A model generated the notes under the pieces. It was not told the DNA's origin. It was given only the letters and a program-made list of their open reading frames with translations, and did not search any database. From contig JACPAV010000011.1 of the NCBI GenBank assembly GCA_016180645.1, positions 1 to 64,000 of the forward strand: 64,000 nt of DNA, written 5' to 3'. Shown here piece by piece: positions 1 through 64,000 of the stretch (positions within the stretch are counted from its first letter, which is position 1; each line of letters begins with the position of its first letter). The DNA comes from Nitrospirota bacterium. GTDB lineage: Bacteria > JACPQY01. The position numbers and the translations under genes are program-made.

Positions 1-192
1 GACCCTCCCCTACGCATAATGACCAACATAAACCTTTCAAAGAATGGCAAAAGTCGATCTTAGAGCCTCTGACAGAATGCCGATTCGTAGGGGACCATCT
101 TCAGATGCTCCCTCTTGTCGGGAGGGTCTGAAGACCCTCCCCTACGCATGATGACCAACATAAGCCTTTCAAAGAATGGCAAAAGTCGATCT
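1..192. repeat. 60-bp direct repeat, two copies
   Basis: Bases 1-60 and 133-192 are the same 60-mer apart from about three substitutions; both begin gaccctcccctacgca. The copies are 132 bp apart start to start. The second copy runs into the 5' end of a broken sigma-54 activator, so its ATG at 176 lies inside the repeat. The repeat does not look coding. The left copy touches the window edge, so more copies may lie outside. Confidence 0.85.
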
Positions 193-1060
193 CAGTGTAT
201 TGAAGATCCCGCGACGGGATTCGGGGAGGAAGGGTGGTTTCTCGGGAGGGGCGCTACTTCATGCAGGCGCCGCCGAAATCCGGCCGGGCGCGACCACAGG
301 AGTTTCACGGGTCCCCATCGCCTCCCCGGAGGTCGATACGTTGCGCGAGTCGGAAGGAAAAATCGAAGAGTTGAACCGCGACCTTGAAAAGGCCGTCGGG
401 CGGCTTCGGGAAACGATAGGCGAACGGGATACGGAACTCGAAACCGCCCGCCGACAACTCGATCTCCTGGTCCAAGAGGAGCAGCCGAAGTATCGACACG
501 ATAGCCAACCGGGACAAGGTCGGCCTCTTCGAAGCCGCGGGCGGTGGAACGTTGTTTCTCGATGAAATCGGCGATATTCCCCTCCCCTTGCAGGCCAAAC
601 TCCTCCGGGTTCTCCAGGAAGGCTCCGTGCGCCGGATCGGCTCGGACCGCGAGGTGAAAATCGACGTGAGAGTCGTTTCGGCCACAAACCGCGAACTGAA
701 ACAGGCGGTCAAAACGGGACAATTCAGGGAAGACCTGTACCATAGACTCCATGTCTTTCGAATCGAAATCCCTCCCCTGCGCGAACGGAGAGAGGACATC
801 CAAACGCTGGCCCGGTTCTTCGTGGAAGCGGTTCCGCAGATGGAGACGGGACCGGTGAAGTCGATCTCCCGCGGGGCCCTCCGCCTGCTCGCGGGATACG
901 CCTGGCCGGGCAACGTGCGCGAGCTCGAAAATGCCGTCCGAAACGCCTATGTGTTGAGCCGTGGCCCGGGCATTGAAAGTCGACCGCTCGCAACTCTCAT
1001 CCTGGATCAAGACATTCAAGATTCCCACCCGGATGCACCGCGCTTCCTGAACCAGAAAAG
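176..1060 (+). pseudogene. Sigma-54-dependent activator, internally deleted and truncated
   Basis: Two out-of-frame pieces of one bEBP gene. The first (176 to about 500) encodes a charged coiled coil ending in QPKYRHDS, which resembles the linker just before the AAA+ domain. In another frame from about 501 comes IANRDKVGLFEAAGGGTLFL, which is the start of the Walker B block. LDEIGDIPLPLQAKLLRVLQ, the NR/FRED(L/I)YHRL sensor segment and WPGNVRELENAV follow. The whole stretch between (Walker A and the GAFTGA sigma-54-contact loop) is absent, and no Fis-type HTH follows the AAA+ part. It therefore cannot contact sigma-54 or bind a nucleotide normally. The frame stays open to 1301, but recognisable homology fades near 1060. 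A sequencing or assembly deletion is the alternative explanation. Confidence 0.75.
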
Positions 1061-1197
1061 AGGAGATTCATCTTCCCCCTTCTCGCCGGCCGGCCACGGG
1101 GAGTCACGAAAAAGGGAATCTCTCCCTCTCCCTCCCTGGTCCGATCCCCCTCGGAGCGAGGTTGAAATCCCTCCATGGAAGGGTTACAGTTTCCGTC

Positions 1198-1572
1198 ATG
1201 GTCGATGGCGACGCCGTCATGCCCCCGTGGGCACAATCGCTCTCAGAAGATATCCGCGCTTTCATTCGAGAGGGCCGGGAGGACCGTACACTCGCGGCTG
1301 AAGACCGCCGACAAGCCGCCGAAGATCGCAAGGAGATGGTCCGGACATTCTTGATGCTGACGCGTGTCTTGGAAGGAATTCTGAAAACCCAACGGCAGCA
1401 GACTGAAATCCTCCACACTCACACCGAGTTGCTCAAGACCAACACGGAATTGTTTAGAACCAATACGAAACTCCTGAAGGCCAACAATCTCCTGCTTCAG
1501 AAGGCTCTTTCGAATGGGCGACTGGGAGGCAACGGCCGAGGCAGGCCGGGTCGCCCACCGAGATCGCACTAA
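1198..1572 (+). CDS. Small coiled-coil protein with heptad repeats
   Basis: The product is 124 aa from the ATG at 1198; an upstream ATG at 1162 is possible. No enzymatic family is recognised. The middle is strongly helical and charged (EDRRQAAEDRKEM). The C-terminal half is a repeated 7-residue unit of the type ELLKTNT / ELFRTNT / KLLKANN, with leucines at fixed positions, so a parallel coiled coil is likely. The tail is Gly/Arg-rich and basic (GRLGGNGRGRPGRPPRSH), which could bind nucleic acid. The gene starts inside the open tail of the broken sigma-54 activator, in another frame. Function unknown. Confidence 0.55.
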   Translation: MVDGDAVMPPWAQSLSEDIRAFIREGREDRTLAAEDRRQAAEDRKEMVRTFLMLTRVLEGILKTQRQQTEILHTHTELLKTNTELFRTNTKLLKANNLLLQKALSNGRLGGNGRGRPGRPPRSH

Positions 1573-1671
1573 CTTTCAAAACCCAGGCCGGACCTCCGGC
1601 CCCCTCTGCTTCCCGCAGAACGTCCACCCCTCGATGGAACCCGCCCCGGTGAATCAGAATTGCGAGGTCCG

Positions 1672-3330
1672 ATGAAATCCGAGTGGAAGCGGTGCTTCGC
1701 GATTCCCCTGCTTTTCGTAGCGACTGCCTTGACCTCATGTAATGACGATGCCGCACAGTCCGAACCGGCGCTCAAACGTGGCACTCGGCTTCTGGAACGC
1801 GGAATTCCAAGCCAAGCTGAAGAAGCGTTCGACGCAGTCCTCGCGGCGGAACCCGGCCATGCCGGCGCAAAACTCGGCCGCGGACTCTCCCGATTCCTCT
1901 GGCTTTTCGATCTGGGGAACTGGATCGGGATGCTCGCGCTCGGTGGGAATGAATCGCACCCGAAGTCATCGCCCCCCCTGTTTCTTGCCCCTCTTCGCGC
2001 CACCACGCCGCCGCGGCCGACTCGAGATGAAAACGATGCCTTCCATGGATTCCTCGTGGGTACATTCCATCAACTCTCGACTCTGATGACGGAGACGGAG
2101 GTGGACCTCGCGGTGGCGGCCGAGTCACCTGGGACCCTCCTCTCCTTCGAGCGCCTCCCTTTCAAACTGAACGGCAAAGAGATCGCCGATCTCGGCGGCG
2201 AATGGCGCGCCTCCGACGCACGCATGGCCGGCATCGGCGCATCCTTCTTCTCGGGCGCGTTTCGCCTGGTCCTCTCCCAGGATCTCAAGACGGACTACGC
2301 AGGACTCTTCTCCTTCGCCAACCAGACGATCCTCCGCGCCCTCGATGAGGCGCGCGAAGGACAGGAGGACACCGGGCTTGCGGGACTCCTGAATCTGTTC
2401 GTTTTTCTTGTCACTCGACCCGACTACCCAGGCTTCCTGACTCCAAGCGCGCTCGACCTCGATCAAAACGGAACCCCGGACGGTGGGGAGGCCCACCTCC
2501 GTCTCCGGGAAAACCTCCTCCGGCAAACACAAGAGATCCAAGACATCCTCCGGGTGAAACTCGAAGAAGCGGACGATCCCGTCAAGCGCCCCTTCGGCAT
2601 TCACCGTCGCTCGGCCGCCTTGGGGAACACGCTCGTCATCGGGTCGGGACCGAAATCGATCCAGGTCACCCTCCCCGCCGAACTGGACGCGTCACTCAAA
2701 AAGACCGCCGGCCATCTCCGTCAACATGATCCCGTCCAACTTTCCATGAAGTCCGATCTCGCGCCGATGCTCGCGTTCGCGGTGACGGCTTTCCTGAAAA
2801 CGGGCCTCCTTCCCATTCCGGCGGACCTGACGGTACTGGACACCCAAATCGTGCAGGCCCTTTTCGTTGGAGGACTCAACCGGGACATCGGCCTCGACGT
2901 CTACGCCCTCCTCTCAAACCCGCTCAATCTCCGTTCCTTCCTTCCGCTCGCCCGCTCGGACCGTCCACCGGACGAGATCAATTTCCTGCTCGAATGGGAA
3001 TGTCCCGCCGCGCTCGCCGGCGCCGTCATCGGGACATCGGCTTATTTTCCCGGCAGCGGCGATCTGATTTGCGGCGGTGGCGAGACGCTCGTGGACGCGC
3101 CCCACTTCACCGATCCAATTTTCTCGGCCTTCAAGTTTCCTTCAATCGAGGCAGACGGTATCCCAAGTTCCCTGCCGTACCTCCCCTTCCCTGACCCCAC
3201 GCTTGGGGGTTTCCTTTATTTGGAAGATGAATCCGGTCTGCGGCCGGCCTCACTCTCCTCCCTCAACGCTTTCATCGCCCAATTCGGCCCTCTGGTCTCA
3301 GGTGCATTGGGCGCGCCACTTCGACCATGA
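1672..3330 (+). CDS. Exported lipoprotein with N-terminal TPR-like segment
   Basis: The product is 552 aa. The ATG at 1672 is preceded by GAGGT and gives a typical lipoprotein signal (basic n-region, hydrophobic core, lipobox ALTSC), so the mature protein should be lipid-anchored. Residues about 35-70 (RGTRLLERGIPSQAEEAFDA...) look like one TPR-like helical pair. The remaining roughly 450 residues match no family I recognise. A calcium-loop-like DLDQNGTPDGGE lies near residue 265. The stop overlaps the next start by 4 nt (ATGA), so it is translationally coupled to the beta-propeller/phosphoesterase lipoprotein and probably works with it at the cell surface. Confidence 0.7.
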   Translation: MKSEWKRCFAIPLLFVATALTSCNDDAAQSEPALKRGTRLLERGIPSQAEEAFDAVLAAEPGHAGAKLGRGLSRFLWLFDLGNWIGMLALGGNESHPKSSPPLFLAPLRATTPPRPTRDENDAFHGFLVGTFHQLSTLMTETEVDLAVAAESPGTLLSFERLPFKLNGKEIADLGGEWRASDARMAGIGASFFSGAFRLVLSQDLKTDYAGLFSFANQTILRALDEAREGQEDTGLAGLLNLFVFLVTRPDYPGFLTPSALDLDQNGTPDGGEAHLRLRENLLRQTQEIQDILRVKLEEADDPVKRPFGIHRRSAALGNTLVIGSGPKSIQVTLPAELDASLKKTAGHLRQHDPVQLSMKSDLAPMLAFAVTAFLKTGLLPIPADLTVLDTQIVQALFVGGLNRDIGLDVYALLSNPLNLRSFLPLARSDRPPDEINFLLEWECPAALAGAVIGTSAYFPGSGDLICGGGETLVDAPHFTDPIFSAFKFPSIEADGIPSSLPYLPFPDPTLGGFLYLEDESGLRPASLSSLNAFIAQFGPLVSGALGAPLRP

Positions 3331-5540
3331 AACGTCTCCCACTCCTCGCCACGGCTGTGGTTGGCCTCCTCGGCTGCACAAGCGAAAGCCCCTGCCGCGT
3401 GCCCACCCCTTCCGAGATCGCCCAAGCTCCCCCCGGCGAGATCGAGCTGGGTATCTTCAAGACCTTCACCGGACGCCTCCTGAGTCCAATTGGCGATCAA
3501 GTTGAAGTAGGCACGATGCCCGTCAATCTCGCTGTTTCTCCCGATGGAAGATTCGCGGCGGTGACGCATGCCGGGGCGCGGGATCTGACACTCGCTAATC
3601 CCGTTGATCAAAGTATTCGGATCATCGAGATTGACTCCGGCCGAATCATCACCACGCTCGCCGAACCCAATCTTTTCTCCGGCATTGTCTTCAATCCGAA
3701 CGGGCTGGAACTCTACGCCGCTACGGGTGCAGGGGGTGAGGTGGTCGCCTACAACGGAAACTTCGAACGTTCATGGGTCATCCCGATCGAAAACTACCCG
3801 GCAGGATTGGCCGCTACGCCCGACGGCCGGACGCTGCTCGTGTCACGCATGCTCAAACACACGGTAACGCTAATCGACACGGAACGGATCGAAAAGATAG
3901 CCGACTTGGAAACATGGGCCTACCCGTTGGACATCGCGGTCTCGCCCGACGGTTCCCGCGCCTACGTGTCGAACTGGGGCGATTCCTCCATTGCCATTCT
4001 CGATCTCCGGGAAAAACGCACCTTGGGCCGCGTTGAGGTCGGAAAACATCCCGAGGGCGTGGCGCTCAATCCCGACGGAAATCTCCTGTACGTTGCAAAC
4101 AGCGATTCGGACGACGTCAGCGTGGTTGATACGGCAACCCAAACCGTTGCGGCAACGATTTCATTGAAATGGAACGGCACCGATCCCCTGGGAATCACAC
4201 CGGTGGATGTTGCCGTCTCGGCCGACGGAACCCGTGTTTACGCGGCCACGGCAGGCGACAACGCGATCGCCGTTATCGATGCCGCACAGCGCACCCTCCT
4301 CGGCCGGATTCCGGTCGGTCACTACCCAACCGCGCTGGCCGCCTCCGCGGGCCGGCTTGTCGTTGCCAACATGAAATCGGCCGTCGCCCGCCCCAATGTC
4401 GGCCGGGAGTTTGTCGGCGCCATCCAGCGTGGATCGGTGTCGATTCTCGATCGGCCCTCCGATTCCGAACTTCCGGCACTAACCGAAATAGTCCGCCGCA
4501 ACGCGAGCCGAGCCGAAGCCGCCTTCCCCATCGGCGACTCGTGCACAAATCTGGATGGCCCCGTCCCTCTCAGCGAGGGTCAGCCGTCCCCCCTCCGCCA
4601 CGTCGTCTATGTCGTGCACGAGAACAAGACGTACGATTCCGTCCTGGGGGACATGCCCGAACCGGCGCGAACCGATCCCTCCCTCGTTCGCTACGGCGAA
4701 ACGGTCACGCCCAATCTCCACGCCCTCGCGAGCCGCTTCGCCAACCTCGACAACTGCTACGTCCCCGGCGAACAGGCCCTCCAGGCCCACACGTGGATCT
4801 CGCAAGGCTGGATGAACGATTTCGCGGAGAAAAACGCCCCGGCCATGTGGGGCCGGCCCGACGGAGGCGCCTTTTTCGTCCCCGGCGCGGACCCCGCCGC
4901 CCGACCGTCAGACCGGTTGCTCCTGGACGCGCTGGCCGATGCCGGCCTGAGATTCCGAATGTACGGCGAAGTGACCGGCACCCTCTCCGATTTCTTCGGA
5001 TCGTACCGCACGAGTATCGATCTCAACTACCCCACGTGGAGTTTGCAGGTGCGCGACGTGGATAAAGCGGCTGAGTTCATCCGCGAACTGAATGAAGGGA
5101 TCTTCCCCGCTTTCGTGATCCTCTGGCTTCCCAATGACGTGACCAACAGGACGGAGCCGGGCAAGCCTTCGCCCGAATCGATGGTCTCAGACAACGACCT
5201 CGCGACAGGCCAAGTTGTAGAAGCCATCAGCCGAAGCCCGTTCTGGAATGAAACCGTCGTATTCATCTTCAACGACGACACGCAGGGCCAAGCCGACCAC
5301 ATCGACTCCCACCGCGGACCGTGCGTTGTCGTCGGTCCGCACGTGAAACGAGGCCACACGTCCCACGTCCACTACTCGATCCCCTCCTTCCATCGCACGA
5401 TGGGCCTCATCCTCGGTGTGGCCCCGATCAGCCGTTACGACCAACTCGCCCCCCCCATGTACGACCTCTTCTCCTCGAAACCCCTCAATTCGGAACCGTA
5501 CACTCCCGTCGATCCCTCCATCCCCTTCCGCCGGAACTGA
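3327..5540 (+). CDS. YVTN beta-propeller / phosphoesterase fusion lipoprotein
   Basis: The product is 737 aa. The lipobox is VGLLGC near residue 17. Residues about 50-370 contain repeated propeller blades (VSPDGSRAYVSN, LNPDGNLLYVANS, SADGTRVYAA) of the YVTN/surface-layer type. Residues about 420-730 match the phosphoesterase family that includes phospholipase C and acid phosphatases (PF04185), from HVVYVVHENKTYDSVLGDMP through FNDDTQGQADHIDSHRG. The metal site uses Asp/His clusters, and a general hydrolytic role on phosphoesters outside the cytoplasm is inferred. This two-domain order is known in environmental bacteria; the substrate is unknown. It overlaps both neighbours at their stop/start codons, forming a three-gene operon. 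Confidence 0.85.
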   Translation: MKRLPLLATAVVGLLGCTSESPCRVPTPSEIAQAPPGEIELGIFKTFTGRLLSPIGDQVEVGTMPVNLAVSPDGRFAAVTHAGARDLTLANPVDQSIRIIEIDSGRIITTLAEPNLFSGIVFNPNGLELYAATGAGGEVVAYNGNFERSWVIPIENYPAGLAATPDGRTLLVSRMLKHTVTLIDTERIEKIADLETWAYPLDIAVSPDGSRAYVSNWGDSSIAILDLREKRTLGRVEVGKHPEGVALNPDGNLLYVANSDSDDVSVVDTATQTVAATISLKWNGTDPLGITPVDVAVSADGTRVYAATAGDNAIAVIDAAQRTLLGRIPVGHYPTALAASAGRLVVANMKSAVARPNVGREFVGAIQRGSVSILDRPSDSELPALTEIVRRNASRAEAAFPIGDSCTNLDGPVPLSEGQPSPLRHVVYVVHENKTYDSVLGDMPEPARTDPSLVRYGETVTPNLHALASRFANLDNCYVPGEQALQAHTWISQGWMNDFAEKNAPAMWGRPDGGAFFVPGADPAARPSDRLLLDALADAGLRFRMYGEVTGTLSDFFGSYRTSIDLNYPTWSLQVRDVDKAAEFIRELNEGIFPAFVILWLPNDVTNRTEPGKPSPESMVSDNDLATGQVVEAISRSPFWNETVVFIFNDDTQGQADHIDSHRGPCVVVGPHVKRGHTSHVHYSIPSFHRTMGLILGVAPISRYDQLAPPMYDLFSSKPLNSEPYTPVDPSIPFRRN

Positions 5541-6445
5541 TGAAGCGGTGGGTTCTTCCCTTTGTCCTCCTGACCCATGCCCACTTTTCGTGCGCAGGGC
5601 TCATTCGCGGCAATCGCGACTATTTCGCGATTCATGGTTTGCCTGAAGGTGCAGCCCTCCGGGTCAACGGCGCGCCGGCAGAGCCGGGTACCTGTCTTGT
5701 CTTCGAACGCCACGAGGATTCGACGATCGATATCCTGCAAGATGGACGCGTCTTGGGCACCATCCGTCTGCGCAGGGAGGTGTATGGCCCCGCCCTCCTG
5801 GAATCCATTTACGCCGGCGGAGTCGTTGGCGCCTGGTTGGATCACAAAGGCGGGGGCCTGTACGAACTGAAGGAGGATCGCTCGGATTCCGGCAAGCAGG
5901 AGATCTCGAGCGTTCGCCTGGAATCGGAATGTGGACCCTCGTGGAATCGCTACCGAGTATCCATTCTAGGGGGGGTCACCGTAAAGCATAAGGATCCCGG
6001 GAGGCGAACTCCGGAAACCCAGTTCAATCAGGGCTGGCTCACATTGGGAGGGAGGGGATTCCAGCCTTTGGAGCTATTCACCGAAGTCTACTACTTGAGA
6101 TATGCCGACACCCGTGACCGCCGGCAGGAGGAGGACACGGCGTTTTCTCTCCCTTTCCCGGGCCTTTCGGCGCCGGCGGGATTGAACCTCTATCTCGTAA
6201 GCCTTTCCCGCCTGGATGTATTCCTGGGGGCAGGGCTGGCGCTCTTCTCAGGAGGCGCCGGAAACGGCCTCGGTCCCTCCACCGCCCATCTCGGATTTCG
6301 GGTGCGCTTCAAAGATAATTGGGAACTGACGTCGCAGCTAAAGTACCTGACGCTTCTTCGCTCCTTTGGAGACGATGAACTGGATTCGACCCATCTCGCA
6401 GAGCGTTGGATCCTTCAGTATGGCGTCGGCCGATCTTGGCGATAG
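5540..6445 (+). CDS. Putative outer-membrane lipoprotein
   Basis: The product is 301 aa from the ATG at 5540, which shares its A with the upstream TGA. The N terminus has a signal sequence ending in HFSCAG, a probable lipobox. Residues about 30-80 form a small beta domain (LPEGAALRVNG...) resembling carboxypeptidase-regulatory/PEGA-type folds. The C-terminal half alternates hydrophobic and polar residues with aromatic girdles (ELTSQLKYLTLLRSF, ILQYGVGRSW), consistent with an outer-membrane beta barrel. No named family is recognised. It is the third member of the coupled lipoprotein operon. Confidence 0.65.
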   Translation: MKRWVLPFVLLTHAHFSCAGLIRGNRDYFAIHGLPEGAALRVNGAPAEPGTCLVFERHEDSTIDILQDGRVLGTIRLRREVYGPALLESIYAGGVVGAWLDHKGGGLYELKEDRSDSGKQEISSVRLESECGPSWNRYRVSILGGVTVKHKDPGRRTPETQFNQGWLTLGGRGFQPLELFTEVYYLRYADTRDRRQEEDTAFSLPFPGLSAPAGLNLYLVSLSRLDVFLGAGLALFSGGAGNGLGPSTAHLGFRVRFKDNWELTSQLKYLTLLRSFGDDELDSTHLAERWILQYGVGRSWR

Positions 6446-6472
6446 GCCGCCCGCTTTCCCCACTCGAATACC

Positions 6473-6865
6473 CTATCTTCGCGATCCCAGTTTCTTTCTG
6501 AGAAACGCCCGGAGCTTCTTCATGGTCTTCACGGCGGCCCTCGCCTCCGCAGGCGTCGCTTCATCACCGGGATAGCGCACGGTCACCGCATAAACATTTA
6601 GGCCGATGGCAGCATCCCTGACGACCTGCACCAAGGGATCGATGCCGGACGCCAGGTCCAGCAGCTCCCGAAGATCGTGTGTCTTCGGAAACATGATATT
6701 GTGCAGCGTCAGGAACCCCTTGAGATATTTCTCAACGCACTGCTGCGCGTGGAAACAAACAATGTCAGGCATCCCTTTTTGACGCAAGGACACCAATTTC
6801 GCCGCAGCCTTGAAATCGGCCTCGGCCTTGCTGACCCAAGCCTGGTACTTACTGCCGTTTTTCAT
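6473..6865 (-). CDS. HEPN-domain protein of an MNT/HEPN pair
   Basis: The product is 130 aa. It carries the HEPN (PF05168) signature: WVSKAEADFKAAAKL, then CFHAQQCVEKYLKGFL, then KTHDLRELLDLA. In MNT/HEPN modules this protein acts as the RNase-like toxin or as the substrate-binding partner of the nucleotidyltransferase. The ATG at 6865 has an AGGGG upstream; a TTG at 6886 is an alternative. It overlaps the end of the nucleotidyltransferase gene by 17 nt on the same strand, the normal arrangement for such pairs. Confidence 0.88.
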   Translation of the reverse strand: MKNGSKYQAWVSKAEADFKAAAKLVSLRQKGMPDIVCFHAQQCVEKYLKGFLTLHNIMFPKTHDLRELLDLASGIDPLVQVVRDAAIGLNVYAVTVRYPGDEATPAEARAAVKTMKKLRAFLRKKLGSRR

Positions 6866-7208
6866 ATAGAATTTGCCCCTTCGCAAGAACTTCGTCGAGG
6901 AAGGGATCGAACCACTTTAGACGCTTCCGGACCTCCCCCGGGGTCAAAACAAGAATGTCCATTGGGGTGAACGGAATGTCACATGCCTTGTACGCCTCAT
7001 ATCGCCTACGCGAAGGCCGCTTGCGGCTGTTCATGATGACCAGAATATCCACGTCGCTGTCCACTGTCGGTCTGCCATAGGCATACGATCCGAAAAGGAT
7101 CACCTTGATGGGATTGAAGTTCCGCACGATACGGTCGCGAATCTCCAGAATGGCGCTGCGCGGCACCTTCCGGAGTCCCCGACCGTTGTGAACGACCTTG
7201 CGAGCCAT
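6849..7208 (-). CDS. MNT-type minimal nucleotidyltransferase
   Basis: The product is 119 aa. The nucleotidyltransferase core is GSYAYGRPTVDSDVDILVIM, with Gly-Ser and the two metal-binding Asp residues (DSDVD). A third acidic residue is likely in the segment PFTPMDILVL. In characterised type VII toxin-antitoxin systems the MNT partner modifies and neutralises the HEPN toxin by adding AMP to it. It lies directly upstream of and overlaps the HEPN gene. The start at 7208 gives the usual length; the frame is open further upstream without a better start. Confidence 0.88.
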   Translation of the reverse strand: MARKVVHNGRGLRKVPRSAILEIRDRIVRNFNPIKVILFGSYAYGRPTVDSDVDILVIMNSRKRPSRRRYEAYKACDIPFTPMDILVLTPGEVRKRLKWFDPFLDEVLAKGQILYEKRQ

Positions 7209-7281
7209 GGTGCGAGTATACCCACCCTGATGCCAACCGAAAAGCCGACCCCCGCGGTGACGGTGCGAAGGAAATCGACTC

Positions 7282-8322
7282 GTGTTAAACTCCCACCCCG
7301 TCATGACGATCAAGCACTGGCTCCTGTTCGTCCTCCACAAATTGATTGATTGGTTCACTCGCGTTCTCGCGTGGGTCGGCTACCGGCTCCACCCCGAGGC
7401 CAATCCAAATCGGTATGGCGTCGATCTGATCCGGGATATTCCCTACTCCGGTTCGGGAAATTCCGCGCACCGGCTCGATGTCTACCGTCCCAGGTCCGAC
7501 AAGCCCCTGCCCACGCTGATGTACATCCACGGCGGCGGGTTCACCGTTTGCTCCAAGAGCACCCACCAGATCTTCGCGCTTGTCTTCTCCTCACAAAAAT
7601 ACGTCGTCTTCAACGTCAATTATCGGCTCGCACCCATTCATCGGTACCCGGCTGCCATCGAAGACGTCTGCACCGCCCTCCTCTGGATTCTCGATCACGC
7701 CCGCGAGTACGGAGCCGATCCGGATCAGCTCGTCATCGCCGGTGAATCGGCCGGAGGGAACCTCACGGCAGCCCTCGCCTACATCATCACACACCGCCGC
7801 GAGGAGGCCTTCGCGCGGGCCGCTTTCGATCGCCAACCCAACATCCGCGCGGTCCTTCCGATCTACGGCATCCATGATCTGAATGACATTCCTCGCTTCT
7901 GGCGCAATCCGGACAAGGCTAGAAAAATGTCCTGGGCCATCAAAGGCGAACTCCAGTGGTGTGCTGACGCCTACGTGGGCGATGCGCCGGAATTGGCCCC
8001 ACTCGCCCATCCTCTGCGGCGTTTCACCGAGCCGCCCCCGGACGGCTCACGCCCGTTGCCCCCGTTCTTCATCCCCGTCGGCACCGCCGATCCCCTGCTG
8101 GACGACTCCCGCCGCCTCCACGCCGCGATTCAAGCCCGTGGTGGCTCCAGCGAACTGCACATCTACCCCGGCGAAATCCACGGCTTCAACGCGATGCTCT
8201 GGCGCTCAAACGCGCAAGCCAAATGGAAGGCTCTTTTCAGCTTCCTCAGCCGGCACGTTCCCGGCGCCCCACCCGTCAACCTCCGGTTCACGCAACAGCC
8301 ATCTTCCCACCCAATACCGTAA
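7282..8322 (+). CDS. Alpha/beta hydrolase, HSL-type esterase/lipase
   Basis: The product is 346 aa. Hormone-sensitive-lipase-family features are clear: the oxyanion motif YIHGGGF, nucleophile elbow GESAGGN, acid region PVGTADPLLDD and catalytic His in GEIHGFNAM. It should hydrolyse short acyl esters. The N terminus (HWLLFVLHKLIDWFTRVLAWV) is an amphipathic or membrane-facing helix, suggesting membrane association. GTG 7282 has AAGGAA about 9 nt upstream and is preferred; ATG 7303 is an alternative. It converges with the methyltransferase gene that follows. Confidence 0.88.
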   Translation: MLNSHPVMTIKHWLLFVLHKLIDWFTRVLAWVGYRLHPEANPNRYGVDLIRDIPYSGSGNSAHRLDVYRPRSDKPLPTLMYIHGGGFTVCSKSTHQIFALVFSSQKYVVFNVNYRLAPIHRYPAAIEDVCTALLWILDHAREYGADPDQLVIAGESAGGNLTAALAYIITHRREEAFARAAFDRQPNIRAVLPIYGIHDLNDIPRFWRNPDKARKMSWAIKGELQWCADAYVGDAPELAPLAHPLRRFTEPPPDGSRPLPPFFIPVGTADPLLDDSRRLHAAIQARGGSSELHIYPGEIHGFNAMLWRSNAQAKWKALFSFLSRHVPGAPPVNLRFTQQPSSHPIP

Positions 8323-8380
8323 AACAGCCGCACAACTGATTCCTGGAACAATCTCACGGTTCGACCGCTGAGAAAGAACC

Positions 8381-9028
8381 CTACGAGATCTCGCCCCGCG
8401 GCCTGAACGCGCGAATCACCTCCACCGGAAACGACCAATGGTCCGCTCGCTCAGTCCGGATCTCTTGGAATCCGGCGGCGGCCAGCGCGGGACCAACCGA
8501 AGTCCCGCGTCCGCCCCCCCACAAGCTCGGAAACAGGCGGTAGAACCATTCGAACAGTTTGTGATACCAGGTCTCCGCTTTCACCCGGTCCACGACCACG
8601 ATCCGTCCGCCCACGCGGAGGACTCGGTGGCATTCCGCAAGGGAAGCGGCGATATCCTCCGGTCGCAGGAGATCGAGCACGAAAATATTCAGAATGAGAT
8701 CGAACACGGCGGGCCTGAGCGGGATGGCCAGCATGTTCGCTACCCCGAAGATCGCTCCATCCGTGCCCGCCGAGTGAAGCCGATTCCTCGCCTGCACCAG
8801 CATGGAAGGAGTCAGATCCAGCCCGACGTTCAATCCCGATCGGTTGAGCACGGCGGCCTTGGAGAACATGAGGCCGGTTCCCACCGCCACCTCCACAAGA
8901 CGCTCCCCTTCTCGGATCCCGGCCAATTCGAGGGCCTTGCGGTGCGCGTGCCGGGCCACCATCCAACCCCAGATGTTGTAAAGACGCGCGAAAACGGAAT
9001 ACGTCCGTCGCACCCGATTCGTGTCCAT
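8381..9028 (-). CDS. Class I SAM-dependent methyltransferase (UbiE/Coq5-like)
   Basis: The product is 215 aa. Motif I is VEVAVGTGLMFSKAA (the usual DxGxGxG begins with Glu here), motif II NVGLDLTPSML, and post-motif FDLILNIFVLDLLRPEDIA. The order and length fit small Methyltransf_11/25 proteins acting on lipids or quinones. The substrate cannot be told from sequence. It is a single gene between a convergent esterase and a divergent DUF2804 gene. Confidence 0.85.
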   Translation of the reverse strand: MDTNRVRRTYSVFARLYNIWGWMVARHAHRKALELAGIREGERLVEVAVGTGLMFSKAAVLNRSGLNVGLDLTPSMLVQARNRLHSAGTDGAIFGVANMLAIPLRPAVFDLILNIFVLDLLRPEDIAASLAECHRVLRVGGRIVVVDRVKAETWYHKLFEWFYRLFPSLWGGGRGTSVGPALAAAGFQEIRTERADHWSFPVEVIRAFRPRGEIS

Positions 9029-9178
9029 TCACCCGCAATTTACCCCAGCAAGCCTCTCGTGCAAATTCCCGAATGCGGCGGGCCTGTCTACTCCCCACTC
9101 CCGATCGAGTTCGGAGTCGTCGCCGCGCTGGATGTATCAAGGGAGTTGTGCCGGACAAATCATGATAGGCTCATTCAG

Positions 9179-10285
9179 GTGATAGGCCCCCGTTCTTCAA
9201 ACTTCACATTCCCACCGACTCAAGGCGCCCGAGCCATCCCTGAATCGGCTCCAACCCGAATCGTCGAGGATGGTCTGATTCAATTCGGCCGGTTCACGGA
9301 ACCGCCGCGCCACATGAACCTGCTGGACTCACGCCTCTTGAAGGGACTGGGGGCAAGTTGGCCGACTCCCCCACTCTTGATTGAGTGGGTGGGTGCAGGC
9401 ATGGCGCACCCCGATTGGTACTTGGGACTGATCGTCATGGATGCCAGACTCGCGTCTCTCGCCGTCGTCTATGGCCACAACCGTCAAACCGGCGAATATT
9501 TCTCCCACGATCGCCCCGCGCGTCGAAACCGCGTGCGAGTCGCGAATTCGACTTGGAGCGATGTCACTGAATTCCATGGTCGAGATTTCCACGTCGAAAT
9601 CGTTCACCGACTGGAGGAGGGATTCCACCGCGTCAAACTCGACATCCTTGCCGAAGGAAACAAACCGGAGGTCCGAGGCGAACTGGTCTGGCACGAGGAT
9701 CTCCGCCAAACGCAGCCGCTCGTGCTGCTATCTCCGGTGGCCAAGGGCGGCTTCATCTACAACCACAAGGCACAAATGCCGATCGAAGGTTCGCTGGATA
9801 TTGACGGTCGGCGCATTGATTTCAATCCGAACCGCGACGTGGCCAATTTGGACGAGGTCAAGATTCATCCGGGCGGAGCGACCCGACTGAGCTATCGTTG
9901 GTTCAACTTCGCCGGCTTTGACGCCGCGGGTCGGCTGGTCGGGCTGGACCTGGCTCACAGCCCTCAAAAACCCGATCCCTACTGGTCCGAGAACTGCTTA
10001 TGGGTGGGCAAGGCGCTGTGGCCGGCTCCGGAAGTCCATTTCGAGAACGACGCCCGCGACTTGATGAAACCTTGGCGTGCATCCGACCAGGAGGGGCTGG
10101 TGGATATCACCTTCTATCCTGAAGGCGGGAAACTCGTGAATCTAGGCCCGATCGGGAAGTACCACCAAAAGTGCGGCCGATTCCGGGGGACGGCTGTCGA
10201 CGGATTGGGCGAGAAGCACCAGATCCGCGACTACTACGGTTGCGCCGAAAGCGCCGAGATCCTGACTTGGAAATTCTGGCGTTGA
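9179..10285 (+). CDS. DUF2804 family protein
   Basis: About 368 aa from the GTG at 9179. The first in-frame ATG is 9314, so the start is uncertain; the GTG gives the usual family length. Features that recall DUF2804 are WYLGLIVMDARLASLAVVYG near the N terminus, KAQMPIEGSLDIDGRRIDF in the middle and CAESAEILTWKFWR at the end. The family is a beta-rich lipocalin-like fold without assigned function, found in environmental bacteria and mycobacteria. Nothing nearby hints at a role. Confidence 0.7.
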   Translation: MIGPRSSNFTFPPTQGARAIPESAPTRIVEDGLIQFGRFTEPPRHMNLLDSRLLKGLGASWPTPPLLIEWVGAGMAHPDWYLGLIVMDARLASLAVVYGHNRQTGEYFSHDRPARRNRVRVANSTWSDVTEFHGRDFHVEIVHRLEEGFHRVKLDILAEGNKPEVRGELVWHEDLRQTQPLVLLSPVAKGGFIYNHKAQMPIEGSLDIDGRRIDFNPNRDVANLDEVKIHPGGATRLSYRWFNFAGFDAAGRLVGLDLAHSPQKPDPYWSENCLWVGKALWPAPEVHFENDARDLMKPWRASDQEGLVDITFYPEGGKLVNLGPIGKYHQKCGRFRGTAVDGLGEKHQIRDYYGCAESAEILTWKFWR

Positions 10286-10287
10286 TG

Positions 10288-10529
10288 CGGCGAGTGCCGC
10301 TCCGTCCGTGGCTGGTCGCACCGCTCCGCATTGACCGCTGCTCACCATCCTGGCTCGCTCGGGGCTTCGGGTGCAGACCATCCGTGGCACTCGCCGTTTC
10401 CTGGGCCTCGCATCACGCTCGGCGGATTGCGGCGAGTACCGCACCATCCATGGCTGGTCGCACCGCTCCGCATTGACCGCTGCTCACCATCCTGGCTCGC
10501 TCGGGGCTTCGGGTGCAGACCATCCGTGG
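10288..10529. repeat. 142-bp-period duplication with a 79-bp identical core
   Basis: Bases 10309-10387 and 10451-10529 are identical over 79 bp, and similarity extends about 20 bp further left (10288 and 10430). The first unit is bounded by a perfect 11-bp inverted repeat, cggcgagtgcc at 10288-10298 and ggcactcgccg at 10386-10396, which gives it a MITE-like look. The second copy abuts the tRNA-Pro relic. The sequence contains ccatccgtgg, which recurs elsewhere in the window next to hairpin repeats. No gene is seen here. Confidence 0.85.
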
Positions 10530-10627
10530 TCGGGGCGCGCGGATTCCATGCAAATCAACATCGCTTGCCTCTCATGGCCCCCGTGGGGTGAACCGCGGAC
10601 CACCTGAACCCCATGAAGAAATTCAGG
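10530..10627 (-). pseudogene. tRNA-Pro 3'-end relic (probable attachment-site duplicate)
   Basis: Bases 10530-10545 equal 14697-14712 of the intact tRNA-Pro gene, 10589-10614 equal 14713-14738, and 10623-10627 equal 14739-14743, all in the same orientation. Together they are the 3' 47 nt of the tRNA (acceptor 3' strand, T arm, anticodon arm). The run is interrupted by 43 bp (10546-10588, bounded by ccatg/catgg) and by 8 bp (10615-10622). The D arm and 5' acceptor strand are missing, so it is not functional. A 3'-end duplicate on the far side of cargo DNA is what tRNA-targeted integration leaves. Confidence 0.8.
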
Positions 10628-10676
10628 CGAAAATACTCCGTTGAATCATGGGGTTAGCTGGCCGAGAATCGTTTTG

Positions 10677-10701
10677 TCGCTGTTTTGACGCAGGTATTTC
10701 C
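10677..10701. repeat. Left copy of island-end direct repeat
   Basis: The core ttttgacgcaggtatttcc lies about 50 bp inside the tRNA-Pro relic. The matching copy at 14569-14593 has ctttgacgcaggtttttcc in the same orientation; about four in five positions agree over 25 bp. It could be an integrase arm site, a core recombination site or a small duplication. The rest of 10628-10853 shows no convincing gene. Confidence 0.5.
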
Positions 10702-10853
10702 TTCAGGTTTCTCAAGCGTCCGTCTGGTAGTCTCATTCCGCGTGATTTCGGCAGGTTGCTGAAGTTTGCGGAATTCCACCCCATATTTCGGGGTCGAAGT
10801 GTACAGAAAAGGGTCACAGGAGTCGCCAGTGCATCCCTGAAAGAATCCTCTGA

Positions 10854-11756
10854 TTACCCTGTACGCCGCAGCATTCGTTCATCGATGAATTTGACAATCT
10901 CAGTCTGAGGCACCTGAATCTCTCCGTCAGCAACGTCAAACCCTTGAGCGCGAATCCTGTACTTCACGATCAATGGCTTCATTGCCCTGTCCGGCTCCTT
11001 GATTCCGACGGCAATGCGAGCTACCCACAGTGGTTCATCCCGATGGACGATATCGTTCGCGCCACCCTTAAAGGCGCATCGGTTCCCCGGCTCAGGTTCG
11101 AGATTCCACGTGCCGTTCCCATCCACGCCGCTATTGTTGATAGCGTATCCCTCGCATGGTTCGAAAACAGCGTGCGGGAATCTCGCTTCCTTTCGGGTGC
11201 GATTCCTTACGCCTAGTTTCACGTAAACGGCATGGCGCGTGCCGTCGTGCCCCCTGCTCGTTCCACCTGATTGGAGGTCATGACATTCGTCCAGCCGTCG
11301 GACCGGAAACGATTGCGTTTTCAGCCATGTCCCAATCTCCTTGATCATGGCATCGGCCCTTTCAGTCGTCTTGGGGTTCAGATGTAGATACTTCATGATG
11401 CCTTCGATCCGTACCTGTGGATCACTGAATACGAGAATAGGGATTTCATCACCGTCGACAATGGTTCTATAGGCTAGTATCGCAATCTCTTGGTTGATCC
11501 AGATTGATGAACGGAAGTGTTCGGATTCACCGTTTTGACGGACAATTCCACGAGAATGCATGACTGCAACACACCCGGAACACTCCTGGAGTTTGGCGAG
11601 GATGCTTTCCGTCAGGCCGTGGAGGGAGCTGACTTTCTCAGCAAAATACCCTTCGTATCCCTCGATACCGTCGATGTACTCTTTTATCCGCGCCCCGATT
11701 TTCTTCTCCTCCTCGGTGCGTTGTCCGCAACTGATGAAAATTAGATTTGCTCCCAT
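10854..11756 (-). CDS. TIR-like domain protein with C-terminal beta-rich domain
   Basis: The product is 300 aa. The N-terminal roughly 140 residues resemble the TIR/SEFIR fold: strand A IFISCGQ, a basic/acidic helix, SLHGLTESILAKLQECSGCV, then strand VMHSRG and IWINQEIAILAY. Glu90 sits where TIR NADases place the catalytic Glu. The C-terminal half (about 160-290) is beta-rich (HAVYVKLGVRNRTRKEARFP...) and could be a sensor domain. TIR proteins in bacteria often act as NAD-consuming effectors in phage defence. The start lies 21 nt after the DUF5677-like stop, so the two form an operon. The TIR assignment is motif-based; another Rossmann-like fold is possible. Confidence 0.6.
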   Translation of the reverse strand: MGANLIFISCGQRTEEEKKIGARIKEYIDGIEGYEGYFAEKVSSLHGLTESILAKLQECSGCVAVMHSRGIVRQNGESEHFRSSIWINQEIAILAYRTIVDGDEIPILVFSDPQVRIEGIMKYLHLNPKTTERADAMIKEIGTWLKTQSFPVRRLDECHDLQSGGTSRGHDGTRHAVYVKLGVRNRTRKEARFPHAVFEPCEGYAINNSGVDGNGTWNLEPEPGNRCAFKGGANDIVHRDEPLWVARIAVGIKEPDRAMKPLIVKYRIRAQGFDVADGEIQVPQTEIVKFIDERMLRRTG

Positions 11757-11777
11757 GCCCCTGTAGATACGCCGGGA

Positions 11778-12638
11778 CTATTCTTCCACGTATTTCCCCA
11801 ACCGCCCGTTTCTGAGGCCTTCCATCAACACACTACCCGCGGCACCCAGTGCACCAACTTCCGTTGACCATGACCACCCGAAGAAACTCGCAATCGAACT
11901 GGCAAGAGCGAGATAGGCAGACGTAGCTTGGAGTGTCCACAGATTTGCACCGTGAGGATTGCACAAAGGCCCCAATACGACTCGCCCGCCATCGTCTTGG
12001 AACATGGCTTGACCACCAAAAGTGCCGTGGGACGCCCTGGATAATATTCCGTAGAGTTTCAAGGATTGTTCTGCGCTTCGTGAAAAACGACTGACTAGGG
12101 CGGATGGCCCTCTCGGGTCAGTATCTTCGGTCGCAAACCAATACTTCCAATTGAAGGTCTTTCCGCTCGGTCTCGTTCCGAGATTGAAGGATTTTGCCAA
12201 CTCTACAGCCCGAGATCTGTCCCTAGCCCCTCCCATTCGGCTCAAGAATTCATCGAGGAATTCCTTCGCGACGGCATCATCGCCCTTTTCTTTGGCCAGA
12301 TGTAGAATCTCGAAGGACAAGAACTTGAACGCCCGGAAGGCGTGATCTTCTTCGGAGATGAATTTCCAGCCAAGAGCTATTTCCAGCATATTCCGTACGA
12401 TCACGGGAGCGACATGTGAATAACCCTGAATGCACAGACTTGAAGTTGCGCTCAATGCAGTTCCTGCGGCGGCGTTCAGTCGAGTTGCCGCATCTGCGGT
12501 TAGAGGTGGAGGTTTTTCCGGGAAGTGAGCTAGCTCCGAGAGAATCTTCCCGGCGAATCCATAGGCTTGATCTCGATATACCGAAATAGCCGGGGTGACA
12601 TCGTCCTTGCAGTTTTCCTTCCTTGCTTCGATCCTCAC
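11778..12638 (-). CDS. DUF5677-like helical protein
   Basis: The product is 286 aa, mostly helical. The segment SHVAPVIVRNMLEIALGWKF and the later LKLYGILSRASHGTFGG resemble the conserved blocks of DUF5677 (an Arg/Glu-bearing helix and a Tyr...Ser/His helix), a family found in accessory regions without known function. A hydrophobic stretch near 230-275 (YLALASSIASFFGWSW, GALGAAGSVLMEGL) may be a membrane hairpin. It is the first gene of the leftward pair, upstream of the TIR-like gene. A sensor or partner role for the TIR-like protein is inferred from adjacency only. Confidence 0.55.
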   Translation of the reverse strand: MRIEARKENCKDDVTPAISVYRDQAYGFAGKILSELAHFPEKPPPLTADAATRLNAAAGTALSATSSLCIQGYSHVAPVIVRNMLEIALGWKFISEEDHAFRAFKFLSFEILHLAKEKGDDAVAKEFLDEFLSRMGGARDRSRAVELAKSFNLGTRPSGKTFNWKYWFATEDTDPRGPSALVSRFSRSAEQSLKLYGILSRASHGTFGGQAMFQDDGGRVVLGPLCNPHGANLWTLQATSAYLALASSIASFFGWSWSTEVGALGAAGSVLMEGLRNGRLGKYVEE

Positions 12639-12935
12639 AGGCTATCCTTCCATGGTGTTTTGGGCCCTAGTGGACTTCCCATCTGAATTGTGCGACTGCA
12701 ACCGAAAAAGGTCAATAGCGCATTAGGTTCAGGTCTCTTGTTGACGTACTGATACACTGTCATGGGTTTGCGCTCCGGGCCGGAGTTGAGACCCGACTGA
12801 ATCCTTCGAGGGTTCCGGAAAACGAATCCATCTGACCTGCGGTAGCGGCGCGGGATTTCCCTCCAGCCGTCAGGTGCGGAAAACCCCTATGGCCATTATC
12901 TTGAAACCTGCCCGAAAGTCTGGCACTAGGAAAGC
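12639..12935. other. Divergent intergenic region of the island
   Basis: These 297 bp separate the leftward DUF5677/TIR pair from the rightward GHKL/STAS pair and should hold both promoters. A TTGACG at 12741-12746 has no good -10 partner at the normal distance. I see no gene, hairpin-T terminator or long inverted repeat. Shared control of the two modules is possible but not shown. Confidence 0.5.
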
Positions 12936-13748
12936 GTGACCAGTCTTGGCTTCTGGACAGTTGGTGAAATCTGCATGCGCGCCAACCCGTACGGGAAATC
13001 TCCCACGCTCGACCTGTCCAGAATCGACTTCTTCGAACCGTTTGGGACCGTCTACATAGGATTGTTCCTGAGATACCACCGAAGCCGAGCCCACCTAATA
13101 GCCGTGAACTCTCCGACAAATTCTCGCGCCCTCTCTTACCTTTCACGGGTCAAATTCTTTGATCGATTCAACGTCCCGGAACCTGACACCACAAGGGATT
13201 TCCCCAGCATTGGTCGCTGGACGTCTCTCAACGACATCATCGAACTCGATCCGGACCGCAACACGGCCGAGGATGTGGAAGCCAAGCTTCGATCCTTGGT
13301 CATCGCCAACAGCCCCCGTCTCCCCGTAGGTGCGATCTGTGAAATCGTGGTCGAACTCGTCGATAATTTTGTGCAGCATGCGAAGCGTGGTCGCGCCGTT
13401 CTCACGGCTCAGTATTACCCCCAAACGGAAAAACTGGTTGTTGCCTTGGGTGACTGGGGGATAGGGATCAAGCAGAGTCTTGCAGCTCTTGAAAAATATG
13501 GCGATCTAGCGAGCAGAACGGATGCCGAATGTATTGTCAAAGCTTTCGAGCCCTTGGTCACGTCCAAGCACGAAGGCGGCATGGGACTCTATAACGTGAG
13601 AGAAGCGACCCAGGCCGTAGGCGGCACCCTCCGAATCACATCCGGGGATGGTTTCATGACCATCGTCGGTGATAGAATGCTGCATGGGAATATGAGAAGC
13701 GCATTGTCCGGCGTTCAGATTGAGCTTGAATTCAAGGCCAAGGTCTAG
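12936..13748 (+). CDS. GHKL ATPase with N-terminal STAS-like segment
   Basis: The product is 270 aa from GTG 12936, with AGGAA a few bases upstream. The C-terminal Bergerat fold is complete: N box EIVVELVDNFVQHA (Glu140, Asn144), G1 box GDWGIG (171-176) and G2 box GGMGLYNV (214-221). There is no phospho-acceptor His domain, so it is not a classical histidine kinase. The N-terminal segment (LDLSRIDFFEPFGTVYIGL...) resembles a STAS/MlaB-type fold. This resembles anti-sigma-factor/partner-switch kinases, which bind or phosphorylate STAS proteins. The next gene encodes a STAS-like protein and starts directly after this stop (TAGATG). Confidence 0.8.
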   Translation: MTSLGFWTVGEICMRANPYGKSPTLDLSRIDFFEPFGTVYIGLFLRYHRSRAHLIAVNSPTNSRALSYLSRVKFFDRFNVPEPDTTRDFPSIGRWTSLNDIIELDPDRNTAEDVEAKLRSLVIANSPRLPVGAICEIVVELVDNFVQHAKRGRAVLTAQYYPQTEKLVVALGDWGIGIKQSLAALEKYGDLASRTDAECIVKAFEPLVTSKHEGGMGLYNVREATQAVGGTLRITSGDGFMTIVGDRMLHGNMRSALSGVQIELEFKAKV

Positions 13749-14168
13749 ATGGACCAAAGAATCTGGCTGAAAGTTGAAGAGCTTGCTCCGAAAACCCTCA
13801 CCAGGGACAGGGCGCGTGAGGTGATCCAAAAGGTTCGAGAGAAGGTGTCCGATCTGAGAGGCAAGACTATTGTCCTCGACCTCCGGGGGAGCGAAAGCGT
13901 GTCCGGTTCTTTTCTCGACGAGCTTCTTCTGAGGAGAAATGACCTCCTGTCGGAAGGCCTCTCTGATCTTCAATTCGCATCGGATTCGGCGGAGCTATCG
14001 TCCCGCTTGCTGGCCAACGCACAAATCCGCCAAGTGAGCCTCACTCTTCTCGACCATGATACGGAGCGAACATTCGTGCCCGATCCGAAGACGCCACGCT
14101 CCATCCCGCAGTCTTTCCCAGTCGGTGACGTTGCCAACGTACCACGTAACCCGTTCACGGGTGATTGA
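13749..14168 (+). CDS. STAS-like (DUF4325-type) protein
   Basis: The product is 139 aa. VLDLRGSESVSGSFLDELLL is the strand-loop-helix block seen in STAS-like DUF4325 proteins and in anti-anti-sigma factors, with Ser residues at the loop where STAS partners are phosphorylated. The C-terminal roughly 35 residues are Pro-rich and probably disordered. It abuts the GHKL ATPase gene and is presumably its partner. DUF4325 proteins commonly pair with such ATPases; their output is not established. Confidence 0.7.
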   Translation: MDQRIWLKVEELAPKTLTRDRAREVIQKVREKVSDLRGKTIVLDLRGSESVSGSFLDELLLRRNDLLSEGLSDLQFASDSAELSSRLLANAQIRQVSLTLLDHDTERTFVPDPKTPRSIPQSFPVGDVANVPRNPFTGD

Positions 14169-14363
14169 ATCGACCCCGGAGGCTAGGAGAGAGGCGGCTC
14201 CTTCTGCTCTATCGGACCGCTCCTGGAGTCAGATCTTTCGTTGATGCAATGACACACCGCGGAGGTGAGAGACTTGGCGAAGAAGTACATTAGGTGAACG
14301 CGGTCAATGTGGCCGAGGGTTATGGTCTCATCGAGATCCGAACGCCCAGGGAGGTTGCTCAAT

Positions 14364-14552
14364 ATGAAAATGAGTAAGCCGTTCAAAGCAGTAGAATTCA
14401 TGCGCGACGCACGGCAGGAAATAGAGCGTCAATATCAAGGCCTCGATTTGCTTGAGCGGGAGAATGCTATGAGAAAGGACTTGGAGAAAAGCCCGCTCTG
14501 GCAGTCTATGCAGGAGAAGTTTAGTCAACGACGGATGAAGCACGCCGCCTGA
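14364..14552 (+). CDS. Small antitoxin-like protein
   Basis: The product is 62 aa. ATG 14364 has a strong GGGAGG 9 nt upstream. The pattern KAVEFMRDARQEIERQYQ followed by a charged helix ending KFSQRRMKHAA resembles small helical antitoxin-like proteins that precede PIN-type toxins. No toxin gene follows: decamer repeats and the tRNA come next. Upstream (14255-14370) are out-of-frame codons that read plausibly (RDLAKKYIR, then NVAEGYGLIEIRTPREVAQY), possibly a decayed gene. Function is inferred weakly. Confidence 0.5.
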   Translation: MKMSKPFKAVEFMRDARQEIERQYQGLDLLERENAMRKDLEKSPLWQSMQEKFSQRRMKHAA

Positions 14553-14568
14553 CCAACCCTGAAATTGC

Positions 14569-14593
14569 CGCAACTTTGACGCAGGTTTTTCCC
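14569..14593. repeat. Right copy of island-end direct repeat
   Basis: gccgcaactttgacgcaggt begins this copy. It pairs with 10677-10701 in the same orientation, about 100 bp inside the tRNA-Pro gene. Confidence 0.5.
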
Positions 14594-14640
14594 GAATAGC
14601 CCGAACCAACCCGGACCGACCCGGAACAACTCGAAATAGG
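14591..14640. repeat. Degenerate decamer tandem array
   Basis: Five 10-bp units in exact register: tcccgaatag, cccgaaccaa, cccggaccga, cccggaacaa, ctcgaaatag. It lies between the right island-end repeat and the tRNA. No coding sense. Confidence 0.75.
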
Positions 14641-14696
14641 CCGTTTGGGAAATGCCGATCTACCAACGGCATAGTTGATGCCACTGGCGTATTTAG

Positions 14697-14768
14697 TCGG
14701 GGCGCGCGGATTTGAACCGCGGACCACCTGAACCCCATTCAGGTACGCTACCACTGCGCCACGCCCCG
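14697..14768 (-). tRNA. tRNA-Pro (anticodon GGG)
   Basis: The minus strand folds as a 72-nt tRNA: acceptor CGGGGCG/CGCCCCG with discriminator A, D arm GCGCAGTGGTAGCGT, anticodon stem CCTGA/TCAGG with loop ATGGGGT, and T arm CGCGG-TTCAAAT-CCGCG. Loop position 34-36 is GGG, giving proline. CCA is not encoded. Its 3' end faces the accessory island, and a 47-nt copy of its 3' part lies at 10530-10627. Confidence 0.95.
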
Positions 14769-14832
14769 AATTGCGACGCTAATAGTAGTGGTACACAGGA
14801 CGAAAGTCCAGATAACCCACGGGCAAGTCCCA

Positions 14833-14848
14833 TGTGACTTACATCACA
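14833..14848. promoter_or_regulatory. CRP/FNR-type operator, perfect dyad
   Basis: TGTGA-cttaca-TCACA matches the CRP consensus half sites exactly. Its centre is 57 bp before the ATG of the NHL lipoprotein. A start point near 14882 would place it at -41.5 (class II activation). A near-identical dyad is at 62213-62228. The regulator gene is not in the window. Confidence 0.6.
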
Positions 14849-14897
14849 GACAAGATCCCGTCGTTCGTGTAGTTATTCCAGTATGGAGGAGTTTGAC

Positions 14898-17800
14898 ATG
14901 GGCAGGGGAAACGCTTACTTTGGAATTGTGAATTTTGGCGGGGGCCTGAAGCTGTCACATTGGGGGGCAATAGCGTTCCTGCTGCTGTTGTCCACTTCCT
15001 GCATCCGAAAATCCGACCAGACCCAATCCACGCAGATTTCCTCGGCTGACGAGGGCATCGCGCTCGACGTGGGGATCCCCCTTTCTCCTGAAATCGCCTC
15101 CGCACTCACCGGCGTGGAAGAAGACGCCGAAGTCGATGTCTTCGCCGGAGATGAATTGGTGGCTGAGGGCGTCCGCGGCGGGGTGCGAGCGGGCGTGCGC
15201 GGCGGAATCCGCGCATCGGAGCAAAGCGGCGTGCGCGGCGGTGTTCGCGGGGGTGTCCGTGCGAGCAGCCAGGGCGGCGTTCGCGCTGCTCCCGCACGTC
15301 AAGCCGCGGCCGGCGGGCAACCACCGGCCGGCGACGAGAACACCATCGTCTACCAATTCACTTTCCAACTTCCCGTAGCCCATGCGCGGGACGGCGCAAA
15401 CAATATTCGAAGTCGCGTCCGTTCCCGGAAGAATAAAGACATTCCCTTCGTCGAAGTCACCGCCACGGTAACCATCAAGGTCCCTCCGCCTCCCGATCCA
15501 TCGGCGCCCCCGGGAACCGATGCCACCCCGGCCATCTCATTCCAAATCGAGGAGACTCCCATCCCGATCAATCAGGTTGTTCTCCCGGATGTCGACGGCG
15601 ACGGCGTGTCCAGTCTCGTGGAGGTCGCCACTGCCAAAGCGACCACCGGAAGTATCGAGCAGGCGTTGGCGGCCGCCGCGGACGCGACCATCGCCCCAAC
15701 CCAAGAACAGGTCGTCGCCGCATTCACGCAACTCGGGAAAACACTCGAAAAGAACTTGAAGGACAGCGGCGTGACCGTGAAAGTCGATCTCGAAAAGATC
15801 GATGTGACTCCACCCGACACCACCGCCACGTTGGATAGGGTCCAAGCCAAGGTCGGCGAGCCGATCACCGTGGCCACTTCATGCTCCAAATCGAATTGCG
15901 TCTATCGATGCACATTGGACGAGAAGCTGCCCGCCGCCTGCCCCAGTCCATTCATCCTCAACAATGCCGCGGCCCCCCTTCCAGAAGGCCCTCACGCTCT
16001 GGCTGTTCGCGCCGCGGACGCCCTCGGCAACACGGATCAGACGCCCGTCGTCCTTTCGTTCACCGTTCTTCCAAAAGCGGAATGCGGCAACAAGATCTGC
16101 GAATCCGGTGAAACGGAAATCTCTTGTCCCGGCGATTGTGACAAGGTGCCGCCCAACACTTCGATTGCCAAGGTGGAATCGGTTCATGGAGCGGATTTGA
16201 CCGGCTTGAGCGTCACGAATCAGGAAGAACTCAGGATCACCCTGACCTGCACGAAATCGGCCTGCACGTTTGAGTGCGCTATCGCGAAGGATGGTCAGTT
16301 CGGATTCGGGCCTTGCGCCAACCCAGCCACTCCAGCCCTTTCGAAAGGCGATGGCGAGTATACTTTCCGCGCTCGCGCGAAGGACGCCAACGGCAATGTC
16401 GATCCCACACCCGCAGAATTCAAAATCACGCTGGACAAAACTCCGCCAGAGACCACGATCAACAATAACCCACCGGCAATTACGAACCAGAAATCGGCCG
16501 CCATCGGCTTCTCCTGCACTGAGCCCGGAACCCTGACCCCTGGCCCCTGTTCGTTCCTTTGCCAACTGGACACCGGCACTCCAGCGCCCTGTTCCTCACC
16601 GTTCACGGCCACCAACCTGGGAGATGGGACGCACACCTTCACGGTGGCCGCCGCGGACGCTTTGGGCAATCCCGACGCGACGCCCGCTGGATTCTCATGG
16701 GTCGTGGATACGGTTCTGCCCGGCATCACCCTTTCGGCAGGCCCCCCGCCGTTCACGAATGCCAACCGGCCATCCTTCACCTTCAGTTCGACCGACTCGA
16801 CAGCCGTTTTCGAGTGCCACATGGACAACCTCCCCTTCAATGCCTGCACCTCGCCCGTGGTACCGCCCATCCCCCTTCTGGACGGGGCGCACACGTTTGA
16901 GGTCCGCGCCGCGGATCCTGCCGGAAACGTGAGCGGTGCCGCTCAGTCGAGCTTTACCGTGGACACTGTTCTCCCAACGGCACTGAGTGTAAGGGACGGC
17001 CTCTCCGGCTACACGCTGGACCAGGACATCCAGTCCGATACAACCAAGCTGGCGGCATGGTGGAATGCCTCCAGCGATGCGGGCAGCGGCTTGGACCGGT
17101 ACGAGGTGGCCGTTGGGACGACCGTTTGCACCGGCGCGTCGCCGGGATCGATCATGGCCGCCACGTCAAACAGCCTCACGAATTCGATTACCAAGACGGC
17201 CCTGGCTCTCTCCGCTGGAACGCAGTACTTCGTCAACGTCATGACGTTCGACAAGGCCGGAAACGTCCGCTGCGATTCGTCGGACGGCATCAAAATCGGG
17301 GCACCCGGCCTCGCCATCGACGTGCTTGGGCATCTCCTCCCAGGCGACTCCGTTTTCTACACGGCGGGGGGTCCCAACAATCCCCGCGCCGAATCCTTCG
17401 ACGGCCCGGGAGGCCTGGTTTATGATACTGCGAACGACCGCCTGTTTGCGTCCGACTCCTTGAATAACCGCGTTCTCGTTTTCAATTGTAACTCAACCAC
17501 CAAGATGCCCCTCGATCGGCAACCCGATTTCGTTCTCGGACAGTCGGATTTCGTAAGCACCACCCCTGGAACCAGCAGCACAAAGATGAACGAACCCCGG
17601 GGGCTCACGATTGAATACAACGGGGCCACTGCCCAGTGGCTCTACGTGGCCGATCACCTCAACCACCGGGTGCTGATCTTCAACCTGTCCGACGGCCTCG
17701 TCAGCGGCGAGGCGGCCGCCAACGTTCTCGGTCAGGGATTGCTCACAGCCTCCACACAGGACTGGCGGGGCGACGCCCCCGTCTGCGGTGGAAACAACAA

Positions 17801-19769
17801 TGGAAACAATGCCGACGAAACGCCCGGCACGAACGCGTGCGGCATGTGCAAACCCATTGGACTTGCGGTTCGAACCGATCAACAGTGCGACTCGACGGGA
17901 CCCCCCGCCGGTTCATGCCTCTTCGTCTCCGAGTACTGCAATCATCGAATCACCATGTTCAACAAAGCCTCCGCCGCCGCGGCATTCACCAACGGTGCGG
18001 GCGCCAACTGGGTGTTCGGGCAGGCGGGATTTACCACCGCCACGCAGGCGACCACCCAAACGGGCCTCAAGTTCCCACGGGGACTCGCTTTGAGCACCGC
18101 TACCAACAAGCTCTACGTCGCCGATTCGGTCAACAACAGGGTCACTCGATACGACGTATTCATGGTCGGCAACAATGAGACTGCGGACGGTCTCTTGGGA
18201 CAATCGGCTTGGAACGGCGCCGGACCCGGCACATCGGCCGGAACCCTGAGAGATCCCCGGGGTCTCTCCATCAATTCGTCCGGGACAAAACTTTTCGTCT
18301 CGGAGGGAACCGCAACGCTCATCCAAGGCCGAACAACCGTCTTCAGTCTTCCTATTGCATGTGTCTCTCCTCCAGCCAGTTGTCCGGAAAACGCAGCCAA
18401 CGTTCTCGGGCAGGTCAATTTCACGGCCAGCGGGGGAAACACCACCCAATCGGGCCAGAGAAACGCCAGCGATGTTCTCCACGTGGGATCCGGCGCCAAT
18501 CAAGCCCTATATGTGGCCGACTCGAGCAACAACAGATTGATCGTGTACGACCCGGTCACCATCACGGACGGGGAACCGGCGGTCGACCTGGCCGGACAGA
18601 CCGGCGCGGCGGGCGTCGCCAATTGGTCCAAGGGCAATCCGAACAACGCGGACGACGCGGGGCTCTACGCCCCGTGGCACGCGGTGGTCGACACGGTCCG
18701 TACGCGGATGTTTGTGGCCGATTCGTCCAACAACCGTGTTCTGGTGTTCAATCTTTCGGCGGACAACGTACTTCTCGATCACAAAGCGGACGCGGTCATC
18801 GGTCAACCAACCCTCTATGCGGCAAGTGCGCCCAACGCTTCACCCGCACCCGCAAGCGCCACCAACCAGGACCTCAACTACCCCGGCGCCCTCGCCATCG
18901 ACGAGCAAAACGGAAAACTCTTCGTGGCCGATTCGAACAATAACCGTGTGTTGGTCTTCGATGTAAGTGCGGCCCTTCTCTCCAACTACCCGACGGCCAC
19001 GAATGTGATCGGCCAGACTTCTTTCGCCGCCGTGGCCACAGCCTGCTCGCAGACCGGCCTGAACTATCCGTTCGCGTTGGCCTTTGATCCCGTGAATCCC
19101 TCCGTGACGACGGATGACAGGCTGTTCGTATCCGACAACTTCAACAATCGTGTGATGGTCTACAGCGTCGGGGATGGCATCCTCAGCACCAACGAGGCCG
19201 CCGTGAGCGTGATCGGGGCGACCGGCGGAACGCCCTTCGCCGACCTCTGCCCAGGCTCAGGCACTCCAAACCAAACCCAGTTCAATTCCGGCGGAGGCCC
19301 GTGCGGGGTCGCGCTGGACGGTGGGACTCTCTTCGTGAGCGACGCCAACAACAACCGCGTGCTCGTGTTCAACGTGGGCGATGGAATCTCAAACGGCGCG
19401 GAGAATGCGATCAACGTCCTGGGCCAGGCGAACTTTACTTCCGGAGGCGCCGCCCTGACCCAATCCGGCCTCTCGAATCCCGAGGGGCTTGCCGCAGATC
19501 CGGCGGCCAAAAGGTTGTATGTCGCCGACGACGGCAACAATCGAATTCTGGTCTTCGATATCTCGACGCTTTCGGCTCCCCCCACCGCCCAGAACGCCGT
19601 GGGCGTGATCGGCCAGACCAACTTCACGTTGAACGACTTCGGCACCAGCGCAACCCTGTTCGACACGAACCCCGGCGACCCGATGACCCGCCTCTCTCTG
19701 ACCGGAACCGGCACCCTCCTCATGGGCGACGCCGAAAACAACCGAATCCTCGCCTTTCCAGTTCAGTAG
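14898..19769 (+). CDS. Giant NHL-repeat surface lipoprotein
   Basis: The product is 1,623 aa. ATG 14898 has GGAGGA 8 nt upstream and is preferred to ATG 14883. The lipobox is LLLSTSC. Residues about 90-140 are a (V/I)RGG/(V/I)RAS repeat tract. Two or three Ig-like domains with paired cysteines follow (DTTATLDRVQAKVGEPI..., DKTPPETTINNNPPA...), with an ECGNKICESGETEISCPGDC knot. From about residue 840 to the end there are roughly nine NHL-type blades, recognisable by DSxNNRVLVF and VLGQxxF. It is probably an extracellular binding or scaffold protein. A CRP-type dyad lies upstream, and a REP-like hairpin cluster follows the stop. Confidence 0.88.
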   Translation: MGRGNAYFGIVNFGGGLKLSHWGAIAFLLLLSTSCIRKSDQTQSTQISSADEGIALDVGIPLSPEIASALTGVEEDAEVDVFAGDELVAEGVRGGVRAGVRGGIRASEQSGVRGGVRGGVRASSQGGVRAAPARQAAAGGQPPAGDENTIVYQFTFQLPVAHARDGANNIRSRVRSRKNKDIPFVEVTATVTIKVPPPPDPSAPPGTDATPAISFQIEETPIPINQVVLPDVDGDGVSSLVEVATAKATTGSIEQALAAAADATIAPTQEQVVAAFTQLGKTLEKNLKDSGVTVKVDLEKIDVTPPDTTATLDRVQAKVGEPITVATSCSKSNCVYRCTLDEKLPAACPSPFILNNAAAPLPEGPHALAVRAADALGNTDQTPVVLSFTVLPKAECGNKICESGETEISCPGDCDKVPPNTSIAKVESVHGADLTGLSVTNQEELRITLTCTKSACTFECAIAKDGQFGFGPCANPATPALSKGDGEYTFRARAKDANGNVDPTPAEFKITLDKTPPETTINNNPPAITNQKSAAIGFSCTEPGTLTPGPCSFLCQLDTGTPAPCSSPFTATNLGDGTHTFTVAAADALGNPDATPAGFSWVVDTVLPGITLSAGPPPFTNANRPSFTFSSTDSTAVFECHMDNLPFNACTSPVVPPIPLLDGAHTFEVRAADPAGNVSGAAQSSFTVDTVLPTALSVRDGLSGYTLDQDIQSDTTKLAAWWNASSDAGSGLDRYEVAVGTTVCTGASPGSIMAATSNSLTNSITKTALALSAGTQYFVNVMTFDKAGNVRCDSSDGIKIGAPGLAIDVLGHLLPGDSVFYTAGGPNNPRAESFDGPGGLVYDTANDRLFASDSLNNRVLVFNCNSTTKMPLDRQPDFVLGQSDFVSTTPGTSSTKMNEPRGLTIEYNGATAQWLYVADHLNHRVLIFNLSDGLVSGEAAANVLGQGLLTASTQDWRGDAPVCGGNNNGNNADETPGTNACGMCKPIGLAVRTDQQCDSTGPPAGSCLFVSEYCNHRITMFNKASAAAAFTNGAGANWVFGQAGFTTATQATTQTGLKFPRGLALSTATNKLYVADSVNNRVTRYDVFMVGNNETADGLLGQSAWNGAGPGTSAGTLRDPRGLSINSSGTKLFVSEGTATLIQGRTTVFSLPIACVSPPASCPENAANVLGQVNFTASGGNTTQSGQRNASDVLHVGSGANQALYVADSSNNRLIVYDPVTITDGEPAVDLAGQTGAAGVANWSKGNPNNADDAGLYAPWHAVVDTVRTRMFVADSSNNRVLVFNLSADNVLLDHKADAVIGQPTLYAASAPNASPAPASATNQDLNYPGALAIDEQNGKLFVADSNNNRVLVFDVSAALLSNYPTATNVIGQTSFAAVATACSQTGLNYPFALAFDPVNPSVTTDDRLFVSDNFNNRVMVYSVGDGILSTNEAAVSVIGATGGTPFADLCPGSGTPNQTQFNSGGGPCGVALDGGTLFVSDANNNRVLVFNVGDGISNGAENAINVLGQANFTSGGAALTQSGLSNPEGLAADPAAKRLYVADDGNNRILVFDISTLSAPPTAQNAVGVIGQTNFTLNDFGTSATLFDTNPGDPMTRLSLTGTGTLLMGDAENNRILAFPVQ
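15169..15297 (+). repeat. RGG-type coding tandem repeat
   Basis: A degenerate 12-bp coding repeat (gtgcgcggcggc-like) inside the NHL lipoprotein. It encodes repeats of GVRGG, GVRAG and GIRAS between the lipid anchor and the first folded domain. It is a likely flexible cationic stalk and a site of replication slippage. Confidence 0.8.
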
Positions 19770-19811
19770 AGGCTAGGCATGCCTCGCCCCTACAAACGGT
19801 GGGTCAGAGGG

Positions 19812-19990
19812 GGTAGCCGCGGGCTTTAGGCCGCACCGTTTTCCTCACCGGTAGCCGCGGCCTTTAGGCCGCGTCCGATGACACACCCTTCCGGTAGCCG
19901 CGGCCTTTAGGCCGCGTCCGATGACACACCCTTCCGGTAGCCGCGGCCTTTAGGCCGCGTCCGAAGCGCAGGCTAAAGCCTGCGGCTACA
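19812..19990. repeat. REP-like hairpin cluster, four units
   Basis: Units begin at 19812, 19850, 19893 and 19936; the last three repeat with a 43-bp period (ggtagccgcggcctttaggc...). Each contains the palindrome GCGGCCTTTAGGCCGC, and the cluster closes with caggctaaagcctg at 19969-19982 and the inverted end gcggctac. It lies between convergent genes (NHL lipoprotein and nfi), a position suited to bidirectional termination. Confidence 0.9.
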
Positions 19991-20660
19991 GCAGGGAGCG
20001 TCTGATCCCGGTGAGACGATTGTGCGCCAGCCGGGTAGGCTCCGGAATTCTATAACCCTTCAAGCATGACTTCACGATCTTCAGCGAAGTCCCTACAGAT
20101 ACGAGATGGCCGGGGGACACAAATAATAAACTCTTCCCGCTGGACGGACGCAGTACAGTCCCGATCGCCCTGCCCGACTTGTCCCTGAGTCCGATCGATC
20201 TCCCCGATGCCGAGGGATCACGGTACTCCCCACACAGCCAGCTTTTCGCACAGCCAATCGTCATCTCGCCGGTTACAACTCCGAAATGCGCCGCGATTCC
20301 AAACCGCCTGGGATGGGCGATCCCTTGGCCGTCGATCAGAAACACATCCGCTTTCTCCTCCATCTTGCCGTACGCCTTGAGCAACAGCGGGAGTTCGCGG
20401 TAGGCAAGGAATCCCGGCACGTAGGGAAACGTAACGCGGGCGTGCGCCGTGACCACCTCCAACACTTCCATCGCTGGGAATGTCAATCGAACGATGCACG
20501 CTATTCCTTCCGTGGGCGTTTTCCACGAATTTATGAAGGTCAGATCGCACCCGGCGATCGTCCGGACTTTTGAAAGATCCAACCCATCGCACAGGCTCAC
20601 ATCTCGGGCGAGTCGTTCTTGTTCTCTCTTCAAGTGACTGAGGTTCCGGAGCGAACCCAT
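19986..20660 (-). CDS. nfi: Endonuclease V
   Basis: The product is 224 aa, the normal EndoV length. It cleaves DNA or RNA one phosphodiester 3' of deaminated purines such as inosine. Catalytic acids are visible: Asp39 in AGCDLTF, Glu89 in PYVPGFLAYRE (whose Tyr-Pro wedge is intact) and Asp110 in DGQGIAHPRRFGIAAHFGV. The C-terminal CLKGYRIPEPTRLAH motif is also conserved. It is a single gene flanked on both sides by REP-like hairpins, and its last codons touch the left cluster. Confidence 0.95.
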   Translation of the reverse strand: MGSLRNLSHLKREQERLARDVSLCDGLDLSKVRTIAGCDLTFINSWKTPTEGIACIVRLTFPAMEVLEVVTAHARVTFPYVPGFLAYRELPLLLKAYGKMEEKADVFLIDGQGIAHPRRFGIAAHFGVVTGEMTIGCAKSWLCGEYRDPSASGRSIGLRDKSGRAIGTVLRPSSGKSLLFVSPGHLVSVGTSLKIVKSCLKGYRIPEPTRLAHNRLTGIRRSLL

Positions 20661-20719
20661 CGAGACATCCTATACCAAGTGCGGTCACGATTTGAGCTTT
20701 CCCCAGGCGGGGTAGATGG

Positions 20720-20803
20720 GTAGGCGCAGGCTTCATGCCTGCGTCCGAGGGCGCACCCGTAAAGGGTGCGTCTTCGGACGCGGGCATAAAGCCCGCGACT
20801 ACC
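20720..20803. repeat. REP-like element with three hairpins
   Basis: gtaggcgcaggc-ttcat-gcctgcg, then gcaccc-gtaa-agggtgc, then cgcgggc-ataaa-gcccgcg, ending in the inverted flank actacc. Same family as 19812-19990, 28552-28634, 41799-41853 and 47885-47988. It sits between divergent nfi and the carboxylase gene. Confidence 0.85.
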
Positions 20804-20862
20804 AAGCCTGGCCATTCCGGTGGCCAGAGAGGTTCGAAAGCTCAAATTGCCGGTCCGGTTCA

Positions 20863-20890
20863 TTGACTCAAAGCGTCATTCTGCTAGGAT
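20863..20890 (+). promoter_or_regulatory. Sigma-70-type promoter for the carboxylase gene
   Basis: TTGACT, 16-bp spacer, TAGGAT. The start site would be near 20897, about 18 bp before the TTG start codon at 20915. Matches are 5/6 and 4/6 to consensus. Confidence 0.5.
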
Positions 20891-20914
20891 CGATTCAAGA
20901 AGCGAGCATCAACT

Positions 20915-22465
20915 TTGGCCATCGATCACAAAATCGCCGACCTCGAACGCCTCGAAAAAGAAGCGGATCTCGCGGGCGGACAGGAGCGCATCAACAAACA
21001 GCACGAGGCGGGAAAACTCACCGCCCGTGAGCGCATTCTCAAGCTCGTGGATGAAGGCTCCTTCGTCGAAGTCGACAAGTTCGTCACCCATCAGTGCACC
21101 GATTTCGGGATGGAGCAGAAAAAAGTGCTCGGCGACGGCGTGGTGGTCGGCCACGGAAGGATCGACGGTCGCCTGGTCTTCGTCTTCTCGCAGGACTTCA
21201 CCGTGTTCGGCGGCTCCCTCTCCGGCGCCTACGCCCGGAAGATCTGCAAAATCATGGATCTCGCGGGCAAGGTCGGCGCGCCCGTCATCGGGCTGAACGA
21301 CTCCGGCGGCGCGAGAATTCAAGAGGGCGTCGTCAGCCTCGCGGGCTACGCCGATATCTTTCTCCGCAACGTCATGTTCTCGGGTGTGATCCCTCAAATC
21401 TCCACGATCATGGGACCTTGCGCCGGCGGCGCCGTCTACTCACCCGCCATGACCGATTTCATCATCATGGTGCGCGACACCAGCTACATGTTCGTCACCG
21501 GGCCGGACGTAATCAAAACGGTGACCCGAGAAGACGTCACGAAGGAACGTCTCGGCGGCGCCGAGGCGCACTCCACGGCAAGCGGCGTGGCCCATCTCGT
21601 GGCGGACGACGACGAACAGAGCCTGCTCCTCACGCGAGAACTCTTCTCCTACGTCCCCCAGAACAACATGGAGGACCCTCCCCATCGGCTGACCAAGGAC
21701 CCTCCCAACCGGATCGACCTTTCGCTCCGGAATCTGGTGCCGGAAGATCCCAACAAGCCCTACGACATCCGGGATCTCATCAAGAAGGTGGGCGATGACG
21801 GGCAGTTTCTTGAGGTTCAAGCCGGCTACGCCCAGAATATCGTCATCGGTTTCATGCACCTCAAGGGGAGGTCGGTCGGAGTCGTGGCCAATCAGCCGGC
21901 GTATCTGGCGGGATGCCTGGACATCAACGCTTCCGTAAAAGCCGCCCGGTTCGTCCGCTTCTGCGATGCCTTCAATATTCCCCTGATCACATTCGTGGAC
22001 GTCCCCGGTTTCCTGCCCGGCACCGCACAGGAATGGGGAGGGATCATCCGGCAAGGATCGAAACTCCTCTACGCCTTCTGCGAAGCCACCGTTCCCAAGA
22101 TCACCGTCATCACGCGCAAGGCCTATGGCGGGGCGTACGACGTCATGAGCAGCAAGCACATCCGCGGCGACGTGAACTATGCATTTCCCTCGGCGGAAAT
22201 CGCGGTCATGGGTCCCGAAGGGGCCGTGAATGTCGTCTTTCGAAAAGAACTGGACGAAGCGGGCGATCCCGAGAAGAAGCGCGTGGAGTTGGTGGGCGAC
22301 TACCGAACGAAGTTTGCCAATCCCTTCAAAGCCGCGGAGTTGGGGTATATCGACGAAGTCATCCGGCCGGAGGAGACGCGCGTGAAACTCAACACGGCGC
22401 TGGACATGCTCCGGAACAAGCGCGACACCAACCCGCCTAAGAAACACGGCAATATCCCGCTCTAG
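20915..22465 (+). CDS. pccB: Acyl-CoA carboxylase beta subunit (propionyl-CoA type)
   Basis: The product is 516 aa, the usual length of the carboxyltransferase subunit. It transfers carboxyl from biotin to an acyl-CoA, most likely propionyl-CoA. Clear family blocks: [53 protein letters not shown] (first oxyanion), [20 protein letters not shown] and [20 protein letters not shown] (second oxyanion). The start is TTG with little Shine-Dalgarno support. No alpha (biotin) subunit is in the window. A GTGATGA array and a beta-rich gene follow on the same strand. Confidence 0.95.
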
Positions 22466-22468
22466 AAA

Positions 22469-22496
22469 GTGATGCGTGATGAGTGATGAGTGATGA
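22469..22496. repeat. Heptamer tandem array (GTGATGA x4)
   Basis: gtgatgc followed by three gtgatga units, exactly 7 bp each. It fills the junction between the carboxylase stop (22465) and the next start, and supplies that start codon (GTG 22483 or ATG 22486). Confidence 0.9.
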
Positions 22497-23493
22497 GAAG
22501 GACAATGAGTTGGTGTGGGACGGGGCAAAGAAGGGCCACTACGAGGTCTATTACCTGAAGTTCAATCAAGCCAAGACCAAAACGGCTTGGTGGATCCGGT
22601 TCACATTGAACGCCCCTCTTCCCGGGAAAGGGGATCCCATCGCCGAGCTCTGGGGCATCTTTTTCGACGGCAATGATTTCAAGCGGAATGCCGCATTCAA
22701 GAAAACGATCCCCTTCGCCGAGGCCTCGATCGGCCGCAACCCCCACCAGTTCAAGATCGGCTCGGCGGTCCTCAAACACAACGAATCCTGGGGAAAGCTT
22801 GATGGGAACGGCCGCAGTCTCGAATGGGACCTCAAAATGACCTCCGAGGGAGGGACCTTCCGCCATTTCCCGTATCCGGGCATGTACACGGGCAAGCTTC
22901 CGAAAACGAAGGTGCTCTCTCCGCACATGAACGGCCGCTTTAGCGGCACGATCAAGGTAGACGGGCAGACGTACTCGCTCGTGAACGAGCCGGGACAACA
23001 AACGCACATCTGGGGAACGAAGCACGCCTATCGCTGGGTCTGGGGCCACTGCAACCTATTCAAGGAAGATCCGGGTGCCGTGCTCGAGCTGCTCTCCGCC
23101 CAGATCAAGATCGGCCCAATCCCCACGCCCGTCATCAGCGTCTTCCACCTCGTTCATCGCGGGAAAGCGTACACCGTGAACCGTATTGGCGAGTCGTTGC
23201 GCGTCAAGAGCCGGTGGGACGTCGGGAAATGGAATTTCGCGGTCGCTACGCAGGATCGCCGCTTCGAGATCGAAGTCAATTCCCGGCTGGAGAATTTCGT
23301 CGGCGTGGAATACACCGATCCCGATCTCGAACACGCCTACTGCTACAATACGAAGATTGCGGATTGCCGGGTCAGCATTCTTGAGCCCAAGGATGGAGAG
23401 TGGGTTCCTTCGGGGGTGCTGACGAGCGATGGTGGCGCAGCCTTTGAGGTTGCGCAGCGAAACAAGGATCCGCGCGTCGCCGTTCGGATCTGA
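22486..23493 (+). CDS. Unknown beta-rich (lipocalin-like) protein
   Basis: The product is 335 aa from ATG 22486 (GTG 22483 equally possible). There is no signal peptide. Alternating beta pattern and many Trp/His residues: YYLKFNQAKTKTAWWIRFTL at the N terminus and HIWGTKHAYRWVWGHCNLF in the middle. The overall feel is of tandem lipocalin-like barrels such as the CrtC/AttH group (carotenoid hydratase-like), but I cannot assign it. It follows the acyl-CoA carboxylase with only a heptamer array between, so it may be cotranscribed. Confidence 0.65.
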   Translation: MSDEKDNELVWDGAKKGHYEVYYLKFNQAKTKTAWWIRFTLNAPLPGKGDPIAELWGIFFDGNDFKRNAAFKKTIPFAEASIGRNPHQFKIGSAVLKHNESWGKLDGNGRSLEWDLKMTSEGGTFRHFPYPGMYTGKLPKTKVLSPHMNGRFSGTIKVDGQTYSLVNEPGQQTHIWGTKHAYRWVWGHCNLFKEDPGAVLELLSAQIKIGPIPTPVISVFHLVHRGKAYTVNRIGESLRVKSRWDVGKWNFAVATQDRRFEIEVNSRLENFVGVEYTDPDLEHAYCYNTKIADCRVSILEPKDGEWVPSGVLTSDGGAAFEVAQRNKDPRVAVRI

Positions 23494-23653
23494 TCAATTC
23501 CGCGACATCACCCGGTAAACAATTTCACTATCCGCTCATGAAAGCGAACAGTCCCGCCGAATGTGGCAGTAGAGATGCGAATTCAATATATTGTAAACAA
23601 ATAAACTCACTAGTGGGACAAACATTGCTGTTAATAACTACATGAGGGGTTTG

Positions 23654-23746
23654 ATGAATCTGATACCGGCTCTGTTCGCAGCGTTCTTCGGCCTGATCTT
23701 CACGGTCTCCTATCTCCTGCTGCAAACGAATCTCGTCAGCGCCTGA
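23654..23746 (+). CDS. Possible 30-aa single-span membrane peptide
   Basis: MNLIPALFAAFFGLIFTVSY and ten more residues form one hydrophobic helix ending in polar QTNLVSA. ATG 23654 has GAGGGG just upstream; ATG 23642 is in frame. It lies in an otherwise empty 380-bp gap (23494-23876) that is notably AT-rich around 23575-23645, as promoter regions are. It is too short for confident coding assignment. Confidence 0.35.
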   Translation: MNLIPALFAAFFGLIFTVSYLLLQTNLVSA

Positions 23747-23876
23747 AGCTGCAAACAACTGCTCGGCTACTACGGCTCTCGATCCGCCCTGGACCTGGAT
23801 CCATATCAATATTACGAGCAATTCAAGACTTATAGCGGAGCCTTAGGGCTCCGCTACGGGAGAACAGATGAAACGG

Positions 23877-25268
23877 CTAGTTCTGGCGGTCTTCCGAATC
23901 CACGGAGGTGACCTTGGCTGGCGATGACGCTTGGATTCCGTATTCTTTGAGCTTTCGCCAGAGCGTGGCCGGTGAGATTCCGAGCGTATGAGCGGTCTTG
24001 TCTTTCTGCCCCTTGAAGTGATGGAGAGCCCGCATGATGCAGTTCTTCTCCACCTCGGAAAGCGGGAGGATGACCTCCTCTTTCTCGGCGCGGTCGATAC
24101 CCACAATCTGCGAGAGTTCATTCATCGATATGATATTGCCCACGGCCAGGATCACGGCCCTCTCGATCACATGCTCCAACTCCCGCACGTTTCCCCCCCA
24201 CTCCCGCTGCTCCAAGCATCGAAGCCCGTCGGGGGATACACCCTCGACCGGCTTCCCGAATTTCCGGGCGTACTGGCCGACGAAATGCTGGACGAGCAGG
24301 GGAATATCAACCACCCTCTCCCGAAGGGGCGGCATGATGAGATGGAAGACCGTCAGCCGGTAGTACAGATCCTCGCGGAACTTGTTTTCGCGCAGCGCCC
24401 GCTCAACGTCCAGGTTCGTCGCCGCCACGATCCGGAGGTCCACCTTGTGCGTCCTCACGTCCCCCAGCTTCCGGTATTCACCGGAGTCGAGCACGCGCAG
24501 GAGTTTCGCCTGGAGGGATAGAGGCAGCTCGCCGATCTCGTCGAGAAACAGGGTCGATCCGCTGGCCTCCTCCAGAAGGCCGCGCTTGTCGCTTGCGGCG
24601 CCGGTGAACGCGCCCTTCCGGTAGCCAAAGAGCTCACTCTCCAGCAGATTCTCCGGCAATGCGGCACAGTTGATGCTGACCATCAGCTTCTGTTTCCGCG
24701 TCGAGAGTCCGTGAATCGCACGGGCCACAAGTTCCTTCCCCGTCCCCGTCTCGCCCGTGATCAGGACGTGCGAATCGGAATCCGCCAGATTCACGATCAT
24801 CTTCTTCAGGGTCCGGATACCGTCGGAATCTCCCACAATGTTCTCGATGCTGTTCTGACTCTCCACTGCCAACCGCAGCCGGTCGAGTTCAGCCAGAAGG
24901 TTCTGCCTCTCCACAATCCGATGGATCACGTGCTGAACTTCCTCGGGGTTCACGGGTTTCGAAATGTAATCAAACGCGCCGGCCTTGATCGCCTTCACGG
25001 CCGATTCGATCGTGGCATACGCGGTAACAAGGACCACCTGTGTGTCGCGCCGCACGTCCTTGGCCGCCTTCAAAACTTTGAGCCCATCCATGCCTTCCAT
25101 CACGAGGTCCGTGATGACCACGTCGTAGGACCCCTGCACCAGTCGCGCGGCGGCCGCTTCTCCGCTTGTCGCCTCTTGAACTTCCTTGCCCTCCAGCTGC
25201 ATCGCCTCGACGGCCCGGCGAACGAGCGCCCGGCTCTCGTTCTCGTCGTCGACGATCAGAATCTTCAC
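23877..25268 (-). CDS. NtrC-family sigma-54 response regulator
   Basis: The product is 463 aa from GTG 25268. The receiver domain has the acidic pair near residues 7-8, phospho-acceptor Asp54 (VVITDLVMEG), a Thr in VLVTAYAT and Lys in YISKPVNP. The AAA+ domain is complete: GETGTGKE, GAFTGA, TLFLDEIGELPLSLQAKLLR and WGGNVRELEHVIER. The Fis-type HTH KTAHTLGISPATLWRKLKEY ends the fold. It activates sigma-54 promoters after phosphorylation. It starts 8 nt after the tolB stop, so it belongs to the glmS-tolB operon; no cognate histidine kinase is adjacent. Confidence 0.95.
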   Translation of the reverse strand: MKILIVDDENESRALVRRAVEAMQLEGKEVQEATSGEAAAARLVQGSYDVVITDLVMEGMDGLKVLKAAKDVRRDTQVVLVTAYATIESAVKAIKAGAFDYISKPVNPEEVQHVIHRIVERQNLLAELDRLRLAVESQNSIENIVGDSDGIRTLKKMIVNLADSDSHVLITGETGTGKELVARAIHGLSTRKQKLMVSINCAALPENLLESELFGYRKGAFTGAASDKRGLLEEASGSTLFLDEIGELPLSLQAKLLRVLDSGEYRKLGDVRTHKVDLRIVAATNLDVERALRENKFREDLYYRLTVFHLIMPPLRERVVDIPLLVQHFVGQYARKFGKPVEGVSPDGLRCLEQREWGGNVRELEHVIERAVILAVGNIISMNELSQIVGIDRAEKEEVILPLSEVEKNCIMRALHHFKGQKDKTAHTLGISPATLWRKLKEYGIQASSPAKVTSVDSEDRQN

Positions 25269-25276
25269 GATCGCCC

Positions 25277-26644
25277 TTATCGACCTCGGGCGGGCGACCA
25301 GGCCGGCCAGCCCGATATTCGGACGGAAGGATCCACCTCCCTCTCCACCCCCGCCAGCACGTCCCGCATGATCAGAACAAGATGGTCCTTTCCCTTCTTG
25401 TCGGAAGTGTAGACAAGATGACGTCCGTCCGGCGCCCACGAGGGGAATTCGTGATTGGCCTTCGCGGTGGTGAGGCGTTTGTGCGTCCAGCCGTCGGTGG
25501 AGACCAAATAGACCTGGAATCGGCCCTCGGGGGCCAACCCCGAATACGCAATGAACGAACCGTCGGGCGACCACGCGGGATAGTCGTTTTGCGTCGTCTC
25601 AAAGGTTAGCCGCGTTGCCTCGCCACCCGCCACCGCGGGCATCGTGTAGATCTGCGGCGTTCCACTGCGATCGGATACGAACGCCAGCATCTTGCCGTCC
25701 GGCGACCACGTGGGAGAGGAATCGATCGCCGGGTGGTCCGTGATCCGCTCGATCGAAGTCTTGTCGATGTCCAGAACATACACATCGGAGTTTCTCGCCT
25801 TGGTGATGGTCAACGCGATCCGTTTTCCGTCCGGCGACATCTCCGCGCCATAGTTCAATCCGGGGAAGCTGGAGAGCACTTCCATGGTCCCCGGGTTGAG
25901 CTCATAGACATAGAGATCGGGGTTCCGGCGGATGTACGAGGTAAACAGCAGCCGTCGCCCATCCGAATCCCACGCCGGCGCCAGGTTGAGCGAATGGTTC
26001 CGGGTGATCTGCTTGAAGTTGCGGCCGTCCCAATCCCCGACAAAAATCTCTTTTGCGCCGGATACCTTCCCCACCAGTGCGATGCGGGTCCGGAAGATCC
26101 CCGGCTTTCCCGAAAGCCGTTCCACGAGGCCGTTCATGAACTCGTTGGTGGCGTCCTGCCAGGCCCCCGAGAGCTTCCGCTCGAGGATTTTCGCACCCAG
26201 GATCGTATCGAACGCGTAGAATTGGTAGCCGGGATTCCCGGGAGCCTCGTCCAGATCCACGGCCACCACGACGTCGGCCCCCAAATCCCTCCACCAGGAG
26301 TACCGGAACTCCCCGGTCAACTCGGGCGGCGCCAGAGGAGGAACATTGGGAATGGGCTTGAGGAGCCCGGAGAATTCGAGGTCCTCGGCGAGTTTCTTCC
26401 GTATATCATCCAATACCCCTGCCGGGGCCTGCGCCAACGGTGGGATCGCGCAAGGCACAACGCTTATGGTCGGATCCTTGACCTCAATGTAAATCTTTTC
26501 TTTCGTCCGGTCCGCCGACTTCCCTTCCCCCACGGCTTGAACGCTTGCCGCCCCACAAAGTAGCAGCACAAGTCCGGCCAAGGCAGGGATCTGAGCGTTC
26601 AGCCTGCGCCTATCGCCTTTCGCCCTTCGCCCTGCTGTCGTCAC
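25277..26644 (-). CDS. tolB: TolB, Tol-Pal translocation protein
   Basis: The product is 455 aa. A Sec signal (LAGLVLLLCGAASVQA) is followed by the TolB N domain (AEDLEFSGLLKPI, WWRDLGADVVVAVDL). A six-bladed PD40 propeller then follows, with repeats such as SPTWSPDGKMLAFVSD, YPAWSPDGSFIAYSG and FPSWAPDGRHLVYTSD. It is a periplasmic partner of Pal in outer-membrane constriction. GTG 26644 overlaps the glmS stop as GTGA. Its first 12 codons are a heptamer array, so the n-region (RRAKGDRRR) is built from repeat DNA. tolA, tolQ, tolR and pal are not adjacent. Confidence 0.9.
   Translation of the reverse strand: MTTAGRRAKGDRRRLNAQIPALAGLVLLLCGAASVQAVGEGKSADRTKEKIYIEVKDPTISVVPCAIPPLAQAPAGVLDDIRKKLAEDLEFSGLLKPIPNVPPLAPPELTGEFRYSWWRDLGADVVVAVDLDEAPGNPGYQFYAFDTILGAKILERKLSGAWQDATNEFMNGLVERLSGKPGIFRTRIALVGKVSGAKEIFVGDWDGRNFKQITRNHSLNLAPAWDSDGRRLLFTSYIRRNPDLYVYELNPGTMEVLSSFPGLNYGAEMSPDGKRIALTITKARNSDVYVLDIDKTSIERITDHPAIDSSPTWSPDGKMLAFVSDRSGTPQIYTMPAVAGGEATRLTFETTQNDYPAWSPDGSFIAYSGLAPEGRFQVYLVSTDGWTHKRLTTAKANHEFPSWAPDGRHLVYTSDKKGKDHLVLIMRDVLAGVEREVDPSVRISGWPAWSPARGR
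26606..26640. repeat. Heptamer array at the glmS-tolB junction
   Basis: gcgccta, tcgcctt, tcgccct, tcgccct, gctgtcg: five 7-bp units in register, inside the first codons of tolB. Confidence 0.7.
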
Positions 26645-28488
26645 TCCACCGTCACGCTTTTCGCCAGGTTCCGCGGCTGGTCCACGTCCGTGCCTCTCAG
26701 GACGGCGATGTGGTACGCGAGAAGCTGCACCACCACGGCCATCAACACAGGCTGCAACCAGGGGTGAACGGGCGGCGTGGGCAGATACGCTTCTGCCTTG
26801 CCCTTGAGAGCTTCCGGCAAACCCGCGGAAACAGCGATTACCCTCCCACCACGACTCCTCACCTCCTCAATGTTGGACAGCATCTTGGCCGTGGTCTCAT
26901 CCGAGCCCACAAAAACCACGACAGGCATTCGTTCGTCGATGAGCGCAATTGGGCCGTGCTTCATCTCGCCCGCCGCGTAGGCCTCGGCATGGATGTACGA
27001 AATCTCCTTCAACTTCAGCGCCCCCTCCATGGCCACGGGATACAGCAGTCCTCGCCCGAGATAGAGGAAGTGCTCCCCCATCTGGTAGCGGCGGGACGTC
27101 TCCTTGATCTTCTCGGAAATATCCAGCACGGCGCGGATCTGGCCGGGTAGATCCACCAAACCGCGGATCAGATCTTTCTTTGCGGCGGAAGGGACCGACT
27201 TCTTCGATCGATTCCCTTCCGACAACCCCAAGGCGCACAGAATCAACGCAACGATCTGGGCGGTAAACGTCTTGGTCGATGCGACGCCGATCTCGGGCCC
27301 GGCGCGCGTGTACAGAACCGCATCCGAGCGTCGCGCCAGACTGGAATCGACCACGTTGCAGATGGAAAGAATCCGCGATTTCGCCTTCCGCGCCTCCTCC
27401 ACACAGGCCAGCGTGTCCGCCGTCTCGCCGGACTGGGAAATGGCCACCACCAGCGTCTCGGAGTCGAACAGCGCCGGACGATACCGGCCCTCGCTTGCAA
27501 TGTCAGCCTGCACCGGAGTCCGGGTGAGTTTCTCCATCACGGCCCGCCCGACGAGCGCCGCGTGATAGGAGGTTCCGCAGGCCGTAAGGACGATCCGCTT
27601 GATTCTCTTCAAGGGCAGCTTGCGCAGTTCGCCCAATTTGAGCGTCCCCGACTTGGAATCGACCCGGCCGGAAAGCGTATCCGCGATCACGGTCGGTTGC
27701 TCGAAAATCTCCTTCAGCATGTAGTGCGGGTATCCGCTTTTCTCGGCCATCGCCTGGGTCCACGTGATTTCCCGTTTCTCGCGGCGCGTGTTTTTGCCGT
27801 TCACGTCGAAGATGTCAATCCAATCGGCATGGAGAACAGCCAGGTCGCCGTCTTCCAGAATGATGACATTCCTCGTGTAGGGCAGAAGCGCGGGAATATC
27901 TGAAGCCATGAAGTTCTCGCCCTCGCCCACGCCAAGAACCAGGGGGGAGCCGCGTCGCATCGCCACGATCACGCCCGGCTGGGAATCGGCCAAAACGCCG
28001 ACCGCAAACGCCCCCCGTATTTTCTTCGCGGCCGAGGTTAGCGCCTTCCGGAGGTCCCGGGCGCCATTGAGCTCGGACTCGACGAGGTGCGCCAGCACCT
28101 CGGTGTCCGTTTCGGACACGAAGCGGTGGCCGGCAAGCTCGCGTCTTACGTCCTGGTAATTTTCGATGATGCCGTTATGAACGACCGTTACCGTGCTTTT
28201 GGAGCCATTGCAGCAGGCGGCATGCGGATGGGCGTTCACGTCGGATGGGGCGCCGTGTGTGGCCCAACGCGTGTGGGCCACCCCCACACGGCCGGTCAGG
28301 GGCTCCGCGCGCAGCCGGCCCTCAAGCTCGGCAATCTTGCCGCGGCATTTGGTCACGCGAACGACCTGTCCCGCATCCACGATCGCGACGCCCGCCGAAT
28401 CGTACCCGCGGTATTCGAGGCGCTTCAGACCGTCCAGCAGGATCGGCTGGCAATCCTTGTTCCCAATGTATCCGACAATTCCACACAT
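26641..28488 (-). CDS. glmS: Glutamine-fructose-6-phosphate aminotransferase (isomerizing)
   Basis: The product is 615 aa, full length. It makes glucosamine-6-phosphate for peptidoglycan and lipid A. The nucleophilic Cys follows the initiator (MCGIVGYIGN), with glutaminase blocks YRGYDSAG and RVGVAHTRWATHG. Two SIS domains follow (ACGTSYHAALVGR, AISQSGETADTLA), ending in the conserved NLAKSVTVE. It is the first gene of a leftward run glmS-tolB-response regulator with overlapping or abutting ends. I see no glmS ribozyme upstream; the upstream region holds REP-like hairpins. Confidence 0.97.
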   Translation of the reverse strand: MCGIVGYIGNKDCQPILLDGLKRLEYRGYDSAGVAIVDAGQVVRVTKCRGKIAELEGRLRAEPLTGRVGVAHTRWATHGAPSDVNAHPHAACCNGSKSTVTVVHNGIIENYQDVRRELAGHRFVSETDTEVLAHLVESELNGARDLRKALTSAAKKIRGAFAVGVLADSQPGVIVAMRRGSPLVLGVGEGENFMASDIPALLPYTRNVIILEDGDLAVLHADWIDIFDVNGKNTRREKREITWTQAMAEKSGYPHYMLKEIFEQPTVIADTLSGRVDSKSGTLKLGELRKLPLKRIKRIVLTACGTSYHAALVGRAVMEKLTRTPVQADIASEGRYRPALFDSETLVVAISQSGETADTLACVEEARKAKSRILSICNVVDSSLARRSDAVLYTRAGPEIGVASTKTFTAQIVALILCALGLSEGNRSKKSVPSAAKKDLIRGLVDLPGQIRAVLDISEKIKETSRRYQMGEHFLYLGRGLLYPVAMEGALKLKEISYIHAEAYAAGEMKHGPIALIDERMPVVVFVGSDETTAKMLSNIEEVRSRGGRVIAVSAGLPEALKGKAEAYLPTPPVHPWLQPVLMAVVVQLLAYHIAVLRGTDVDQPRNLAKSVTVE

Positions 28489-28551
28489 CGCTGCATGAGT
28501 ATACTCACTCCCCCCGCCCTCTCACAACTGGCCATCGACACCTCATGGCCG

Positions 28552-28634
28552 GCGCTAAAGACGCGCCCATCAAGGGCGCGGCTACCAGCGCGCTCCGGCC
28601 ATCCGTGGTAGCCGCGGGCTTCATGCCCGCGTCC
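28552..28634. repeat. REP-like hairpins upstream of glmS
   Basis: gcgccc-atcaa-gggcgc with flank ggctacc, then ccatccgtggtagc and the palindrome gcgggc-ttcat-gcccgc. Same family as the other REP-like elements; it separates glmS from the co-directional oxidase-assembly operon end. Confidence 0.8.
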
Positions 28635-28651
28635 TCCACTTCTCAGTGCCT

Positions 28652-29092
28652 CTAGATTACGGGCCGTGCAGGAAACAGGTGATACAACATCAAGTAGACC
28701 AGAACGCCCGTGACGGAGACATAGAGCCAGATCGGCAGCGTCCAGCGCGCGATCCGGCGATGACGGTCGAAATGTTTTTTCAAGGCGCGCGTCAGGGTCA
28801 TGAGGACGAGCGGGACGATTACGACCGCCAGAACGGTATGCGAACCCAGGAGGGCGAAATAAAAAGGGCGCGACCATCCGGTGCCGGTGAATCGGGTCAC
28901 CCCGGCCGAATAGTGGTACGTGAGGTAGGAAATCAAGAACAGGACGGAAGCCGTCAATGCCCCGATCATGCAGGCCCGATGGGCCCTCACCTTTTTCCTT
29001 CGAATGAAATAGAAGCCCGTGCCCAGCAGCACGGCGCTTGTCCCGTTCAATGTCGCATTGAGCGCAGGCAGATCCGATACGGACATCACCAA
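28652..29092 (-). CDS. DUF420 membrane protein (YozB/CtaM type)
   Basis: The product is 146 aa with four transmembrane helices (LNGTSAVLLGTGFYFI, ACMIGALTASVLFLISYL, FYFALLGSHTVLAVVIVPLV, WTLPIWLYVSVTGVLVYLML). DUF420 hallmarks are KVRAHRACM, the YLTYHY motif with its His, and HRRIARWTLPIW. Family members are needed for maturation of haem-copper oxidases in Bacillus and Staphylococcus. The start overlaps the SCO gene by 7 nt, and it is the last gene of the ctaA-ctaB-ABC-SCO operon. Confidence 0.88.
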   Translation of the reverse strand: MVMSVSDLPALNATLNGTSAVLLGTGFYFIRRKKVRAHRACMIGALTASVLFLISYLTYHYSAGVTRFTGTGWSRPFYFALLGSHTVLAVVIVPLVLMTLTRALKKHFDRHRRIARWTLPIWLYVSVTGVLVYLMLYHLFPARPVI

Positions 29093-29658
29093 ATCCCCAG
29101 GAACGATTCCGGTGCCAGCGCCCTGGCGTCTCTTCGAAGCTCGTTCATGGCTTCCGGGTCCTCTCCATCGTAGTACCCTCGAACGCTGCCCCTTGGATCG
29201 ATCAACACGAACCGCGTCGTGTGGAGGATCTCGTCACCGCCTTCGGAGGACATGATGGGCAATCGAAATCCATCCTGCGTGAGCGCCACGATGTTCTCGC
29301 GCGGACCAGTCAAGAACCACCATCGGGTGTCCGAGGCGCCAAATCGAGTGGCATATTTTCGGAGGGCCTCGGGCGTGTCACGTTCTGGATCCACCGACAC
29401 GGAGAGTAGATGGACCTTGTCCGGAAGATCAGTTTGGAGCTGCTTCATCTGGGCGCTCAAGCGCGGACACGGCCCAGGACAATTCGTGAAAATGAAATCC
29501 ACAATCCAGGCTTTTCCGAGAAGATCCTGTTTGGATACCGGTCGCCCGCTCCGCTCGGTCAGCGTAAAATCCGGAACGCCGCCGAAATCCGGAAGATCCA
29601 CCGCACGGTGGCACGCCGCGGTGACCAGCCAGCAACTCAGCGCAGCGCAAAGCAACAT
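29086..29658 (-). CDS. SCO1/SenC copper chaperone lipoprotein
   Basis: The product is 190 aa from ATG 29658. An upstream GTG reading through the heptamer array is possible but would delay the signal peptide. The lipobox is VTAAC. The thioredoxin-like core has the copper-binding CxxxC in TNCPGPCPRL and the distal His in ILHTTRFVLIDPRG. It inserts copper into CuA of cytochrome oxidase subunit II. The setting (haem A synthesis genes upstream, DUF420 downstream) supports this role. Confidence 0.92.
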   Translation of the reverse strand: MLLCAALSCWLVTAACHRAVDLPDFGGVPDFTLTERSGRPVSKQDLLGKAWIVDFIFTNCPGPCPRLSAQMKQLQTDLPDKVHLLSVSVDPERDTPEALRKYATRFGASDTRWWFLTGPRENIVALTQDGFRLPIMSSEGGDEILHTTRFVLIDPRGSVRGYYDGEDPEAMNELRRDARALAPESFLGIW

Positions 29659-29693
29659 TGGACGCCACCTGAAATGGCCATCTTTCTCCTCCC

Positions 29694-29728
29694 GACAACT
29701 GACGACTGACGACTCACGACTCACGACT
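29694..29728. repeat. Heptamer tandem array (GACGACT/CACGACT x5)
   Basis: gacaact, gacgact, gacgact, cacgact, cacgact, each exactly 7 bp. It fills the junction between the ABC permease stop and the SCO start. Confidence 0.9.
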
Positions 29729-30515
29729 AGTGGTCCCCATTCGTCCTCCGATCACACATGATTTTCGCCACGGTGAACGTGAGCGCCAGAAAAATCCCGA
29801 GGGCGGCCAGACAAGCCCCCCATGACGGCACGTCTCCGGCTCTCAAGGGATCGCTCCAGTAGACGGCACGCCGAAAAGCCGCGACGCCATACGTCAACGG
29901 ATTGACCATCATGATGGCGCGGAGCCATCCCGCCCCACCCGATCCGGGAAAGAATGAGCCGGAGAGGAACCACATCGGAAGCAGGAAGAGATTCATGACG
30001 GCGTGAAAACCTTGGGTCGAGTCTAGCCGCCAGGCTAGAATAAATCCCAGCGAAGTCAGGCCGGCACCTACGAGGAGCAGAACCCCGATCGCCGCAAGGA
30101 ATCCGACGACACCGGCCGACATGCCAAAGGCCATTCCGAGCAGAAGAAACAGACCCGCCTGCAGGGTGGCCACAAGCGTTCCGCCGAGAACTTTTCCAAT
30201 CACAATCACCCCGCGGGGGACGGGGGCCACAAGGACGCCCTGTAGGAATCCCGTCTTCCGATCCTCGATCACCGAAATGGTGGAGAAGATCGAAGCAAAC
30301 AGCATAATCATGACCACCGTGCCGGGAAAGAAATATTCGAGAAAGTCCACCCCTGCCGGAACACCCTGCGGTTTGAAGGAAGATCTCAGACCGGCCCCAA
30401 GAAGAAGCCAGAAAACCACCGGCGTCAGGAGGGCGCCTACCACACGGCTCCTCTGACGGAAAAACTGCAATTGTTCCCGCCAGAGAAGCGCCAGGGCGGC
30501 GCGCGCGACGAACAT
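29727..30515 (-). CDS. ABC-2 type transporter permease
   Basis: The product is 262 aa from ATG 30515. ATG 30590 is in frame, but its first 25 codons are translated heptamer repeat. There are six hydrophobic spans; YFFPGTVVMIMLFASIFSTI and NPLTYGVAAFRRAVYW are typical ABC-2 (NodJ/DrrB-like) motifs. It pairs with the ATPase encoded just upstream. Embedded between ctaB and SCO, it probably exports a factor needed for oxidase maturation; the substrate is unknown. Confidence 0.88.
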   Translation of the reverse strand: MFVARAALALLWREQLQFFRQRSRVVGALLTPVVFWLLLGAGLRSSFKPQGVPAGVDFLEYFFPGTVVMIMLFASIFSTISVIEDRKTGFLQGVLVAPVPRGVIVIGKVLGGTLVATLQAGLFLLLGMAFGMSAGVVGFLAAIGVLLLVGAGLTSLGFILAWRLDSTQGFHAVMNLFLLPMWFLSGSFFPGSGGAGWLRAIMMVNPLTYGVAAFRRAVYWSDPLRAGDVPSWGACLAALGIFLALTFTVAKIMCDRRTNGDH

Positions 30516-30520
30516 CGCAG

Positions 30521-30634
30521 AGTGCCGAGCTCCGAGTCCCGAGTCCCGAGGTTGAAGCCCGGGAGGAACGGATCTCAAGTCACTGCTCATGATTCAGACA
30601 CTCAGGACTCATGACCCTGCACTCATGACTCATG
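30521..30634. repeat. Two heptamer arrays between ABC genes
   Basis: 30521-30548: agtgccg, agctccg, agtcccg, agtcccg. 30600-30634: actcagg, actcatg, accctgc, actcatg, actcatg, with degenerate units further left to about 30586. The right-hand array runs into the 3' codons of the ATPase gene. Confidence 0.85.
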
Positions 30635-31540
30635 GCGGTATGCCTTTCCCGTCCGCCGAACGAACACATCCTCCAGCGTCGGTTTACGAAGCGAGACGGA
30701 ACGGACGCGGCCGGGCAGTCCCTCCACCAGTTGGGGGATGAACGTGTGACCGGCCGGCTGCTCCATCCTCACATATCCATCCACCACTTGGGCCTTCGCG
30801 CCAAACTTCTCGTCGATCGCCCGACCCAGGCCGGCAGGGTCATCCGTTTCGATCACCAGCACGTCCCCGCCCACTTCCGCCGAAAGAGCGGGAGGCGCCC
30901 CGATAGCCACCAACCGGCCTGCATCAAGCATGCCCACCCGATCGCACTTCCCCGCCTCATCCATCATGTGCGTCGTCAGCAGCACGGTCGTTCCCTCAGT
31001 TTCCCGGCTTCGTTTCAATACGGCCCATAGATCCGCCCTCGCAGCAGGATCAAGACCCGTGGAAGGCTCATCCAGTACCAGTAGACGAGGCTTGTGGATA
31101 AGGCTCTTGGCAATTTCGACCCGTCTCCGCGTTCCGCCGGAAAGGCGACCGGTCCGTTCCCCGGCTCGATCCTCCAATCCGAATGCCGCCAGTAGCTCCC
31201 TGATCCGACTCTTGAGGGCCACCCCAGTCACCCCATGCATCGGCCCTTGGATCGTGAGGTTCTCCGCGATGGTCAGGTGCTGATCGAGCGCGGGCGATTG
31301 GAATACTACGCCCATCGATCGCCGCGCCGCGAAAGGGTCCCTCACAACATCCACTCCGTTCACCTCCACCCTGCCGGATCGTGGACGAAGCAGCGTGCAC
31401 AGGATTCTGAGGAGCGTGGTTTTCCCGCCCCCGTTCGGCCCGACCAGACCGAAGATCTCTCCGGCGCCGACTTCAAATGAGACCTCATTCAGGGCCGCCC
31501 TCTTCCCGTAGTCGTGCGACAAGTCTCTCACCGCGATCAT
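30623..31540 (-). CDS. ABC transporter ATP-binding protein
   Basis: The product is 305 aa. Walker A is GPNGGGKTT (the common Ala is Gly), Q loop VVFQSPALD, signature LSGGTRRRVEIA, Walker B LLVLDEPSTGLD and H loop TTHMMDEA. The C-terminal DrrA/NatA-type extension ends LRKPTLEDVFVRRTG. It drives the downstream permease. The ATG at 31540 gives the usual start; the gene follows ctaB after 25 nt. Confidence 0.95.
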   Translation of the reverse strand: MIAVRDLSHDYGKRAALNEVSFEVGAGEIFGLVGPNGGGKTTLLRILCTLLRPRSGRVEVNGVDVVRDPFAARRSMGVVFQSPALDQHLTIAENLTIQGPMHGVTGVALKSRIRELLAAFGLEDRAGERTGRLSGGTRRRVEIAKSLIHKPRLLVLDEPSTGLDPAARADLWAVLKRSRETEGTTVLLTTHMMDEAGKCDRVGMLDAGRLVAIGAPPALSAEVGGDVLVIETDDPAGLGRAIDEKFGAKAQVVDGYVRMEQPAGHTFIPQLVEGLPGRVRSVSLRKPTLEDVFVRRTGKAYRHES

Positions 31541-31565
31541 GATGAACCTGCCCGGCAGCCGGCCT

Positions 31566-32453
31566 TTATTCCGCCCAGAGGGTTGCCTGTGCAGCCATGA
31601 TTCCAAGAATCAGGGGAAGGTACGTGACGGAAGTCAGAAAGAACCATCGCGCCCGTTCGATGCTGCGATGAACCGAGAACACCACCGCCGCAACAAGAAA
31701 ACCGAGGCCCAGAACCGCGATGGAGAGCGGCACGATGACGCCGGAATTTCTCAGTATCCCCGGTGCAAGGCTGACACCGACCAAACCCACCGTGAAGATC
31801 AGCCCCACGGCGGCCACGGTTTTCCCGCTTGGGTCCACCACGGACAGCATCGGCAGCCCCGCCCGCTGGTAGTCCTCCCGGTACATCCAAGAGAGCGCCA
31901 TGAAGTGTGGGAATTGCCAGAGAAACAGGATTGCAAAGAGGAGCCACGCCCCCGCTCCGATGCCGTGGCCCGCGGCAGCCCAACCCATTAGTGGAGGAAC
32001 GGCCCCCGGCACCGCACCGACCGCCACGCAGAGCCACGTCTTTTTTTTCAACGGCGTGTAGGCGGCAAGGTAGAACAGGATCGTGAGGATGGCCAACCCT
32101 CCGGTGGGGAGATTCACGCCGACGAGCAGAACGGTCACGCCGGTCACGCAGAGCGCGGCGCCAAAGAGCAGCGCCTGTGCGGAAGAGAGCCGGCCTGCGG
32201 GAAGGGGCCGCATGCGCGTACGGGCCATCAAACCATCGGTCGCTTTCTCCATGAGCATGTTCAGGGCATTCGCGCCCCCGGAGCACAGGCCTGTTCCCAG
32301 GATCGTGATCAATAGAAGCGGAACGTTGACCGCCCCGTGAGACGCGAGGATGAAGGCCATGGCGGCCGTCAGTACGACCATCGAACTGATGCCGGGCTTG
32401 GTCAGCGTCAGGTAGTCGGTCCACGGTCGCCGATCCACCGCAACTCCATCCAT
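31566..32453 (-). CDS. ctaB: Protohaem IX farnesyltransferase (haem O synthase)
   Basis: The product is 295 aa from ATG 32453. The UbiA-family prenyltransferase has the first Asp-rich-equivalent motif NALNMLMEKATDGLMARTRM with RPLPAGRLS, and the second region FLWQFPHFMALSWMYREDYQ. About nine transmembrane helices. It adds farnesyl to haem B to make haem O. It follows ctaA with 23 nt between, giving the route haem B to haem O to haem A for the oxidase. Confidence 0.95.
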   Translation of the reverse strand: MDGVAVDRRPWTDYLTLTKPGISSMVVLTAAMAFILASHGAVNVPLLLITILGTGLCSGGANALNMLMEKATDGLMARTRMRPLPAGRLSSAQALLFGAALCVTGVTVLLVGVNLPTGGLAILTILFYLAAYTPLKKKTWLCVAVGAVPGAVPPLMGWAAAGHGIGAGAWLLFAILFLWQFPHFMALSWMYREDYQRAGLPMLSVVDPSGKTVAAVGLIFTVGLVGVSLAPGILRNSGVIVPLSIAVLGLGFLVAAVVFSVHRSIERARWFFLTSVTYLPLILGIMAAQATLWAE

Positions 32454-32476
32454 GGGCAAGGGCGTCGCGACTCCGC

Positions 32477-33505
32477 TCAAGACCGGCCCTGGATCCCGTT
32501 CGCCGCCTGCCCGCCGGTAGTCGCCCCTGGAAATGCCGTCTTGAGGCTGAGCACGACAAAGGTCATAAGCAAGAGGGCCCCCACCGCTACATGGACGGTG
32601 GTCACGCTGATGAACCGTCCGACAAAATAGAGGGTGAGGCCGAGTGACACTTGGACGAGAACAAGCCCCATCGACGTCCACGCCAGCGGCCGGAGGGCGG
32701 CCGGGCGTGATGCCGGCCGTACTCTCGACATTTCCGGCGGACAGGACGTCCGCGATACGGGTGAGAGTGCGACCCCGGATGATTGTCGAAGGATTCCGAC
32801 GGCGGACCAGAACACCGCGACGGCCACCAACCCAGCGCCGATCATGTGGGGAACCAATGCCAGCCCCGTATGGCGCACAATCGCGCCGAGAATGAGTTGG
32901 ATGTAGATGAGCACCGTGGTGACCACGGGCGCATTCACCTTGAAGCGGCCGGCCCTCCGTACCGAGGCACTGGCGGGAGGTTCGGCCCCTCGGCTCGTCG
33001 GACTTGTTCCTTGAGTTTCCATCCGGCGATTATCAATCCACTCCGGCGAAGTCGCAACGGACAAGACAACCAATAGGCTGAGCACCCCCTGCGCCAGGCA
33101 GGCATGGCTGACGGACATCACAGGCGGAAGTTTCAAGAGTACCGTCGCGCCGCCCAGGAACGCCTGCAATACGATGGCGCCCATCGCGGCGTAGGCCAGT
33201 CCCCTCACCCAGGCGCGGGAATCGCGTGCTCCAATCCAGAATCCCAGCACGACCACCAGGAGGCCCACCACGCCGGCGATCATGCGGTGGCCATGCTCGA
33301 AGAGGACCCCGCCCTGCATGGGCGGGAAGAACTGCCCGAATGAGAGCGGCCAGTCCGGGACAGCGAGGGCCGAACCGGTGCTGGTCACCAGCCCTCCGGC
33401 ACAAATCAACACGAAGGCGCCGCCGGTCGTCACCTGCGCCAGGCGGTGGAAGGCCGACGCGCGTGAAGCCCCGGATGCGGACAGATCGAGCGATTGAACA
33501 GGCAT
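32477..33505 (-). CDS. ctaA: Haem A synthase (COX15/CtaA)
   Basis: The product is 342 aa with about eight helices. CtaA blocks: GGLVTSTGSALAVPDWPLSFG, EHGHRMIAGVVGLL (haem-ligand His), MSVSHACLAQG (second His) and IVRHTGLALVPHMIGAGLV. It oxidises haem O to haem A. It heads the leftward oxidase-assembly operon. The variable loop near residues 165-190 is Pro/Arg-rich and looks disordered. Confidence 0.92.
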   Translation of the reverse strand: MPVQSLDLSASGASRASAFHRLAQVTTGGAFVLICAGGLVTSTGSALAVPDWPLSFGQFFPPMQGGVLFEHGHRMIAGVVGLLVVVLGFWIGARDSRAWVRGLAYAAMGAIVLQAFLGGATVLLKLPPVMSVSHACLAQGVLSLLVVLSVATSPEWIDNRRMETQGTSPTSRGAEPPASASVRRAGRFKVNAPVVTTVLIYIQLILGAIVRHTGLALVPHMIGAGLVAVAVFWSAVGILRQSSGVALSPVSRTSCPPEMSRVRPASRPAALRPLAWTSMGLVLVQVSLGLTLYFVGRFISVTTVHVAVGALLLMTFVVLSLKTAFPGATTGGQAANGIQGRS

Positions 33506-33593
33506 CGCGCGAGAATACCACGCCGATCCTCACGAGGGAAAATGTCTCGTTGTGGCATTCGGACGGAATCGGGGCTATGCTGCCGCGGTTCAA

Positions 33594-34832
33594 ATGCGCA
33601 TTCGACTCCGTTACGGCAAGAAATCCTTCTATTGGGAGGACTCGCGGCTGACCCCGCGGCTGGTCCAGCCGCTGGAATCGAACGGCCGGGCCGTGGCCGT
33701 GCCCCATTCGATCGGCGAAGATTTCGAACACTATCTGGCCGGGGGAAAGGACCTCCTGGTCGTGGCGCCGGACGTGACCCGCCATTGCGGACTTCACAAA
33801 CTGTTTCACCTGATCCTCCGCCACGCCGCCGCCGCCGGCATTCCCGAATCCAAAGTCAAAGTGCTCTTCGCGAACGGCCTGCATCGGGAGCTCCGCATCG
33901 CCGAGATGAAGCAAATTCTCGGACTCCTGACGGGTTCGGACTGCGTCCTGGTGAACCACAACGCGCGCGAATCGCGCGATCTCGTTTCCCTGGGCCATTC
34001 CCCGAAGGGAATCAAGGTCGAGGTCAACCGGGCCATCGTCGAGGCCGACCGGATCCTTCTCACCGGCGCCATCGGGTTCCACTACCTCGCCGGCTACAGC
34101 GGCGGTTGGAAGATCGTCGTGCCGGGCGTCGCCTCACACGACACGATCCTCGCGTTTCACAAATTGACGCTCGAGGGAGGCCCCGCCGTCGGTCTTGGAC
34201 GCACACAGGGCAACCCGTTTTTCGAAGAGATCCACTCTCTCGGCAAGCTCCTTCAAAAACCCTGCTTCGCTGTCAACACCGTTCTCGCGCCGGACGGCCG
34301 ACTGCTCCGCCTATTCAGCGGCGACGTGGCCAAAGCGTTCCGGGAAGGATGCGATTTCTACCGCGGCATCTTCGAGCGACCGATCCAGGAAAAGGCGGAT
34401 CTCGCCGTCGTGTCCTGCGGAGGGTTCCCGAAGGACATCAACCTCATCCAGGCGCACAAGGCCATCGAGTCCGGCGTCCGGGCCATCTCGCCCGGTGGAA
34501 CGCTGATCCTTCTGGCGGAATGTCCGGACGGGTTCGGCCACCCGCAATTTCTCGAGTGGTTCGCGCATGAATCCTCGAGCATCCTCTACTCGCACCTGAA
34601 GGAAAACTTCCACGTCTACGCCCGAACCGCATGGTCCATCCTGAAGAAAACCGAAGAGTACCGCGTCCTGCTCGTCTCGGCGCTCAAGCATACGGAATTG
34701 CTCCGAACCGGCCTCGTGGCTTGCAGCTCCCTGAAGGATGCCCTATATTACTCCCGCAAAATGCTCGGCTCCGGAAAACCATTCTACGTTATTCCCGAAG
34801 GGAGCTGGGTCCTCCCGTCTCCAGAAAATTGA
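33594..34832 (+). CDS. LarA-like nickel-pincer racemase family (DUF2088)
   Basis: The product is 412 aa from ATG 33594. Features of the lactate-racemase-like fold: VVAPDVTRHCGLHKLFHLIL, LFANGLHRELRIAEM, VLVNHNARESRDLV, ADRILLTGAIGFHYLAGYSGGWK and CGGFPKDINLIQAHKA. LarA homologues racemise or epimerise 2-hydroxy acids with a nickel-pincer nucleotide. The larB, larC and larE cofactor genes are not in the window, and the substrate is unknown. It is followed after 1 nt by a DUF4340 gene. Confidence 0.82.
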   Translation: MRIRLRYGKKSFYWEDSRLTPRLVQPLESNGRAVAVPHSIGEDFEHYLAGGKDLLVVAPDVTRHCGLHKLFHLILRHAAAAGIPESKVKVLFANGLHRELRIAEMKQILGLLTGSDCVLVNHNARESRDLVSLGHSPKGIKVEVNRAIVEADRILLTGAIGFHYLAGYSGGWKIVVPGVASHDTILAFHKLTLEGGPAVGLGRTQGNPFFEEIHSLGKLLQKPCFAVNTVLAPDGRLLRLFSGDVAKAFREGCDFYRGIFERPIQEKADLAVVSCGGFPKDINLIQAHKAIESGVRAISPGGTLILLAECPDGFGHPQFLEWFAHESSSILYSHLKENFHVYARTAWSILKKTEEYRVLLVSALKHTELLRTGLVACSSLKDALYYSRKMLGSGKPFYVIPEGSWVLPSPEN

Positions 34833-34833
34833 C

Positions 34834-36219
34834 ATGACTCGCCGCATCGTATTCGCCGTCACCGTTCTCTCCCTCCTCATCGCCTACATATTCGCCGACC
34901 GATGGTGGGAGAAACGCAAAGAGGACAAGAAGACGAAGGAGACCAAGCTCTTCGACCTGAAGGCGGACGACGTGGAGGAGATCACCGTTCAGATGGCGGG
35001 CAAAGACGAGAAGGTGCTGGTCAAGGAAGGCGAAAAAACGTGGAAACTCATCAAGCCCGTGACGGATCTTGCCGATGAAGCGACAGTCCGCAGCATGACC
35101 TCCAAGATCGAGGAGCTGAATTTCGAGCGCGTGATCGATGAGGCGCCCTCGGATCCCAGCTCGTACGGGTTCAATCCCTTCGTTGTTCGCGTGGCCTTCA
35201 AAGCCAAAGGGAAACCGGAGCCGAAGGAATTCCAGATCGGCGAAAAGACACAGGTGGGATACAATCAATATCTCCGCGTCACCGGCAGCCCCCGCATCCT
35301 CCTCACCAGCTCCAGCGTCAAGAGCGTGTACGACCGCGACCTTCTCAGCCTCCGCGCCAAGGAGGTCGTGAGGGCCGAGCGCGATACGATACAACGCCTC
35401 GAATTCATGAATCCCAAATCGCCGAAGCCCGTCGTCCTCCGGCGCACGAACGAGAAATGGGTCGCGGATGCCGATCCCATTCTGGATCTCGATCAGGAGT
35501 CGGTGAAGAACGTCGTCAGGGATCTCGTCAATCTGCGCATCAGGGACTTCGATGACGAGGCGCCGAAGAATCTCAAGAAGTTCGGGCTCGTCAAGGCGGC
35601 CGCCGCCTACTCCGTGGAGTGGAGCACCGCTTCCGGCGTCGCGTCGGAAACCGTCCTCTTCGGAGACAAGGTGAAGGACAAAGACCGATTCTACGCGAAG
35701 CAGGGATCCCGCGCGACCGTGTTCGAAGTGGACAAGTACACCTTCGACAACCTGAACAAGAGCCTGGATGATCTGAAGGAGAAGCACCCCCTGCGCTTCA
35801 ACCGATTCGATTTGACCGCCTTGGAGGTCGATACGCCTTCCAAATCCTATGCCCTGGAAAAAGTGGACGGGGTATGGACCCTGACCAAGCCCGAGAAGAC
35901 CCAGGCCAGGGCCGAGGTCATCAGCGATCTGCTGATTCTCCTCGAAGACGCCGAGGGGAAGGCAATCACGAAGACCGAGAAATCCGAATACGGCCTGAGC
36001 GCGCCTCAAATCAGGGTGCGGATGAAAGAAAAGGAGAAGTCCCACCCGCAGATTACCATCGGCAACATGATCTTGAAAGACGGCAAGGACCACGTCTACA
36101 TCCGGAACGACGGGACGGGAATGATCTATCTCTCGGCAGCTCCCCGTATCAAGGAGATCCTTCGGGGGCTTGAAGACCTGAAGGCGCCTGAAGAGAAAAC
36201 AGGGCCGAAGTCGAACTAG
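34834..36219 (+). CDS. DUF4340 membrane-anchored protein
   Basis: The product is 461 aa. One N-terminal transmembrane helix (IVFAVTVLSLLIAYIFADRW) precedes repeated beta modules of the DUF4340 type. These carry a recurrent pattern of WKLIKPVTDLADEATVRSMT, ARAEVISDLLILLEDAEGKA and YGLSAPQIRVRM, i.e. the value/limit repeats also seen near gliding-motility ABC systems. Very Lys/Glu-rich. It starts 1 nt after the LarA-like stop. In other genomes DUF4340 genes usually lie beside GldG-type ABC genes, which are absent here. Confidence 0.82.
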   Translation: MTRRIVFAVTVLSLLIAYIFADRWWEKRKEDKKTKETKLFDLKADDVEEITVQMAGKDEKVLVKEGEKTWKLIKPVTDLADEATVRSMTSKIEELNFERVIDEAPSDPSSYGFNPFVVRVAFKAKGKPEPKEFQIGEKTQVGYNQYLRVTGSPRILLTSSSVKSVYDRDLLSLRAKEVVRAERDTIQRLEFMNPKSPKPVVLRRTNEKWVADADPILDLDQESVKNVVRDLVNLRIRDFDDEAPKNLKKFGLVKAAAAYSVEWSTASGVASETVLFGDKVKDKDRFYAKQGSRATVFEVDKYTFDNLNKSLDDLKEKHPLRFNRFDLTALEVDTPSKSYALEKVDGVWTLTKPEKTQARAEVISDLLILLEDAEGKAITKTEKSEYGLSAPQIRVRMKEKEKSHPQITIGNMILKDGKDHVYIRNDGTGMIYLSAAPRIKEILRGLEDLKAPEEKTGPKSN

Positions 36220-36227
36220 CTCTTCGA

Positions 36228-36866
36228 CTACCTGACGACGATGTGGAGCCCGTCGTTGACGAGCTTTTGGTACTCGTTCACCACCGACTTGAAATAGAAC
36301 CGGTTCTCGATCCAGTTCGAAGGATCGAAGTCGTCATACCGGCTGGGCTTTATCGCCACTTGGATTTCCGGTACGAGCACCTCACGCGCAATCAATCGAC
36401 ATCGTCGTGTATGGGGCTTGGTCGCCACGATGATAAGTCGCCGCACTCCCCGTTCGATGAGCAGCCCCTTGAGAACGCCCAACTCCTCGCGACTCGTCTG
36501 CACCGGAGGACCCAGGACCCAGATATCCTCTTCTGCCACCCCGAGTTGGAGTGCGGAGGACCGGTTGAGATCGGCCGAGAACGGGGCATGCACCCCGCGC
36601 TTTTCGAGTTCGTCCCACGCAGCAGGACGGGTTTCGGGGGAGAACACGATAGCCTTCCCCTCCCCCGACCGATACAGATCGACGGCTTCGAGGAGAACGG
36701 CCGGGAAGTCACCCGCCATCACCTTGATCGCGTCGGCAGTCTCCACTGGATCTTCCACAATCAACCAGGAGCCCACGGCAGTCCGGACGGGATCTTGAAA
36801 CAGATAGACGAAACCGCCGGCGGCGCCCAGCACGATGACCATCCAGAAAAGACATCGCTTCACCAT
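36228..36866 (-). CDS. YdcF/DUF218-like membrane protein
   Basis: The product is 212 aa. N-terminal transmembrane helix (CLFWMVIVLGAAGGFVYLF), then a DUF218-like domain: ADAIKVMAGD, VDLYRSGEGKAIVFS, EDIWVLGPPVQTSREELGVL, RLIIVATKPHTRRCRLIA. SanA/YdcF proteins are linked to envelope metabolism. The usual active-site-like acidic and His positions are partly changed. It converges with the DUF4340 gene. Confidence 0.72.
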   Translation of the reverse strand: MVKRCLFWMVIVLGAAGGFVYLFQDPVRTAVGSWLIVEDPVETADAIKVMAGDFPAVLLEAVDLYRSGEGKAIVFSPETRPAAWDELEKRGVHAPFSADLNRSSALQLGVAEEDIWVLGPPVQTSREELGVLKGLLIERGVRRLIIVATKPHTRRCRLIAREVLVPEIQVAIKPSRYDDFDPSNWIENRFYFKSVVNEYQKLVNDGLHIVVR

Positions 36867-37010
36867 CCCGGGACTATATCGAACGGATCGGCGCCTGAAA
36901 AGGCGGATCGTTCCCTACGCTCCAGGATCGGTCGAATTTCGTCGAAGGCCGCCCCTGGACCCGGTAGGACGGGCTTGCCTGTTCCCCGATCGAGGCGGTA
37001 GAGTCCGTCC

Positions 37011-38117
37011 GTGCGAAAGACCCCACCGAAAGATCGCGCACAGGAGGACGTCGATCGGAAGACGGTTCGCCCGTCTCCGGAGGCCGCCGACCGGAGTTCA
37101 TCCTCTTCGGAGTTCGGCCCGGAGCCGCTGGAGGAAGATCGTGGGCTCGAAGTCACGCTACGACCCCGCACCTTGGATGAATTCATCGGACAGGGCCGCA
37201 TCAAGGAAAACCTGACCGTCTACATGACCGCCGCGCTCCAGCGTCATGAGGCGCTGGATCACGTGCTCTTCTACGGTCCCCCCGGCCTGGGCAAAACCAC
37301 CCTCGCCCACATCATCAGCCAGGGCCTCGGCGTCGGACTCACGGCCACCTCCGGTCCCATCCTCGAAAAGGCCGGAGACCTTCTCGCCGTGTTGACCAAT
37401 CTCCAGGACCGCGACGTCCTCTTCATCGATGAGATTCACCGAATTCCCAAGATCGTGGAGGAAGTTCTCTACCCCGCCCTGGAGGACCGGAAGGTGGACG
37501 TGATGATCGGCCAAGGGCCGGCCGCCCGCACCCTGAAAATGGCGTTGCGCCCTTTCACGCTTATCGGCGCCACCACGCGCGCCGGTCTCCTCACCTCTCC
37601 GCTCAGGGACCGATTCGGCGCCACGTTCCGGCTTGAGTATTACGATGAGGCGGACTTGGAGCGAATCACGTTGAGGTCGGGCGGACTGCTCGGTATGGAG
37701 GTGACGCCGGACGGCGCTCGGGAAATTGCCCACCGGTCCCGCGGCACTCCCCGTATCGCGAATCGACATCTCAGACGAATTCGGGATTTCGCCCAGGTCC
37801 AGAAGAAGAAATCGATCGATGCCCACCTTGCGCGTGAAGCGTTGACAAGGATGGACATCGATTCCATAGGTCTCGATCCGATGGACCGGAAGGTGATGCT
37901 CACCATCATCGATACATTCGCCGGCGGGCCGGTGGGCGTGGAAACGCTCGCTGCGGCGATTCACGAGGAAAAACGCACCATCGAGGATGTGTACGAGCCT
38001 TACCTAATTCAAATCGGATTCCTCCAACGAACGCCCCGCGGCCGGATGGCGACTCCGCAGGCGTACGACCATTTGAAGAAGACGCCGCCCCAAAAGGGCC
38101 AGAACACACTTTTCTGA
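37011..38117 (+). CDS. ruvB: Holliday junction branch-migration helicase RuvB
   Basis: The product is 368 aa from GTG 37011. It includes an N-terminal extension of about 40 Pro/Glu-rich residues before [12 protein letters not shown]. Walker A is [14 protein letters not shown], Walker [10 protein letters not shown] and sensor/arginine-finger [18 protein letters not shown]. The C-terminal winged helix is [20 protein letters not shown]. It forms the hexameric motor with RuvA on four-way junctions. ruvA and ruvC are not adjacent. An inverted repeat follows the stop. Confidence 0.97.
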
Positions 38118-38133
38118 ACCCGTGTCCGTTCGT

Positions 38134-38227
38134 CCTTCGACAAGCTCAGGAGGAACGGACGAGGTGCCGTTCGTGGTGAGCCCTTCGATTGACTCAGGGC
38201 CTCATGAGGTCCTGAGCTTGCCGAAGG
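38134..38227. repeat. Inverted repeat downstream of ruvB
   Basis: Arms ccttcgacaagctcagga (38134-38151) and tcctgagcttgccgaagg (38210-38227) are nearly perfect complements; between them lies ccgttcgtggtgagcccttc. A related fragment (ttcgacaggctcaccacgag) occurs near 42620. It may serve as terminator for ruvB. Nothing else is seen in 38118-38260. Confidence 0.75.
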
Positions 38228-38260
38228 GCCTGTCGAACCCTGTGCGTTCGTGCCGCTAGC

Positions 38261-39220
38261 ATGATCCCTACTCTTCCCACTCCAGCCTCCGAACTAACCG
38301 ACCTGCTCAACTCAACCTTCACCCAGGTTCCGGACGAATGGAAGCAACGGTTCGTGGGCTATTTCCACGGCCTCTACGGAGAAGGCCTTCTTGCCGTCGT
38401 GCTCTACGGCTCCTATTTGTCCCCGTCCCTGCGCAAACCTACCAGCTTTCCTGACTTCATTGTGGTGGCCAAGGAAAGAACGAACGCGAATCGCACCTGG
38501 GGCCAGCGCATTCTCTATCCTTTTCTTCCCCCCAATGCCCTTTCCGGGTCAATCCCCACCACGAGCGGCACCCCGCTGCCCTGCAAATACTACGTTCTGG
38601 CAGCCGATGATTTTGAGAAGGCGACGGACTACGATACCCGCGACCTCGCCATCGCCGGCCGTCTATCCAAGCGAATCGCGGTCATCCATGCCTCCGGAGT
38701 CGCCGCCCTCGCCCATGTGACCCAGGCGTGTGCCCGCTCGATGGTCCTCAATGCCGCGCTCGCCCTGCCGTCCTTTGACGGCCCTTTCGAATTGGACGAG
38801 TTCTCCGCGGCCACACTGAATGTCAGTTACCGCGCGGAATTTCGGATGACAGAGGCGGGCAAAGTGAAAGCCATCTTCAACGCGGAGGCCGAATTCTATC
38901 GTCAGGCCTATGCCGTCGTGCTGGAAGAACTCCGCGACGCCGGACTCGTGAAATCCGATGGACGCCGATGGCAGCCAACTCCCCAGGTTGAATCGTTCCG
39001 GATACTCGCCGAGGAATTGATCCGGCGGTCACGGCGGAATGGGAAGTGGCGACTCGTGAAGTACATTCTGCTTTTCCGAGGGTGGACCCGATACCTGGTG
39101 GACAAGATCGAACGAAGCCAGGGAGAACGGATTGAACTCACCGCGCTGCAGAAGCGGTTTCCTCTCATCTTTGCCTGGGGACATTTCTTTCGGCTTCTCA
39201 GGCAGGGCCGACTCAGATAG
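38261..39220 (+). CDS. Tam41-type CDP-diacylglycerol synthase candidate
   Basis: The product is 319 aa. The nucleotidyltransferase-like start VVLYGSYLSP...FPDFIVV parallels the YGSGVF...DF/LI block of mitochondrial Tam41/MMP37. The following order also fits: KYYVLAADDFEKATDYDTRD, LAIAGRLSKRIAVIH, FSAATLNVSYRAEFRM, then a helix ending EFYRQAYAVVLEEL. These correspond to the GV-S-DL, YLAGRLxKPV and GLSYxGDFRM segments of Tam41. If right, it makes CDP-diacylglycerol from phosphatidate and CTP on the membrane face. No CdsA is in the window. It converges with and overlaps the next gene by 8 nt. Confidence 0.62.
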   Translation: MIPTLPTPASELTDLLNSTFTQVPDEWKQRFVGYFHGLYGEGLLAVVLYGSYLSPSLRKPTSFPDFIVVAKERTNANRTWGQRILYPFLPPNALSGSIPTTSGTPLPCKYYVLAADDFEKATDYDTRDLAIAGRLSKRIAVIHASGVAALAHVTQACARSMVLNAALALPSFDGPFELDEFSAATLNVSYRAEFRMTEAGKVKAIFNAEAEFYRQAYAVVLEELRDAGLVKSDGRRWQPTPQVESFRILAEELIRRSRRNGKWRLVKYILLFRGWTRYLVDKIERSQGERIELTALQKRFPLIFAWGHFFRLLRQGRLR

Positions 39221-39998
39221 CTCGCTTCGGGATGAGCGTCACGGCCTGCCCGGGCCTTATCCGAAAGCGCTTCGCCGCATTTCCCCCCCGTAGAGCCATT
39301 TCGATCAGTCCCAACGAGTTGACCAGGGCAATGGGCTGCCCTCTCTTGCCGGCGTCGTATGTAGGGACCAGGCCATCAGCACGCATGCGCCCAACCCTCG
39401 CCTGCACGTCCTTCCCCCCAGCTTTGCGGCCTTCGAGGTTGGTAATCGCATTCCCGAACCGGTCGATGTAGACGATTTCGCCGCTCCATATTCCGTTCCT
39501 CCATACCGGCCGGTGGACAGCTACTCGATGGACCCGGCTCATCGGCTTTCCCATTCGGGCCAGAGAGACTCCCCGGGAGAGATGAGCCGCCACCGGCGCG
39601 AAGACATCACGCCCATGAAATGTCGAGCTCCCATCGGACAGAAAGAATTTCCGATCGGTCAATTCGACGGCCGTGCACGGGCCATCGGTCTGCATCGGCA
39701 TGGTCAAGATGCCGTTGTCCGGTCCCACCAGGGTGTACCGTTGCCCCCGCACAGCGATCGCGCGGCGCCCGGACCCCACGCCGGGATCGACCACGGCAAC
39801 GTGGATCGTTCCCTTGGGGAAATAGGGCATTGCCGCGGCAAGAACGAAAGACGCCGCGCGGATATCGCCCGGAGAAATCTCGTGCGTCACATCGACAATA
39901 TCTGCCGCCGGCGCAATGGATTTGATGACACCCTTCATCGAACCGACAAACCAATCCCGATACCCAAAATCGGTGGTCAATGTGATAATCCGCGACAT
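39213..39998 (-). CDS. SAM hydrolase / SAM-dependent halogenase family (DUF62)
   Basis: The product is 261 aa from ATG 39998. Family blocks: MSRIITLTTDFGYRDWFVGS, ADIVDVTHEISPGDIRAASF, IHVAVVDPGVGSGRRAIAVR, VGPDNGIL and STFHGRDVFAPVAAHLSRG. The C-terminal barrel includes GEIVYIDRFGNAITNL. The common members (SAM hydroxide adenosyltransferases) split SAM into adenosine and methionine; the Asp-Arg-His water-activating set appears as ITLTTDFG, GSGRRAI and TFHGRDVF. Chlorinase or fluorinase activity is not indicated by sequence alone. Confidence 0.93.
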   Translation of the reverse strand: MSRIITLTTDFGYRDWFVGSMKGVIKSIAPAADIVDVTHEISPGDIRAASFVLAAAMPYFPKGTIHVAVVDPGVGSGRRAIAVRGQRYTLVGPDNGILTMPMQTDGPCTAVELTDRKFFLSDGSSTFHGRDVFAPVAAHLSRGVSLARMGKPMSRVHRVAVHRPVWRNGIWSGEIVYIDRFGNAITNLEGRKAGGKDVQARVGRMRADGLVPTYDAGKRGQPIALVNSLGLIEMALRGGNAAKRFRIRPGQAVTLIPKRAI

Positions 39999-40022
39999 GC
40001 TTTTTCCCGTGGAAAGTCTCTC

Positions 40023-41288
40023 ATGACAACTCTCAGGCGGCAACCGCTGCGGAATGTCGTCCTCCGCAGTCCCGATCAACTGCACGACTGTTTCCGGAAG
40101 GCGGCCACCGGCTCCCGACCGAAGCGGCTTGGATGCGAGTTCGAGTGGCTCACAGCGGACCATCGAGGCCAAGCCGTCCCATTCGACGCCCCCCATGGAG
40201 CCTCGGCCCTGCTCCAACGTCTGGAGAAGCACTTTCACTGGGATCCCGTGGATGTTGATGGGCATGCCCTTGCGGTGCGAAAAGGTGAAGTCATCATTGG
40301 TCTCGAACCGGGTGGCCAAGTCGAGTATTCAAGCGCTCCCTATGCCAGCCTGCTTTCTCTGTTCGATGAGTACACCACCGTCAAGGCGGATCTTCTCGAG
40401 GCGAAACGAGGGATCGACCTCTTTTTCCTCTCCGTAGGAGTTCATCCCACGCTTCGCCGCTCAAACAACCTACCCATCGTGCCGAAATCCCGGTATCGCG
40501 CTTTGGCCGATCATCTCACCCGCACCGGTCGGTTGGGACACTGGATGATGAAAGCAACAGCCTCCATTCAAGTGAACCTCGACTATGCCGATGAAGTCGA
40601 GGGATCGGATATCCTGAGAGCGGCGGCCCATCTCAGTCGCTGGTCGGCCGGAATGTTTTCGAACTCTCCCATCTGGAAAGGTCGTTTCACTCAAATGTCT
40701 TCCTTCCGCTCGGGCATTTGGAGGGACACCGACCCGGCCCGATGCGGTTTGCCGGCATTCATGCTGAATTCCGCTCACGGACTTCGCGATTACGTCGAGT
40801 ATGCCCTTGACGTCCCGGTCATCTTCTGTGATTGGTGTCCTCCCCGGACCCACCGCCATACATTCAGGGAATGGATTCAAACCGGCCGACCCCATCGTCC
40901 CACCCTCGGCGACTGGGATCTCCACCTCACCAGCTTGTACCCGGATGTGCGGGTCAAACCCCAGATCGAGCTCCGATTCATCGATGCCCTGCCGGACCCG
41001 CTCGGAATCGCAACCGTAGCGTTCTTCAAGGGGCTGCTCTACTCACCTCGCATCCGAAATCGACTGTTGAATTTCGCCGATCGGCCGGGATCCCGTCGAA
41101 TGCGACCGCAGGAACTCCTCGAGTTGGCGCGAGGCGGCATGATGGAGCTCGCGCCCGCCGAGGCCGCCCTCCTTGAACCTCTCGAGCCGGTCGTTCGAGG
41201 CGGAGTTGATTCACCTGCACGACGGACACTGGCGGAATGGAGATCGGCCGGATCACCGTCGGAGTTTGTCCTACGATCCGCTTGGTAA
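40023..41288 (+). CDS. gshA: Glutamate-cysteine ligase, plant/alphaproteobacterial type
   Basis: The product is 421 aa from ATG 40023. The GCS2 fold is clear: RLGCEFEWL near the start, IIGLEPGGQVEYSSAP (substrate glutamate site), MMKATASIQVNLDYADE, FRSGIWRDTDPARCGLPAF, VEYALDVPVIF and LHLTSLYPDVRVKPQIELRF. It makes gamma-glutamylcysteine, the first step to glutathione or related thiols. gshB is not in the window; EgtA-like use cannot be excluded. It is divergent from the SAM hydrolase-family gene. Confidence 0.9.
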   Translation: MTTLRRQPLRNVVLRSPDQLHDCFRKAATGSRPKRLGCEFEWLTADHRGQAVPFDAPHGASALLQRLEKHFHWDPVDVDGHALAVRKGEVIIGLEPGGQVEYSSAPYASLLSLFDEYTTVKADLLEAKRGIDLFFLSVGVHPTLRRSNNLPIVPKSRYRALADHLTRTGRLGHWMMKATASIQVNLDYADEVEGSDILRAAAHLSRWSAGMFSNSPIWKGRFTQMSSFRSGIWRDTDPARCGLPAFMLNSAHGLRDYVEYALDVPVIFCDWCPPRTHRHTFREWIQTGRPHRPTLGDWDLHLTSLYPDVRVKPQIELRFIDALPDPLGIATVAFFKGLLYSPRIRNRLLNFADRPGSRRMRPQELLELARGGMMELAPAEAALLEPLEPVVRGGVDSPARRTLAEWRSAGSPSEFVLRSAW

Positions 41289-41331
41289 GCCCAGGATTGA
41301 GTCGGTCCGTACGCTGTGCTAGGTTGACGGA

Positions 41332-41799
41332 ATGATTCAACTGCTCGGCCACACGAACGTCTTCATCAACCTTCCACCCAAGACGGTTGAAGAAATCGCC
41401 GCCAAGGTGGAAGTCAAGACATTTAAGGAAGGCGAACTCGTGCTTGAGAAGGAAATCCTGAACGATTCGCTGTTCGTCATCGCAAAGGGCCGGGTGGAAA
41501 TTCTCATGACGGTCCGGGACAAAGAAGTCAAGATGGCCGAGCTGGGTCCCGCCGAGGCGTTCGGGGAGATGAGCTTTATCGACAATTTCATCACCTCGGC
41601 CAGGGTTCGGGCGATGGAAGACACCCAGGTGGGCCAACTTCACAAGCATGACATTCTGACCGTCCTTAAGCACGACCCTCTCGCCGCCTCGAAATTCTGG
41701 GAAACGCTCTGCCAGATCCTGATCCGGCGGTACTGGGTTCTTTTGGAACAGACCTATAAAATCTTCAAGGAATACTTCAAGACGCACGAGAAGTTGTAG
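41332..41799 (+). CDS. Cyclic-nucleotide-binding-domain protein
   Basis: The product is 155 aa. CRP-type cNMP fold: FKEGELVLEKEILNDSLFVIAKGRVEIL, then the phosphate-binding cassette region PAEAFGEMSFIDNFITSARVRA (G-E-M-S matches; the usual final Arg-Thr/Ala pair is shifted). A long helix follows (RYWVLLEQTYKIFKEYFKTH) in place of a DNA-binding HTH. So it is a stand-alone sensor or adaptor, not a transcription factor. It lies 43 nt after gshA on the same strand. Confidence 0.88.
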   Translation: MIQLLGHTNVFINLPPKTVEEIAAKVEVKTFKEGELVLEKEILNDSLFVIAKGRVEILMTVRDKEVKMAELGPAEAFGEMSFIDNFITSARVRAMEDTQVGQLHKHDILTVLKHDPLAASKFWETLCQILIRRYWVLLEQTYKIFKEYFKTHEKL

Positions 41800-41949
41800 G
41801 TAGCCGCAGGCTTCAGCCTGCGGTCAAGACGCGGGCTAAAGCCCGCGCCTACCAAGAATTACAACACGCACCCGTAAAGGCCATGTTACATGCCGTGCCA
41901 TCCGTGGCACGGCAACATCTCATGGCCCCGTACCATCCGTGGCACGGGG
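41799..41949. repeat. REP-like element plus two GTGCC/GGCAC hairpins
   Basis: 41799-41853 is a REP-like pair: gccgcaggc-ttca-gcctgcggt and gcgggct-aa-agcccgc, flanked ggtag...ctacc. 41891-41910 (ccgtgcc-atccgt-ggcacgg) and 41926-41949 (ccccgtacc-atccgt-ggcacgggg) are two further hairpins with the same loop, sharing ccatccgtgg with the 10.3-kb and 28.6-kb repeats. No gene in 41854-42026. Confidence 0.85.
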
Positions 41950-42026
41950 GTGCGGCTACCGGATATCGCTCCTCCCCGTAGGCACTCAAGTCCCTTCGCC
42001 GGTCGCCGAATACCATCAGTGGAGTT

Positions 42027-42581
42027 ATGGAGGGCATCCTTTCCGCACAGCAACTCAGCTTCAGCTACCAGCGGCTCAGCTACGGCTACATCCAAAACGG
42101 TCAGATCGACGAGCAGCAGGTCCTTGAGGGTCGAAATCTCAGGGAACTTGCGGACAAGCTTTTCGAGTTGCCCGGTGAGACTGTTGAAACGGATGGCGCG
42201 GCGGATCCCCTCGAGTCGCTTCGCCAGGAGGTAGGCCAAGGCACGGCTTTCTACGTCACCTACGAAGAGATCCATCTGGAATTCTCGCAGGTCCAACTGC
42301 AAACAGGGGACGCCCTCGGTGATCCAAACGGCGCGGATACCGTCGATGGATTGCTGGGGAAAATCAATAAAGCCTTCGAACAGATACGAAATGCGACTCT
42401 GAAGCCCAGTGATGATTTAAGGAGTCAGATCCAGCAATTGATCGAGAGCGCATTCTCAAGAAGCGCAGACAAGCTCGACAAGCTGGGTGAAGTGAGGGAC
42501 CCCACTCGTCAGAAACTTGACAAGCTGCTGGAAGATATCCGCAAGTTGATCGACCAGACCTTCGGCGCACCTGCCGCGTAA
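42027..42581 (+). CDS. Hypothetical helical protein
   Basis: The product is 184 aa without signal peptide. N-terminal SAQQLSFSYQRLSYGYIQNG is followed by amphipathic helices with many Asp/Leu residues (DKLDKLGEVRDPTRQKLDKL). It slightly resembles DUF5610-like proteins found in delta-type bacteria, but I do not recognise it with confidence. It stands alone between the hairpin cluster and a methyltransferase gene. Confidence 0.6.
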   Translation: MEGILSAQQLSFSYQRLSYGYIQNGQIDEQQVLEGRNLRELADKLFELPGETVETDGAADPLESLRQEVGQGTAFYVTYEEIHLEFSQVQLQTGDALGDPNGADTVDGLLGKINKAFEQIRNATLKPSDDLRSQIQQLIESAFSRSADKLDKLGEVRDPTRQKLDKLLEDIRKLIDQTFGAPAA

Positions 42582-42712
42582 GCAACCCGGAAACAGTCTT
42601 CTTTCGATCCGTCGCGGTTCGACAGGCTCACCACGAGCGGTTTCTGACGTCGCATCAGACCTTGGCTCCCGCTCCCTCAACCGTCCTGTCGTCGGTGTAT
42701 ACTTGCACACCG

Positions 42713-44041
42713 ATGAAACATACGCCCTCTCGATGCTCTTTTCCGGGCGACCCCTGTTTCAGCAACGCCGCTTTCGCTAAACGCGCTTGGAAACGCCACC
42801 CTCTCCTCATGGATTACCTGAACCCGCGGTCGCCCCTGCGTATTCGGCGCCTGCTGCAGAGGCGTATTTACGAGGCAGCCTTCTTTCCCTATTACCGCCG
42901 GCTTCGGCGTGGAACACGAGTCTTGGATGTGGGATGCGGGGTCGGGCGGTTTCTTATCCCTCTCATGCGCTCCGGCTGCAAGGTCGCAGGAATCGATTTC
43001 GACTTCGGTCACTTGAGAGCGGCCGGCAGGCACGGCATGGGGGTTCGGGATGTCCGGCCTCACCTGAGTCAAGCCCGGGCGGAAAGCCTTCCATTCCGCA
43101 ACGGGGCGTTCGATGCCGTCCTGGCGATTGAAACACCTTCGTACGTGTCATCGGCCGAGCGCGCCCTTCGAGAAATCCGACGGATCCTTCGCCCAAGGGG
43201 ACTGCTCTTTCTTTCCGTGGAAACGCGACTCGGCGGCGCCCTCTCCGATGGCCACCTCTCGCTGGATCAAATCGACACGGTGCTCCAGGCCGGCCGATGC
43301 CACGTCCCCGGTTCCTTTTTTGCGCGCTACTACGAAGAGCGCGAACTCCTTCGCCTCCTCAGGAGAACCGGCTTTTCCGCACTCCAGTGCCGCCCGGCCC
43401 ATTTCATCCTGGACGGCCCCCTCGAGCCTGCCGTGGAGAATGCAAGTCTCCACATACCTTCCTATCGCGCTTCGATCGTCCGCCTGGAACGAACTTTGGC
43501 CGCGACCCCCCCCCTCCGCTCCCTCGCCCGCACCTGGGCTGTCGTCGCCCGGCGACTCCCAAGAATCCTATCGCGTGAAATGCGAGAAGGCGATCCGTGT
43601 TCTGGAGGATTGGTCCCCTCCGCTTCGTTGCGGCCCTTTTCGGAGACGGTGAAAGGCACTTCGTGGGAGCCGGTACCGGGACGACGAGTGGAATCCCTAT
43701 GGGATCACTGCGTCGCGCGCCGGTTGAAGCGGTTCATCGCCGCATCGACACCATCGGCCAGGATCAGGCGGACCGCCTCCGCCGCGGTCTGGACCACGGC
43801 CTCAAACACCGAATCCTCGCCATCCTTAGGCGGTTTCAAAACGAAGTCGACCACGTCCTGCCCGGGATCAGGACGCCCGATGCCAACCCGGACGCGAACA
43901 AATTCATCCGTCCCGAGATGTTCGATCAACGATCTCAAGCCCTTGTGGCCCCCGTCGCTGCCGTCTTTCCGGACACGAATGTTGCCGAGCGGAAGGTTCA
44001 GGTCATCGCAGACGGCGATCACGCGGTCCCGCCCCCGCTGA
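42713..44041 (+). CDS. SAM-dependent methyltransferase with overlong 3' end
   Basis: Residues 1 to about 295 form a class I methyltransferase: motif I VLDVGCGVGRFLIPL, motif II VAGIDFDFGHLRAA, then PFRNGAFDAVLAIETPSYV and a long insertion. Start ATG 42713. The frame continues to 44041 through about 340 bp that is antisense to pth; the residues there (RIRRTASAAVWTTASNTES...) look non-biological. A -1 shift near 43590 would end the protein at 43652, before pth. So the natural C terminus is probably lost or a frameshift exists; trust the fold, not the end. Substrate unknown. Confidence 0.65.
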   Translation: MKHTPSRCSFPGDPCFSNAAFAKRAWKRHPLLMDYLNPRSPLRIRRLLQRRIYEAAFFPYYRRLRRGTRVLDVGCGVGRFLIPLMRSGCKVAGIDFDFGHLRAAGRHGMGVRDVRPHLSQARAESLPFRNGAFDAVLAIETPSYVSSAERALREIRRILRPRGLLFLSVETRLGGALSDGHLSLDQIDTVLQAGRCHVPGSFFARYYEERELLRLLRRTGFSALQCRPAHFILDGPLEPAVENASLHIPSYRASIVRLERTLAATPPLRSLARTWAVVARRLPRILSREMREGDPCSGGLVPSASLRPFSETVKGTSWEPVPGRRVESLWDHCVARRLKRFIAASTPSARIRRTASAAVWTTASNTESSPSLGGFKTKSTTSCPGSGRPMPTRTRTNSSVPRCSINDLKPLWPPSLPSFRTRMLPSGRFRSSQTAITRSRPR

Positions 44042-44265
44042 AGCACGCCGGCTACGGCCTCCCCGCTCAGATTCATGTAAGTCTGCGGCTTCAGGAGAAG
44101 AAGCTTCCTGCCTTCCCACTCCAGGGACAAATCCAGATCCCCGTTTGCGTTCTTCTTGAATTTTCGCCCGCCGGCCGCGAGGTGATCCACAACGCGAAAT
44201 CCGACGTTGTGTCGCGTGTGGTGATACTTCCGGCCGGGATTGCCCAGCCCCACAATGATCACCAC
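43705..44265 (-). CDS. pth: Peptidyl-tRNA hydrolase
   Basis: The product is 186 aa from GTG 44265 (AGGGA about 9 nt upstream; an in-frame TTG at 44304 would overlap murJ). Catalytic and substrate motifs: IVGLGNPGRKYHHTRHNVGF (His20 equivalent), LLKPQTYMNLSGEAV, VCDDLNLPLGNIRVR and GSDGGHKGLRSL. It recycles peptidyl-tRNA. It follows murJ by 13 nt on the same strand. The opposite strand is an open reading frame continuing from the methyltransferase, which is judged spurious. Confidence 0.95.
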   Translation of the reverse strand: MVIIVGLGNPGRKYHHTRHNVGFRVVDHLAAGGRKFKKNANGDLDLSLEWEGRKLLLLKPQTYMNLSGEAVAGVLQRGRDRVIAVCDDLNLPLGNIRVRKDGSDGGHKGLRSLIEHLGTDEFVRVRVGIGRPDPGQDVVDFVLKPPKDGEDSVFEAVVQTAAEAVRLILADGVDAAMNRFNRRATQ

Positions 44266-44278
44266 TTCGTGCCCATCC

Positions 44279-45799
44279 CTACGCGCGCCTGATCCGTTCG
44301 GCAAACGACCGCGCCGTCCGGCTCCCCGCGAACCACACGACCAGCCCGAACGTGGCGGCCCCGAGGAAAATCAGGGCAAGCACCCTTGGCGCCAGACCCA
44401 GCACAGGTTCCAATCTCGGCTCGGCTCCCACCAAGACGGTCACCATCGCAATTGAAGCAATTGCCACCTTCACCAGCTCACTCCAAAACACCGCTCTCGA
44501 CCGCGGGGCGCCCACAAGCCGGCGTCTCGCGAGTGAAAGAATGGCCAGGTTGACGACGGAGCCGGCCACCGTGCCGAAGGCCACGCCCTGCACCCCCCAC
44601 CGGCTCTTCGCCGACCAGCCGACGGCAGCGGTGACCAGGAGCGAGGCCGCCGCGGCCGCAACCGGTATCCGGGGTTTCTGCACGGCGTAGAAGACCTGCG
44701 ATGAGATCCGGGTCGATGCGAATGCCCAGAGACCCAGTGCATACACGCCGAGCGCTCCCGCCGTGCCGGCCGCCATGTCCGGGCCGAACTGCCGCCGCTG
44801 GTAGACCAGTTGAACGATCTCCTCCCGCAGCACGATTAGGCCGACGGCCGCAGGAATCATCAGGAAGAGAGAGGCCAGGAGGCTCCGATCCAGCAGCTCC
44901 CCCAGCCCCGCATGATCCTTTCTGGCCGCCAGTTCGGCGAGCATGGGGAGGGACGCCGTAGCCATCGAAATGGCAATCAGGGCCAGGGGGAATTGCACCA
45001 GACGATCGGCATAGTAAAGGGCGGAAACAGCTCCGGTACCGAGCGTCGATCCCAGTTGCGTGTTCACCAGTACCTGGAGTTGGTAGACCGTGCTCCCGAT
45101 CACCGCGGACGCCATCAGGGTGCCGACTCGGCGAACGCCGGGATGGCCCGGTTGCCAGGCGGCCTGAAACGGCACGCGAATCGCCCTCGCTTCCGTTAGA
45201 ACCATCACCAGTTGGGCCACCCCTCCTATGAGAACACCCCAGGCCAAACCGTCCACCGGCAGGGCCGTGTACCGGGAAAGCAGAAGAGCTCCCAAGATCA
45301 TTCCCACGTTGAGCACGGCCGGCGTGACGGCGGAAACGAAAAATCGGTTGTACGTATTCAGCACCCCCATCACGAGGGAAACGAACGTGATCAGCAGAAT
45401 GAAAGGGAACAGATAGCGAGTCAGATGCACCGCGAGCGCGTGCTTCTCCGGATCGGCCCGGAAACCGAAGGCGAGGGCATCCACGAGTTGCGGTGCGAAT
45501 GCCACGCCGAGCAGGGTGAACCCCGCAACGCAGGGGACCGCCAACGTGACCAGGGCGCCCAGAAAGCGCCCGACGGTCTCCCGCGACTGCAATTGGAGTT
45601 CCTTGAGGACCGGGATGGTGGCTGCCTGCGTCGCGCCCTCCGCGAGGACCGCCCGGAACATGTTCGGCAACCGGAACGCGACAAAAAAGGCATCGGTTGC
45701 GCCCACGGGGAAGAAGGCGGCGATGACCGCATCGCGAACGAGGCCGAGCAGGCGACTGATCAACGTCGCTACGCTGACGGAGAGTGTGGACCTCAGCAC
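44279..45799 (-). CDS. murJ: Lipid II flippase MurJ
   Basis: The product is 506 aa from GTG 45799, with about 14 transmembrane helices. MVN-type motifs: LISRLLGLVRDAVIAAFF, GATDAFFVAFRLPNMFRAVL, AEGATQAATIPV and the central Arg/Glu-rich loops. It flips lipid-linked peptidoglycan precursor across the inner membrane. It forms a two-gene unit with pth and is divergent from the TolC-family gene over a 94-bp gap. Confidence 0.95.
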   Translation of the reverse strand: MLRSTLSVSVATLISRLLGLVRDAVIAAFFPVGATDAFFVAFRLPNMFRAVLAEGATQAATIPVLKELQLQSRETVGRFLGALVTLAVPCVAGFTLLGVAFAPQLVDALAFGFRADPEKHALAVHLTRYLFPFILLITFVSLVMGVLNTYNRFFVSAVTPAVLNVGMILGALLLSRYTALPVDGLAWGVLIGGVAQLVMVLTEARAIRVPFQAAWQPGHPGVRRVGTLMASAVIGSTVYQLQVLVNTQLGSTLGTGAVSALYYADRLVQFPLALIAISMATASLPMLAELAARKDHAGLGELLDRSLLASLFLMIPAAVGLIVLREEIVQLVYQRRQFGPDMAAGTAGALGVYALGLWAFASTRISSQVFYAVQKPRIPVAAAAASLLVTAAVGWSAKSRWGVQGVAFGTVAGSVVNLAILSLARRRLVGAPRSRAVFWSELVKVAIASIAMVTVLVGAEPRLEPVLGLAPRVLALIFLGAATFGLVVWFAGSRTARSFAERIRRA

Positions 45800-45893
45800 C
45801 GGCCAATTATACTCGGAAGGCCCTCCGCTTCGCTTGCGAAATCCCTCCGGGCGGCGATAATCCCGCGATGTCCTTTTCGACCCTCCGCCCCGC

Positions 45894-47291
45894 ATGACCA
45901 CGAGAGCGCTCCTCCTGCTCGCCGCTCTCTGCATCCCGTGCTCATCCCCGGTCTTCGCACAGGAGACGCCGACCCTCCTCGACTACAAAGAAGTGATTCA
46001 GCGTGCCCTGACCCGAAGCCCCGTCCTGGCCGAGGGTCAGGAACTATTGGGATTCCGCCGGTCCCAGCTCGATGAGGCACGGCACGCCAAATTCGTTCCT
46101 CGCTTCGATGTCCGCTATACACTGACCCCCGTACCGGACATGCATCCGGGAACATTGGACCTCCCGGAGAATTTATCGGCGCTCGAGCCGATCGAGGAGG
46201 AACTCCGCGCTCTATCCTCGGAGTCCGGCCAACTTGAAAAGTTCGAAATCGGTCCCGGACACTACGTCGAGATCACCGCCACGCAGCCTTTATTCACCTT
46301 CGGCAAGCTCCGAAGCCTGGAGGCCATGGCCCGCGGAGGCGTCGCCGCCGCGGAATACGAGACACGCTTTCGGTCCCGCGAAATCATCTGGCGTGTATCC
46401 CAGATCTATTTCGCACTCATTGCCGCCCATCAAGGCTCCGCGATCGTGGATGAAACGGAGTCCGAACTTCGGAAGATCCAGGACCGGGTCCAGCATCTCG
46501 TGGAAAAAGGCGAGATCTCGCAGGAAGACACGCAGCGGCTGAAACTATTCGAGGTCGAGCTGCAAAACCGGAGGGCCGAGGCCTCCCTCGGCATCGAACA
46601 GGCGAAGGCGGGGCTTCGGATTGCGGTCGGAGCGGAGGTGGACGTGGCTCACGAGTTTCCCTCCATCGAACCGTCTCTACCGGCTCTGGAGGATCTATGG
46701 AAGGATGCGCCGGCGCGACGACCCGACCTCAAAATGGCCGAGTCGGGTCTCAGCGTGAAAGAGGCCCAGGTCACCAACGCCCGGAGCGAGTTCTTCCCGC
46801 AGCTTTTTCTGGCGGGCCGGTTCACGCTCGGATATGCGCCGAATCGATTCGACATCGGAAACCCTTACCTGAGCGATCCGGCCAATGTGCGCCGATTCGT
46901 GGCGTCCATGGGAATAAACCAATCCCTGAATCTCTTGCTGATCCGAGACCGTGTCCGCCAGGCGCGTCACGATCGCGCCAAGTCCCAAGCCATCTTACTA
47001 ACCTTGCGCGATCTCGCCGAGGCGGATATCACCCGCGCCTACTATCAGTACCAGGAAGCCTCGCAAAAACGGGAGAACAACATCCGGGCGGTACGCATCG
47101 CCCGGGGCTGGCTGAGCACCGCGATCAACAACTACACGTTGGGCCTCATCAAGATCCGGGATGTGCTCGATGCTTTCCAGGCGTACCTCAATGCGAAGAA
47201 GGACTTCACCCAGGCAGCCTACCTGTACTATACTTCTCTTGCCCGTCTCGATTATGTTGCACAAACGAACCTTCTATTCGATCAGCCGTAA
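45894..47291 (+). CDS. TolC-family outer-membrane efflux protein
   Basis: The product is 465 aa. The signal peptide is LLLLAALCIPCSSPVFAQE. Two repeats of the coiled OEP domain, e.g. YKEVIQRALTRSPVLAEGQE, ITATQPLFTFGKLRSLEAM, SGLSVKEAQVTNARSEFFPQ and YYQYQEASQKRENNIRAVRI. It forms a trimeric channel. The 38-nt overlap with mlaC suggests a link to lipid transport or a type I export route; no inner-membrane pump is adjacent. Confidence 0.92.
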   Translation: MTTRALLLLAALCIPCSSPVFAQETPTLLDYKEVIQRALTRSPVLAEGQELLGFRRSQLDEARHAKFVPRFDVRYTLTPVPDMHPGTLDLPENLSALEPIEEELRALSSESGQLEKFEIGPGHYVEITATQPLFTFGKLRSLEAMARGGVAAAEYETRFRSREIIWRVSQIYFALIAAHQGSAIVDETESELRKIQDRVQHLVEKGEISQEDTQRLKLFEVELQNRRAEASLGIEQAKAGLRIAVGAEVDVAHEFPSIEPSLPALEDLWKDAPARRPDLKMAESGLSVKEAQVTNARSEFFPQLFLAGRFTLGYAPNRFDIGNPYLSDPANVRRFVASMGINQSLNLLLIRDRVRQARHDRAKSQAILLTLRDLAEADITRAYYQYQEASQKRENNIRAVRIARGWLSTAINNYTLGLIKIRDVLDAFQAYLNAKKDFTQAAYLYYTSLARLDYVAQTNLLFDQP

Positions 47292-47880
47292 ACTGCTTGC
47301 AGCAATTGGGATGGCCATACCGCTCGTGGTCGGGCAGACGGCGACGGCAGACGACGACCCCCTTGGCACCATCCGCTACTGGGAACAGCAGATCAAGGAG
47401 GTCGTCCATGCACCTTCCTATCGTGGAACGCCGGAAGACAAAGAACTGCTGAAGGCCCGAATCCGCTCGATTCTGGACACGGAACGGATGGGGCGCCTGG
47501 CGGTCGAGAAGCATTGGAGCAAACAACCGGAGGCGGATCGCCGCGAATTTCTGAAGCTCTTCAGGACCCTCGTGGAGCGCGCTTCCGTGACCGACCGGAA
47601 GGTTGATCTCTTCAAGCTGGACAATATCCGGTACGGCACTCCCACGGTCAACGGTACCAATGCGGAGGTCAAGGCGCATGTCCGGCCCTCGAACGAGCAG
47701 GTGGACGTGGAGGTGGTCTACAGGCTTTATCGAAACGGCAACGGCTGGAAGATCTACGACCTCGTCATCGATGAAGCCGGCATGATCGAGGGATTCCGCG
47801 GTCAGTTCAACCAGATCATTGCGGAAGATTCATTCAAGGAATTGCTGAACCGGATGCGGAAGAAGGCGGTCGACGAGTAG
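47254..47880 (+). CDS. mlaC: MlaC-type phospholipid carrier
   Basis: The product is 208 aa. Signal peptide (KLLAAIGMAIPLVVGQTATA), then Ttg2/MlaC blocks: RIRSILDTERMGRLAVEKHW, EADRREFLKLFRTLVERA and VVYRLYRNGNGWKIYDLVID, ending in FNQIIAEDSFKELLNRM. It shuttles lipids in the periplasm for the Mla system; mlaDEFB are not in the window. It starts inside the TolC-like gene, so translation is coupled. A REP-like pair follows. Confidence 0.9.
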   Translation: MLHKRTFYSISRKLLAAIGMAIPLVVGQTATADDDPLGTIRYWEQQIKEVVHAPSYRGTPEDKELLKARIRSILDTERMGRLAVEKHWSKQPEADRREFLKLFRTLVERASVTDRKVDLFKLDNIRYGTPTVNGTNAEVKAHVRPSNEQVDVEVVYRLYRNGNGWKIYDLVIDEAGMIEGFRGQFNQIIAEDSFKELLNRMRKKAVDE

Positions 47881-47884
47881 CGCT

Positions 47885-47988
47885 CACGGCTGCGTCTTCG
47901 AGCGCAGGCATGAAGCCTGCGGCTACCGGGGATTGGAGAGGACGTAGGCTGGTAGGCGCGGGCTTTAGCCCGCGTCTTCGGACGCAGG
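47885..47988. repeat. REP-like pair between mlaC and purC
   Basis: gcgcaggc-atga-agcctgcggctacc (47902-47927) and ggtaggcgcgggc-ttta-gcccgcg (47951-47973), followed by tcttcggacgcagg. It lies between convergent genes, consistent with a terminator role. Confidence 0.85.
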
Positions 47989-47999
47989 ATGTCGGCGGA

Positions 48000-48914
48000 T
48001 CAGAGAGAGTCGCCGGTCAACAGGCGATAGGCTTCGAGATATTTCTCTCTCGTCCTCGTCACGATCTCCGGAGGAAGAGGAGGTCCCGGGGGCGTCTTGT
48101 CCCACTTGAGCGAGAGCAGGTAATCCCTCACGAACTGCTTGTCGAAACTCCGCTGGCTCCGTCCCGGTTCATATTCGGACTTCGGCCAGAACCTCGACGA
48201 ATCCGGCGTGATCACTTCGTCGATCAGAATGACCTTTCCATCGAGGAGGCCGAATTCGAATTTCGTATCCGCGATGATCACTCCGCCCTTCTCCGCAACC
48301 TCACAGGCGTGGGTGTAGATCTCGATGCTGACGTCCCGCAGCCGTTCCGCCAGTTTGCGGTCGCCCAGGATTTTCACCGCCTCGTCAAACGTGATGTTGA
48401 TGTCGTGCCCCTTCTCCGCCTTGGTGGACGGCGTGAAAATGGGCTTCTCCAGTTTCTGCGACTCCGCCAGGCCTTTCGGCAACGGCACGCCGCAGACGGC
48501 CCCCCGTTTCGTGTACTCTCCCCAACCGGATCCGGCCAGATAGCCGCGAACGACGCATTCCACGGGGAGCGGCGCCGCCCGGCGCACCAGCATGCTCCGG
48601 CCCGAAAGGGATTCGGACCGCGATTGAAACGGGGGCGGGAAATCCTTGACCTCCGTGGAGACCAGGTGATTGGAGATGAGTTCGCGGCTCTGCCCGAACC
48701 AGAACCGACTGATCTGCGTGAGGACGAATCCCTTGTCCGGAATTCCCGTCGGGAGAACCACGTCGAAGGCCGAAATGCGGTCGCTGGCCACCATCAGAAC
48801 ATGGCTCCCCGCATCGTACATGTCCCTCACTTTGCCCCGACGTTCGAGCTTGGCGCCGGGGATTTCCGTGTACATCACCAAGGGGGTTCTTGCGCGGAGA
48901 CCGTTCGTACCCAT
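48000..48914 (-). CDS. purC: Phosphoribosylaminoimidazole-succinocarboxamide synthase
   Basis: The product is 304 aa, the long yeast/gammaproteobacterial-like form. It joins aspartate to CAIR in purine synthesis. Motifs: KLERRGKVRDMYDAG, VASDRISAFDVVLPTGIPDK, PVECVVRGYLAGSGW, IIADTKFEFGLLDGKVILID and EVITPDSSRFWP, and C-terminal FDKQFVRDYL. Single gene; upstream 48915-49035 shows no gene. Confidence 0.95.
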   Translation of the reverse strand: MGTNGLRARTPLVMYTEIPGAKLERRGKVRDMYDAGSHVLMVASDRISAFDVVLPTGIPDKGFVLTQISRFWFGQSRELISNHLVSTEVKDFPPPFQSRSESLSGRSMLVRRAAPLPVECVVRGYLAGSGWGEYTKRGAVCGVPLPKGLAESQKLEKPIFTPSTKAEKGHDINITFDEAVKILGDRKLAERLRDVSIEIYTHACEVAEKGGVIIADTKFEFGLLDGKVILIDEVITPDSSRFWPKSEYEPGRSQRSFDKQFVRDYLLSLKWDKTPPGPPLPPEIVTRTREKYLEAYRLLTGDSL

Positions 48915-49035
48915 CGCGTGGATTCCTTTCTGCCCCCCTGCATAGCGCCTCTGTGAGGAGTCTGCAAGCGCCGGTGGCCGAGACGGCCGAGGCCCGAACC
49001 CGCAGGTCGGAGTGATGCTGAGGGCTACGGAAGAT

Positions 49036-50334
49036 CTATTTCAGCGAGTATAGGCTGCCGGCTTCCGTTGCCACCAGAAGGCGCCCCGACGCTACCGCGG
49101 GGGCGGAGTTGATCGGGCCGTCGAGCGAGAGTTTCTGCACGGTCGCTCCGCTGTTGGCATTCACGACCACCACTTCGCCGTTCCCGGTGCCGACGTACAC
49201 TCGGCCACCCGCCACCACGGGACTCGAAATAAATGCGGGCGTGCTGGGGATCCCGGCATCCACGCTCCATCGAACGGAGCCGTCGGACAGATCGAGGGCG
49301 TAAAGTTTCTGCAACCCAGCCGTCACCAGGGCGTATGCCCAGTCGCCGGAAATGGCCAGGTTGGACACCAGAATCGATGTGGGCCCTTCGGCCCGTGCGG
49401 GGGCGCGCGCAGGGGCGCCGGACTTCGCCCGTTTCGCTTTCTCCCTTTCGCAGTCACCGCCCGATCGCTGGTTCTCCATGGGATCGTCGCAAGCCGGAAT
49501 AGAGTCGATCGTCACCGTGCGGGTCGGCGCCGCTTTGGCCAGGGCGACGAGCGGTTTCGTCCAGAGGCCTTTGCCTTCGACGGAAACGGCATACACGTTG
49601 GGATCTTCACCGCCGGGGGCAAAGAGAACCGTGCCCAGCGAACTCGCCGAGGGGGAGGCCATCATGACGCTCCCCTTCGTCTGCTTCTTCCAAAGGAAAC
49701 GGCCATCGGCCGCATCCAGCCCTGTGAGGAACCCGTTGTTCGCCGCGATGATGAGCGTCGACCCGCTCAAGGCCGGTGAGCTGTAGCTCATCTGACCCAA
49801 GTCGTACTGCCACAGGATCTTGCCGGACAGGCTCACGGCGAGGACTTTCTGGTTCGGGAATCCCGATCCCATGTACACCACGCCGTTTGCGACGACGGGT
49901 GAGCTCATTTCGTTCCCGCCGGAGGCCGTCTTCCACAGAAGTTTTCCACTCGTGGCCTCCAGGGCATACAAGTGTCGATCGTACGAGCCGAAGAAGACCT
50001 TCCCGTCGGCCACCGCTGGAGTCGAATGAACCCGGTCCCCGGCTTGGAAGGCCCATGTCGGTTTCCCCGTGGCCAGCTCGACGGCCACGACCAGTCCTTT
50101 GTCCGTTCCGACATACGCTCGAGTGCCGTCGGACGAAATCGAAGACAGCGGTGTGGCCTTGAGGGCCGCTTTCCACTCTTCCGAGAGCGAATCACCGAGA
50201 GGCTGCGATGAAAGGGAATCCCTCGTGGGCGATTTTCCCAGAGACGGCCAAGCCTCGGCCCAAGACGCAGACACACCGCCTGCCAGAAGAGCCAGGCCCA
50301 AACCAACCGACCCCGCGAGTTTCAGCCCTTTCAT
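49036..50334 (-). CDS. Exported PQQ-type beta-propeller protein
   Basis: The product is 432 aa from ATG 50334 with GGAGG 5 nt upstream. Signal peptide (VGLGLALLAGGVSASWAEA). About seven blades with the pattern TPAVADGKVFFGSYDRHLYAL and SPVVAGGRVYVGTGNGEVVV (PQQ_2, BamB-like). A Ala/Arg-rich insert with two Cys (SIPACDDPMENQRSGGDCE) interrupts the fourth to fifth blade. It is not BamB by length or context. It follows the HTH-PilZ gene on the same strand 29 nt later. Confidence 0.88.
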   Translation of the reverse strand: MKGLKLAGSVGLGLALLAGGVSASWAEAWPSLGKSPTRDSLSSQPLGDSLSEEWKAALKATPLSSISSDGTRAYVGTDKGLVVAVELATGKPTWAFQAGDRVHSTPAVADGKVFFGSYDRHLYALEATSGKLLWKTASGGNEMSSPVVANGVVYMGSGFPNQKVLAVSLSGKILWQYDLGQMSYSSPALSGSTLIIAANNGFLTGLDAADGRFLWKKQTKGSVMMASPSASSLGTVLFAPGGEDPNVYAVSVEGKGLWTKPLVALAKAAPTRTVTIDSIPACDDPMENQRSGGDCEREKAKRAKSGAPARAPARAEGPTSILVSNLAISGDWAYALVTAGLQKLYALDLSDGSVRWSVDAGIPSTPAFISSPVVAGGRVYVGTGNGEVVVVNANSGATVQKLSLDGPINSAPAVASGRLLVATEAGSLYSLK

Positions 50335-50363
50335 GTGACCTCCCTTCGAAAAACGATCCGACC

Positions 50364-50867
50364 TCAAATCTTCAGGTGCTCCTTGATCCGCTTCTGGTCT
50401 TCATCGCTGATTTCGACCGCCCGCAGACCGATGGAGATGGCGCCGTTCGAGCGGAACCGGATGATTTCGAATCGACCCTCCACCCCTTTGAGATCGGTTT
50501 CCATGATCTTCAGTTTCAGCGTGAACGGCTGGAGAGGAAAGCCTCCCTTCACCGCCCATACGTTCGAGATCAAGGCGCCGTCCGGAGTCAGATTGTTGAT
50601 CGTGCACCAGCCGCGATCGTACGCCTGGCCGTTCTCGGTCAAGAGCACCTCCATCTCCGCCTTGGCCCGAACGAGTTTCCGTTCGAACTTTCGCTTGTAT
50701 TTCTTCCTCAGACGCCCAAAATCGTAGCCCATTTCGCGGGCTACGCGGATGACGTTCTCGACCGTACTCTTGCTGGTGATCATGGACGGGTGCCCATTCA
50801 GGACCTTGTTGACCGTGGTACGATCAAGCCCTAGTACATCCGCAATGACCTGCTGACTTACGCTCAT
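50364..50867 (-). CDS. LacI-type HTH fused to a PilZ domain
   Basis: The product is 167 aa. Residues 3-50 are a LacI-family headpiece (QQVIADVLGLDRTTVNKVLN followed by a hinge-like STVENVIRVAREMGYDF). Residues about 55-167 read as PilZ: Arg59/Arg63 fit RxxxR and Asn92/Thr94/Gly97 (NLTPDG) fit the (D/N)x(S/T)xxG motif. There is no sugar-binding domain. If both work, it would be a c-di-GMP-responsive DNA-binding protein. AAGGAGG precedes the ATG, and a TTGACA promoter lies about 100 bp upstream. The next gene is the PQQ propeller. Confidence 0.75.
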   Translation of the reverse strand: MSVSQQVIADVLGLDRTTVNKVLNGHPSMITSKSTVENVIRVAREMGYDFGRLRKKYKRKFERKLVRAKAEMEVLLTENGQAYDRGWCTINNLTPDGALISNVWAVKGGFPLQPFTLKLKIMETDLKGVEGRFEIIRFRSNGAISIGLRAVEISDEDQKRIKEHLKI

Positions 50868-50966
50868 GGATTTCCTCCTTGTAGCAAGAGGTTAGCTCCG
50901 CACGACTGCTTGAACTCTTCCCGCATTGTGGGATCTCCTCTTCTCACTTGTGATGTCTCTATGCCA

Positions 50967-50995
50967 GATGTACCAACTTGCCGCTTTTTTGTCAA
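50967..50995 (-). promoter_or_regulatory. Promoter of the HTH-PilZ gene
   Basis: On the minus strand TTGACA (50995-50990), 17-bp spacer, TACATC (50972-50967). The -35 is perfect, the -10 weak, giving a leader of about 90 nt. A weak -10 suggests an activator or an alternative -10. Confidence 0.45.
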
Positions 50996-51065
50996 CACCC
51001 CAAGCCATCCATGACCAATGGGCGCCCGTGCCGTCACCCACCTGGAACTCGATACCCCAGATAGT

Positions 51066-51094
51066 TTGACACACTGCGTTGGTGCCGATACGAT
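51066..51094 (+). promoter_or_regulatory. Promoter of the thiolase gene
   Basis: TTGACA, 17-bp spacer, TACGAT. The start would fall near 51101, directly at the GGAGG ribosome site, giving a leader of about 13 nt. It is back-to-back with the HTH-PilZ promoter, about 70 bp away. Confidence 0.55.
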
Positions 51095-51113
51095 CCGTCT
51101 CGGAGGTCAAACT

Positions 51114-52301
51114 ATGGAAGAAGCGGTCATCGTTGAAGCTGTACGAACGCCTATCGGCAAGAAGAAGGGCAAACTCTGGGGGGTCCGCCCCGACAATCTC
51201 GTGGCCGATGTCATGAAGGAAACGGTCCGCCGATCCGGGGTGGATCCGGCGTTAATTGAGGACGTCATCATGGGGTGCGTGACCCAGATCGGGGAACAGG
51301 GATTTAATATCGCCCGGAATGCGGCCCTCATCGCCGGCTTCCCTCTGGAGGTGACGGGTACAAGCGTGAACCGGCAGTGCGGTTCCAGCCAGCAAGCGGC
51401 GAATTTCGCCGCGATGGCCGTGATGTCGGGAGTGCACGAGTGCATGATGGCCGCCGGCGTCGAGAGCATGTCCCGCATTCCGATGGGATCGGACGGGATG
51501 GTGGCGGACTATGGTATCCCGATCAGTTCGCGGCTTTCCGAGCGGTTCGATCACAAGCTCGTTCCACAGGGCATTTCGGCCGAATACATCGCGCAACGCT
51601 GGAAGTTGAATCGCAAGGCGATCGACGAGTTTTCCTACCAGAGCCACGTGAAGGCCGCGCAGGCCACGGAGAACGGCTACTACAAGCGTGAGATTCTCCC
51701 CGTCGAGGCGCCTCTCATGGACCCCAACGGCCAGCCGACGGACCAGAAGCAGACGGTGAGCATGGACGAAGGATTCCGAAAGGACGCGTCACTCGAAAAG
51801 ATGGGGTCGCTCAAGCCGTCGTTCCTGCCCGAGGGAGTGGTCACGGCGGCCAACTCGAGCCAGATCAGCGACGGCGCTGCGGCCCTCCTCATCATGTCGA
51901 AGCGAAAAGCCAAGGAGCTCGGTCTGAAGCCCCGCGCCCGTTTCATTTCGATGACGCTCGCGGGCGTCGATCCGGTGGTCATGCTGACCGGCCCGATTCC
52001 GGCCACGCAAAAAGCGCTCAAGAAGGCCGGCCTGGCCATGAAAGACATCGACTTGGTGGAGATCAACGAAGCCTTCGCCTCCGTTGTGCTCGCCTGGGAA
52101 AAGGAGCTTCAGCCGGACATGAAGAAGGTCAACGTAAACGGCGGCGCGGTCGCGCTCGGACATCCGCTGGGTTGCAGCGGCGCCCGGCTCCTGACCACCC
52201 TCCTTCACGAGATGGAGCGGCGAAACGCGCGGTATGGGCTGTCCACCATGTGCATCGGGTTCGGGCAGGGCATCGCCACCATTCTGGAGCGGATGAACTA
52301 G
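51114..52301 (+). CDS. Acetyl-CoA C-acyltransferase (thiolase)
   Basis: The product is 395 aa. ATG 51114 has GGAGG 8 nt upstream. Catalytic Cys in NRQCGSSQQAANFAAMAVMS, NEAFA, GGAVALGHPLGCSGAR (His) and MCIGFGQGIATI (second Cys). It works in the last step of fatty-acid or aromatic beta-oxidation, or in reverse. Nearby remnants of an acyl-CoA dehydrogenase and a CoA-transferase fit a CoA-ester degradation setting. Confidence 0.95.
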   Translation: MEEAVIVEAVRTPIGKKKGKLWGVRPDNLVADVMKETVRRSGVDPALIEDVIMGCVTQIGEQGFNIARNAALIAGFPLEVTGTSVNRQCGSSQQAANFAAMAVMSGVHECMMAAGVESMSRIPMGSDGMVADYGIPISSRLSERFDHKLVPQGISAEYIAQRWKLNRKAIDEFSYQSHVKAAQATENGYYKREILPVEAPLMDPNGQPTDQKQTVSMDEGFRKDASLEKMGSLKPSFLPEGVVTAANSSQISDGAAALLIMSKRKAKELGLKPRARFISMTLAGVDPVVMLTGPIPATQKALKKAGLAMKDIDLVEINEAFASVVLAWEKELQPDMKKVNVNGGAVALGHPLGCSGARLLTTLLHEMERRNARYGLSTMCIGFGQGIATILERMN

Positions 52302-52387
52302 AAATCCGGCGGCCGTCGGGTCACCTCGACGGGTAGCGTGGGCGTCTTTCGCCCGGGACGGAAAGTTGAGCCTGTGGAGTTCGGTGT

Positions 52388-52597
52388 CTACGGGTAGATT
52401 TGGTTCCCCGTATCGTCTTCGAGCACAATGGCCTGAGTGGGACAGGCCTCGGCCGCATTGAGAACGGTATCGTCATCGGCTCCCTTGGGGTCCAGTACGA
52501 TGGCCTTGTTTTCCTTGTCCATTTTGAAGACGGCCGGCGCAATGCCGACGCAATTGGCGGCCCCGATGCATAAAGCTCGATCTACGCGTACTTTCAC
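52388..52597 (-). CDS. Small ferredoxin, [3Fe-4S] type
   Basis: The product is 69 aa from GTG 52597 (GAGGT upstream). Cys10, Cys16 and Cys52 (ALCIGAANCVGIAP, AACPTQAI) are the three ligands; the usual second Cys of the CxxCxxC set is Ala13, which fits a [3Fe-4S] cluster as in P450-linked ferredoxins. It is an electron carrier; the partner is unknown. It sits directly after an acyl-CoA dehydrogenase remnant on the same strand. Confidence 0.9.
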   Translation of the reverse strand: MKVRVDRALCIGAANCVGIAPAVFKMDKENKAIVLDPKGADDDTVLNAAEACPTQAIVLEDDTGNQIYP

Positions 52598-52599
52598 AT

Positions 52600-52740
52600 T
52601 TACCTCGCTTGCCGGAATCCATCGCCGGCGATCCGATTGATTTCGCTCGACCCTTCATCTACCATGCAAAAGTCAATGTTGCGCGCCCGATGAAAAAACT
52701 CCATCAGACCTCCCATCATCTTCCCTGAAGCCAGGCGAAG
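52600..52740 (-). pseudogene. Acyl-CoA dehydrogenase C-terminal remnant (tentative)
   Basis: About 46 codons read KMMGGLMEFFHRARNIDFCM then VDEGSSEINRIAGDGF. The EGSSEINRI segment resembles the EGTSEIQRI tail of acyl-CoA dehydrogenases. The frame is open further upstream, but there it is antisense to the ACT gene and reads as non-protein. The stop lies 2 nt before the ferredoxin start, so the piece looks like the 3' end of a former operon partner. The short match limits confidence. Confidence 0.4.
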
Positions 52741-52746
52741 GGGGCG

Positions 52747-53145
52747 ATGAAGGAAATCAGTCTCATCCTCAAGAACGTGCCGGGCCAGCTCGCCGAGGTG
52801 GCGGACATCTGCGCGGCCGAAGGTATCAACATCCGCGGCATGTGCGTCGCCGAGACCGAACATATTTCGCTTCTCCGGCTTGTGGTGGACGATCTGGACG
52901 CCGCCCACGATGCCTTGAAGGACCGCTTTCCGGTCGGAATCAAGGAGGTGGTCGAAGTGGAAGTGCCTAACAAGCCCGGAGCGCTTTCGAAGATCGCCAA
53001 GATTTTCGCGGAGGCCGGCGTGAACATCGATTATGCCTACGTCGCCGTCGCCCCGGACGGGAAGCGGGACACCCTGATCCTCCGGGTGGACAAGATCAAC
53101 ACCGCCGTCCAGACCCTCAAGGAGAAGCGCATTCGCGTTTATTGA
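52747..53145 (+). CDS. Tandem ACT-domain protein
   Basis: The product is 132 aa. Two ACT repeats: ISLILKNVPGQLAEVADICA...EGINIRG and EVEVPNKPGALSKIAKIFAE...GVNIDYAY. There is no catalytic domain, so it is a small-molecule (amino-acid) sensor, similar to stand-alone ACT proteins beside phenylacetate-CoA ligase or amino-acid genes. It converges with the core-MetE gene, overlapping its stop by 7 nt. Confidence 0.9.
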   Translation: MKEISLILKNVPGQLAEVADICAAEGINIRGMCVAETEHISLLRLVVDDLDAAHDALKDRFPVGIKEVVEVEVPNKPGALSKIAKIFAEAGVNIDYAYVAVAPDGKRDTLILRVDKINTAVQTLKEKRIRVY

Positions 53146-54170
53146 CGTCCTCCCTCTTTTCTGGGAGTGAGGTTCAGTTCCCGGCGGGCGCGCTTCGCGG
53201 CCGCGACCAGGACTTGCAGTTTTCCGATCGCTTCCTCCGTGGTGCGGGTCTTGAGTCCGCAATCGGGGTCGCACCAGACTTGCGCGGCCGGTACCGACTC
53301 CACGGCGGCCTTGATCCGGCTAAAGACAGCCTCCTCCGGATCGATCCGGTGCGAATGGGATTCCACCACGCCGAACGAGAGATCCTTCGAGAATGGATTC
53401 CGCCGGAACATGCCGATCAGGTCGAACCCGCTGTTCGTCATCTCCAGATCGAAGTTGTCCACCGGCACGTTGAGGAGCCCAGGGTAGATGAATTCGAATG
53501 CTCCGTAGCAGACGTGGGTGATAAAATAGGCCGGTAGGCCGTCCGTCACCACGTGCATGGCTTCAATGGCCATCGGGAGCTCCTCGGGGCGCGCGGAGAG
53601 CGCCGGCTCGTCGATCTGGATGATCTTCGCCCCCCCCCGGATGAGCTCCTCGACTTCTTTCCGGATCTCGCGCGCAAACGCCATGGCGGCGTCGCGGCGG
53701 CTTGGATAATATTCATCGAAGGACCAATCGGTCAGGGTGTAGGGCCCGGTGAGCATCCCCTTCACCGGCTTGGCCGTGAGGCCCTGGGCGAATTTCCACC
53801 AGCCCACGGTAATCGGTTTCTCCCAGCGGACCTCGCCCGTAATCACCGGCTTGTGGTAGTAGCGGTTCCCGTAGGACCGCACGAGTCCGCCCTTCTCCAT
53901 GCCACGCAGGTGCTCGGCGAAGTAGGCCACCATGTCCCCGCGGTACTGCTCACCATCCACCAGTACGTCGATCCCTATCTCCTCTTGCTTCTTGATCCAG
54001 TCGGCGGTGGCCTGCTGCTCCTTTTCCTCCACCTGCTTGGAGTCAACCTCGCCTTTGAGCGCCTTCGATTTGATTTTCTTGAGTTCCTCGGGGCGGGGGA
54101 AACTTCCGACGGAGGTCGTGGGCAGGAGGGGCAGCTCAATCCCCAGCTTCTTGAGCTTTTCGGGAGGCAT
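53139..54170 (-). CDS. Core-MetE methionine synthase-like protein, zinc ligands intact
   Basis: The product is 343 aa, the catalytic half of cobalamin-independent methionine synthase without the N-terminal domain. TTSVGSFPRPEELKK and IDEPALSARPEELP are present. Zinc ligands are His219 and Cys221 (FITHVCYGAF), Glu243 (FDLEMTNSG) and Cys304 (CDPDCGLKTR). Such short forms (Mes families) use methyl donors other than folate. It is the downstream member of a coupled pair (1-nt overlap), with FolC encoded just upstream. Confidence 0.88.
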   Translation of the reverse strand: MPPEKLKKLGIELPLLPTTSVGSFPRPEELKKIKSKALKGEVDSKQVEEKEQQATADWIKKQEEIGIDVLVDGEQYRGDMVAYFAEHLRGMEKGGLVRSYGNRYYHKPVITGEVRWEKPITVGWWKFAQGLTAKPVKGMLTGPYTLTDWSFDEYYPSRRDAAMAFAREIRKEVEELIRGGAKIIQIDEPALSARPEELPMAIEAMHVVTDGLPAYFITHVCYGAFEFIYPGLLNVPVDNFDLEMTNSGFDLIGMFRRNPFSKDLSFGVVESHSHRIDPEEAVFSRIKAAVESVPAAQVWCDPDCGLKTRTTEEAIGKLQVLVAAAKRARRELNLTPRKEGGRQ

Positions 54171-55141
54171 CAGTCGGTCCCCTTCAGCAGGGTTCGAACC
54201 TCGTTCATCAGGTTCAGCTTCTGCTCGGCCCGGTCCCGCGGCAGGAACTCAAGTCCACAGGACGTGGTCAGGAACAGCGGACCGGAGCGCACCTTCGCCG
54301 CGATCTCACTCAACAGGTCGGCGATCTTCCGCGGATTTTCCAGTCGGGTGTTTCGCCCATCCAGGAGCCCCGCGGCCAGGCCTTTCGGGCACCCCGTGCT
54401 CTTGATTTCCTGAACCAGCCTCGGGCTGTAGCAAAAATCCACACAGAGCACATCCACATCGAGCTCCTGGAGCGCCCCCCAGAGAGAAGCGCAGTTTCCG
54501 AAATACACGGCGAAAATGATTTTGGCTTTTCCCTTCGCGGAGACGATCGGTTTGAACAGGGCTTTGTACCGGCGGATGTCCACGTCCTTTTTTGCCAGGG
54601 ACGGCTCTTCCACCTGGATCCACTCGGCCCCGGCATCCGCCAGGGCGCGGACCTCCGCGGCTACGGGTTTCGCAAGAATCTCGGCCGCGTCTTCGATGTT
54701 CTCAAACGTGGGGGACTTCCAGATGGAATGATGAGCCAACGTCAACGGACCCATCACCACGGGCTTCACGGGGGTGTGCGTGAGGGAGCGAGCATACACG
54801 TATTCCTCTTTGAGACGCGACGCGCCGCTGATGGTTCGCGAATTCAGGATCGGCTGTCGGATGTAGAAGTTGGTATCAAAGTACCGGAGGAGGCCGTTGA
54901 CCTCAATGCCGTCCCTATCTCTCAATAGGTGCGAAATGGGATCTGTCCAACGAATGAGACCATCCGTGGCCAAGTCCAGTCCCGTCTTGTCCTGCTCCAT
55001 GATGGCTTCCAATACCGCCAAGTCCTGGGAGGCTCGAAGGTCCTCGACCGTCTTGATCCCCCTCTCCCACTGCTCGTGGGTCCGTCGAAGGCCTTGAAGG
55101 CGCACGGAATCCCCAACCCGGGGATAACTCGAATGACTCAT
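54170..55141 (-). CDS. Core-MetE paralogue lacking most zinc ligands
   Basis: The product is 323 aa (ATG 55141; ATG 55156 possible). Same barrel as its neighbour: VRLQGLRRTHEQW, PVVMGPLTLAHHS, WIQVEEPSL and TTSCGLEFLPR. The ligand positions read IIFAVYFGNC: Ala for His, Tyr for Cys, and Asp where the Glu is expected (CVDFCYS); only the last Cys remains. It may be a non-catalytic partner or act on another methyl carrier. It ends on the first base of the next gene. Confidence 0.85.
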   Translation of the reverse strand: MSHSSYPRVGDSVRLQGLRRTHEQWERGIKTVEDLRASQDLAVLEAIMEQDKTGLDLATDGLIRWTDPISHLLRDRDGIEVNGLLRYFDTNFYIRQPILNSRTISGASRLKEEYVYARSLTHTPVKPVVMGPLTLAHHSIWKSPTFENIEDAAEILAKPVAAEVRALADAGAEWIQVEEPSLAKKDVDIRRYKALFKPIVSAKGKAKIIFAVYFGNCASLWGALQELDVDVLCVDFCYSPRLVQEIKSTGCPKGLAAGLLDGRNTRLENPRKIADLLSEIAAKVRSGPLFLTTSCGLEFLPRDRAEQKLNLMNEVRTLLKGTD

Positions 55142-55193
55142 GGTTTGGATTCTCATGGGCGGCGCGGGAATGTAGCATACGACCCTCAGGGGG

Positions 55194-56462
55194 TCAAACA
55201 AAGATGGGAACGGGTATTCGAAAATGGCGATAGGCCCGCGCCACGAGCGTGTGCGAGCCGGTCACAATGACCGGATCTTTCGCCGGTGCGATCAGCCCAC
55301 TTCGATCAAAGGCACGGGTGGAATCCGGTTCGACAACCGCCGGAATACCCAGATCGGAGGCCAAGGCACGCAACGTGTTCGGCTCATGCGCGCGTTCGGC
55401 GTCGGTCGCCCTGGTGAGTACCAGCGAGCCCGCCCACGGCCGCAGAGCGGCCAGAACACCTGCCGCATCCTTGGTGCGAAGCAGAGAGAGCACCACCACC
55501 GGCGCCTTTTGAGGGTATCGGGATTGAAAGACCTCCCGGAGCGCCCGCACGGCGTGTGGATTATGGGCCACATCCAGGAGCCAGGGTCTACCGCGCCTCC
55601 GCACCCACTGGCCTCTGCCGGGCCAGCAGCACCGGGAGAGACCTCGCTGGATCGTCTCCCAGGGAAGATGCAGATCGGCCGCTTCCAATGCCGACACGGC
55701 CAGCACCACGTTTCCCGCGAAGGATCGGCCGGAGAAAACGCTTCGCAGTCGCCTGCCACGAAAAGTCAGAGATGAACCCCCTTCGTATCGCCACTCCCGT
55801 CCCTCCCGCGGGACCATGAGCGGAACGCTACACGCCGCCGACCGCCGACGGAACGGCACGCGCGGTTCCGCTGCCACGGCGGGAGCCCCTGGCTTGATGA
55901 TCATCGCCTTCTCGGCGGCCACGGCCTCCAGCGAACGGCCAAGCCATTCGGTGTGGTCCAGTCCGATCGGAGTCAGAACGGAGACGCAGGGTTGGACCAC
56001 GTTGGTGGCATCCAAACGCCCGCCCATTCCCGTCTCAATCACGGCAAAGTCCACTTCCTCCGAATCGAAATAGAGGAAGGCCGCGACGGTGAGAAATTCA
56101 AAATGCGTCAGCTCAAACGGAGAGGGCCTTCGAAGCGCGTTCCTCACGCGCTCCCCCATTTGGGCAAACACGCTCCCGCGAATCATGGCGCCGTCCACGC
56201 GGATGCGCTCCCGGACGTCCAGGAAATGGGGCGAGGTGTAGAGCCCCACTCGATAGCCTGCCGCGCGGAGAATGGAAGAGAGCAGCGCACAGGTTGACCC
56301 TTTTCCATTCGTACCGGCTACATGGAACACCTTCAGCCGGGAATGAGGGTTTCCAAGCCTTTCCAAGGCTCGGCGGGTAGGACCCAGCCCGAGCCTGATC
56401 CGGAAAGGATCGAGCCCCTCAAGAAAACGCTGGAGATCAGCCCCTCGGCGGAATGTAACCAT
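55194..56462 (-). CDS. folC: Folylpolyglutamate/dihydrofolate synthase
   Basis: The product is 422 aa. P-loop VAGTNGKGSTCALLSSIL, SPHFLDVRERIRVDG, omega-loop-type DFAVIETGMGGRLDATN and LTPIGLDHTEWLG (metal His), then LLDVAHNPHAVRAL. It adds glutamate to folates. It lies between acylphosphatase and the MetE-like pair, 52 nt from the latter, so a methyl/folate link is possible. Confidence 0.93.
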   Translation of the reverse strand: MVTFRRGADLQRFLEGLDPFRIRLGLGPTRRALERLGNPHSRLKVFHVAGTNGKGSTCALLSSILRAAGYRVGLYTSPHFLDVRERIRVDGAMIRGSVFAQMGERVRNALRRPSPFELTHFEFLTVAAFLYFDSEEVDFAVIETGMGGRLDATNVVQPCVSVLTPIGLDHTEWLGRSLEAVAAEKAMIIKPGAPAVAAEPRVPFRRRSAACSVPLMVPREGREWRYEGGSSLTFRGRRLRSVFSGRSFAGNVVLAVSALEAADLHLPWETIQRGLSRCCWPGRGQWVRRRGRPWLLDVAHNPHAVRALREVFQSRYPQKAPVVVLSLLRTKDAAGVLAALRPWAGSLVLTRATDAERAHEPNTLRALASDLGIPAVVEPDSTRAFDRSGLIAPAKDPVIVTGSHTLVARAYRHFRIPVPIFV

Positions 56463-56479
56463 GTGGAGATGTATTTATG

Positions 56480-56605
56480 GAGTCATCGCGTCACGTCATC
56501 ATGTGTTCATGTCGTCATGTAGTCATCGCTCTTCCCACATGAATCCATGATTCCATGATCACATGTTTCCATTCCTCCATGACCCCATGATCACATTCCT
56601 ACATT
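56480..56605. repeat. Octamer degenerate tandem array
   Basis: Two runs of 8-bp units: gagtcatc, gcgtcacg, tcatcatg, tgttcatg, tcgtcatg, tagtcatc (56480-56527), and aatccatg, attccatg, atcacatg, tttccatt, cctccatg, accccatg, atcacatt, cctacatt (56542-56605). They fill the acylphosphatase-folC junction. Confidence 0.88.
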
Positions 56606-56886
56606 CGCTCGTCGTACCGGATCTCGAACGACGGGAAGATGCCGGCGTATGGTTCCTCCCGGATTTCGCAAGACGCGACTCTTGCCGCCGGCGGCCCCTT
56701 CCGGCACCAATCTCGAAACAAGGCGAGCGCCTCCTCCGCCCCTTCGGCCAGGATCTCCACGCTGCCGTCCTCCTTGTTCTTCACCCATCCGGTGAGATTC
56801 TGGGCCTGCGCCTCACGCAACGTGGCCCATCGGAAATTGACCCCCTGAACCCGGCCGCGCACAATAACGTGCAAGCGCTTATTCAC
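56599..56886 (-). CDS. acyP: Acylphosphatase
   Basis: The product is 95 aa. RLHVIVRGRVQGVNFRWATL has the phosphate loop and catalytic Arg (GRVQGVxFR) and NLTGWVKNKEDGSVEILAEG has the catalytic Asn. It hydrolyses acyl phosphates. Its stop is built from the octamer array. Confidence 0.95.
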   Translation of the reverse strand: MNKRLHVIVRGRVQGVNFRWATLREAQAQNLTGWVKNKEDGSVEILAEGAEEALALFRDWCRKGPPAARVASCEIREEPYAGIFPSFEIRYDERM

Positions 56887-56899
56887 TCTCGGGCGAGTT

Positions 56900-58195
56900 C
56901 TAAATCACGCCTTCGCTTCGAAGCGAGGCGATCTCGTCCTCGGAAAGGCCAAGGAGGGAGGACAGAATCGAACCGGTATCCTGGCCCAGATCCGGGTGAG
57001 CACGGCCCACGGACGGCGGCGTCTTCTCCAGCTTGAGGGGATTCCCCGGAATGCGGATCGTCCCGAGACGGGAATGAGACACCTCTTGGAGCATATCCCG
57101 ACTCTGAAGCTGCACGTCCTGGTTCACTTCGTCGAAATCCATGACCGGAGTACACGGCACCCCCTCCTTCCGAAGGGCCTCTACCGCATCGCGGGTCGTC
57201 CGGCTTTCGAACCATTTGGCCGCCAGGCCGACGCCCCGTTTCCAGTTTCGAATGCGCTGGACGATATTTTCAAAATCGGGGCCCCCGAGCTCCGGATCCC
57301 CCAAGGCCCGCACGACGCCGCGCCACTGCTCTTCCGTAAAGGCCACCATCGCCAGATGGCCGTCCTGCGTCTTGTAGGAATTCCAAAAAACCATCCTGCG
57401 ATTTTCATCGGAAAGCAGCTGGTCCACCGTGGTCTTCCCGAGGAACGAATCGACCGCCTCACGCATGTCTTCCATCGTCCGTCGCGTGAGCGCGCGGTAG
57501 TTGTGGATGTACATCACATCCTGCATGGAGAGATCGACCAGTTGCCCCACGCCCGTCCGCTCCCGCGCAAAGAGGGCCGATGCCAGACCGAGCGCCCCAT
57601 ACGCCCCGGCGACAAGATCACCGAACATCACTTTCGGAGGCACACCCGGCTGCTCCAACGCCGCCATGATCCCACCGGAAGCCTGGGCAATGAGGTCGAA
57701 CGCCGGATAGCTCTGCAAAGGACCGGATCGGCCGAACCCTGAAATGGCGAGGTAGATCAATTTCGGCTGAAGCTTCGAGAGCACCCCGTATCCCAGCTCC
57801 AGCTTGTCCATCGTGCCGGGTGTGAAATTCTCCACCAGGGCATCCGATTTGCGGATCAACTTCTTGAAAAGATCCTTCCCCTTTTCATTCTTCAAATTGA
57901 GCGTGAGGCCCTTTTTATTGCGATGAACGATGGAGAGCGTCTTCTCCACGCCAGGGATCATCATCGACATCAGGCGCAGGGCTTCCCCCTGGGGCGGTTC
58001 GATCTTGATGACCTCGGCGCCCAGATCGGCAAGGAGTTGGGTCGCGCGCGGACCGGATAGGAACTGACTCAGATCGAGGATTCGAATTCCGCTGAAAGCC
58101 CCGGGCTGAAGTCCGGGCAGAGCATCTGGAACCGTGGGTGTGGTGGACCGGGGTTTCTTGGCTGCTCTGGCGGACCCCAGCCGTTTCCGGCTCAA
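56900..58195 (-). CDS. CaiB/BaiF family III CoA-transferase
   Basis: The product is 431 aa from TTG 58195, which overlaps the upstream stop as TTGA and has AAGGAG about 12 nt before it. Motifs: ILDLSQFLSGPRATQLLADL, GAEVIKIEPP, LVENFTPGTMDKLELGYG, ISGFGRSGPLQSYPAFDLIA and FGDLVAGAYGALGL (catalytic Asp). It moves CoA between carboxylic acids. About 25 low-complexity basic residues precede the fold. It is translationally coupled to the epimerase gene upstream. Confidence 0.9.
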   Translation of the reverse strand: MSRKRLGSARAAKKPRSTTPTVPDALPGLQPGAFSGIRILDLSQFLSGPRATQLLADLGAEVIKIEPPQGEALRLMSMMIPGVEKTLSIVHRNKKGLTLNLKNEKGKDLFKKLIRKSDALVENFTPGTMDKLELGYGVLSKLQPKLIYLAISGFGRSGPLQSYPAFDLIAQASGGIMAALEQPGVPPKVMFGDLVAGAYGALGLASALFARERTGVGQLVDLSMQDVMYIHNYRALTRRTMEDMREAVDSFLGKTTVDQLLSDENRRMVFWNSYKTQDGHLAMVAFTEEQWRGVVRALGDPELGGPDFENIVQRIRNWKRGVGLAAKWFESRTTRDAVEALRKEGVPCTPVMDFDEVNQDVQLQSRDMLQEVSHSRLGTIRIPGNPLKLEKTPPSVGRAHPDLGQDTGSILSSLLGLSEDEIASLRSEGVI

Positions 58196-59232
58196 ATCCA
58201 GCCTTGCTCCTTGTACCACAGGAGCGTATCGCGAATGCCTTGGTGCGCATCGGGATACTCGAATTGAAAACCGAGGGCCTGTAATTTCCGGATGTCGTAC
58301 ACCACGTCCAGCCCAAGGTATTCCAGGGGATCCCGCTCGATGGGAGGCCGTGTGTGAGTCACATGCTTGGCGAAGAAACCCGTAATGTTCGCCGCCAAGA
58401 TGCCGAGTGTCTTCACGACCCCCACGGGGATGGGGGGTAGGGCGCTGAATTTGTGTCCCATCACTTCGGCTACGTGCCGGAAATACTCGAGCGTGGGCAT
58501 CGGGTTCGGGTCCGTCGTGTTGTAGGCTTGGTTGACCGCTTCCGGCCTTTGAGACAGAAAAAAGGCCGAGCGGCAGACATCCCGGACATGAATAAATGGA
58601 ATTCGGAAGGTGAAATTTCGCGGGATCTGAACGCGCTTCATCTTGGCCGGCTGCATCAGGAACATCCCCCCGCCGTACACCGCGCGCGGGCCGTACACGG
58701 TGGTGGGTCGGATCGACGTACAGGCCAGCTTGTGCTTTTCGTAATAGGAGTGCACAAGCTCCTCCTGCATCCATTTCGTTTTGAGATAGTTGTTCGAGGG
58801 GACTTTCGGATCGTCCTCCTTGATCGGTTTTCCACTCAGACTCTTCAAATCGTACGACCCACCCGCGCCCCAGTTCATGAATCGCTTGACGCTGCCGTTT
58901 TCGAGGAGGGTGTCCAGGAGGTTCCGAGTGCCTTCTACGTTTACCCGGTGCAAGGCCTCATAGGGCGCCGTGTAGTCGAAGATGGCGGCGATATGAAACA
59001 CGACGTCGATTCCGCCGGTGAGCCCCTTGAGCGTGTCCTTGCGAGTGAGATCGGCTCCGACCACTTCCACGCCCGCCTTTCGGATGACGCTGGGGAACCG
59101 ACCACGAACACGATCGTCTTTCTCCAAGGCGGAAGGAAGATCCGTTGCCCGAACTTCGAATTTGTTCTCGCGGAGAATCTCCACCATGTGGGTGCCCATG
59201 AAACCCGAGGCACCCGTGACCAAAGCTTTCAT
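58192..59232 (-). CDS. NAD-dependent epimerase/3-beta-HSD-like dehydrogenase
   Basis: The product is 346 aa. Rossmann start KALVTGASGFMGTHMVEIL, VVFHIAAIFDY, catalytic Tyr-x3-Lys in NNYLKTKW and SIRPTTVYGPRAVYGGG; a membrane-facing stretch (VGVVKTLGILAANITGFF) recalls 3-beta-hydroxysteroid dehydrogenase/sterol C4-type members. The substrate is probably a lipid or steroid-like alcohol. Together with the coupled CoA-transferase this suggests side-chain or isoprenoid acid metabolism; that is inference. Confidence 0.88.
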   Translation of the reverse strand: MKALVTGASGFMGTHMVEILRENKFEVRATDLPSALEKDDRVRGRFPSVIRKAGVEVVGADLTRKDTLKGLTGGIDVVFHIAAIFDYTAPYEALHRVNVEGTRNLLDTLLENGSVKRFMNWGAGGSYDLKSLSGKPIKEDDPKVPSNNYLKTKWMQEELVHSYYEKHKLACTSIRPTTVYGPRAVYGGGMFLMQPAKMKRVQIPRNFTFRIPFIHVRDVCRSAFFLSQRPEAVNQAYNTTDPNPMPTLEYFRHVAEVMGHKFSALPPIPVGVVKTLGILAANITGFFAKHVTHTRPPIERDPLEYLGLDVVYDIRKLQALGFQFEYPDAHQGIRDTLLWYKEQGWI

Positions 59233-59336
59233 ATGTGGGCGGCATTGTAGACATATTCTTCGAGAGAATCCAATGAGCGAATTTGATGGGGCCCCGCGTT
59301 CGATGCTACCTTGAAATCCGCCCTTAGCCGCAACCC

Positions 59337-59620
59337 ATGAATGTGCTGTTTCTCCAGGATTCCGGCCTGAACGAGTCTCTGGCACTTACGGAACTCTCGG
59401 CGTACCTCCAATCGCATGGCCACCGACGGTCGATAGATGGATTCCTCTTCTGGAACGAATCGCCCCCCACTTTCCTCCACTCCTCGCGCGGCCCGCGCTT
59501 CTGGCCGCCATGATCCATGAAAAACGGTTTTCCGGCATCGGCCTGCTCGACGGATTCCGCTACTATTGGAACGTCGGCTCCCCCACAACCCGCACCTCGA
59601 ACTTTCCCAGCCTGATTTGA
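59337..59620 (+). pseudogene. B12-binding/radical-SAM-type gene relic
   Basis: ATG 59337 opens MNVLFLQDSGLNESLALTEL and continues SAYLQSHGHRR, a typical start of cobalamin-binding radical SAM proteins, then loses sense and stops at 59513. A second piece from 59510 (GIGLLDGFRYYWNVGSP) stops at 59620. No CxxxCxxC follows before the next gene. So it is the 5' end of a decayed gene. Confidence 0.45.
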
Positions 59621-59657
59621 TCTACAACCTCGGCAAAGCCGGGGCGTGGAGCTTGCC

Positions 59658-61955
59658 CTATTTCAGCTCCGCGGAAAAACCGCCTTTCTGCACCCCATGG
59701 CATGATACTTTCGAATACTTCCCGGTCATCCCCCGCTTCCCCGCTCGAATGTTCCCGGAAAAGTCCATCGTCATGGCGCAGTTCCGGTCCGAATCGTCCA
59801 GCACCCGAATCCGCAAACCGTCGCTCTCCGCTCTCTCCCACAATTGGATGACCGCCGAGCAGGGCCGCGCGCCGCACCCCCCGGAAGGCTCCCAGCCGCC
59901 GGCAAAGAATCCACCGTCCGGCTTGAAGATGACCCGGGCCGCCCATTCAGACTTGGATCCTGCCCCTTTGAAATTCCACCGCTGCACAACGTAGCTCGCG
60001 GGATCGGCGCCCACCTGATTGAAATTCACCCCCGAGGTCCCCTGCCGACTCACGCTCCCATCCGCCGCGCGCTCCTCGTACGCAGCTTGACCCCTCATGA
60101 GCCGTGATCCACCCTCAGATTCCACCACTTCCCCGGTCATCCGGAACGCAGTCTTCGATCCGCCACCCCAATTCCGAACGCCCGACACAACCACCGAGTT
60201 GTCCTTCCTCGTCACCTGCATGTCGCCAAATACGGGACCCAGATTCAATCCACGCATCTGACCTCCCTCGTCGAGGATGCCCAGCGCCGGAATCCATGTG
60301 GATAGAGGCGGGCCGCCTTCCCAGGAAGCCACCCAAATCCCACTCAGTCCTGCCGAACCGCCGGGCGGTGTCGCGCCGCCCTTCCCCTTTTCCGGCGCCG
60401 GTGGAATCGATCCAACAGTCTGGCCGGGATCCAGAACAACGGTCGGCGCTTGTGTCGCCATGGTCATCCGGTCCATCAAGGAACCCTCAGTGAAAAACTG
60501 TGGAGAAAATCCAAGCGAGCTGTAGGCCGTGATGCGAATTCCCGCCCGTTCGGGCGAAATCGGAGCTTCCCCAAAGGGGATCCACACGCCCGCCTGTGAG
60601 GCGGTGGGCAAGCCCGCGGGAACCCAGAGCGTCCAATGAGGAAACAGCTTCTGCTTCTCCGCGCGAGACACGGTGATGAGATAGAGATCGGCGCCCGGAA
60701 CCACGTCCCAGGCCAGGAGGACACCCTTTTCTTGATCATCCGGCCCCGCTCTCCTTGCATCCGGGATCCGCGGCAGTTGGAGGGACGACCCGGACGCCAA
60801 GATCTCCGCGGTGACTCCCGGGGCGCGGAGAACCACTTCCCCAGTCGCATCCTGATAGTGGGCCATGAGAGTGTACGAAGTCACCGAGGGAAGGACCGGG
60901 ACGGTCAATCTCGCCTTTGGCCCATGGCCAACGGCCACAGGGATCTCCTCGCGGGCCAATTGGACCGAGACGGAGAAGGTAATGTCGTTGGATCGGGAGT
61001 CCTCCTTTCCATCAACACCTTTTCCACCGGCCTCGACGGGTGCGGAAAAGAATCGAAGCGGATCGAGTCTGACGGTCAGGGTGGAATCCTCCGAACGATT
61101 GCGGATGGCGGTTCCGCCGCGAATCTCTTGCTCGGAACATTTCATGAGAATTGCGGCGGCTCCACCTGCGAAAGCTGGAGCGTTCTGGATCAGAATCTCA
61201 GGCTTCTCCCCCAGTTTGGAGTCACCCCCTTTGAGCGAAAACGGAACTTCCCGGGTGTCCTGTGAACGGTCCACCGGATCGGTGAAAGACCAACGGACCG
61301 CCCCTTCTCCTCCCTCGCACGCTCCATCCACGATCACACGAACCGTCGTCTTGGGAACCTCCCGAGCCGCCTCCTCACCGGCCGGACGAAGGGCGGCATG
61401 GACCCGTCTCCCTTCGATCGCAAGAAAAGTGACACTTTCAAATCCGTCTCGTTGAACCGTAATTCGATGAGGGCCGGGCGCCACGTCCGCAACCTTGAGC
61501 ACCCCGCGGCGTCCGGTACGGCCGAGCATCCGGCCGTCGATGTACACCTTCGCGTTCCGCAGGGCTGTCGCTCTTCGTCCGGCGCCTGAAACGTGAACGT
61601 ACAGAGGACCCTGCGACGAGCCCGAACCGGTCCCACCTAAACCAGGCGTGACAGTCAGTATGCCAGGCTCGCAGGCCCCCCAGATGAGCCTCACCGGCTG
61701 CGGGAGACCGGGTTCAAAATCCGCCGGCACGACGAAGACCACCTGCTCGGCGTCCCATTTGGAAACCACGGTGGGCACTCCACCCACCCAAACGCGGGGA
61801 ACACCCGTATTTTTGTCCGGCGGGCAATGGGGTCGAACCGTAATTTGCGTTCCGGGCGCCGACCAATCGGACGGGACAGAATTCGAAAGACAGCCGGCAA
61901 TGAACAGTGCAAAAACGATCCCGACTCTGCAAATTGATCTGCCCGCCACCCTCAT
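59658..61955 (-). CDS. Large PEGA-domain lipoprotein
   Basis: The product is 765 aa from ATG 61955 (ATG 61973 possible). The lipobox is FALFIAGC. IPT/TIG-like first domain (QITVRPHCPPDK...PTVVSKWDAEQVVFVVPAD), then a PEGA-like domain (NAKVYIDGRMLGRTGRRGVL, VQRDGFESVTF). Long beta-rich middle, Gly/Pro linker near 560-580 and a C-terminal beta domain with paired Cys (GGCGARPC). Cell-surface role presumed; no enzyme motif seen. It is divergent from the last gene over about 250 bp. Confidence 0.78.
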   Translation of the reverse strand: MRVAGRSICRVGIVFALFIAGCLSNSVPSDWSAPGTQITVRPHCPPDKNTGVPRVWVGGVPTVVSKWDAEQVVFVVPADFEPGLPQPVRLIWGACEPGILTVTPGLGGTGSGSSQGPLYVHVSGAGRRATALRNAKVYIDGRMLGRTGRRGVLKVADVAPGPHRITVQRDGFESVTFLAIEGRRVHAALRPAGEEAAREVPKTTVRVIVDGACEGGEGAVRWSFTDPVDRSQDTREVPFSLKGGDSKLGEKPEILIQNAPAFAGGAAAILMKCSEQEIRGGTAIRNRSEDSTLTVRLDPLRFFSAPVEAGGKGVDGKEDSRSNDITFSVSVQLAREEIPVAVGHGPKARLTVPVLPSVTSYTLMAHYQDATGEVVLRAPGVTAEILASGSSLQLPRIPDARRAGPDDQEKGVLLAWDVVPGADLYLITVSRAEKQKLFPHWTLWVPAGLPTASQAGVWIPFGEAPISPERAGIRITAYSSLGFSPQFFTEGSLMDRMTMATQAPTVVLDPGQTVGSIPPAPEKGKGGATPPGGSAGLSGIWVASWEGGPPLSTWIPALGILDEGGQMRGLNLGPVFGDMQVTRKDNSVVVSGVRNWGGGSKTAFRMTGEVVESEGGSRLMRGQAAYEERAADGSVSRQGTSGVNFNQVGADPASYVVQRWNFKGAGSKSEWAARVIFKPDGGFFAGGWEPSGGCGARPCSAVIQLWERAESDGLRIRVLDDSDRNCAMTMDFSGNIRAGKRGMTGKYSKVSCHGVQKGGFSAELK

Positions 61956-62203
61956 CAATGTGCCGCCGATCATACCGAAACCCCCGGCGATGCGACAGCA
62001 GAAAGCAACTTTGGCAGCGCCCAAGAGCACCACAAGCCGGGGGACGAAAATACTGACATCAGTCACTATTCAACGCGGCAACCAATCACATTGAGAGCCA
62101 TCTCCCAATCTATGTTATGATTGATTAGTGATATCGATGCGATACCCACTCCTCCAGTCCGAGATGGCACGGACGTTGCGATTTGAAGCCGCAGGGAAGG
62201 ACT

Positions 62204-64000
62204 ATGCATAATTGTGATCTACATCACATTCTTGCCCGCCAGGCAAGGTGCGGTACCCACGGGCCCCGGCGAGGCAGGAGGCCGAGCGCTTCCACCGTAG
62301 GTGCGGTAAGTGCGTTGGTCGCAGTTCTTGTTTTTTTACGAGTGAGTTTCGCCGTCGCCGCCCCGACCAAACTCCTCTCCTACCAAGGCCGCATCACCGA
62401 CGCGAACGGCCAGCCGATTACGGACAATCCTTACACTGTCCGATTCAAGATCTACTCCACCTCCGCGGATTGCACAGGGGATACGGCCGGCAATCTCGTC
62501 TGGGGGCCTGAGACCCACGATGGCGCGGCGGGCAACTGGCCGCAAGTGACCGTGACCAACGGCTTGTTCAGTACGATTCTGGGTTACGACTCAGTGCAGG
62601 CCAAGGGGACTGCGTTGTCGATAGCCTTCGACCAAGATTACTACCTTCAAGTCAAAGTGGGCGCGAATCCTGTTTTCAACCCCTGTGATCGACTGACCAC
62701 CGCCCCGTACGCCGCCAATGCGATCAACTCCGATTCGTGCAACACCGATGCCACGTGCGAAACGACCGCGGTTCAAATCGTGGACGCCAATACGAGGATC
62801 GTGGAGGGCGCGGGCAACTCGGTTCGCATCCAGACGGACTCGGGTTATGTCGACATCGGCCCTCAAAACACAAGCTGGTCGCACTTCCAGACCGACCGGA
62901 CGCAGTTCTATTTCAACAAGCAGGTGGGCGTGGACGGAAACCTGTTCCCGTATACGGACAACACCCGGGACTTGGGCGGGAGCTCCAACCGGTGGGCTAC
63001 CGTCTACTCCAACGAAGTCGGATGGGGGGATTCGCAGACGCGAACCCAAACGCGGGACGACGCAGGCGCGATGGGCGGCAAGAGCGGTTTCTACCAGACC
63101 TCGGCGCCGGCCCCGGCGGCAGATTGGCCGTCCGGGGCGGCCTCTTGGTGGCACCTGCTGGACGTGCGGCACAGCAACACCGCCAACAACTACGGCATGC
63201 AATTCTCCGGGAGCTTCTTCGACCAAAACCTCTATTTCCGAAAAACCAACAACAGTGCGTCCACGGCATGGAAACAGGTGGCCATGACGGACGGCACCGT
63301 CGCCGACGCCCTCGCGTGCAGCGCGGACACCGTGTGCGAAACGCAAGCCATCACGGCCACGGGGTACATCGCCTCGAACAACTGCGTGGGGGGCGGCGGC
63401 ACCACCGGTACGGCCGGCACTCAAGGAAACACCTGGCGAATGTGCAACGCCGGCGCGGCCAACAATTGGATCTACGTGTACAACGGAGCCGGAACGGCGT
63501 ATCACGATGTGGCCTTGGGGCAGCTCTGGGTGAGCGGCACACAGTACGCCACCGGACAGGTGTACGCCCGGTCCGGCATCGCGAACGACACCGCCTCGGC
63601 CAAACTGAGCCTCAATGATGCGGACGGCGTTACCGTCGGTGGACCGCTCGATACCACAAGCACGATCACCACGCCGGGCTACGTCTCCATCACGGGGGTG
63701 TCGGACGCTTCAGGCAACCTCCGCTTTTCCGCCGCCAACCCCTACATCTCGGCGTCCTCGTATTTCGTCGCCCCCGGCGGCGCCTACTTCAACAGCGGCA
63801 CCGTCTACGTTCAAAACGCCCTGATGGCCCGCAATTATATTCAGAACGACGACACCCCCAACGGGGGCCGCGTAAGAATCGACGACACCACCGACATCAC
63901 CGGCGGGGCAGGCGGCCTCCGACTGGGCGCGGCCAACTGGGATGACGGTGGGACCACGTACGGCCACATCGTCGCCGACAACAGCGGCTACAAGGCCCTC
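62204..64000 (+). CDS. Surface/tail-fibre-like protein, 3' end outside window
   Basis: Open from ATG 62204 (AGGGAAGG just upstream) to the window edge, at least 598 codons. Residues about 35-54 are a hydrophobic signal (SALVAVLVFLRVSFAVAAPT). TKLLSYQGRITDANGQPITD starts the domain common to bacterial cell-surface proteins, followed by repeated beta modules such as TRDLGGSSNRWATVYSNEVG and TITTPGYVSITGVSDASGNL, typical of fibre-like shafts. The 35-residue cationic leader is odd, and a CRP-type dyad lies inside it, so the real start may be TTG 62315. Confidence 0.75.
   Translation, partial: MHNCDLHHILARQARCGTHGPRRGRRPSASTVGAVSALVAVLVFLRVSFAVAAPTKLLSYQGRITDANGQPITDNPYTVRFKIYSTSADCTGDTAGNLVWGPETHDGAAGNWPQVTVTNGLFSTILGYDSVQAKGTALSIAFDQDYYLQVKVGANPVFNPCDRLTTAPYAANAINSDSCNTDATCETTAVQIVDANTRIVEGAGNSVRIQTDSGYVDIGPQNTSWSHFQTDRTQFYFNKQVGVDGNLFPYTDNTRDLGGSSNRWATVYSNEVGWGDSQTRTQTRDDAGAMGGKSGFYQTSAPAPAADWPSGAASWWHLLDVRHSNTANNYGMQFSGSFFDQNLYFRKTNNSASTAWKQVAMTDGTVADALACSADTVCETQAITATGYIASNNCVGGGGTTGTAGTQGNTWRMCNAGAANNWIYVYNGAGTAYHDVALGQLWVSGTQYATGQVYARSGIANDTASAKLSLNDADGVTVGGPLDTTSTITTPGYVSITGVSDASGNLRFSAANPYISASSYFVAPGGAYFNSGTVYVQNALMARNYIQNDDTPNGGRVRIDDTTDITGGAGGLRLGAANWDDGGTTYGHIVADNSGYKAL
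62213..62228. promoter_or_regulatory. Second perfect CRP/FNR-type dyad
   Basis: TGTGA-tctaca-TCACA. It shares TACATCACA with the dyad at 14833-14848. It lies 10 bp after ATG 62204 and 87 bp before the alternative TTG 62315. Confidence 0.5.

Follow-up and report, generated by a model that had tools for sequence, protein, structure and literature searches.

Two overlapping genes on the minus strand of the window, the whole 64,000-nucleotide stretch of Nitrospirota DNA that was analysed, encode proteins that resemble the two barrels of the cobalamin-independent methionine synthase MetE. The features of the locus are listed below.

54170..55141, minus strand: metE-N, probable MetE N-terminal-barrel subunit of a split MetE (323 aa; stop codon included)
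53139..54170, minus strand: metE-C, probable catalytic (zinc/homocysteine) subunit of a split MetE (343 aa; stop codon included)
54168..54172, minus strand: TGATG stop/start overlap of one base, read from the sequence (most homologous pairs likewise overlap or abut)
55194..56462, minus strand: folC, folylpolyglutamate/dihydrofolate synthase (TIGR01499, 334 bits, above cut-off), separated from metE-N by a 52-nt gap on its upstream side
55169..55197, minus strand: weak sigma-70-like promoter TTGACC-17-TACATT close to the upstream side of metE-N (may be a chance match)

The two frames and their one-base overlap agree with a preliminary description of this DNA. The start of metE-N is taken as the ATG at 55141, an alternative in-frame ATG at 55156 being possible, and the TGATG arrangement makes translational coupling of metE-N and metE-C likely. 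Both frames are genuine coding genes: their Pfam/NCBIfam matches reach E-values of 1e-77 and 1e-112, dozens of genomes carry homologous pairs, and the AF2 models are confident. The Pfam matches and homologues rule out chance or non-coding open frames.

The order of folC followed by the pair recurs in the relative from the same phylum (locus L035), and thus in both genomes of the phylum examined. The three genes possibly form one transcription unit, although co-transcription of folC and metE-N remains uncertain because the promoter-like site sits between them; the promoter search near metE-N returned 2 sites in the region versus 0.9 expected in shuffles. Rfam detects no B12 riboswitch in the window, its sole match being a tRNA. 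Other neighbors include glyA after metE-N in L010 and an MTHFR match near L069, and elsewhere they vary. A conserved operon partner can be ruled out, as folC adjoins the pair only in the window and the phylum relative. Two further observations concern the window itself. A plus-strand gene at 52747-53145 encodes a 132-aa ACT-domain-like protein with weak matches to the acetolactate synthase small subunit; it converges on the split-MetE genes and its end overlaps the metE-C stop by a few bases. Far from the pair, two adjacent minus-strand frames at 10854-12638, one of which by eye begins like a TIR/nucleotide-sensing domain (MGANLIFISCGQRTEEEKKIG...), could be a defence-type pair.

Published rules for split MetE (Price et al. 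2021, PMC7857596) recognize an N component of at most 400 aa by a Meth_synt_1 score that is above cut-off and higher than that to Meth_synt_2, and a C component of at most 400 aa by at least 200 bits to Pyrococcus furiosus PF1269. metE-N fits the N rule, with 323 aa and 95.1 bits to PF08267 (Meth_synt_1; gathering cut-off 27) versus 74.9 bits to PF01717. metE-C, whose 343 aa fall under the 400 aa limit, scores 261 bits to PF01717 versus 35 bits to PF08267. Its best NCBIfam model is PRK04326, at 376 bits and below the model cut-off of 406; it scores 303 bits to the C half of TIGR01371 and 182 bits to the shorter PRK00957 model.

Phylogenies were built from split-N proteins and the C proteins paired with them, together with the separate halves of full-length MetE and a small number of short cores. 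They place split-N and MetE N halves on one side and split-C, MetE C halves and short cores on the other. This division has an SH-aLRT of 100 in a 108-row tree and support of 100/99 in a more careful 58-row tree. The fused MetE N halves and C halves form one long-branched group each, and because the trees are unrooted, they leave undecided whether the two-gene or the fused form came first. By tree position and signature residues, metE-N is orthologous to the MetE N-terminal barrel. The call was made in this way because neither profile nor fold alone separated N from C: the A3 profile scores the MetE C half above the N half, and both AF2 models match the same MetE PDB entries. The metE-N model (mean pLDDT 92.8) has MetE as its best PDB matches (TMq 0.82), which by themselves give no orthology because the matched MetE barrel is unspecified in the Foldseek table; the metE-C model (mean pLDDT 92.2) best matches Thermotoga maritima MetE (TMq 0.89, 36% identity). 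The preliminary description had taken the genes for a Mes-like pair of core-MetE proteins that both lack the N-terminal MetE domain, and had suggested a phylogeny as a check. Run with few short cores, that phylogeny puts the upstream protein with the MetE N halves (100/99), in line with its higher score to PF08267 than to PF01717; the upstream protein is itself the barrel said to be missing.

The zinc positions of both proteins were located by alignment.

54257..54511, minus strand: region of the former zinc positions of metE-N (joint alignment; pattern as in the T. maritima MetE N-barrel)
54509-54511, minus strand: metE-N Ala211 (joint alignment)
54503-54505, minus strand: metE-N Tyr213 (joint alignment)
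54437-54439, minus strand: metE-N Asp235 (joint alignment)
54257-54259, minus strand: metE-N Cys295, retained (joint alignment)
53259..53516, minus strand: region of the metE-C zinc ligands (alignments)
53514-53516, minus strand: metE-C His219 (alignments)
53508-53510, minus strand: metE-C Cys221 (alignments)
53442-53444, minus strand: metE-C Glu243 (alignments)
53259-53261, minus strand: metE-C Cys304 (alignments)

Joint alignment bears out the residues first read from the sequence, namely the complete downstream set and Ala, Tyr and Asp at the first three upstream positions, with Cys295 as the fourth. What does not hold is their interpretation as a new loss, since A/Y/D/C is the standard state of the MetE N-barrel. 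In T. maritima MetE, Phe230, Tyr232 and Asp253 are named as the substitutions that disable the N-barrel zinc site, and Cys309 is retained in most sequences (Pejchal & Ludwig, PMC539065). The joint alignment gives Tyr, Asp and Cys at former zinc positions 2-4 in 77/89, 88/89 and 58/89 split-N proteins (loci from the best 80 of 278 relatives plus the window and eight others) and in 15/16, 16/16 and 7/16 MetE N halves. Because the pattern is common to split-N proteins and MetE N halves, recent degeneration of metE-N is ruled out. A separate deviation occurs among catalytic subunits, six of which (L008, L046, L049, L055, L063 and L069, mostly Methylomirabilota and Rokubacteria records) align Ala with the zinc-ligand Glu, reading DLAIS or DLALK versus DLEMS, and keep His, Cys and Cys; the alignment suggests that their zinc geometry may differ.

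A scan of one genome per species yielded 278 confirmed metE-N relatives, the best 80 of which were kept. Adding the window and eight loci that the relatives search supplied gives 89 loci, with three genomes counted twice (L004/L035, L006/L078 and L007/L107). A catalytic gene adjoins the N gene in 78 of these 89 loci. The spacing is at most 100 nt in 76 pairs and between -13 and +4 nt in 64, distances that are approximate because they were taken to the profile start. The preliminary description had named a lack of conserved homologous pairs as evidence against its own reading; in this set, drawn from the best 80 of 278 relatives, the pairs are conserved and mostly overlap or abut. Several of the 11 loci lacking an adjacent catalytic gene stop at a contig edge, and in L007/L107 and L010 the N and C genes lie on separate contigs. 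Bacterial labels with the pair, provisional because many are MAGs, include Acidobacteria, Methylomirabilota/NC10, Rokubacteria, Deltaproteobacteria, Zixibacteria, Planctomycetota, Nitrospinae, Armatimonadetes, Chloroflexi and Bacillota; archaeal labels include Hadesarchaea and other archaea. Judged by sequence, the split-MetE arrangement is common in uncultured bacteria. The nearest relative among the best 80 of 278, a Nitrospirae-labelled MAG, shares about 63% and 73% identity with the two proteins and is apparently the sole other genome of the window's phylum among those examined. One genome (G124, locus L050, contigs C158 and C126) apparently carries two split-MetE pairs plus a full-length MetH.

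The pair is very probably a split cobalamin-independent methionine synthase, with the two halves of MetE made as two proteins. metE-C would bind zinc and homocysteine and form the larger part of the folate site. Homology to T. maritima MetE suggests a heterodimer in which metE-N packs against the catalytic barrel face to face and closes the cleft holding polyglutamylated methyl-tetrahydrofolate; the methyl group would then go straight from the folate to homocysteine on the zinc, with no B12 involved. MetE requires polyglutamylated folate and places CH3-H4folate in the cleft between its barrels, held mostly by the C-barrel; Pejchal & Ludwig (PMC539065) therefore regard "folate-binding domain" as an inappropriate name for the N-barrel. 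Set against this, the catalytic/pseudo-catalytic heterodimer first proposed is right in outline, as the two barrels probably act together, and wrong in its core-MetE label and its new degeneration. The suggestion that the degenerate member binds the methyl donor is half right: the donor of MetE sits between the barrels, but the catalytic one does most of the holding. The literature examined holds no report of enzyme activity for any split MetE, and no further papers on split MetE were found, which is weak evidence given its partial coverage.

Active-site residues were compared by motif alignment onto T. maritima MetE numbering. The catalytic barrel of metE-C has the His/Cys/Glu/Cys zinc set and the Ser/Glu/Asp homocysteine residues of canonical MetE. 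Equivalents of Ser411, Glu462 and Asp577 (homocysteine) and of Asp467, Met468, Arg493 and Trp539 are present in 78/78 split C subunits from the best-80-of-278 set, and at the N-barrel positions of Lys18 and Lys104 the split-N proteins of the same set have Arg in 89/89. Methyl-folate is likely to be the donor because the folate site retains most of its residues and the gene immediately upstream is folC, whose product makes folate polyglutamates. Several positions have changed, a point against the split-MetE reading. Glu583, which contacts the pterin in bidentate fashion, is conserved as Glu in 16/16 MetE C halves. Its counterpart in metE-C is Ala193, and among the split C subunits of the best-80-of-278 set the 77 with a letter at this position have Val, Ala or Thr. 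In split-N proteins, Gln mostly replaces the N-barrel Arg15, and Tyr mostly replaces His111. The beta4-alpha4 insertion of MetE is absent in split C subunits, as it is in single-domain archaeal enzymes (PMC539065). A conserved Arg-x-Glu-Glu follows the Glu583 position (Arg in 75/78, second Glu in 74/78; Arg194 and Glu197 in metE-C), and this loop may substitute for the lost pterin glutamate.

A more speculative extension, which we consider rather unlikely, makes split MetE a separate synthase branch whose pterin pocket has been rebuilt: the split catalytic subunits examined have lost the glutamate with which MetE grips the pterin, and Arg-x-Glu-Glu stands in its place. The bacterial enzymes might then work with another pterin, or with folates whose tails differ, and the two-protein form might predate fused MetE. 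The missing glutamate also favors a reading in which methionine formation does not need both proteins together with CH3-H4folate, as do the complete catalytic zinc/homocysteine residues of metE-C alone and the resemblance of MesA to split MetE catalytic subunits (Price et al. 2021, PMC7857596). That reading is nevertheless highly improbable: metE-N is orthologous to the MetE N-barrel and its relatives adjoin a catalytic gene in most loci, folC neighbors the pair, and all five short cores examined lack the Trp that stacks on the pterin and the Arg at the glutamate tail, both of them invariant in split C subunits. Four of the five cores also lack the Asp and Met.

Under the split-MetE interpretation, the other methionine genes of the host and its counterparts become relevant. 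The search for metE and metH elsewhere, proposed in the preliminary description, found MetH in a 1273-aa open frame and MTHFR; the host genome contains no full-length MetE or any other PF01717 gene. The organism therefore probably has a B12-dependent and a B12-independent route to methionine. Escherichia coli likewise has both. The pair would not be strictly needed when B12 is available, because the genome already has MetH. Among 35 genomes with the pair, full-length MetE occurs in 0/35, full-length MetH above cut-off in 4/35 and MTHFR in only 25/35, the last count weighing against the split-MetE interpretation; MTHFR was not found in the related, incomplete genome G001. Since most of these genomes lack full-length MetH and all 35 lack full-length MetE, the pair is probably their methionine synthase, and gene content makes it likely to be the sole one in most, with MAG incompleteness and MetH-like pieces counting against certainty. 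Many pair-bearing genomes that lack full-length MetH (G118, G121, G124, G127, G131 and others) have a frame of ~620 aa in which a homocysteine S-methyltransferase domain is fused to an MTHFR domain; in some genomes MetH-like pieces occur separately. The HRbin37 genome has a MetH gene (L044:1-3447) immediately before the pair on the same strand, placing both synthase types at one locus.

Like some methyltransferases of the MetE/UroD superfamily, the pair might move methyl groups between another donor and another thiol and make no methionine. The MetH of the host and the departure of the pterin contacts from canonical MetE fit such a role, but the homocysteine-contact residues are invariant and most pair-bearing genomes have neither full-length MetH nor full-length MetE, which makes it a very remote prospect. 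The original proposal of two folate-independent core-MetE proteins, one degenerated and binding the donor within a heterodimer, reported the zinc-position residues correctly for a pair that is indeed conserved, but is scarcely credible given the position of the upstream protein among MetE N halves, the generality of its substitutions in that barrel and a donor that MetE holds mainly with the catalytic barrel.

Split MetE has already been described, mainly from archaea, with Sulfobacillus sp. hq2 as the sole bacterium named with adjacent genes (Price et al. 2021, PMC7857596). According to the same paper, citing Menon et al. 2009, P. furiosus PF1268/PF1269 form a complex. Because the arrangement, that complex and one bacterial case were known, only the wider bacterial range and the consistent change in the pterin pocket are fresh. 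The first extends split MetE from archaea and Sulfobacillus to many bacterial groups; the second is a specific, testable feature of the split enzyme. Before a short MetE-like gene from an uncultured bacterium is annotated as a folate-independent core synthase, its neighborhood should be searched for an N-barrel gene, and bacteria with the pair could be misjudged as methionine auxotrophs because most have no full-length MetH or MetE.

By published description, the closest counterpart is P. furiosus PF1268/PF1269, which shares adjacent PF08267 and PF01717 genes, each under 400 aa, and no full-length MetE; adjacency of the two genes likewise extends across diverse organisms in our set. Unlike the archaeal pair, that of the window is in a bacterium, beside folC and alongside MetH. 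Canonical MetE (T. maritima 1XPG/1T7L; PMC539065) similarly has two homologous barrels with a zinc site in the C-barrel only, Tyr and Asp at N-barrel zinc positions with the Cys kept, and conserved Trp539, Asp467-Met468 and Arg493. It differs in being a single chain of ~750 aa with both barrels, whereas the window has two polypeptides with no inter-barrel linker, no beta4-alpha4 insertion and a replaced Glu583. The core-MetE/Mes enzymes (MesA-MesD; Price 2021, PMC7857596; Deobald 2020, PMC7005905) resemble metE-C in size and zinc/homocysteine site; their methyl donor is a corrinoid protein or MesX, not folate. Unlike them, metE-C has PRK04326 as its best model, an invariant pterin-stacking Trp and Arg, and a conserved partner, the orthologous N-barrel gene that overlaps it; from genomic context, the folC neighbor and MTHFR point to folate as its donor rather than a corrinoid protein or MesX.
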